A DNA stretch of 26,662 nucleotides, from positions 1-26,662 of IMG/VR virus record IMGVR_UViG_3300024339_000070; one strand, 5' to 3'. The number at the start of each line of letters is the position of its first letter. The first letter of the stretch is position 1. Of this stretch, positions 1 through 26,662 are shown piece by piece. The position numbers and the translations under genes were made by a program. Origin of the DNA: a virus. A model generated the notes under the pieces. That model did not search any database, was not told the origin of the DNA, and saw nothing but the letters and a program-made list of their open reading frames with translations.

Positions 1-107
1 ACACGGTCATACACTTCGAGAGCTGCACGCCTAACAACTGTATCAAGTTCCTGTCCTGTAACATCTGCGAACTTTTGCAAATCTACATTGAAACGTTCAG
101 TTGTCAT
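1..107 (-). CDS. HK97 gp10-like neck/tail-completion protein, partial (5' end only)
   Basis: The gene starts with ATG at 107 (minus strand) and runs off the left edge; about 35 codons are visible, beginning MTTERFNVDLQKFADVTGQ. This N-terminus, with a short beta strand followed by an amphipathic helix rich in basic residues (VVRRAALEVYDR), resembles the start of HK97 gp10-like neck or tail-completion proteins, which join head and tail at the end of capsid assembly. Its ATG overlaps the TGA of the upstream gene (ATGA), so the two are probably translationally coupled. Its place after the connector genes fits. With the body of the protein missing, the family call is tentative. Confidence 0.5.
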   Translation of the reverse strand, partial: MTTERFNVDLQKFADVTGQELDTVVRRAALEVYDR

Positions 108-484
108 CCAAGCTTACCTATTATAAGTCTGTAGGTTGCCCCTGCAGGATCACTGATTATCTGTGTGACCTTATATTTAGTCAAGCCTCTTGTGACTAAG
201 TCGTTAGTGTCTGGAGTGACTGCAAGATCATTACTGGCAAATGTGACCGATAAATTGCCAGAGTGTTCAGGTCTAACTTCGTCACGATTAGAACCCTGTG
301 AAGCTGAACCAAAATTTGCTACAATGGCGTTTAGTGTATAATCAGTATCAGTGTGTGAAACTGCTCCAGTGCTAGTATTATAACTGCCTGTGGAGCGACT
401 AGTGTAAGTTATAGTCTCTGCTATATCTCCAGTTGCCTTGATTGCGGTTTGTGCAGCTTTCTTGATTGCAGTTTGTAAACCCAT
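104..484 (-). CDS. Putative head-closure / head-tail joining protein
   Basis: A 126-residue protein with an N-terminal helix (MGLQTAIKKAAQTAIKATGD), then a Ser/Thr-rich, beta-strand-like body and a C-terminal segment ending TYRLIIGKLG. Its size, its beta-rich make-up and its position between an adaptor-like protein and a gp10-like protein fit a small head-closure or stopper protein that seals the portal after packaging. I see no motif that proves this; the role comes from gene order. It begins one base into the end of the upstream gene (ATG at 484, where that gene's stop codon lies) and overlaps the next gene by 4 bases, so it belongs to one tightly coupled operon. Confidence 0.5.
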   Translation of the reverse strand: MGLQTAIKKAAQTAIKATGDIAETITYTSRSTGSYNTSTGAVSHTDTDYTLNAIVANFGSASQGSNRDEVRPEHSGNLSVTFASNDLAVTPDTNDLVTRGLTKYKVTQIISDPAGATYRLIIGKLG

Positions 485-990
485 TATGACCTCACAACCT
501 CTACAATGCCAAACTTAGCACGACCGTGGATAGTACCCCAACCTCTTAACATCTCTTGCACTATACTAGGTAGTACGTCTGCAGTATCAGTTTTGTCAAA
601 AGTCAATGCAACTGAACCCACTTTCAAATCTGTTATGCCTTTACCGTCTGCGTTAGCTCCTAAGTCGCCATCTTTCTTGATGTGTCTTGCAAGTTCTGCA
701 GTAGCGTTCTTTATAGCGGTTGGGATAGTGGTTGCATCAATACTTTCATTGTCAAGGTTCACCCAACTTGAACGGGGTATGCGTAGTGCTTGTGTAGTGG
801 TTTCTTTAGTGCCATTCCAAGACACTCGCTCATCAAGCCATCTGGTTGCTACTTTGATACAGTTTTCTTTTTCTGTGTCAGTGCCTGTCCAGTCTGCTGT
901 TGCTGGGTGCATAACATTATAGGTGTCAGCTTCTGCAACTGTGCAGTAAGCCTCTGCGCTAGAACTACCTGCTGTGGCATTTAATGACAT
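484..990 (-). CDS. Head-tail adaptor, 'DnaT-like' (DnaT_2) phage protein
   Basis: A 168-residue protein resembling phage proteins often named 'DnaT-like ssDNA-binding protein' (DnaT_2). Typical features are the early SSAEAYCTVAEADTY segment, a helical stretch that includes CIKVATRWLDERVSWNG, the LRIPRSSW motif, and a C-terminal LPSIVQEMLRGWG helix. In phages this family sits in the head-completion cluster. The DnaT name is probably misleading here, and a connector/adaptor role binding the portal is more likely. It lies 3 bases after a 54-codon gene and before the closure-like protein. The family match is fairly good; the role is inferred from order and family context. Confidence 0.6.
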   Translation of the reverse strand: MSLNATAGSSSAEAYCTVAEADTYNVMHPATADWTGTDTEKENCIKVATRWLDERVSWNGTKETTTQALRIPRSSWVNLDNESIDATTIPTAIKNATAELARHIKKDGDLGANADGKGITDLKVGSVALTFDKTDTADVLPSIVQEMLRGWGTIHGRAKFGIVEVVRS

Positions 991-993
991 AGT

Positions 994-1158
994 CTACGCC
1001 TCGTTCCAACCACCTTTCTTGAAATTCACCACTTCATCAGGGTGGACTTCTGCGGTTTTATCACCTTTAACCATCTCAACTAACTCAACCCGTTTGGCGT
1101 TAGGTGTCTTTTTTACAACTTTTTCTGTTGCTACATCTTGCTTTTTTCTTATTGGCAT
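994..1158 (-). CDS. Small head-region protein, 54 aa
   Basis: A short gene with a good ribosome site (GGAGGG, 6 bases before ATG at 1158). The product begins MPIRKKQDVATEKVVKKT and is very basic at the N-terminus. It ends with a compact segment holding VELVEMVKGDKTAEVHPDEV followed by a KKGGW motif. Small proteins with a 'hPdev..w...GW'-like ending are common next to phage capsid genes and may help in head completion, but I cannot name a function. It is the first gene after the terminator that follows the coat gene and lies 3 bases upstream of the adaptor gene, so it is probably expressed by readthrough of that terminator. Confidence 0.7.
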   Translation of the reverse strand: MPIRKKQDVATEKVVKKTPNAKRVELVEMVKGDKTAEVHPDEVVNFKKGGWNEA

Positions 1159-1191
1159 GATATCCCTCCGCCTAAATATAAAAATTGTAAA

Positions 1192-1218
1192 GAGAGCAGG
1201 GGATTGAACCCTACTCTC
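1192..1218 (-). terminator. Intrinsic terminator after the major capsid gene
   Basis: On the minus strand a 10-bp stem (GAGAGTAGGG with CCCTGCTCTC, one G-U pair) closes a 7-base loop and is followed by TTTACAATTTTTAT. It starts 14 bases beyond the end of the capsid gene. It probably limits, but need not block, transcription into the lower-demand head-completion genes downstream. Confidence 0.65.
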
Positions 1219-1231
1219 AATCGTTTGGTGC

Positions 1232-2383
1232 TTAACCCATTACTAATGTAATGTTGTCAGGCTTCCAAGCTTTAACACCCCAAGTGGATGCAACTTCTAT
1301 CATCTGCTTACGGTATCCTCTGTAAACACGAATCTCAAAGATCAATCCAGAATGTGGATCTTGTACGAGCATAGCATCAACTGCCTCATCTCCACCTTCG
1401 GGTACTGCAGGAGCACGGATAGCGAGCTCAAGAGCAGATTGATGGAAAAGTACATTGCCAGTGAAGTTGTTGCCAATAGTAATGGCATCGTCATCCGCTG
1501 CTGCAATTTGCAAACCAGGAGAGCCAATGATTACATCACCTCCACTAAGCGCAGTGTTAACTACATAAGCATTGGTGCTATCTGAAGCGTGAGTGATAAC
1601 ATCACCTGCAATCATAGTACCTGAACCAGTATCTAGCGTTAAGGTAGTCTGACCAATAGCCTCACCAGAACCATTGTTGATTAGATAACCCGTACCCGTT
1701 CCTTTAGTGTGAGCTTGAACCTGTGCAGACTCTTTAAGCATAACTCCTTGAAGGTCAAGTAAAGTGCCTTGACGCAACATAGTAGTACTGCCTGCTTCGT
1801 TAGCTTTCTGCAATTGTGCAAGATTACGCAGGTTAGTGCCTGCAAGAGTGTTCAATACGAGAGAAGTACGCCCATCAGTGACAGGTGCGCCATTATCAAC
1901 TAAGATCTGACGTGCCTGTGCAACAAGATCAAAGTTTGAACTGAATGGAGTAGTTCCTGCTGTACCAACTGCACGTGAAGCCCCTTGATACGCAGCAGTA
2001 GCCAAATCAGTTTCGATAAGGTTAGATAGTGTGCGCATAGCTTGTGCAATCTGATCTCCATAAACAGTCTCATATCCAGAACCGTTATTTAGGTGCTTGA
2101 TATCTTCGCCTGTCATTGGAATCTGAACACCTTTTGCTGTGTCAATGGTCAGAGTCTTATTATCTACAGTCTGGTCATCTCCTTCTGGGGTGGTCATAGA
2201 TGGTGTAATGTTGTTAGCAGTAGCTTCACGTGTGAAGTGTGAGCGAACAGTACCATTAAGCGCAACACGCTCAACACCATCAGAGTTAATAGTAGAAGCA
2301 GGGATGAAGCCAACAACTTCACGCCCTACAGTGTCAGCAGCCTTGTAAATATCAGCTGCTAGGTTTGTCAATACATTTGCCAT
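1232..2383 (-). CDS. Major capsid protein, P22 coat (gp5)-like
   Basis: A 383-residue protein resembling the P22 coat-protein family (HK97 fold), which forms the icosahedral shell. The N-terminus has the usual pattern of this family: ANVLTNLAADIYKAADTVGR, then FIPASTINSD. A Gly/Thr/Asp-rich middle region (about residues 225-300) could be the inserted surface domain. The C-terminus ends in TWGVKAWKPDNITLVMG, typical of such coats. It is a little shorter than the 430 residues of P22 gp5. It has its own near-perfect promoter upstream and a terminator right behind it, as expected for the most abundant virion protein. The ribosome site is AGAGG, 9 bases before ATG. It follows the scaffold gene. 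Confidence 0.85.
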   Translation of the reverse strand: MANVLTNLAADIYKAADTVGREVVGFIPASTINSDGVERVALNGTVRSHFTREATANNITPSMTTPEGDDQTVDNKTLTIDTAKGVQIPMTGEDIKHLNNGSGYETVYGDQIAQAMRTLSNLIETDLATAAYQGASRAVGTAGTTPFSSNFDLVAQARQILVDNGAPVTDGRTSLVLNTLAGTNLRNLAQLQKANEAGSTTMLRQGTLLDLQGVMLKESAQVQAHTKGTGTGYLINNGSGEAIGQTTLTLDTGSGTMIAGDVITHASDSTNAYVVNTALSGGDVIIGSPGLQIAAADDDAITIGNNFTGNVLFHQSALELAIRAPAVPEGGDEAVDAMLVQDPHSGLIFEIRVYRGYRKQMIEVASTWGVKAWKPDNITLVMG

Positions 2384-2415
2384 TATAAAAATCCTCTAAG
2401 ACAATTTAAAATTCA

Positions 2416-2436
2416 GTTTAAGGAAAACCCTTAAAC
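2416..2436 (-). other. Stem-loop in the leader of the capsid mRNA
   Basis: A perfect 8-bp stem (GTTTAAGG/CCTTAAAC) with a 5-base loop lies in the 5' leader of the capsid transcript. A smaller hairpin (TGTGAC GGA GTCACA) lies upstream at 2473-2487. There is no clean U-tract after it, so I read it as a leader structure, perhaps protecting the mRNA, rather than a terminator. Confidence 0.45.
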
Positions 2437-2517
2437 AACTAATATCAGCTACACCGCAACTAGATAAATATGTGACTCCGTCACAAGTAGACTATATTTG
2501 TGTCTGCTATGGGGTAA

Positions 2518-2546
2518 ATTATACTTCATAAAAAACCCTTTGTCAA
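2518..2546 (-). promoter_or_regulatory. Consensus sigma-70 promoter for the capsid gene
   Basis: On the minus strand TTGACA (2546-2541) and TATAAT (2523-2518) are separated by exactly 17 bases: a full match to the bacterial sigma-70 consensus. Transcription should begin near 2511, giving a leader of about 130 bases before the capsid start. The -35 box lies only 3 bases after the scaffold stop codon. Confidence 0.85.
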
Positions 2547-2548
2547 CT

Positions 2549-3289
2549 CTAATCTGTGACTTTACCTCCATCTTTAGCAAAAGCTGATCTAGACTGTTGA
2601 TCCATAGAATCAAATTGCGACCTAGTTACAATCTTGCCCTCTGCTGTGCCTCCTTTGTTGTGTGTTGATCCCCCACCTTTAGAATCATTAAATAAGTGAG
2701 GTGCAGAGTCTGATAAACCTTTAACCCATCCTTCTACGCTTAGAGGGTCAGTAGTGCCAGAAGCGTATATAACATTCTCACCTTCAAATGGTGTAGCCTT
2801 GCCATCTTTCAATTTGAATACACTCTTTGCACGCAACAACAAGTCATCTACTGCAGTAGCCGCTACACCATTTTTTGCTGCAATATCACGCACAACACTA
2901 TCAATAGTCAACCCTTCCAGTTGCCGTGTAAGAGTGCTATTACCCTCTTTTAACGTCTTCATCTCTGTATTATAATGGTCATGTACCGCTTTGGTCTTCA
3001 TATCCACAAGCTCATCAATCTTACCTGCTTTAATAAGTGATGCAAACTCTCCATCTTGTTGGCGTTTGAGGAGTTCGTTGTACTTATCCATGTCAATAGT
3101 ACTATACTTGCCTTCAAGCGTTTCCATGTCTTGCAACAATTTGGTATTGTTGTCTCTGAACTCATCAAGTTTCTTTTTATCAACCATGCCTTGCACTGCC
3201 AGCGTGTACTTGCCGTCTTTTTCTGTGTAGAACTCTTGTAGTGCCTCTGGCACGTCTTCTATTTTATCAACTGTTGCTTTTAAATGCAT
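2549..3289 (-). CDS. Scaffolding protein
   Basis: A 246-residue, charged, largely helical protein directly upstream of the coat gene, the usual place for a phage scaffold that guides procapsid assembly and leaves before packaging. Residues of about 35-125 (KKKLDEFRDNNTKLLQDMET onward, then YNTEMKTLKEGNSTLTRQLE) have coiled-coil-like heptads. The C-terminal part is Gly/Lys-rich (SKGGGSTHNKGGTAEGK) and ends in a charged tail that could bind coat. The early segment (ALQEFYTEKDGKYTLAVQGM) is common in phage scaffolds. The ribosome site is CGGAG before ATG at 3289. It is about average length for such proteins. No protease motif is visible. Confidence 0.8.
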   Translation of the reverse strand: MHLKATVDKIEDVPEALQEFYTEKDGKYTLAVQGMVDKKKLDEFRDNNTKLLQDMETLEGKYSTIDMDKYNELLKRQQDGEFASLIKAGKIDELVDMKTKAVHDHYNTEMKTLKEGNSTLTRQLEGLTIDSVVRDIAAKNGVAATAVDDLLLRAKSVFKLKDGKATPFEGENVIYASGTTDPLSVEGWVKGLSDSAPHLFNDSKGGGSTHNKGGTAEGKIVTRSQFDSMDQQSRSAFAKDGGKVTD

Positions 3290-3310
3290 AATGATCTCCG
3301 ATCAAGTTAT

Positions 3311-3325
3311 CGCTACTCTGTAGCG
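3311..3325 (-). other. Short hairpin between minor head and scaffold genes
   Basis: CGCTAC and GTAGCG form a 6-bp stem around a 3-base loop in the 37-base gap between the two genes. It has no U-tract. It could be an mRNA processing or stability element, or chance. Confidence 0.3.
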
Positions 3326-3326
3326 G

Positions 3327-4409
3327 TTAAGTAAATTTGTCTTGCAACTGCTCTAATGAGAGTGGGTTGCCCGACTGGTCTAATAGGTCTGTAAAACCCA
3401 CTTTACCTTTTTTCCATAACTTCCACTTACCTACACCAAGTGCTTCCTTTTGAAATGATTCTGGTTTACTCCGCAACCAATCTTCATAATTCAAACCTTT
3501 GCTAACTTGCCCATCCATGCTTGCCCTTGTACCTTGTGGCAACTTAGATAAGTGTTTTTTATCCACTCCTAACTCTCCCCAACCTTTGAGAACAGATATT
3601 TGTGAACTCCTGCAATTCCAATGAGCTGTCGCCCCTGGAAAATCTATGTCATGTCCTATTGGTCTGCGGTTGTTATCCCACATCAATCCATCTAATGCTT
3701 GACATGTGGTGCTAGTTCTAGAATCAAGAGTAGAAACCCATTCAACCCCTTTGACAAGGTCATTATTAGCTTCGTACGTTCTCATTCTAGCTTCATTAGC
3801 TACAACTTGAACACTAGTTCTGACTAAAGCCTCCGCTTGCCTTCTGGTGGCTTCCATGATACCATCTTTGAATTTGTTTGCTCTTGTGCCTCTGACCCTT
3901 TGCACTATTTGGTCAGTGGTTTTACCTTGTAATAACCCTTGTCTGATAGTGTTTTTGAATTTCAGTTCTAAATTACCTGCTTGTCTGCCCCACCATTCTT
4001 TGGAAGGTGCGCCTTCAATGAGGGTATCGGTCGCAATAGCTGCCAACATTTCTACGCTCATTCCTGTGGATAGTGTCTGCACTTTAAGTGCTGTGTTGAT
4101 ACTTGACACCGCTTGCGCTTCTGCAACTTTAGCAAGCCCTGCAAGTTGTTTATCTTCAAGCTTGTCTATCTTGTAGTACGCACTACGAATTGTGGTTTTA
4201 GTCTGCTTTAACATCTTCTCCAATCTACGCATTTGGAAAGGTGTGCGTTTGATGAGGTGGAGTTTTTGCTTTTCTAGTTCTTCAACTAAATTTTTCTGCA
4301 GAGTCTTCAGTTCTTTTAAAACGTCTTTACGCAGACTAGCATCTAGCCGCAACAGGTCAACTGAATGTCCTGTTATCTGGTCTAGTATCTTATCGCTTAT
4401 ATTTGCCAT
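3327..4409 (-). CDS. Minor head protein, phage Mu gpF / SPP1 gp7 family
   Basis: A 360-residue head morphogenesis protein. The N-terminal half is helical and charged. The conserved domain lies at about residues 170-280: an ALVRTSVQVVANEARMRTYE helix, the VEWVSTLDSRTSTTCQALDG signature, and the HDIDFPGATAHWNCRSSQI segment with its conserved His/Trp/Cys. These are hallmarks of the SPP1 gp7/Mu gpF family, which binds the portal and is packaged in a few copies in the head. It lies between portal and scaffold, the family's normal place. Its ATG is 2 bases beyond the portal gene's stop. Confidence 0.85.
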   Translation of the reverse strand: MANISDKILDQITGHSVDLLRLDASLRKDVLKELKTLQKNLVEELEKQKLHLIKRTPFQMRRLEKMLKQTKTTIRSAYYKIDKLEDKQLAGLAKVAEAQAVSSINTALKVQTLSTGMSVEMLAAIATDTLIEGAPSKEWWGRQAGNLELKFKNTIRQGLLQGKTTDQIVQRVRGTRANKFKDGIMEATRRQAEALVRTSVQVVANEARMRTYEANNDLVKGVEWVSTLDSRTSTTCQALDGLMWDNNRRPIGHDIDFPGATAHWNCRSSQISVLKGWGELGVDKKHLSKLPQGTRASMDGQVSKGLNYEDWLRSKPESFQKEALGVGKWKLWKKGKVGFTDLLDQSGNPLSLEQLQDKFT

Positions 4410-4411
4410 TA

Positions 4412-5728
4412 TTAGTCTTCATCAAATCCGCCAACTGTTTGTACTTCAACACGACTGCGCTCATCTTCTATGGATATGTTTGGTGGTAGCATCTCGCCTC
4501 GTTGTAAGTTCCATAAGAATGTTTCATGGCTCACGCCACCTGACTGCCATGTTTGCATAAGTGCAGTAACCTCTTGTGGAGTAAGTTTAACATCAACAAA
4601 GTCAGTATTCAACTCCACAGTAATATCATCTGTTACGCCCATCCACTCTGCCATCTGTGTAAGCATTTGTTGCACAGCTTGTTCTACACTCTTCACTGTT
4701 GAGGCAAGCGTGGAAGATTCTGCATTCTGGCGTAGCCGTACAGCTTCTGCAGCTTCAATACCTTTCTTCTGCCCTTCAAGCAATTGTGCGCCTAATGCTG
4801 CCATCATGGAACGTTTTTCTTCCATTGCAACTTCTAACGCTCTCAATCCTTGCCCTGTGAACTCTAGATATCCTGCCTTACTCTGTGTATCTGGCAAGAT
4901 CCATGCTGTTCCTGAACCAATGACTAATTCAGAGTCTGTATCCACTCCTGTAACGTATGGTGTAGGTAGAGCTGTGAAGTGTCTACCATGCTCTAAGTCT
5001 GCACTCGTGCGGTAGTGGCTCAAACTCATATCTGCTAGTGCTAAGAGTGGAGGTGTCATTGGAGTGAGGTTAGCACCATCTTGGCTGACTGCTATAAATG
5101 GTATATTAGAGAGTTCAACCCCTTTGTTGACTGGAGTAATATCTGCAACTACTTCCCAATCTTTTTTACCCTTTCTCCATATGCGTACAATAAAACGCCC
5201 TTCTTCCATCACTAGTTCTCTGTATTGAGTTTTGAACTCTGATTTATAATGGTCTTTAGGATCAATTGCTCGATAGCTCTCCTGCAAGATGATTGCATCC
5301 TCTAACCAATTAGTCACCTGTTCAGTTGTATATCCTGTTAAATACGGTCTAGTTCCATCATGGTCAATGAGTACACCTTGCCGCCCCATTAACAATTGTT
5401 CTGTCAACATACCTTCTATGAAGTCGCTCAATGATACCCCTGTGTTTGTGATATCGTTGAATAAACTCTCCAGTTTTGCAGGAGCTTCAATTTTTGCATC
5501 GAGTCGCAACACCGCCCCTACAAGTCCACTTATAGTAAGGTTTACAGCATTGAAAAAAGTTGCTCGTGTTTTATACGCTTGATAACTGTCATCGTCCTGT
5601 TTGGAAAGTTTTGGTAAATATTGCTCCCCTCTCTTCTTAACTGCATCTTCCCCTTCAAACGTGTCTCTGCAACGCTGCCATTTAGGTTGGATATTATCAT
5701 ACTCTGGATGTCTGCTCTCAATTCCCAT
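4412..5728 (-). CDS. Portal protein (DUF4055 family)
   Basis: A 438-residue protein that matches the DUF4055 portal family: an N-terminal ESRHPEYDNIQPKWQRCRDT segment, then the 'YLPKLSKQDDDSYQAYKTRA' region, FNAVNLTISGLVGAVLR, and a C-terminal helical part (AEAVRLRQNAESSTLASTVK). Portals form a ring at one capsid corner and serve as the DNA channel. The ribosome site is AGGAG before ATG at 5728. It sits between terminase large subunit and minor head protein, as expected. Length is normal for the family, and no frameshift is visible. I recognise the family from these motifs; the fold itself cannot be checked here. Confidence 0.85.
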   Translation of the reverse strand: MGIESRHPEYDNIQPKWQRCRDTFEGEDAVKKRGEQYLPKLSKQDDDSYQAYKTRATFFNAVNLTISGLVGAVLRLDAKIEAPAKLESLFNDITNTGVSLSDFIEGMLTEQLLMGRQGVLIDHDGTRPYLTGYTTEQVTNWLEDAIILQESYRAIDPKDHYKSEFKTQYRELVMEEGRFIVRIWRKGKKDWEVVADITPVNKGVELSNIPFIAVSQDGANLTPMTPPLLALADMSLSHYRTSADLEHGRHFTALPTPYVTGVDTDSELVIGSGTAWILPDTQSKAGYLEFTGQGLRALEVAMEEKRSMMAALGAQLLEGQKKGIEAAEAVRLRQNAESSTLASTVKSVEQAVQQMLTQMAEWMGVTDDITVELNTDFVDVKLTPQEVTALMQTWQSGGVSHETFLWNLQRGEMLPPNISIEDERSRVEVQTVGGFDED

Positions 5729-5750
5729 AATGTGTCTCCTGTTTAGTTAT

Positions 5751-7010
5751 TTAGTATCCTACAACTCTTGCTAATTTTGGTTTTGATTTAATAATTGGAT
5801 ACTTCCTATGTATAAAATACCCTCCTGCATCTGGTAAGTGGTCGTTATTACTAGACTTGTCAGGTTCACCTTTATCGTTGTACGCTTGTTGCTCCAAGCA
5901 GAGTGTATATTCAGGGCATTTCTCTACATTCACCCACAACGTATCACTCTTAAACGCACTGTTCATACTCAATACTCTATCTCTTACAAAAGGGTTTTTC
6001 TTAGGTGCGTCAACCTTGAACCCTGCGCTCTTCAATAAACTGATATCACTCAAACTTGCACCCATAGTGCTAGTAGAACCTCCTGAAGCATCTGGGTAAA
6101 TTATAACAGAACATCCATCGAAATGGTTCTTTATTGTTTGTATTATGGAAGGGGTATCCCTACCTCTAGTGATCTCGTCCACTGCGTAGGCTTGCCCACC
6201 TCTGATAACGTGTATAACTGCTGACATATTGTTGACATTAAAATCCATACCAATATGTATGGGTTCACAGTCTTTCTTGTTGTGTACTATATCTGTATGA
6301 CACGTCTCCCTGTCAAACTCCACATACACCGCACCGCTTGTAAGGTTTACAAACTTACCCTCAATGTACGCTTGCACTAACGCTGCTGGATAAGTGGCTT
6401 TGAGTCCTTCAATGTAGTCTTCTGGCAGGTGTGGATTAGAATAGGTAGGGGCAGTAACATACTCATAGCCTAACGCCTTTGCTGCAACTGGATCTTTAGC
6501 CCATTTATCGTAGACAAAATTGAACCCTTCTGGAGTAGTATATGCACTAACTGTATTTAACGCTCCTTTAATCTTTTGGCGGTTGCGCCCTACAATTTTA
6601 TTCCATGCTTCTGCAGCTTTATCCTTTGCCATAGTGTCTATCTCATCCACGTGAGAACGAAACACTTCATATGCTATGATACGTGCTGGGTTGTCCATAG
6701 AACGCATAATTATCTTACCGTGTCCTTCTACTCTACATATATATTCAGATTTATTCAATTGGTAAGGTATATGTGCAAGTGTCAAAATTTCTTCAATGCG
6801 TGGTACAAGGTTGAGTTTTAAGGTGTCAAAAGTTGGTGCATACGTGCCTATGTCAGCTCCAGGATGGTTAAATAGGTCTCGGAACACACAAGTTATGAGT
6901 GTCTCTGTCTTCCCTGCTCCAAAACCTGCCACAAACAATGGAAACTTGGCTTCTAGTTCAAACATATCTGCTTGTGGAGCTGTTAAGGCTACTTCATGCA
7001 CTGTGCTCAC
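5751..7010 (-). CDS. Terminase large subunit (ATPase and nuclease)
   Basis: A 419-residue packaging motor. The Walker A motif is VAGFGAGKT (about residues 27-35), and the Walker B with catalytic Glu is in FRSHVDEID (D122, E123). The nuclease domain shows three acidic residues in typical settings: IGMDFNVN (D256), IIYPDASGG (D307) and HLPDAGGYF (D394). It cuts and pumps phage DNA through the portal. Its start overlaps the small subunit's end by 17 bases. Length is on the short side of normal, with both domains complete. The packaging strategy (cos or headful) cannot be read from this. Confidence 0.92.
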   Translation of the reverse strand: MSTVHEVALTAPQADMFELEAKFPLFVAGFGAGKTETLITCVFRDLFNHPGADIGTYAPTFDTLKLNLVPRIEEILTLAHIPYQLNKSEYICRVEGHGKIIMRSMDNPARIIAYEVFRSHVDEIDTMAKDKAAEAWNKIVGRNRQKIKGALNTVSAYTTPEGFNFVYDKWAKDPVAAKALGYEYVTAPTYSNPHLPEDYIEGLKATYPAALVQAYIEGKFVNLTSGAVYVEFDRETCHTDIVHNKKDCEPIHIGMDFNVNNMSAVIHVIRGGQAYAVDEITRGRDTPSIIQTIKNHFDGCSVIIYPDASGGSTSTMGASLSDISLLKSAGFKVDAPKKNPFVRDRVLSMNSAFKSDTLWVNVEKCPEYTLCLEQQAYNDKGEPDKSSNNDHLPDAGGYFIHRKYPIIKSKPKLARVVGY

Positions 7011-7425
7011 CTTTATTGATTATCACCTTAAACAAAGATTTCGGTTTTACATTGGTCTCTTCTGCTGGTGTGTTTTTCCATTGTTCGGGTGCTCGATTAG
7101 TCAACCAAAAGATAGCCGCTTTCACGTCTGGAGGGTAATGTTTAAATGTGGGCACTGAAATAGGTTCTCCTTCATATTGAAACACTTTTTCATCTGGTGC
7201 GTCATATCCACACGCTCGCTTATACAGAGATTGTGCAACTTTTGAATCTGCTTGCACTTTACCCTCTTGTATGGCTTGGTCAAAAGTTATATGAGCTTTA
7301 CGCCATTTAGTCAACTGCAATGGAGTGATATGAAAAAAGTCTGATATAACTTTATCCGTAGCTCCTAATAAGCACAGTCTATAAACTTGTTCTTGGTATT
7401 CTTTTTTGTATCGTACTGCCGCCAT
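6994..7425 (-). CDS. Terminase small subunit-like DNA-binding protein
   Basis: A 143-residue protein with an N-terminal helix-turn-helix-like region (YQEQVYRLCLLGATDKVISD then FFHITPLQLTKWRKAH), which is typical of small terminase subunits that recognise the packaging site. The C-terminal segment (PPDVKAAIFWLTNRAPEQWK) is a very common ending of this family. It precedes the large subunit. I chose ATG at 7425, with GAGG 7 bases upstream. An in-frame ATG at 7452 is less likely because the promoter's predicted start of transcription (near 7448) lies downstream of it. Confidence 0.85.
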   Translation of the reverse strand: MAAVRYKKEYQEQVYRLCLLGATDKVISDFFHITPLQLTKWRKAHITFDQAIQEGKVQADSKVAQSLYKRACGYDAPDEKVFQYEGEPISVPTFKHYPPDVKAAIFWLTNRAPEQWKNTPAEETNVKPKSLFKVIINKGEHSA

Positions 7426-7454
7426 TGTTGCGCCTCGTAAAAGTAGGAACATAC

Positions 7455-7483
7455 ATTATGCCGTAACAGAACGCCTATGTCAA
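7455..7483 (-). promoter_or_regulatory. Sigma-70 promoter for the packaging/head operon
   Basis: On the minus strand TTGACA (7483-7478) and CATAAT (7460-7455) are 17 bases apart in the 70-base gap before the small terminase gene. The predicted transcription start near 7448 gives a leader of about 23 bases with the GAGG ribosome site. Confidence 0.75.
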
Positions 7484-7495
7484 CTGAATTATTTA

Positions 7496-8011
7496 CTATG
7501 AGCGCAACCCTGCACTCAACCACTCTCTATCAATGCCTTTACCTTTAATTGTGAGGTGTGTGAACTGTGCTCCAATAGCTTCTCCAGTTGCCAGGTTAAA
7601 GGTTATGCGTTCATCTTCTGCATACAAAAACACTTCTACATAACCTCCATCTGGTGTGGCGTTTATAATTATACCTGTACGCCCATCATTAAGTTGTAAA
7701 GTGTGGCAGTTGGCTCTCATTTTACACAAAAGTCCATATGCAAGTACTTTGGCTTCATAATCTAGTTTACCTGCATTGTAACAGTCTAAAAAGTAATTAA
7801 ATTCTTGTTGGGCTGTCCAACCACCTCTGACTGGAGCATCTTTAGGGGTTGTGGGGTTTCTACCTTCTTGTGCTAAACGATTGACTTCCTCTACTAATAG
7901 ATTAGGGTCAACCAATTTGCGCTTCTGGAATAATAGTGAATCTTGCTTCACCTCTTCATCAGGTAAAGCAAGAAAATCATCTTCTTCAAAAAGGTCTAAA
8001 AAGTCAACCAC
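7496..8011 (-). CDS. Hypothetical protein, 171 aa, acidic N-terminus
   Basis: I do not recognise this protein. The N-terminus is strongly acidic (FLDLFEEDDFLALPDEEV). A middle helical part (WTAQQEFNYFLDCYNAGKLD) is followed by a beta-rich region (TGIIINATPDGGYVEVFLYA). The start is GTG at 8011, which lies inside the last codons of the upstream membrane-peptide gene (8-base overlap). No good ribosome site precedes it, so translation probably depends on coupling to that gene. It sits just upstream of the terminase promoter, which might suggest a virion-assembly or late role, but this is only position. Confidence 0.7.
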   Translation of the reverse strand: MVDFLDLFEEDDFLALPDEEVKQDSLLFQKRKLVDPNLLVEEVNRLAQEGRNPTTPKDAPVRGGWTAQQEFNYFLDCYNAGKLDYEAKVLAYGLLCKMRANCHTLQLNDGRTGIIINATPDGGYVEVFLYAEDERITFNLATGEAIGAQFTHLTIKGKGIDREWLSAGLRS

Positions 8012-8168
8012 TGAAGGCTACATATATCAAGAAGAATAATATAAAGAGTGATAGGATAGCTATAACCTCTAACCCCTTCTCAAACCACCCCCACAACTTA
8101 GCTTTGAGTGGTTCAAAATTATAACGTCTACCATAACGGTTCTTTTTACGCCTTGTAAATAATTTCAT
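8004..8168 (-). CDS. Small tail-anchored membrane protein, 54 aa
   Basis: ATG at 8168 to TGA at 8004-8006. The N-terminal 16 residues are very basic (MKLFTRRKKNRYGRRY). An amphipathic stretch with three Trp/Phe residues (LKAKLWGWFEKG) follows, then one hydrophobic helix at the C-terminus (LEVIAILSLFILFFLIYVAF). This predicts a single membrane span with the basic end in the cytoplasm. Upstream it sits 2 bases after the 155-residue gene, and it overlaps the next gene by 8 bases, so it is part of an operon. Function unknown; a holin-like or membrane-interfering peptide is possible, but a C-terminal single span is not diagnostic. Ribosome site: AAGGT about 9 bases upstream. Confidence 0.72.
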   Translation of the reverse strand: MKLFTRRKKNRYGRRYNFEPLKAKLWGWFEKGLEVIAILSLFILFFLIYVAFSG

Positions 8169-8170
8169 TC

Positions 8171-8638
8171 TTAGGCTACCTTTTTAAGTTTGAGTTGCGC
8201 TCTAACATCATCAAAGTTATGAGTTCCTGCTGGAGTGCGCATATAGTTGAGAAAATAATCCATTCTAAGATTTTTGACAACTTTGCCAGTGGTGGTATGC
8301 ACTATATCTGCCATCCAATAGTGCCCATCATACATATATATGTTCTCAAGATGGTATACGTCGCCCCATACAATATGACTGTACTTCTCAATAGTTGCTT
8401 CATCAATACGCTTGCCAAAACGCAACTTATGCAAATTGATATTCTTTGTGACTTGAGCAACCATGTACTCTTCTGCTGCTGCAACGCAAGCTTTCTGAGA
8501 AGTGGCAGAGAGTAGTACATTACCCTCTTGATCTGTCAAGAGCCATCTGCCCGTCTTGATCTTGTTTATCACTAACGGTTTACCCTCTACTTCATAATAT
8601 TTCTGTGTATCCTTAAATTTGATATGAGTATATTTCAT
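8171..8638 (-). CDS. Hypothetical protein, 155 aa
   Basis: I do not recognise this protein. It has a beta-rich N-terminal half (KYTHIKFKDTQKYYEVEGKP, then GRWLLTDQEGNVLL) and a helix with a run of alanines (CVAAAEEYMVAQVTKN). An aromatic-rich middle (IYMYDGHYWMADI) and a basic C-terminus complete it. No membrane span or known motif is visible. It is the first gene after a terminator and a promoter (8681-8709) and has a strong ribosome site (AAGGAG, 8 bases before ATG at 8638). Its leader carries the CAGCGAAC motif shared with other genes here. Confidence 0.72.
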   Translation of the reverse strand: MKYTHIKFKDTQKYYEVEGKPLVINKIKTGRWLLTDQEGNVLLSATSQKACVAAAEEYMVAQVTKNINLHKLRFGKRIDEATIEKYSHIVWGDVYHLENIYMYDGHYWMADIVHTTTGKVVKNLRMDYFLNYMRTPAGTHNFDDVRAQLKLKKVA

Positions 8639-8680
8639 ATTTACTGCTCCTTGTTCGCTGATTTAAAAAAAAGTGTGAAA

Positions 8681-8709
8681 ATTGTATATTAAAGTTTAGC
8701 GGTTGTCTA
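8681..8709 (-). promoter_or_regulatory. Promoter with -35 box inside a terminator loop
   Basis: On the minus strand TAGACA (8709-8704) and TACAAT (8686-8681) are exactly 17 bases apart. The -35 box lies in the 7-base loop of the terminator hairpin at 8691-8721, so stopping of one transcript and starting of the next share the same DNA. Confidence 0.6.
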
Positions 8710-8721
8710 CCGCTAAACTTT
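8691..8721. terminator. Strong stem-loop terminator, 12-bp stem
   Basis: AAAGTTTAGCGG pairs perfectly with CCGCTAAACTTT around a 7-base loop. It starts 7 bases past the stop of the DUF2786 gene. The stem itself ends in T-rich sequence on either strand, but a long U-tract is lacking, so strength is uncertain. Confidence 0.6.
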
Positions 8722-8728
8722 TAATGTA

Positions 8729-9454
8729 TTATGTGAGTTGGGTATTCAACCCTACAGAGTTAGCTGCACTGCACCCCGCTGAATATGCCTCTCCATTTAA
8801 AGAACTTTTACGCTTGCTTGTACCATATTTAAGTTCTCTACCTAAATACTCTGCAATAGCATCTTGTTTGACTACTATGAGTGCTGTGCCTGTTTGTGCA
8901 AACTCTTTTTCTCGTTCAACTTTGAGCTCTTTAAGCCGCTCGCTCAACCTATGCCCCATACCACTTCTAAAAGAATTTTTATAAGTGCGAGCCTTACCTT
9001 TTGGAGAGGGGTTCTCCTTAAAATACTTATCAGTCAGTCGAATTATAGTGGAGTACAAATAACTAAACAACTGCAATGAGACTTGCACATCAAGTTCTGT
9101 ACCTACGAAACGCAAGTTTACTTGATACGCATGTACATGCTTATCATTATGACTCGCTACAGAAAAAGTTACAAAAGTGTCAAAAACGCCACTTATCGAG
9201 ATGGCAATACCTTGAACCCATGCAGGACAACGGTTTGCAGTCCACTTCATCTTATCCCATTCACTCCCTAGTATATCACTCTTAATTTGTTCTGGAGTGA
9301 CATCCCCTATTGACAAGTTGTGTTTACGCATAAGTTTTTCAACCATGCGTGCCGCAACCGCTGCTTCTTCTTCATTGCCCTCTGTGCGTTCTGCCATTGC
9401 CATCATCTTACGAATCTTTGCATGCAATTTTTCAGTTTTAGTATTCATTGTCAT
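8729..9454 (-). CDS. DUF2786 domain protein
   Basis: A 241-residue protein whose N-terminal part (KLHAKIRKMMAMAERTEGNE, then the helix EKLMRKHNLSIGDV) is a clear DUF2786 domain. These proteins are frequent in phages and bacteria; their function is not established. The rest carries a conserved-looking central domain (about residues 70-170) and a lysine/arginine-rich stretch (GKARTYKNSFRSGMGHRLSE). The AAGGAG site lies 3 bases before the first ATG (9454) and 9 before the second (9448), so translation may begin at 9448. It is preceded at 11 bases by a 143-residue gene and followed by a terminator. Confidence 0.85.
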   Translation of the reverse strand: MTMNTKTEKLHAKIRKMMAMAERTEGNEEEAAVAARMVEKLMRKHNLSIGDVTPEQIKSDILGSEWDKMKWTANRCPAWVQGIAISISGVFDTFVTFSVASHNDKHVHAYQVNLRFVGTELDVQVSLQLFSYLYSTIIRLTDKYFKENPSPKGKARTYKNSFRSGMGHRLSERLKELKVEREKEFAQTGTALIVVKQDAIAEYLGRELKYGTSKRKSSLNGEAYSAGCSAANSVGLNTQLT

Positions 9455-9465
9455 ATTCTCCTTGA

Positions 9466-9897
9466 TTAACCATTAAGTGCTGTTCTATGTATAACTCCTA
9501 GTACGTGTCTTAGTTCTAAACTCCACTCATCCAAGTTTGCATTGTCCATAGCTTCTAAGTGTTCTGCACTTATTGCTGAAATCAACTTCACCCCTCTCAT
9601 AACTTGTTTATGAGTACCTTGCAGTGCAGCTTTACCTGAAGGTATATGGGTGATTGTCTTATGAGTGGAGCTTTTACCCTTATACTGTTTATGGTAGCAA
9701 AACACACTATTTATCTTTGTTGCTAAAACCGTCTCAAACTCTTCTCCATTAGGCAATAAAATTTCAACTTGTATCTTATTTACACTATTGAGTTGATGCA
9801 TTAGATGCTCTTGTTCAAGCTTCTCAACCACCTCTTTTAAGGTGGTAGGGTTATCGAGTACCATTTTTAATGTGTCTAATTGTGTTGCTGTGATCAT
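9466..9897 (-). CDS. Hypothetical protein, 143 aa
   Basis: I do not recognise this protein. The N-terminal third is helical (TLKEVVEKLEQEHLMHQLNS), followed by strands (KIQVEILLPNGEEFETVLAT) and a basic region with His and Lys (QYKGKSSTHKTITHIPSGKA). No catalytic motif is obvious. It is the first gene of its transcript, with a near-consensus promoter, a leader hairpin, a CAGCGA motif and an AGGAG ribosome site. It is 11 bases from the DUF2786 gene, so the two are likely cotranscribed and end at the terminator at 8691-8721. Confidence 0.7.
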   Translation of the reverse strand: MITATQLDTLKMVLDNPTTLKEVVEKLEQEHLMHQLNSVNKIQVEILLPNGEEFETVLATKINSVFCYHKQYKGKSSTHKTITHIPSGKAALQGTHKQVMRGVKLISAISAEHLEAMDNANLDEWSLELRHVLGVIHRTALNG

Positions 9898-9925
9898 TTT
9901 TACTTCTCCTGTTATCGCTGTTTTT

Positions 9926-9947
9926 GGGTCGAGAACCGCCTCAACCC
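9926..9947 (-). other. Leader stem-loop upstream of the 143-aa gene
   Basis: GGGTTGAG and CTCGACCC form an 8-bp stem (one G-U pair) with a 6-base loop in the 5' leader, between the promoter and the ribosome site. It may shape mRNA stability or translation. No U-tract follows. Confidence 0.4.
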
Positions 9948-9956
9948 GTGAACAAT

Positions 9957-9984
9957 ATTATACACAAAACTGTGTAAGGGTCTA
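9957..9984 (-). promoter_or_regulatory. Promoter, with a DnaA-box-like match and inverted repeat over the -10
   Basis: On the minus strand TAGACC (9984-9979), a 16-base spacer and TATAAT (9962-9957). On the plus strand TTATACACA at 9958-9966 fits the DnaA-box consensus TTATNCACA, and TACACA (9961-9966) and TGTGTA (9971-9976) form an inverted repeat. A regulator or DnaA could therefore bind over the promoter. Confidence 0.6.
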
Positions 9985-10000
9985 CCTTTTTCTTTTGTAT

Positions 10001-10040
10001 AAAAATTATGCACTTACCCCTCCTTCAAGGGTAAGTGCAT
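10001..10040 (-). terminator. Intrinsic terminator after the ANR-like gene
   Basis: A perfect 12-bp stem (ATGCACTTACCC with GGGTAAGTGCAT, 10008-10019 and 10029-10040) with a 9-base loop is followed on the minus strand by AATTTTTAT. It ends the transcript of the HAD and ANR-like genes. Confidence 0.75.
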
Positions 10041-10066
10041 GTTCTAGAAAGGTAATTTTCTTTTGT

Positions 10067-10089
10067 TTGTGTAACAACCACTTACACAA
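10067..10089. other. Inverted repeat TTGTGTAA...TTACACAA
   Basis: A perfect 8-bp inverted repeat with a 7-base centre, just beyond the ANR-like gene's stop. The same TTGTGTAA word recurs in the repeat-rich region at 11.1-11.3 kb and before the 14.3 kb gene, so it may be a protein-binding site rather than only an RNA hairpin. Confidence 0.45.
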
Positions 10090-10104
10090 CTTTTTGAAAT
10101 TTTA

Positions 10105-10299
10105 TCAGCGGTGTTCCAATCTGCGTACCTGTGTTTCACAATAATCTATATGTCTATAAAACTCATTTCGTTTAGTCTGTGAACTGCAAACCGTTGCCGC
10201 CTTCTGCCACCAAGCTATGGCAGCTTTATAATTGCATGCTAATTGGCATTGTTGCGCTCGCTCTATAAAAAGTGCAAAACCAACTCTAACTTTTTGCAT
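10105..10299 (-). CDS. PerC/ANR-family-like small regulator
   Basis: A 64-residue protein with the pattern of the ANR (AraC negative regulator)/PerC group: a helix (FALFIERAQQCQLA), a YKAAIAWWQKAA repeat-like helix, and a C-terminal helix with N..FYRHIDYC. In bacteria these small proteins bind and restrain AraC-type activators. In phages they are sometimes called PerC-like. The match is by motif pattern and is not certain. It overlaps the HAD gene by 14 bases and is followed by a terminator. Ribosome site AGGGGA, 8 bases before ATG. If right, this phage may modulate host regulation; that is inference. Confidence 0.5.
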   Translation of the reverse strand: MQKVRVGFALFIERAQQCQLACNYKAAIAWWQKAATVCSSQTKRNEFYRHIDYCETQVRRLEHR

Positions 10300-10774
10300 G
10301 ATAATGTTCCCCTTGTTCTCTAACTTGCCAGCAGTTGTATCCTACTTCTCGCCACGCAGTCACTACTTCATCAGTGTCTTCAAGAACCATAAGTGTATTT
10401 TCAGGTTTCAATCCAAGTTTAGTTGCCATCTCTAACTTGACAGTAGTATGGTTTCCATGATATACCGCCCCTTCTTCAGTGTCTTGATAGTGGTGTGCAG
10501 GTCTCATTGTTAAATTTACATAATCTATGTGGTGTTCTTTCAACCATTCAACTGTCTTTTTATACATTGATTCCGACCTACTCGTGAGGATATGCACTTT
10601 GAAACCTGAATCTTGTAGTACTGCCAGTGTTGTTGCTACAGATTCATTAACTTTATCTCCTCCACACAATTCAAAATACCCTTCCCAACCATGTGACTGT
10701 ATATAAGGTCGCCTCCACTCATCTAATGCCAATGTGTTGTCTAAATCTACAATAATATTGTTTTGTCTTACCAT
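10286..10774 (-). CDS. HAD-family phosphatase, like the 3'-phosphatase domain of T4 polynucleotide kinase
   Basis: A 162-residue HAD-superfamily protein. Motif I is VDLDNTLAL (D10 and D12, nucleophile and acid/base), motif II is in HILTSRSES, and the late part has VLEDTDEVVTAWREVGYNCW. That ending closely resembles the phosphatase domain of T4 polynucleotide kinase, which removes 3'-phosphates from nucleic acid ends. The kinase domain is absent. A role in trimming damaged or cleaved ends, or in nucleotide metabolism, is plausible. Motif IV reads ED where many HAD proteins have DD. The ribosome site is AAGGAG. It is the first gene after the repeat-rich region. Confidence 0.75.
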   Translation of the reverse strand: MVRQNNIIVDLDNTLALDEWRRPYIQSHGWEGYFELCGGDKVNESVATTLAVLQDSGFKVHILTSRSESMYKKTVEWLKEHHIDYVNLTMRPAHHYQDTEEGAVYHGNHTTVKLEMATKLGLKPENTLMVLEDTDEVVTAWREVGYNCWQVREQGEHYHAKS

Positions 10775-10869
10775 CTTGTTAACTCCTTGAAATTTAAAAG
10801 AGCGTCCATTCTAGAGCTTCTTAACTTCTTTGTCACCTCTTTTCTCTTACGCTCTTCTTACCCTCCAAA

Positions 10870-10889
10870 GTTCTTCTTTGCTCAAGAAG
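10870..10889. repeat. Left copy of a 20-base inverted repeat
   Basis: GTTCTTCTTTGCTCAAGAAG, exactly reverse-complemented at 11147-11166, 257 bases apart. The pair flanks the first four iterons and the AT-rich stretch. Confidence 0.75.
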
Positions 10890-11146
10890 GTCGAGCCAAC
10901 CGCAAAACCGTGAAATCTCTATAAACCTTAATATAATTTTAGTTCAAATTTTCCTCCTCTCTAAATTATTAAAAAGGTTTAATAGGTGTTTGCGGTTGAC
11001 TTTGCGGTTGGCACACCGCTCACCATTGGTAGATATAACCGCTTCTTAAAACTGTGTGCGCCTCTTCTTGACTATGCGGTTGATTACACAAAAAATTTCT
11101 CGATAACCCTTAGATATATAGTAGGACGCAGATTGTGTAAAGTTTT

Positions 11147-11166
11147 CTTCTTGAGCAAAGAAGAAC
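11147..11166. repeat. Right copy of a 20-base inverted repeat
   Basis: CTTCTTGAGCAAAGAAGAAC, the reverse complement of 10870-10889. Confidence 0.75.
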
Positions 11167-11350
11167 AAAATCACTTCTTTTGCATCTAACTTAATGTTCT
11201 ATATAGCACCACTGACACTTTCGAGTCATACAAGAAGGTTGTGTAACATACAACTTTGTTTGTTCCTAAGTACTAGTTAACAGGTTCAAGAAGGACGAAA
11301 ACTTTACATAAAAAATCGAGTTTTGCGGTTGGTTACACAATCTTGCGAGT

Positions 11351-11385
11351 ATGCGGTTGGCAAGAAGCCTTCTTGAATCAAGAAG
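11351..11385. repeat. 35-base direct repeat, copy 1
   Basis: Contains the iteron ATGCGGTTGGC followed by CAAGAAG, CTTCTTG and CAAGAAG; identical to 11466-11500, with a period of 115 bases. The repeat can fold as CTTCTTG AAT CAAGAAG. Confidence 0.8.
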
Positions 11386-11465
11386 CTTATATACCCACTT
11401 CTTGAAAAGGTTATATAATTTTGTCGAACGGACAAAGAAGCAACCAACCGCATAATTGTAAAATC

Positions 11466-11500
11466 ATGCGGTTGGCAAGAAGCCTTCTTGAATCAAGAAG
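11466..11500. repeat. 35-base direct repeat, copy 2
   Basis: Identical to 11351-11385. It ends 4 bases from the stop codon of the primase-helicase gene, so it follows directly on coding sequence. Confidence 0.8.
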
Positions 11501-11504
11501 AACT

Positions 11505-13907
11505 CTAGAGGTTAAGAAAGTTTTCTTCTTCTTCGTCAAAGAGGTGTTCTCTAGAGGTGCTAAAATGGCTAGCCATCGCATCTTGAGCTTTATCAAGCCG
11601 CCACAACCGTATCCCTCTTGTGCCTCCCCCTAACTTAGCGTTACCTGCTGAACCTCCAATACTCATACCTCCAAACTTTTTAAGGTCGAGCGCAAACTTG
11701 CGTTGAGTGGGTACTTCCCCAAACATATGACTGGATAAATGCCACCGTTTGAACGTCTCATATAGTAGAGGGTTAGGTATGTTTACTGCTGTGTGTTGCC
11801 ACTCTTTTTCCTCAATTGAACCTAAAAAACCATCCACTCCGTATACATCAAATGTACCTTGATGCAAACACTCCATCCACCATTTAGTTATAGAGTCCGC
11901 ACTGTGTAGCTTCTGTTCAATCTCAAATTCATTTTTGAATCCTGATGGCAGATATTTAGGATTGAACTTTGTGATATCACGCTCTAATAGTTCTCCAATA
12001 AACGCAGCTGTTCCACCCTCTTGTATCTCATTGCCTAACTGTTCAAAATATTTAAAGTCCCCTTTACGTTCATCTGATGCTTGCATTATAACCAAACGCC
12101 TGTTACCTACACCTACTGGCACAACCCAATCATTATTTGATGCAATAATCAAATGGCAACAGTTTGGCACTGGTATTACTGGCAGAAATTTTTGATTGAA
12201 TGGTTGGATTGGATCTGTGATGAGGCTTTTCAACCTACCCTCTGCTTTCTTATCTCCACCCCAAGTGGCTTCATTAGCTAGAACTAGCACAGAGCGTGCA
12301 ACTGGAGCGTTAAACTCTCCTAAAATTGCATTCTGGTCTGTGGCAGTAAAAGAATTTGAACCAAAAGCGTGTAACAGAGGGTCAATAATAATGTTCTTAC
12401 CTGCACCTTCATCTGACTTAAGAACCAAAGCGGTTTCAGCAAGTTTGCCAGGATATTGGAACAGGCGTGCAAACCAATCAAGTATGTACTCATACAGTTG
12501 AGGGTTCTTGTTACACCATACAACTCTTATATGTTCTTTCAAAAGTTTGCAAGGGGATAACCCTATAACGTCTGGAATCACATTCAACCCTAGATACATA
12601 TTGTAATCTCTAGTCTTAGGTAGCACTTCGCTGATGCCTTTACCCTCATTAACCTTTACACGTGGCTTGAATATCACAGAACGGTATTGATGTTTACCTC
12701 GATAAACCCACCACGCTTTAGTCAAAAGCACTTTCTTAATAGTTGGTGCACCCTCTTTGTCTACTACAACACTAGGTATGTACTCACTGCAATGGTAGAG
12801 ATCGAAGTTTGTCCTATCTTGAAATTGAGTCTTCCATTGTGCTATAGAATAGTCATATTCTCTAAACACTACTCGAACCTGCCCCTCTACAGACACTAAT
12901 GCAAAGCGGTCGCTAAGTTTTTTAAGTTGCCGATACCATTCCAAACTGGCAGCTTTGATAACGTCTGGCGATTCATAATAGTGTCCATTCCAACCGTTCT
13001 CATATGCATAGTTGAATATGGTTGCTTCTCGAACGTCTACACCTTTTGAACGGTTGCCAAAACTTTTCCATTTTTCTGTAGTCTCTCCAACTTTGTAATC
13101 AATGCCTTTAGCTGACCAATTATCCCATATGTTAAACCCTTCTTCTGAACTATTAGACTCTTTATGTAACGCCATACCCACATTAAGCCACTTTTGATAT
13201 TCTGTATCTGGGTCAACAAACGCTAAAGCACTTAATATTAGTGCAGGTTTGAGTAGTTCACCCTCTCTGTCTAGTATGGTTTCCAACTCGTCAAGAGGGT
13301 CGAGCGGTTCTACAGGAGGGAAGTACGTTTTAAGTTGCCCCCACTTACACGCCTTTGCTCCACTATCTTGTACAACCTCCACCTTTTGGGGGTCAGTGGG
13401 TACTTTCATATGATAGAATCCAGGTAGGCGTAGCACTCGAGACACATCTTTGGCGTTAGGGTCACTTTGCCAATCATCTACAAGTCGTTGCTGTACTGCA
13501 GCAAATTCCTCCACAGTTCTAGAGTTTTCACCATCTGACACTAAAAAGTAGTGGTGGTATTTACCTTTAGAGGAGCTAATGCGCATATGAGGAGCAATTG
13601 GAAAATCAGGTACTTCTCCATGGTCTTGCTCACACCAAAGAGCCCTCACCCCTACTATATTGTCTAACTTCCTCCCTTTTAAATCTGTGGAGTTAGCTAC
13701 AATATACACTCCTGCACCTTTCTTATTAAGTTGGGTTAAGGTGTGTAAATGTTTATCAAGTGTGCCATTAAATATACGGGATAATTTTCTATCTTTGTCT
13801 ACACTATCATCAAACGTTTGAAATGTGAAGTGTGAAGTGTTAGGGGCAAGGCGTTTTAAAAATGCTTTAGCCTTGCGCTCTGTGTTCATATAATCTAATT
13901 GTAACAT
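11505..13907 (-). CDS. Primase-helicase: RepB/PriCT-2-type primase with DUF5906 SF3-like helicase
   Basis: An 800-residue replication protein. The N-terminal primase-like part has VRALWCEQDHG, MRISSSKGKYHHYF and SRVLRLPGFYHMK, like archaeal-type/RepB primases (the last like R.PG.xxMK). A PriCT-2-like segment follows (LSALAFVDPDTEYQKWLNVG, then NIWDNWSAKG). The C-terminal helicase shows Walker A KSDEGAGKN (about residue 500; N follows GK where S/T is usual) and LVLANEATW, typical of DUF5906 phage primase-helicases. I prefer ATG at 13907 (GAGAGG, 7 bases upstream) to the longer GTG start at 13997 because a promoter-like TTGACA and the CAGCGA leader motif fall inside the extension. Confidence 0.85.
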   Translation of the reverse strand: MLQLDYMNTERKAKAFLKRLAPNTSHFTFQTFDDSVDKDRKLSRIFNGTLDKHLHTLTQLNKKGAGVYIVANSTDLKGRKLDNIVGVRALWCEQDHGEVPDFPIAPHMRISSSKGKYHHYFLVSDGENSRTVEEFAAVQQRLVDDWQSDPNAKDVSRVLRLPGFYHMKVPTDPQKVEVVQDSGAKACKWGQLKTYFPPVEPLDPLDELETILDREGELLKPALILSALAFVDPDTEYQKWLNVGMALHKESNSSEEGFNIWDNWSAKGIDYKVGETTEKWKSFGNRSKGVDVREATIFNYAYENGWNGHYYESPDVIKAASLEWYRQLKKLSDRFALVSVEGQVRVVFREYDYSIAQWKTQFQDRTNFDLYHCSEYIPSVVVDKEGAPTIKKVLLTKAWWVYRGKHQYRSVIFKPRVKVNEGKGISEVLPKTRDYNMYLGLNVIPDVIGLSPCKLLKEHIRVVWCNKNPQLYEYILDWFARLFQYPGKLAETALVLKSDEGAGKNIIIDPLLHAFGSNSFTATDQNAILGEFNAPVARSVLVLANEATWGGDKKAEGRLKSLITDPIQPFNQKFLPVIPVPNCCHLIIASNNDWVVPVGVGNRRLVIMQASDERKGDFKYFEQLGNEIQEGGTAAFIGELLERDITKFNPKYLPSGFKNEFEIEQKLHSADSITKWWMECLHQGTFDVYGVDGFLGSIEEKEWQHTAVNIPNPLLYETFKRWHLSSHMFGEVPTQRKFALDLKKFGGMSIGGSAGNAKLGGGTRGIRLWRLDKAQDAMASHFSTSREHLFDEEEENFLNL

Positions 13908-13933
13908 CCATTTACCTCTCGCTGTGAAATTCT

Positions 13934-13961
13934 CAAATAAATAATAAGTGGAGGGTGTCAA
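13934..13961 (-). promoter_or_regulatory. Putative promoter for the primase-helicase gene
   Basis: On the minus strand TTGACA (13961-13956), 16 bases and TATTTG (13939-13934; only a fair -10). CAGCGA follows at 13924, 37 bases from the -35, as at the 16.7 kb promoter. It supports the shorter start at 13907. Confidence 0.5.
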
Positions 13962-14015
13962 GAAATCACCTTTTTCAGCAAGTTTTAGCCTGACCACTTT
14001 TATATGATAACCTCA

Positions 14016-14027
14016 CGCAAGTTTGCG
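14016..14027. promoter_or_regulatory. Small inverted repeat CGCAA-GT-TTGCG
   Basis: A 12-base near-palindrome in the divergent intergenic region, 24 bases upstream of the plus-strand -35 at 14051. It could be an operator half-site pair, but 5-bp arms are weak evidence. Confidence 0.3.
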
Positions 14028-14050
14028 AAGGGCAAATCTCTTACTGCAAG

Positions 14051-14079
14051 TTGACAAACCCCCCACAACATTATATAAT
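14051..14079 (+). promoter_or_regulatory. Consensus sigma-70 promoter, upstream of two
   Basis: TTGACA (14051-14056), 17 bases, TATAAT (14074-14079): a full consensus match. It should start transcription near 14086, about 220 bases ahead of the first plus-strand gene. The -10 lies in the palindrome ATTATATAAT (14070-14079). Confidence 0.8.
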
Positions 14080-14144
14080 ATTCTGCGTCTGGATTGTGAT
14101 TGCTTTATCGCTGGAGTTAATCACTCACTTCTCACAGACACTTT

Positions 14145-14180
14145 GTGCCTTTGATAGATACTCCTTTTTATCAAAGGCAC
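14145..14180 (+). other. Long stem-loop in the leader, possible small RNA end
   Basis: GTGCCTTTGATA pairs perfectly with TATCAAAGGCAC (12 bp) around a 12-base loop, between two consensus promoters. The following ACTTATTATATTATG lacks a good U-tract. It could end a short RNA of about 100 bases from the 14051 promoter, or be a structured leader or a protein site. No gene was found in 14080-14222. Confidence 0.4.
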
Positions 14181-14222
14181 ACTTATTATATTATGAGGTT
14201 GTGTAAGGAGTAACAGAACAAC

Positions 14223-14251
14223 TTGACAGTAACTTTTTTGTTCTGTATACT
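14223..14251 (+). promoter_or_regulatory. Sigma-70 promoter, second, for the plus-strand operon
   Basis: TTGACA (14223-14228), 17 bases, TATACT (14246-14251), one mismatch from consensus in the -10. CAGCGAA follows at 14265. It gives a leader of about 50 bases before ATG 14309. Confidence 0.8.
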
Positions 14252-14308
14252 TTTGCCCTGTTCACAGCGAACACGAAAATTTTTAAACTTTAATTGAGGT
14301 AATATATC

Positions 14309-14860
14309 ATGAAATTTGGACTACTAGTTACTGTAGATAACACTGAAGAACTGACCAAGGCGATCCGCTTGCTCAACAAAGAAGGCTTAGAAACTGCCAC
14401 AACAGAGGTGGAAGAGACTAAAGCAGACGAACTATACAACCCAACCGCTACAGAGTTGCGCAACATGCTGATCGAGGTTAAAGAGCTCAAAGGTGGTGAA
14501 ACTGCTAAAGAGATTTTAGCCGCTCACGGTGCAAAAACACTCAAAGCACTAGATAAAGAAGAGTATGCAACAGTCTACGCCACTGCTAAGAACATACTGG
14601 ACGAACCAGAAGACGAACCAGAGGATGATGAGCTTGAAGATGAACTTGAAGATGAGTTTGAAGATGATGAGCTTGAAGATGATGAGGATATGGATGTACC
14701 TGAACCAGAAGTAGTAAAAGTTATGGTGCAAAAGTACGCTAAGCGTAATGGTAAAGAGAATACACTTGATATTCTCAAAAAGCATGGTTTGAACACTGTG
14801 AGAGGGTTGAAAGCCGCCTCTGATGAAGCACTTTTAGGCATCTTCAAAGCTATAAGTTAA
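14309..14860 (+). CDS. Acidic phage protein with duplicated helical domain
   Basis: A 183-residue protein, first of the rightward operon, behind two strong promoters and before a strong terminator, so probably an abundant early product. Residues 50-95 (ETAKEILAAHGAKTLKALDK) and 137-183 (NTLDILKKHGLNTVRGLKAA) look like two copies of one helical module of the sort seen in various phage DNA-metabolism proteins. They are joined by a highly acidic linker (about 100-132; many Asp/Glu in repeats). The N-terminus (MKFGLLVTVDNTEELTKAIR) may form a small alpha/beta unit. Function unknown; DNA mimicry or a recombination/SSB partner is possible. Ribosome site GAGG, 9 bases upstream. Confidence 0.75.
   Translation: MKFGLLVTVDNTEELTKAIRLLNKEGLETATTEVEETKADELYNPTATELRNMLIEVKELKGGETAKEILAAHGAKTLKALDKEEYATVYATAKNILDEPEDEPEDDELEDELEDEFEDDELEDDEDMDVPEPEVVKVMVQKYAKRNGKENTLDILKKHGLNTVRGLKAASDEALLGIFKAIS
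14620..14690 (+). repeat. Low-complexity repeats coding for the acidic linker
   Basis: Imperfect tandem copies of a 9-to-12-base GATGATGAGCTTGAA-like unit code for Glu/Asp/Leu runs. Such units can expand or contract by slippage. Confidence 0.6.
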
Positions 14861-14876
14861 GCAGTACACAAGTTTA

Positions 14877-14925
14877 GGTGTAATGGTTGGTTTTTCCTAT
14901 TCTTCCAACTATTACACCTTTTTTA
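14877..14925 (+). terminator. Strong intrinsic terminator
   Basis: A 14-bp stem (14877-14890 with 14905-14918, one G-U pair) and a 14-base loop, followed by TTTTTTATTTT. It ends the 14309 transcript and lies just before the next gene, so the following genes need readthrough or a promoter of their own. Confidence 0.85.
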
Positions 14926-14949
14926 TTTTCAGCGAAACAAGGAGATATC

Positions 14950-15123
14950 ATGAATAGACCAAGCTTACAAGGTTTAAGAAGAAGTTTAAGCTCTAAACTT
15001 GCCAGAGCGAAAGTGTCCACCCGTAACCGCCCAACTGTGGTAATGTATCAGAAAGAAGTTGAACAACTCATTTTTATAAAAAAGTATGTAGAAGACTACA
15101 TAATCAGAGCAGGAGAAGGATAA
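14950..15123 (+). CDS. Small basic protein, 57 aa
   Basis: Starts MNRPSLQGLRRSLSSKLARA; very basic N-terminal half, then a helix (YQKEVEQLIFIKKYVEDYII). I do not recognise it. ATG at 14950 is chosen because AAGGAG lies 6 bases upstream and because the longer reading frame would cover the terminator. The leader has CAGCGAAACAAGGAG, almost the same as the leader of the 8638 gene. Its stop codon overlaps the next start (TAATG), so it is coupled to the nuclease gene and may assist it. Confidence 0.72.
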   Translation: MNRPSLQGLRRSLSSKLARAKVSTRNRPTVVMYQKEVEQLIFIKKYVEDYIIRAGEG

Positions 15124-16454
15124 TGAAGATAGCTGAACCAGAACATAGAAGATTTTCACCAAGCTCCTTACATAGAGTGTTTGAGTGCCCAGCGAGTGTT
15201 AAATTTATAGAGTCTTTACCCTCTGCGGAGTATGATAAAGGTTCTATATTTGCACAGCGAGGTACTTGCGCCCATGCAGTGGCAGAGAAAGTGTTAAAAT
15301 CTAAAATGGAAGATTGGAAATCTTGCGCCACCCCTGACGATTATATAGGTTCAACTATCGAAGGCATACTGGTGGATGATGATATAGTGAAAGGTGTCAA
15401 TGTCTATATCAACCATATTGTAGAACGGTTTGAAGATGGAGATATTAAGTATTTCACTGTGGAAAAACAGCTCGATTTGTCACCTCTTGCTAAATCTAAA
15501 TTGCTTAAAGGTATCAACCCTTATGATATTGGTGGCACAATGGACTTTATCGCAGTAGGTGCAGGGTTATATGAAGGCACACTCATAGTAAACGACTATA
15601 AAAACGGTTCTGGTGTAGTGGTTGAAGTGGCAGACAACCCACAATTACTAACCTACGCTGTATGTGCTTATCTTGAGTATAGACAGCGTGAAGATATTGA
15701 CACAGTGGAAGTTGGCATAACCCAACCTAACGCCTACCATGAACACGGTGCAATCAGATATGAATCTTATTCTGTAAAAGAACTTATGGAATGGTTTGAA
15801 AATACTTTACTGGTTAATATTCGTAAAGCTCTTGAGCCTACCCCTCAATTCAACCCAAGTGAAGGAGCTTGTCATTGGTGTAATGGCAAGCATAAATGTA
15901 AAGCAGCATATGATCACGTGTGCGACAGTGCGCTTGCAGAATTTTCAGATCAGTTAACAGGAGAAGGAGATATGGTTACTAAAGTAACATTCCCTGATAT
16001 AAACACATTAAAACCAGAAGACATTGAACGCTTACTCATAAACGCTGACTTAATAGGTGAATATGTGAAAAGCGTAAAAGAGTACGCCCACGCTAAAGCA
16101 GAAGCAGGAGAACCTATTACTGACCAGTTTAAACTTGTCAAAAAACGTTCCTTGCGCAAGTATAAAGGCAATGAAGCTTCATTGCGTAAGATGTTAAAAC
16201 GCTTACACATAGCAAATGTAGACTACTTAACTCAACCTACTATGAAGAGTCCTGCCCAATTGGAGAAAGTTATGAAAGGTAAGAAGATACCCCTTGATGC
16301 TATCCAAAAGTTCCAAGAGGTATTTGTAGAACAACCTGACAACGGCAATAACTATGTACATGTCAGCAAACCAGGAAAAGAGGTGCAACCTTCAATAGAA
16401 GCTGACTTTGCAAACTTAATGGAAGATACACTAGAACAGAGACCAAAACTGTGA
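15123..16454 (+). CDS. DUF2800 nuclease-like protein (PD-(D/E)XK, Cas4/RecB type)
   Basis: A 443-residue DUF2800 protein, a phage family related to RecB/Cas4-type exonucleases. Visible signs: SPSSLHRVFECPAS at the N-terminus, QRGTCAHAVAEKVL with a conserved His, GGTMDFIAV, VNDYKNGSG (D and K of the PD-(D/E)XK core) and NPQLLTYAV (conserved Gln). A cysteine group CHWCNGKHKCKAAYDHVC at about residues 257-274 probably binds an iron-sulfur cluster together with the early Cys. It is likely used with the DUF2815 protein in phage replication or recombination. It begins in TAATG overlap with the gene before. Confidence 0.85.
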   Translation: MKIAEPEHRRFSPSSLHRVFECPASVKFIESLPSAEYDKGSIFAQRGTCAHAVAEKVLKSKMEDWKSCATPDDYIGSTIEGILVDDDIVKGVNVYINHIVERFEDGDIKYFTVEKQLDLSPLAKSKLLKGINPYDIGGTMDFIAVGAGLYEGTLIVNDYKNGSGVVVEVADNPQLLTYAVCAYLEYRQREDIDTVEVGITQPNAYHEHGAIRYESYSVKELMEWFENTLLVNIRKALEPTPQFNPSEGACHWCNGKHKCKAAYDHVCDSALAEFSDQLTGEGDMVTKVTFPDINTLKPEDIERLLINADLIGEYVKSVKEYAHAKAEAGEPITDQFKLVKKRSLRKYKGNEASLRKMLKRLHIANVDYLTQPTMKSPAQLEKVMKGKKIPLDAIQKFQEVFVEQPDNGNNYVHVSKPGKEVQPSIEADFANLMEDTLEQRPKL

Positions 16455-16735
16455 GTAGGGGTAAACCTATAAAAATTGTTGCGCCTGACGGTACAGAGTA
16501 TTCAAGTCTCCGTGAAGCCGCTAAACACTTACCCTATTCTATGACTACGCTAAGGCGCAGACTTGAATTAAATATCCCACTTGACATACCTATGGATAGT
16601 GTTGCAGAACAGAATAGGTTGAACAGCCAAGCCAGCCCGTATAGAAAGTGGGTGGTAAATGGCAACCCTACCAAAGACCAACGATATCACGTTATTAAGA
16701 AAATTGTAGAGGGTAAATCCACTCCCTTGAAGTAA
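16451..16735 (+). CDS. NUMOD1-like small DNA-binding protein, 94 aa
   Basis: GTG start overlapping the DUF2800 stop (GTGA). The first half (APDGTEYSSLREAAKHLPYS then TTLRRRLELNIPLD) resembles a NUMOD1-type module: a strand, then a helix-turn-helix-like pair as in homing endonucleases. No nuclease domain is attached. A paralogue starts at 26479 and shares SIRQASKHVPYSESVLRRRV. The rest is basic. It might bind DNA specifically, perhaps as a phage regulator. GTG start lacks a clear ribosome site, so translation is probably coupled. Confidence 0.7.
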   Translation: MSRGKPIKIVAPDGTEYSSLREAAKHLPYSMTTLRRRLELNIPLDIPMDSVAEQNRLNSQASPYRKWVVNGNPTKDQRYHVIKKIVEGKSTPLK

Positions 16736-16745
16736 CAGTTTGCAA

Positions 16746-16773
16746 TTGACAAAACTTCAAAATTGTGGATAAT
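16746..16773 (+). promoter_or_regulatory. Sigma-70 promoter before the SSB-like gene
   Basis: TTGACA (16746-16751), 16 bases and GATAAT (16768-16773). CAGCGAA follows at 16783. It allows the single-strand-binding protein to be made independently of the genes before it. Confidence 0.65.
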
Positions 16774-16842
16774 TTGACAGTACAGCGAATCACTAGCCGA
16801 TGACCTGTAAAACACTTAAACTCGAAACTAGGAGAATATAAA

Positions 16843-17472
16843 ATGGCTAATCAAGTAGATAAAACACGTGTCCGTATGGATCAAGTAAGATTATCATATA
16901 CCTATCTGGCAGAACCAGTTGAGGATGATTATGGTAAAGAGAAGTATAAATCTCAAATCTTGATTCCTAAGAAGAGTAAAACATTGCTCAAACAGATCGA
17001 CACAGCAGTTAGAGCAGCAGCGGTAAAGAAATTTGGCATGGAAGCCGCTAAAAAGTTGCTCAAGAACCCTCAATTCAAAACCCCTTTACGAGATGCAGAA
17101 TCAGAGGATAGGGAAGGAGAGGAATACGAAGGGATGATGTTCCTCAATGCCACAGCTGGTGTAAAGCGTAAACCAGGATTAGTGCTCCGTAATGGCGTTA
17201 AGATTGTTGACGTAGATGAAGCGCATGAACACTTTTATAGTGGTGTATGGGCGTATGTCAGTGTAAACTTCTTTGGCTTCAATGCAGAGGGTTCTAAAGG
17301 TGTAGCGGTTGGCATTAACAATGTAATGAAATGGAAAGATGATGAGCACCTAGATGGTTCAACCAGTGCCACCACAGAGTTTGAAGATTTGTTTGAGGAA
17401 GACAATGATTTAGATGACATAGAGAGTTCACCAGAATCAGCAGTTGATGAAGATGACGACTGGGATGTATGA
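16843..17472 (+). CDS. DUF2815 protein, single-stranded DNA-binding-like
   Basis: A 209-residue DUF2815 protein. The N-terminal region (VRMDQVRLSYTYLAEPVEDD, then KYKSQILIPKKSK) and VWAYVSVNFFGFNAEGSKGV are typical. The C-terminus is an extended acidic tail (FEDLFEEDNDLDDIESSPES) as in single-strand-binding proteins, which recruit partners. DUF2815 genes usually neighbour DUF2800 and family A polymerase genes, as here. Own promoter upstream and a terminator after it, so dosage is probably high. Ribosome site AGGAG, 9 bases before ATG. Confidence 0.85.
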   Translation: MANQVDKTRVRMDQVRLSYTYLAEPVEDDYGKEKYKSQILIPKKSKTLLKQIDTAVRAAAVKKFGMEAAKKLLKNPQFKTPLRDAESEDREGEEYEGMMFLNATAGVKRKPGLVLRNGVKIVDVDEAHEHFYSGVWAYVSVNFFGFNAEGSKGVAVGINNVMKWKDDEHLDGSTSATTEFEDLFEEDNDLDDIESSPESAVDEDDDWDV

Positions 17473-17497
17473 TTAACTTGTAGCAGGCTTACAGGTT

Positions 17498-17535
17498 GGG
17501 GTGTTCAGCAAAAGTTGAGCACCCCATTTTATTTT
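17498..17535 (+). terminator. Intrinsic terminator after the SSB-like gene
   Basis: A 10-bp stem (GGGGTGTTCA with TGAGCACCCC, one G-U pair) with an 8-base loop, followed by ATTTTATTTT. Confidence 0.75.
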
Positions 17536-17549
17536 AAAAGAGAATTTAT

Positions 17550-17735
17550 ATGCAAGACCAACATTTAAAAGTATTGACTGAACTTAATAAACTCCAACGC
17601 CATTTACTACAGTACGACAAACAATTCGTAACAGATCGCTATATTAAGGGGTTGCGTGCTTCTGCTGATACTGCTATAAATGACTTATATATGTTCATAA
17701 ATAGGATAGATAATGAAATACACAGCGAAAATTAA
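17550..17735 (+). CDS. Small hypothetical protein, 61 aa
   Basis: A helical protein (HLKVLTELNKLQRHLLQYDK onward) with no known motif. ATG is 8 bases after AGAGA. It overlaps the polymerase start by 23 bases, so it is part of that operon. Its function is unknown; an auxiliary or regulatory role for the polymerase is only positional inference. Confidence 0.6.
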   Translation: MQDQHLKVLTELNKLQRHLLQYDKQFVTDRYIKGLRASADTAINDLYMFINRIDNEIHSEN

Positions 17736-19791
17736 CCAAGCCACCACTCAACTGTGGCACAACTTACAAGAATCTAAGCGCAGACTGGCAACTCCAAGAG
17801 CTATGATAGACTTTGAGACCAGATGTGATATTGATATCAAAAAATCAGGTGCGTTTGTTTACAGTAATCACGAATCTTGTGAGGTATTGATGATGTCATA
17901 TTGTTTGACCAACGAGCCACAAGATACTAAGTTATGGACGTTTGACCAACCTCCACCGCAAGAACTGTTAGACTTTGTAGCACGAGGCAACCAATTGAAC
18001 GCCTTTAATTCTTACTTTGAGTTCTGCATATGGCAAAATGTGTGTGTTCCTAAACTTAATTGGGTAGAACTCACAGGTATGCAACAAATACTGGACGTAG
18101 GCGATAAGTGTAAAGCACTTGCACTGCCTAGCAATCTAGAAGATGCTGCACAATCTATGGATATTGCAAACCTCAAAGATACAAGAGGTAAAGCACTCAT
18201 ACGCAAATTCTGCCAGCCAAAGAGGAATGGAGAGTATAACAACCCTTTGAGCCTCTCCAACAGTGTAGATTGGGAAACTTTCAAAACCTACTGTATCCGA
18301 GATACTAAAGCGCAGTTAGAGCTTGACAACATACTGCCAGACCTCTCACCTAAAGAACAATTAGTAGCGTGGTTCACTGATGAACTCAACTGGAGAGGGT
18401 TGCATGTGGATACATATGCAGCACAAGCCGCTTTAGAACTCTCTGATAAGATAAAAGTTAAATACAATGCAGAAGCTAGTAAATTGTCTGGAAGGTTGTT
18501 TGAAAAATGTACTCAAAGAGCAAAAGTGAAACAATGGTTGAGGGGTAAGGGTGTAGTAATGCCTGATATGCAAGCACCAACTATAGCCAAGTGGTTGCGC
18601 AAGGATAATCTACCTTCTACAGTGCGTAGAATGTTAGAACTGTATCAAATAACAGGCTCAACCTCTGTAGCCAAATACAAGGCTATGCTCTTGATGACTG
18701 ACCCTAAAACTAGAAGAGTGCATGAATTGTTGAACTATCATAAAGCCCGTACAGGTAGATGGGGTGGTAAAGGGATACAGATACAGAACTTCCCTCGACC
18801 AACACTCCCTAAAAGTACAAACTATGGAGATGTCCTGACCCTTATTAAGCGTGGCAAGGTGAGTGCAATTGAGAAGTTTGCTAAACAAGCTAAAGTTACC
18901 CCTATGGTTGTTCTGGTAAGTGCTTTGCGCTCTTGTATAACCCCAGTATGGGAGAATGAGTTTAAATCTGCGGATTATTCTGCCATTGAGGCAAGAGTGT
19001 TATTATGGGTGGCACAAGACCAACGAGCTCTAGATATCTTTAGGCGTGGTGAAGACTTGTATCTTGATATGGCAAGTGGCATATATAATATCCCAGTAGA
19101 AAAACTTAGCAAGGATTCTCCAGAACGGTTTATGGGTAAAACTGCCATACTAGGTTGTGGCTACGGTGTAGGAGGTGCAGCTTTCGCTAAACAAGTTGAG
19201 GATATGTCAAGGGTGAAGTTATCACTTGTAGAGGCTAAATCAACTGTGACTAAATATAGACAACGCTTCCCTAAAGTTGTCCAACTATGGAGAGATATGG
19301 AAAAACTTGCAGTGCATTGTGTGAGAACTGGCAGAGCCACCAGCCACGACACTGGAGTAACCTTTTACATGGATAGATTTGGCAGTAAGTCATTTTTAAT
19401 GTGTAAACTTCCATCAGGGCATACTTTAGGGTATCCTAATCCCAAGCTTAGGACTGCTGACACTAGTTGGAGTGATAAAAAATCAGAATTAACCTATGAA
19501 GGGCTGGATTCATATACTCATAAATGGACGAACCTTAAAACTTATGGTGGAAAGCTTGTAGAGAATATTGTACAAGCTATTGCCAGAGACTTGTTAGTAT
19601 ATGGTATGCTCTTACTAGATGCTGTGGGTTACAATATCATTATGAGCGTACACGATGAAGTGGTGTCCGAGGATGATGAAGAGTTTGGCAGTTTAGAAGA
19701 GCTTGAAGCTCTACTATGCCACCTTCCTAAATGGGCTGTGGATATGCCTGTAGCTTCTGAAGGGTGGGTAGGTGATAGGTATAGAAAATAA
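17713..19791 (+). CDS. DNA polymerase I, family A, with 3'-5' exonuclease
   Basis: A 692-residue polymerase. Exonuclease motifs: MIDFETRCD (D33, E35), AFNSYFEF and YCIRDTKAQL. Polymerase motifs: HKARTGRWGG and IQNFPRP, motif A SADYSAIEARVL (around residue 420), motif B RFMGKTAILGCGYGVG (around 470), and motif C SVHDEVV (around 647). It replicates the phage DNA. It has no 5'-nuclease domain. The start has AGGA 7 bases upstream and overlaps the small gene before. Length and motifs are complete, so it is likely active. Confidence 0.95.
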   Translation: MKYTAKINQATTQLWHNLQESKRRLATPRAMIDFETRCDIDIKKSGAFVYSNHESCEVLMMSYCLTNEPQDTKLWTFDQPPPQELLDFVARGNQLNAFNSYFEFCIWQNVCVPKLNWVELTGMQQILDVGDKCKALALPSNLEDAAQSMDIANLKDTRGKALIRKFCQPKRNGEYNNPLSLSNSVDWETFKTYCIRDTKAQLELDNILPDLSPKEQLVAWFTDELNWRGLHVDTYAAQAALELSDKIKVKYNAEASKLSGRLFEKCTQRAKVKQWLRGKGVVMPDMQAPTIAKWLRKDNLPSTVRRMLELYQITGSTSVAKYKAMLLMTDPKTRRVHELLNYHKARTGRWGGKGIQIQNFPRPTLPKSTNYGDVLTLIKRGKVSAIEKFAKQAKVTPMVVLVSALRSCITPVWENEFKSADYSAIEARVLLWVAQDQRALDIFRRGEDLYLDMASGIYNIPVEKLSKDSPERFMGKTAILGCGYGVGGAAFAKQVEDMSRVKLSLVEAKSTVTKYRQRFPKVVQLWRDMEKLAVHCVRTGRATSHDTGVTFYMDRFGSKSFLMCKLPSGHTLGYPNPKLRTADTSWSDKKSELTYEGLDSYTHKWTNLKTYGGKLVENIVQAIARDLLVYGMLLLDAVGYNIIMSVHDEVVSEDDEEFGSLEELEALLCHLPKWAVDMPVASEGWVGDRYRK

Positions 19792-19813
19792 CATGAAATT
19801 AAAGGAATATAAA

Positions 19814-20410
19814 ATGCATATAAAAATAGATAAACCAATAGTCAGCGCAGAAGTAATAACGCCAGAACAAGAGGTGGTAGATACTGTGGCAAAAAGACCA
19901 GAAAAATTGACAGGCACTACATACAAAGTAAAAGATGAAGGGCGTAATATATCTGTCTATATTACAATTAACGATAAAGGCGGCAAGCCGTTCGAGTTGT
20001 TTCTAAACTCCTCACATACAGAGAGCCACGAGTATGTTACAGTAATCACACGGCTAGTATCTGCCATGTTGAGAGAGGGCATGTGCCCTGAATTTATTGC
20101 TAAAGAGTTCAAACAAATATGGGGCGCAAATGGTTACTTTGCAGGTGGTAAGTTCCGCTCCTCATTAATCAGTCATATTGGAGACGTAATATTAGACCAT
20201 GTCAAGCAGAAAACCAAACCAGAAAAGAAGAGTGAAACACAGGAAAACAAGAGCCAAGAAGTTCAAGGAGAAGAAGGTAAAAAGGGGGCAGACTTAGACA
20301 TTAATACAGGGGTTACTTGCCCAGAATGTAAACAACCAACTCTCAAAAAGGAAGGTGGTTGTACTAAATGCCTCAATGATGAATGTGGCTATCTAGGAGA
20401 GTGCGGTTGA
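19814..20410 (+). CDS. Stand-alone NrdJ-type TSCPD/zinc-ribbon protein
   Basis: A 198-residue protein that resembles the C-terminal part of B12-dependent ribonucleotide reductases (NrdJ): the KRPEKLTGTTYKVKDE entry, ISVYITINDKGGKPFELFLN, a helical part (YVTVITRLVSAMLREGM), and a zinc-like CPECKQ...CTKCLNDECGY ending. No catalytic reductase subunit is seen in the window. Phages often carry TSCPD proteins near DNA polymerase; the role is unclear, perhaps regulating or replacing the host reductase C-terminus. I chose ATG 19814 with AAAGGA 7 bases upstream rather than earlier in-frame codons that overlap the polymerase. Confidence 0.72.
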   Translation: MHIKIDKPIVSAEVITPEQEVVDTVAKRPEKLTGTTYKVKDEGRNISVYITINDKGGKPFELFLNSSHTESHEYVTVITRLVSAMLREGMCPEFIAKEFKQIWGANGYFAGGKFRSSLISHIGDVILDHVKQKTKPEKKSETQENKSQEVQGEEGKKGADLDINTGVTCPECKQPTLKKEGGCTKCLNDECGYLGECG

Positions 20411-20700
20411 AACCACTTGAACGAGTAGCAGAGGACAAGTTTACTAAGTTTGCTGCTGTGAATGGTTGTCTTGCGTTAAAATTAGAAATTCAAGGCAACC
20501 GTAACTATCCAGACCGTATGATACTTATGCCAGACAAAGCAGGTGTGGTATTTTTCATAGAGTTCAAACGAGAAGGAGAAGAACCCCGCAAAGGGCAAAA
20601 GTTCCGTATCAAGAAACTGCGAGATATGGGTTACAGAGTCTACGTGTGTTCTACTTACAACTGTGCTGAAAGTGCATTGGTATGGGAGCTAGGCAGATGA
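20407..20700 (+). CDS. VRR-NUC domain nuclease
   Basis: A 97-residue VRR-NUC domain on its own. Core residues: YPDRMILMP (PD of the PD-(D/E)XK motif), FFIEFKREGEEPRKGQ (E, K and a conserved Gln), and the ending LRDMGYRVYVCST. It probably cleaves branched or recombining DNA in the replication module. I prefer the TTG at 20407 (AGGAG 7 bases upstream, TTGA overlap with the TSCPD stop) to ATG at 20383, which lacks a ribosome site. The latter would add 8 residues. Confidence 0.85.
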   Translation: MKPLERVAEDKFTKFAAVNGCLALKLEIQGNRNYPDRMILMPDKAGVVFFIEFKREGEEPRKGQKFRIKKLRDMGYRVYVCSTYNCAESALVWELGR

Positions 20701-22127
20701 CCCATTTCATACCACATAATTACCAGTTGTCTACTATCGCAACGATGGTTAAAAAGAAGTGCCAAGCCATCTTTCTTAGTCCTGGATTAGGTAAGACAGT
20801 GATAACTTTGAGAACCTTTGTAAGCCTTAGGCGGCAAAAGGAAGTTAAAGCGGTATTGGTTATTGCTCCTTTGCGTGCTATTTACTCTACATGGCAGAAT
20901 GAAATTGCAAAGTGGAGTTTTTCAACAGGGTTGAGCTTTGCTGTATTGCACGGCAAGGATAAAGCTCTAGCGTTAGAGCGTTCAGTAGACGTTTACTTGA
21001 TAAACTTTGAGGGTATGAAGTGGTTATTTGAAACAGCACTCAAAGGCAAGCGAGAGTTGCCATTTGATATGTTAGTAGTGGATGAATCAGGCAAGTTTAA
21101 GAACCCTTCTAGCAAACGGTTGAAATTGTTGAAGCCACAACTCAATAAGTTTAATGCACGGTTTGTACTCAATGGCACTCCAGCTCCTAATAGCCTTATG
21201 GATATTTGGTCACAATTGTTAATAGTTGATAAAGGGGAGTTGTTTGGCAAACGTATAACCCACTACAGACAACAATACTTTCACAAAGCAGGGTACATGG
21301 GATATGATTGGGAAATTAACGGCTCACACGCCAAAGATGCTATATACAAAAGAACTTCTGACATCTGTATTGTTATGGATGCTGCAGATTGTCTTGATTT
21401 ACCTCCTACTACTTACAATACTATTAGTGTGGTGTTGCCACCGTCCGCTAGAGCTGCTTATACAGAGGTGGAGAAAGAGCTGTTTCTCACTTTGGATGAA
21501 GCAGAAGATGGAGGGATTGAAATTAAGAATATGGCAGTAGCAACAGGTCATTGCAGACAACTAGCTAGTGGTAACTTGTATAGACCTTTACCAGAAGGGG
21601 TTATTTCTCTATCTGCAGACAAACGAGATATACTACACTTCCATGATGCAAAGTTAGAGGCACTACTAGATCTTGTTGAAGAGTTGCAAGGGCAACCAGT
21701 ACTTGTAGGGTATGACTTCTACCATTCACTTAATGCTATAAAACAAGCGGTCAAAAAACGGTTTGGGTTTACCCCACCACACATAGGTAGTGGAGTATCT
21801 GGGGCACAAGGCGCAAAACTCGAACAGAAATGGAACACTGGCGAGTTGAAAATGTTGCTAGGACACCCTCAAAGTATGGGTACAAGTCTCAACTTACAAC
21901 ACGGAGGACATGACATAGTATGGTACGATCAAATATTCAACTTATACGACTATCAACAGTTTAACCTACGCATAGCAGGGCGGCAAGGGGTAAAACAAGC
22001 CACTCGCATCCACCATTTAGTAGCAGAGAAGACAGTAGATGAAGTTGCAGCGTTGAAGTTGCAAGATAAAGCCACAGACCAACAAACATTCAAAGATGCT
22101 GTAAAAGAATACAGGCGTAACAGATAA
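20697..22127 (+). CDS. SNF2-type DNA helicase
   Basis: A 476-residue SF2 helicase of the Snf2-like type common in phages. Motif I LSPGLGKT with the preceding PHNYQLSTIATM Q-like entry, motif II VVDESGKFKN (DES in place of DEAH), motif III LNGTPAPNSLMDIW, and motifs V/VI QSMGTSLNLQHGGHDIVWYD and FNLRIAGRQGVKQ. It would use ATP to remodel or unwind DNA in replication. Start ATG 20697 has GGGAG 8 bases upstream and overlaps the VRR-NUC stop (ATGA); 20682 is possible. Confidence 0.9.
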   Translation: MTHFIPHNYQLSTIATMVKKKCQAIFLSPGLGKTVITLRTFVSLRRQKEVKAVLVIAPLRAIYSTWQNEIAKWSFSTGLSFAVLHGKDKALALERSVDVYLINFEGMKWLFETALKGKRELPFDMLVVDESGKFKNPSSKRLKLLKPQLNKFNARFVLNGTPAPNSLMDIWSQLLIVDKGELFGKRITHYRQQYFHKAGYMGYDWEINGSHAKDAIYKRTSDICIVMDAADCLDLPPTTYNTISVVLPPSARAAYTEVEKELFLTLDEAEDGGIEIKNMAVATGHCRQLASGNLYRPLPEGVISLSADKRDILHFHDAKLEALLDLVEELQGQPVLVGYDFYHSLNAIKQAVKKRFGFTPPHIGSGVSGAQGAKLEQKWNTGELKMLLGHPQSMGTSLNLQHGGHDIVWYDQIFNLYDYQQFNLRIAGRQGVKQATRIHHLVAEKTVDEVAALKLQDKATDQQTFKDAVKEYRRNR

Positions 22128-22130
22128 CAG

Positions 22131-22159
22131 TAGACCGTAACAAAATTGTCTGCCACAAT
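22131..22159 (+). promoter_or_regulatory. Weak promoter before the 151-aa gene
   Basis: TAGACC, 17 bases, CACAAT in the 75-base gap; two mismatches in each box. TAGACC is also used at 9979-9984. Confidence 0.3.
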
Positions 22160-22202
22160 ACCCTCTCACATTTCAACTAACCTTTAAACAGGAGCAATAC
22201 AT

Positions 22203-22658
22203 ATGGCTAAGAAAATCGAGTACAAAAACGCAAAGGCGATCATTTATGACCTTATCAAGAAAAAGAAAACAGATGAGTTCATTATTGAGAAAACTCTTGA
22301 GTTATTCCCTGACTCATTGGTAGATAACAAACATTGCACAAAATACAGGCGTGAATTGTTTGTAGCAGGAGAGATTGACGCAAGCCTTGCAGCAGTCCGC
22401 TCTCAAGACCATCAAGTATGGGCACAAGATAATATGACCGCAGCAAAGCGTGGAGTTCATAAAATATACTGGAAAGCCAGAGCAACAATAGAGAAAGCAG
22501 TAGAAGAAGCTAAAAAGAAATTAAAAGTTGCTAAAAAGAGGAAAGTTACAAAGGGTAAGAAAGCCCCAACCACTTCAGAACCAATTGACAATATAGGAGA
22601 AGAGGGGTATGATACTGAAGGAGTGGAGGATTATGTAGACGAAAGCTACAATGAGTGA
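22203..22658 (+). CDS. Lysine-rich putative DNA-binding protein
   Basis: A 151-residue protein with an N-terminal helix-rich region (KNAKAIIYDLIKKKKTDEFI, then KHCTKYRRELFVAGEID). This is like the 'tNEEI...H..yR..LR..G' pattern seen in small phage and bacterial helix-turn-helix-type proteins. It then has a basic stretch (AKKKLKVAKKRKVTKGKK) and an acidic tail. That suggests DNA binding, but I cannot assign a family. Ribosome site AGGAG, 9 bases before ATG. It overlaps the next gene by 8 bases. Confidence 0.6.
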   Translation: MAKKIEYKNAKAIIYDLIKKKKTDEFIIEKTLELFPDSLVDNKHCTKYRRELFVAGEIDASLAAVRSQDHQVWAQDNMTAAKRGVHKIYWKARATIEKAVEEAKKKLKVAKKRKVTKGKKAPTTSEPIDNIGEEGYDTEGVEDYVDESYNE

Positions 22659-22872
22659 TCAGTTCTTTAACTGTGTACTTAGAGGCGTGAAGACTAAAGT
22701 AAAGTTTTCACGCCTTTCTAAGTTTATACCTCTTTATGGTATTTCAGTCGAGACTCCTAAAGGACAAGCCGCCACCACAGCAAATTATGATAGAAAATGG
22801 TTAGCCGCAGCACAGTTGGTAGGCACTATTTATAACCAAAATACAAAGGATACAGCGAATGTCAAATTTTAA
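22651..22872 (+). CDS. Small hypothetical protein, 73 aa
   Basis: I do not recognise this protein. It contains LRGVKTKVKFSRLSKF then a beta-like segment (FIPLYGISVETPKGQAAT). It overlaps the previous gene by 8 bases and the next by 14, without a clear ribosome site, so translation is probably coupled. The overlap on both sides with real genes supports it as a true gene, but weakly. Confidence 0.55.
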   Translation: MSDQFFNCVLRGVKTKVKFSRLSKFIPLYGISVETPKGQAATTANYDRKWLAAAQLVGTIYNQNTKDTANVKF

Positions 22873-23827
22873 TAAAGTTAAACAATTTCACGATAAGTTT
22901 GGGTTACCATATGAGGATATACCTCGAAAGTTGCCAGAGGAAGAGCAAAGATTTAGAATCCTTTGTCTGCGTGAAGAGTTGGAAGAGTATGAAACAGCAG
23001 TAGCAAGTGAAGATTTAGAAGAGCAATTTGATGCGCTCATAGACCTAGTCTACTTTGCATTAGGCACTGCGCACCGCAACGGTTTTGAATGGGATAAAGG
23101 TTTTGAGAGAGTACATAAAGCTAATATGTTGAAAACGGTTGACTCGTTCAGACAAAGGAGAGGCTTCGAGCTGGAAGTTACTAAACCAATCGACTGGAAG
23201 CCTCCAGTGTTGAGTGATTTGATAGCGGTTGATACTTGCAGCAAACTAAAACCTAATCAATTTACAGGAAAGTATACAGGGTTGATAACACTTGACGGAG
23301 TTGACGCATCAGGTAAAACCACTCTCGCTAAGCGCATTATTGAGTTGACTGGCGGAGAATATATCCATCTGACGTGGTCACCAGAACTTGAAAAGGTTAT
23401 GCATAACTATCGCACTTCTGCCATACATTATGCTGCAACACTAGCCACCCATACAGTTGTAGTGTTAGAACGTCCTTGGTTATCACATCCCATATACTCT
23501 GAAGTTTACAGAGATGGCAAGATGGAAGATTATACAAGTTGGAGAACGATATGCCAACTTGCGGAAGATGTAGCTATACTGTCAGTGCCTGAAGACATGG
23601 AGCAATGGTATGACAACTATTTGGAGATGGTAGACACCAGAGAAGAATTATTTGCAGAAGAGGAAAATGAACTTATGATTAAAGTATTTCATGAGTTTGA
23701 TAATGTAGGGGCACACGGTGAAGTAACAGATAAGACTATCTATTATGACATGTTTGAGGTAGAAAATAATAGGGAGTTGGATCAATGGATCTTGACTGAA
23801 ATTTTACCAAAATTAAAGGAAAAGTAA
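22859..23827 (+). CDS. MazG-like pyrophosphohydrolase fused to thymidylate-kinase-like domain
   Basis: A 322-residue fusion. Residues 1-100 look like an all-alpha MazG/HisE-type nucleotide pyrophosphohydrolase: LREELEEYETAVASEDLEEQ with acidic metal ligands, then DALIDLVYFALGTAHRNG. The rest resembles dTMP kinase: Walker A GVDASGKTTLAKR (about 147-158), a VVVLERPWLSHPIYSEVYR segment like the ERW...YQ of that family, and a C-terminal helix. Together it could hydrolyse canonical dNTPs and phosphorylate a (possibly unusual) dNMP. The LID-like region is modified, so substrate is uncertain. Ribosome site AAGGA, 8 bases before ATG. Confidence 0.75.
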   Translation: MSNFNKVKQFHDKFGLPYEDIPRKLPEEEQRFRILCLREELEEYETAVASEDLEEQFDALIDLVYFALGTAHRNGFEWDKGFERVHKANMLKTVDSFRQRRGFELEVTKPIDWKPPVLSDLIAVDTCSKLKPNQFTGKYTGLITLDGVDASGKTTLAKRIIELTGGEYIHLTWSPELEKVMHNYRTSAIHYAATLATHTVVVLERPWLSHPIYSEVYRDGKMEDYTSWRTICQLAEDVAILSVPEDMEQWYDNYLEMVDTREELFAEEENELMIKVFHEFDNVGAHGEVTDKTIYYDMFEVENNRELDQWILTEILPKLKEK

Positions 23828-24780
23828 TGGAACATACATATTTAAGAAAAGATACAGGGTTTAGCGTGCAATTTGCTACAACAGACCACAAACCTTCAAT
23901 ATATAGTTTATTGGAAGGTGTTTGGAGTTTTGCAGCAATATTGAAAGGTATAAAGGATAAGATATGGGAGCGTGTGTATCCTGTAGGTGAACTCCCTCCA
24001 GTTGTACAGCTTTGGTATGATATAGGACTGCTGGAATTAGTACCAAGTTCAACAGATGAATCGTTAGTGGCAACGCTTTCTAGTAAAGGTGACGCAGTTT
24101 TTATGATGGAAGACTTGTTAGAATATGAGTTCTCTATGGTCAACCAACAACTTGATACAGATTATCAAACTGATCCAGAGAAGTACAAAAAGTTACGCAA
24201 GGCACTAGGAGACTATTCGCATGTATACTTGAAAGAGTTACATATATGGCTATCAGATAGTATACCTAGAGGTTCACATATTTTAGATTTTGGAGGGGGT
24301 GAAGGGAAGTATCTGCAGTCAGTGCTAAACGCCCATTTTGGTAAAGGTACTACAGGGGTGTTACTCGACAAAGCCCCTAGTTATGCAATAAAGGACAGCA
24401 GGGTTGCACCTTTTGTAAATGTGAAACAATATAATTTCACAGATAATTCTTTTATAGAAGAGTGTAAAGGACGGTTCAAAGCTATAATAATCAGTGAAGT
24501 TCTCCATGTTATGTCACCAGATAGAAGAGTTGAGACGTACAACCAACTATGGGATTTACTAGCACCTGACGGCTTACTATTCATATTAGAACAACATACT
24601 AATCTACGCCTTGACTGGAGAATGTATGATATGACAGAGGGTGGCAGTTGCATCTCTTTACAAGATATGATAGAAGAGGTTCATAGTGTTTTACCAACAG
24701 CGCAACTCCCACTTAAAGAATATATAGAGTTACCTACCCATTATGGGGTAATGTTTGAAAAGAAGGGAGAGAACCAATGA
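23827..24780 (+). CDS. SAM-dependent class I methyltransferase
   Basis: A 317-residue methyltransferase. The Rossmann part starts at about residue 150: motif I HILDFGGGEGKYL, an acidic loop VLLDKAPSY (motif II), and the SEVLHVMSPDRR region followed by LLAPDGLLFILEQ. The N-terminal 140 residues look like a winged-helix/dimerisation module as in small-molecule O-methyltransferases. The substrate is unknown. It starts in TAATG overlap with the kinase fusion gene and overlaps the deaminase-like gene by 4 bases, so it is one operon with the nucleotide-handling genes. Confidence 0.78.
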   Translation: MEHTYLRKDTGFSVQFATTDHKPSIYSLLEGVWSFAAILKGIKDKIWERVYPVGELPPVVQLWYDIGLLELVPSSTDESLVATLSSKGDAVFMMEDLLEYEFSMVNQQLDTDYQTDPEKYKKLRKALGDYSHVYLKELHIWLSDSIPRGSHILDFGGGEGKYLQSVLNAHFGKGTTGVLLDKAPSYAIKDSRVAPFVNVKQYNFTDNSFIEECKGRFKAIIISEVLHVMSPDRRVETYNQLWDLLAPDGLLFILEQHTNLRLDWRMYDMTEGGSCISLQDMIEEVHSVLPTAQLPLKEYIELPTHYGVMFEKKGENQ

Positions 24781-25241
24781 CAACTTCAGCAGTAAAAACC
24801 GCAAAAGTTTGGTTGCGACTAACTTTAGCACGTGATTTGCAACACGAAAATCAATGCCCTCGTGCTACAGTAAAAGCCACTACATATAGTAATAGTGGTG
24901 TGTTGGTCGGTTTTGGGGTGAATACACTACACAAAAGCTTCAATGGTTGCTCTTGCAATGATGGTGTGGATACCAATAAAAAGGGAAGCACTACATGTAA
25001 ATCTGTACATGCCGAACTGGCAGCACTCATAGACACATGGAGTAAAGGAATACTGCAAGAGGAAGTGATTGCCATTGCGGTCACACGCCCACCATGTAGA
25101 ATATGTTGTGCTACTTTGCTTGAAACCTCAATACAGACGATTATTACTACAGACGAATTTGAAGACCGTGATGGCAGTAAAGAAGTATGGGAGAAAGCAG
25201 AAGGCACTTGGATAACACTTAATAAGGAAGAAGAATTATGA
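24777..25241 (+). CDS. Deoxycytidylate deaminase-like zinc enzyme
   Basis: A 154-residue member of the cytidine/dCMP deaminase superfamily. The active-site VHAELAAL (H78, E80) and PPCRICCATLL (C107, C110) form the catalytic zinc site. Extra cysteines (C58, C60, C74) may bind a second, structural zinc as in dCMP deaminases. The reaction would convert dCMP to dUMP or act on a related base or nucleotide. The start overlaps the methyltransferase stop (ATGA) with GGGAGAG upstream. It is somewhat short but has all key residues. Confidence 0.85.
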   Translation: MTTSAVKTAKVWLRLTLARDLQHENQCPRATVKATTYSNSGVLVGFGVNTLHKSFNGCSCNDGVDTNKKGSTTCKSVHAELAALIDTWSKGILQEEVIAIAVTRPPCRICCATLLETSIQTIITTDEFEDRDGSKEVWEKAEGTWITLNKEEEL

Positions 25242-26347
25242 TACACTTAAATTTAGGCTACAACTTTGATACTGAATTACCTGATAAACTTAATGCGCTA
25301 AACCAAAAGTATGGGGTTGAAGGGTACAAAATTAACAAAATTACAGGAGTATATGGTTCTGATAAGGCTCACGCTTGGCTATCTGCCAGACCTGATTTTA
25401 GATTGCCAGAAGTGAGCAAGTTTGAACTACGCACCCATGTACACCGCTTACTAGACAAAGATATAGAGTTCAACTATACTATCAATACATCATATCCTGG
25501 AAGTAAAGAAAGTTTTGCTCCTAGAGTTGGTGAGTTTGTTGATTGGATAGGAACACTTGCCAACATGGGAGTTAAACGCCTAATTGTGGCAAACCCTATG
25601 TTTATTGACATACTTAGCAAGAAAGCCCCAGAGATAGATATAGCTATAGAACTCTCCACTATCATGCATATTGACACCCCTATGCAGATGCAAGCGTTTA
25701 AACAGTTAGACAAGAGAGTGGATAAAGTGGTGAGCAACCTACTCTATAACAGAGACTTCTCAAAATTGGCGACGCTTGCAGGATACGCTAAAGACTTGAG
25801 TTTAGGCTATGAAGTTATGGTGAATGAGTTTTGCGCCACTGGATCTTACAACAATGATGTACCAGTTGGCACTCACTGCATATTTAGAGATAGTTGCTAC
25901 AATTGCCACGCAGAAAATGAAACAGTTGAACACGCTAAGCTGCTCAATAACTACCCAATGGGTGATTGTATGTCAAGCCGTGCGCATGATATAGCAGATT
26001 GGTTGCGCTCTCCTTTCATCAGACCAGAGGATACCCACTTTTATGAAAATATTGGCATACAACATTTCAAAGTGACGGGCAGAACCGCAAAAACTCCATA
26101 TATCTTGCATATTGCTGAAGCGTATTTGAGTGGTAAGTTTGATGGCAATATGCTACAACTGTGGAAACCTTTAGAAACTATATATTCAGATAAAGACGAG
26201 TTGAGCGGTCACAAACATAAACACAACATACCTAATGCTCAATTAGAAGGGTTCATCTCACCATTTGTGAAAGGTGAAATAAATTGCAATAATACTACCT
26301 GTGAAGAATGTTTTTGGTGCGATGAAGTTGCTAGTGGATTAGAGTAA
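25238..26347 (+). CDS. U32-family protein (peptidase U32-like; possible oxygen-independent hydroxylase)
   Basis: A 369-residue U32-family protein. The late core PFIRPEDTHFYENIGIQHFK, followed by a run to AYLSGKFDGNML, and the NLLYNRDFSKL and NEFCATG segments match this family. Relatives TrhP, RlhA and UbiU/V use an iron-sulfur cluster to hydroxylate nucleobases or ubiquinone precursors without oxygen; others are called peptidases. Cysteines include about 214, 220, 223 and 244, and a tail cluster C-X4-C-X2-C-X2-C at 350/355/358/361, possibly a second cluster. Substrate is unknown. It overlaps the deaminase gene (ATGA), so cotranscription is likely. Confidence 0.78.
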   Translation: MIHLNLGYNFDTELPDKLNALNQKYGVEGYKINKITGVYGSDKAHAWLSARPDFRLPEVSKFELRTHVHRLLDKDIEFNYTINTSYPGSKESFAPRVGEFVDWIGTLANMGVKRLIVANPMFIDILSKKAPEIDIAIELSTIMHIDTPMQMQAFKQLDKRVDKVVSNLLYNRDFSKLATLAGYAKDLSLGYEVMVNEFCATGSYNNDVPVGTHCIFRDSCYNCHAENETVEHAKLLNNYPMGDCMSSRAHDIADWLRSPFIRPEDTHFYENIGIQHFKVTGRTAKTPYILHIAEAYLSGKFDGNMLQLWKPLETIYSDKDELSGHKHKHNIPNAQLEGFISPFVKGEINCNNTTCEECFWCDEVASGLE

Positions 26348-26350
26348 CCT

Positions 26351-26482
26351 ATGCATATTACAGACTTCAATTTAGGTGATTATCATGTAGTATTGTTTGA
26401 TGGTAATGGGGAATTGCTATACACTCTAACGCAAGGCACTAGAGAGACCGAAGATAGGTATAAATTAAGAGGTAGACGATGA
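26351..26482 (+). CDS. Small hypothetical protein, 43 aa
   Basis: ATG at 26351, 3 bases after the U32 gene's stop. The product (MHITDFNLGDYHVVLFDGNG, then ELLYTLTQGTRETEDRYKLR) is beta-like with a basic end. It overlaps the next start by 4 bases (ATGA). Its tight packing suggests a true gene. Function is unknown. Confidence 0.6.
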   Translation: MHITDFNLGDYHVVLFDGNGELLYTLTQGTRETEDRYKLRGRR

Positions 26483-26662
26483 CAGAGGGTATTAAAGTAA
26501 CCCTACCAGCTGGTCAGGTATTTCCATCAATCAGGCAAGCATCAAAGCATGTACCGTATTCTGAATCAGTATTAAGAAGAAGAGTTGCACAAGGTATACC
26601 GCTCGATGCACCGAGAGCTATGCCAAAGGATAACAGCAGGAATGATGTGCTTAGGACTTGGA
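26479..26662 (+). CDS. NUMOD1-like protein, partial (runs off the right edge)
   Basis: Starts MTEGIKVTLPAGQVFPSIRQ and contains SKHVPYSESVLRRRV and GIPLDAP. It is a paralogue of the protein at 16451 (APDGTEYSSLREAAKHLPYS, LRRRLELNIPLDIP). 61 codons are visible and the frame stays open. It may be another single-domain DNA-binding protein, or the start of a longer protein with a nuclease domain. The ATG overlaps the stop of the 43-aa gene. Confidence 0.65.
   Translation, partial: MTEGIKVTLPAGQVFPSIRQASKHVPYSESVLRRRVAQGIPLDAPRAMPKDNSRNDVLRTW

Follow-up and report, generated by a model that had tools for sequence, protein, structure and literature searches.

Hydroxycytosine is already known as a base of phage DNA (PMC13390438, PMC12838424). 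In RB69 and Thanatos a pentose sits on 5-hydroxycytosine, and in Thanatos the sugar is O-linked directly to C5, with a fragment at m/z 128.045; the authors were without a valid hypothesis for the origin of the hydroxyl (PMC12838424). A thymidylate synthase (TS) homologue of Mosigvirus has been named 5-hodCMP synthase and is the published hydroxylating enzyme (PMC13390438). Cellular U32-family proteins modify RNA: TrhP and RlhA require prephenate and a set of Glu/Cys/Cys residues, TrhP targets uridine, and mo5U is formed in Bacillus subtilis tRNA (PMC6599085). Here we describe a viral locus whose four genes we read, with middling confidence, as a pre-replicative DNA-base modification pathway that acts on cytosine through U32 hydroxylation followed by O-methylation.

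The window, meaning the whole stretch of DNA analysed, is a 26,662-base IMG/VR fragment (IMGVR_UViG_3300024339_000070) of an incomplete genome. Four ORFs are open on its (+) strand, encoding a MazG-like pyrophosphohydrolase::thymidylate-kinase-like fusion (22859–23827), a SAM-dependent methyltransferase (23827–24780), a dCMP-deaminase-like zinc enzyme (24777–25241) and a U32-family protein (25238–26347). Consecutive ORFs overlap by 1, 4 and 4 bases and each is preceded by a purine-rich stretch, confirming the tight coupling noted in the initial annotation, and profile matches bear out the four gene identities given there. No DNA-level match of the locus was found in phages, an exact-match scan returned no overlapping contigs showing the rest of the phage genome, and the window contains no tRNA and no Rfam match.

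In the proposed pathway, MazG would convert dCTP to dCMP, thereby removing the normal nucleotide and supplying the substrate, and U32 would hydroxylate dCMP at C5 with a requirement for prephenate. O-methylation of the new hydroxyl by the methyltransferase would then yield 5-methoxy-dCMP, which the kinase-like domain would phosphorylate toward the triphosphate for insertion by the phage polymerase in place of dC, while the deaminase would turn leftover dCMP into dUMP. This reading builds on the gene identities, the gene order, the U32 active-site residues, the O-methyltransferase fold and the association of U32 with chorismate mutase and hydroxycytosine phages; from these we infer the substrate, the order of steps and the final base, which is predicted to be 5-methoxycytosine and is unproven.

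The MazG part of the fusion (residues about 7–89) matches Pfam PRA-PH (4.7e-17), and the fusion matches phrog_671 (7e-24). The kinase part, from about residue 142, matches phrog_761 thymidylate kinase (5.1e-9) while scoring below Pfam/TIGR cut-offs, and its P-loop, GVDASGKTT, is intact around 23294. Homologous fusions are present in four related contigs at 38–51% identity, and we propose that the protein serves as a dCTPase and as a kinase for modified dCMP. The deaminase matches dCMP_cyt_deam_1 above the Pfam cut-off (2.9e-7) and phrog_174 (3.8e-9), and it retains both zinc motifs of the dCMP-deaminase HAE/PCxxC type (HAE at residue 78 and PPCRIC at residue 105). Its homologues occupy the corresponding position in the four related contigs, whereas tblastn found none in GenBank phages; its proposed role is to drain dCMP to dUMP.

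Methyltransf_12 and Methyltransf_23 match the window methyltransferase above the Pfam cut-off. PF00891 (Methyltransf_2) is matched in four of the five homologues (E up to 0.01, best 1.4e-10), with the window's own copy falling below the cut-off for that family. PDB profile matches include TnmH (2.6e-11), CalO6 and also the hydroxylase RdmB, and the structural model aligns with MfnG (Z 21.9) and ASMT (Z 20.2) and has the two-domain architecture of PF00891, an HIOMT/COMT-like fold with an N-terminal domain. Profiles and model thus point to the O-methyltransferase fold used on hydroxylated small molecules, which supports the O-methylation step that had been suggested earlier, and we propose that the enzyme acts as a 5-hydroxy-dCMP O-methyltransferase. 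The same fold also houses C- and N-methyltransferases as well as RdmB, so that the protein might itself be an RdmB-like hydroxylase or methylate nitrogen or carbon, leaving a final base other than 5-methoxycytosine. We consider this improbable, as O-methyltransferases that act on hydroxylated small molecules make up most of the characterised matches and as His227 (24505) and Glu255 (24589), at catalytic-type positions, are kept in all five homologues. Beyond the window, relatives of this methyltransferase came from just four IMG/VR contigs, with none in GenBank phages by tblastn and none in bacterial genomes. Kinship with the methyltransferase of phage AXL3 was rejected because that enzyme is of a different kind, with only the SAM-binding core aligning (23% identity).

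The U32 protein matches Pfam Peptidase_U32 (PF01136; 4.2e-7, 29.9 bits against a curated cut-off of 22.4) across residues 100–158 only, and phrog_5757 over its full length (5e-84). Sequence similarity between phage U32 proteins and TrhP or RlhA is weak; Glu192, Cys214 and Cys220 of the window protein align with the essential Glu162, Cys170 and Cys177 of TrhP and are invariant in 13 phage U32 sequences, with five residues separating the two cysteines compared to six in TrhP. Cys199 and Cys244 are also invariant, and the C-terminal Cys350/355/358/361 nearly so. Foldseek ranking alone gave general TIM-barrels only, while a second structural comparison ranked a U32 structure first (5d88, U32 peptidase Mk0906, aligned over 226 residues at rmsd 3.2 with Z 16.8, the runner-up fold scoring Z 12.8), and a sequence search of solved structures returned no match. 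Taken together, the family cut-off, the residues essential in TrhP/RlhA and the modelled fold assign the protein to U32, and its predicted role is that of a prephenate-dependent C5-hydroxylase of dCMP. A [4Fe-4S] cluster would be expected of such an enzyme, to which the conserved cysteines would correspond, and the neighbouring chorismate mutase genes of phage relatives hint indirectly at the use of prephenate. Confidence in the cysteine loop of the U32 model is low.

The U32 family extends to 218 GenBank phages, RB69 and Thanatos among them; in RB69-type phages, LC53 and Thanatos its members form part of the modification gene clusters. Many of the 218 encode chorismate mutase, which makes prephenate, beside U32. 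Just 51 of 50,697 phage records carry the mutase; their genera are also represented among U32 carriers, and in every record among the matches listed for both, the two genes are at most about 350 bases apart. Some metagenomic phages combine arabinose-phosphate isomerase, nucleotidyltransferase, kinase, a DAHP synthase::chorismate mutase fusion, HAD phosphatase and U32, and no TS was found in the 41–86 kb of such contigs carrying U32 and the fusion. Chorismate mutase was not found in the window or in one relative with U32, so prephenate would need a host source, and none can be recognised as such a mutase in RB69 either. BLAST and Pfam ruled out RB69p049, the small gene that follows U32 in that phage, as a chorismate mutase, and carboxy-SAM synthesis by CmoA was discarded as the use of prephenate because a search of 10 U32/chorismate-mutase phages and relatives gave no CmoA. 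A bacterial cassette of a kinase::methyltransferase fusion, an HhH-like protein and U32 also recurs.

Because cellular U32 proteins act on RNA (PMC6599085), the window protein could instead modify host tRNA or rRNA, like TrhP with TrmR or like RlhA, with the nucleotide enzymes as unrelated neighbours. This alternative, of which the tRNA form had been raised in the initial annotation, now appears very unlikely: the U32 gene is coupled to genes for MazG, a kinase and a dCMP deaminase, the phage family sits among DNA-modification genes, and a Pfam scan at E 0.1 matched PF01136 alone with no TrhP-type C-terminal domain, although a missing match is no proof.

Four further viral contigs (G001–G004) preserve the order of the genes for the MazG::kinase fusion, methyltransferase and deaminase (34–51% identity), and one of them has U32 as well, so the association of the four genes is not a matter of chance. 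The expected recurrence of the full set was borne out for these three genes, which co-occur in five of five contigs, whereas U32 is present in two of five (the second being G001, with 58% identity over 214 sequenced residues of a gene cut by the contig end). In each of the four related contigs the methyltransferase and deaminase genes flank a TS homologue, whereas the two window genes overlap directly at that position. The earlier remark that no TS is present is therefore true of the window, yet its relatives have one at that position and, as the window is a fragment, a TS may lie elsewhere in the genome. These homologues group with RB69-type enzymes (support 97/96), their folate-site residues E58, D169 and G173 are replaced, and N177 is changed to the dCMP-type Asp, suggesting that they target cytosine and not uracil; this narrows the originally unspecified pyrimidine to cytosine. 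A route through uracil, in which dCMP is deaminated to dUMP, hydroxylated in TrhP fashion and O-methylated to 5-methoxy-dUMP in place of dT, would suit the deaminase gene directly upstream of U32 and the uridine and mo5U chemistry of TrhP and B. subtilis tRNA (PMC6599085). We regard it as unlikely given the Asp at the base-discriminating position, as in T4 dCMP hydroxymethylase, given that cytosine is the base modified by known U32-carrying phages, and given that cytosine modification in Thanatos is accompanied by dCMP deaminases and dCTPases.

As to the source of the hydroxyl on cytosine, the boldest form of this reading, possible though rather improbable, is that a TS-independent, oxygen-free, prephenate-using U32 hydroxylates C5 of a deoxycytidine nucleotide, with capping by the O-methyltransferase and replacement of cytosine by 5-methoxycytosine. 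The main rival to the proposed pathway, possible but rather doubtful, is that C5 is hydroxylated by a 5-hydroxy-dCMP synthase of the TS superfamily whose gene lies beyond the fragment, that U32 and prephenate play an accessory part or open another route, for example one independent of oxygen, and that the product is still an O-methylated cytosine. The name of the Mosigvirus enzyme (PMC13390438) and the TS type beside the methyltransferase in all four relatives speak for it, as do the presence of both TS and U32 in the sister contig G001 and the lack of a detected U32 in the other three. Hydroxy-type TS without U32 in those three, Dhakavirus and an Acinetobacter phage implies that U32 is not always needed. 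A hydroxylation pathway for a pyrimidine nucleotide, as originally suggested, gains support from U32 relatives beside chorismate mutase in clusters of 5-O-pentosyl-cytosine phages, whereas the published hydroxylase is of the TS type and so hydroxylation by U32 is something we infer. Weighing against the rival are the overlapping window genes at the conserved TS position and the 41–86 kb contigs with U32 and prephenate-supply genes but no TS.

The new parts are the proposed U32 hydroxylase and methyl cap, hydroxycytosine phage DNA itself being known. The 5-hodCMP synthase was reportedly assigned by Lee et al. 2025 and arabinosyl-hydroxycytosine by Mahler et al. 2025, and it is possible that U32 has already been assigned in one of these. 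If true, the pathway would contain the first U32 enzyme to work on a precursor of DNA, and its product would be a previously unreported natural base that protects phage DNA. For the step that installs the C5 oxygen in this recently discovered class of modified phage DNA, left without a hypothesis by the Thanatos authors (PMC12838424), phage U32 proteins, mostly labelled peptidases in annotations, are concrete candidates that would tie the modification of phage DNA to the shikimate pathway. The predicted methyl cap is a small group, chemically unlike the sugars known to cap hydroxycytosine, and it would matter for restriction, CRISPR and nanopore reading.

Among known systems, the arabinosyl-5-hydroxycytosine pathway of RB69/Mosigvirus and LC53 resembles the proposed one in acting before replication with U32, a dCMP-type TS homologue, a kinase and a dCTPase. 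In the window, an O-methyltransferase replaces the arabinose genes and MazG the T4-type dCTPase; U32 is present, and no homologue of TS, chorismate mutase, isomerase or nucleotidyltransferase was found in the window, which covers an incomplete genome. Thanatos, an unrelated phage type, shares U32 (TH1_065), dCTPase and dCMP deaminase, has a TS homologue and places oxygen directly on C5, but its cap is a sugar where a methyl group is predicted here. Axeltriavirus AXL3, in which cutting of the DNA is limited to enzymes that recognise A/T-only sites (PMC7504290), has the same function set of methyltransferase, MazG, kinase, dCMP-type TS and deaminase; its methyltransferase belongs to another family, its TS, for which hydroxymethyl or methyl chemistry is expected, retains the folate residues, and no U32 was detected. 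The T4 hydroxymethylcytosine pathway (gp42, gp1 and gp56) is likewise a pre-replicative dCMP modification with a kinase and dCTP removal, although it uses folate-dependent hydroxymethylation instead of the predicted hydroxylation and adds no methyl cap. Phage CmoA/CmoX, which forms 5-carboxymethylcytosine, is also a prephenate-using RNA-modification system re-used for DNA, a theme that a U32 pathway would extend, but it acts post-replication via carboxy-SAM (PMC12783734), and the window has no CmoA. Lastly, TrhP, RlhA, UbiU–UbiV and B. subtilis yrrMNO (O-methyltransferase plus U32, mo5U in tRNA) share the U32-plus-methyltransferase logic of hydroxylation followed by O-methylation, and probably also the dependence on prephenate; the substrates of the cellular enzymes are RNA or quinone precursors, whereas the window pathway is proposed to act on a DNA nucleotide.

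Four overlapping ORFs on the plus strand of the window, at 22859-23827, 23827-24780, 24777-25241 and 25238-26347, were confirmed with overlaps of 1, 4 and 4 bases, and the domains named in the initial annotation held up in Pfam and PHROG profile matches and motifs. The first fuses MazG (Pfam, 4.7e-17) to a thymidylate-kinase-like half (PHROG, 5e-9; under the Pfam and TIGR cut-offs), the second is a class I methyltransferase by domain search, the third is dCMP-deaminase-like with intact zinc motifs, and the fourth is a U32 protein (Pfam, 4.2e-7; phrog_5757, 5e-84, full length covered). This 26,662-base IMG/VR fragment carries replication genes on the plus strand and head genes on the minus strand. 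Its intergenic region 10775-11504 holds a 35-base direct repeat with identical copies at 11351 and 11466, along with several inverted repeats, and has no Rfam match; short tandem repeats at 14600-14696 encode an acidic run within the ORF 14309-14860; and a stand-alone TSCPD-domain protein (19772-20410; Pfam, 3.5e-12) resembles the ribonucleotide reductase C-terminus, with the catalytic part missing.

Four related viral contigs (G001-G004) share helicase and polymerase with the window at 50-53% identity, and three of them the SSB. Co-occurrence of all four genes, the check named for the initially proposed pyrimidine-nucleotide pathway, holds for MazG::kinase, methyltransferase and deaminase, present together in identical order in all five contigs, and for U32 in two of the five. 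A thymidylate synthase (TS) homologue sits between methyltransferase and deaminase in every relative; the window has no TS at this position, where the two flanking genes overlap, and its U32 directly follows the deaminase. G001 carries both TS and U32, the latter 58% identical to the window's across the sequenced part; a search of G002-G004 gave no U32.

When 23 TS-like proteins are placed in a tree, the relatives' homologues cluster (support 97/96) with the RB69/LC53/Thanatos type, named 5-hydroxy-dCMP synthase (PMC13390438). By E. coli ThyA numbering, every member on this side has lost the folate-chemistry residues E58, D169 and G173, while C146, R166 and S167 are retained and N177 is replaced by Asp, as in T4 dCMP hydroxymethylase. 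The folate residues are retained in AXL3-type TS and in T4 gp42, whose very long branch makes its exact placement unsure. Because of this residue pattern and tree position, we infer that the window belongs to a 5-hydroxy-dCMP rather than a hydroxymethyl lineage, with cytosine the likely modified base. Hydroxy-type residues also occur in TS homologues of PAU (gp182, L106:3854-4561), PTm1 (L108:2977-3654), Atu_ph04 (L107:3782-4525) and two further phage loci (L078:5995-6702 and L079:6001-6699), whose DNA may also be hydroxycytosine-based.

The window's U32 Glu192, Cys214 and Cys220 align with the essential Glu162, Cys170 and Cys177 of TrhP, a cellular RNA hydroxylase, and are unchanged across 13 phage sequences; the predicted structure best matches a U32 protein in the PDB (Z 16.8 versus 12.8 for the next fold). 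The family is present in 218 GenBank phage records. In HX01, RB69 and LC53 it is situated among arabinose, TS and kinase genes, and the RB69 gene, labelled a 'peptidase' homologue, was already counted among those presumably involved (PMC8056088). U32 also occurs in Thanatos-1 and Thanatos-2; Thanatos DNA has a deoxypentose O-linked straight to C5, the origin of the oxygen being unexplained (PMC12838424). In one arabinose-pathway cluster, a TnpB-like transposon gene, recognised by eye, lies directly upstream of U32 (L084:6686-7948).

Chorismate mutase, held by 51 of 50,697 phage records, adjoins U32 in LC53, Entb_45, Thanatos, PSTCR6 and many others, and lies within about 350 bases of it in every record listed for both. 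Its product, prephenate, is required by TrhP and RlhA (PMC6599085); CmoA, the other known prephenate user, was absent from the 10 U32/chorismate-mutase phages and relatives searched. Three metagenomic phage contigs (G036-G038) encode a chorismate mutase fused to DAHP synthase, next to genes for arabinose-phosphate isomerase, nucleotidyltransferase, kinase and HAD phosphatase; a search of their 41-86 kb yielded no TS. Such a fusion, seen near U32 and arabinose-pathway genes in metagenomic phages (L088:3406-9083, L090:3705-9080), would be a phage-borne boost of the shikimate pathway.

PF00891 is matched by four of five methyltransferase homologues (best 1.4e-10), conserved His and Glu occupy catalytic-type positions, and the model resembles two-domain O-methyltransferases along almost its full length (Z 21.9 for MfnG, 20.2 for ASMT and about 20 for the caffeic-acid type). 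Most enzymes of this class transfer the methyl group to a hydroxyl of a small hydroxylated compound, and 5-hydroxy-dCMP would fit as substrate; the hydroxylase RdmB is one of the exceptions. Three bacterial genomes (BRC1, Tannerella and Phocaeicola; L115:4810-8086, L116:4872-8080 and L117:3990-7137) consecutively encode a guanylate-kinase-like::methyltransferase fusion, an HhH-GPD/AGOG-like protein (weak match, under cut-off) and a phage-type U32. This cassette, possibly a modified-nucleotide or defence system, repeats the kinase, methyltransferase and U32 set and hints at independent support for the pathway; its middle protein is found at another site too in the L114 genome. A separate, well-conserved module (AXL3, L007:8068-12102; L016:6856-10797; L019:7162-10599; L021:6357-9853) combines MazG, kinase and dCMP deaminase but differs from the window in its methyltransferase of another kind and its folate-type dCMP TS; the DNA of AXL3 is resistant to enzymes whose recognition sites contain G/C (PMC7504290).

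Beyond these genes, their order, residues, folds and associations, we infer substrates, step order and final base: MazG would convert dCTP to dCMP; U32 would introduce a hydroxyl at C5, which the O-methyltransferase would then cap; activation of the product would fall to the kinase, and drainage of dCMP to the deaminase. Phage DNA based on C5-hydroxycytosine is already known. What is new is evidence pointing to the phage U32 family as the likely prephenate-dependent hydroxylase behind it, together with a predicted variant bearing a methyl cap in place of a sugar cap; no paper linking 5-methoxycytosine to phage DNA was found in the literature searched. The pathway's chief uncertainty is whether U32 or the TS homologue hydroxylates. 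Some phages have hydroxy-type TS with no U32 found (G002-G004, Dhakavirus and an Acinetobacter phage), and some contigs have U32 with no TS found (G036-G038 and the window), which suggests one step served by two enzymes, jointly or singly, much as TrhO and TrhP serve one tRNA hydroxylation in cells (PMC6599085).
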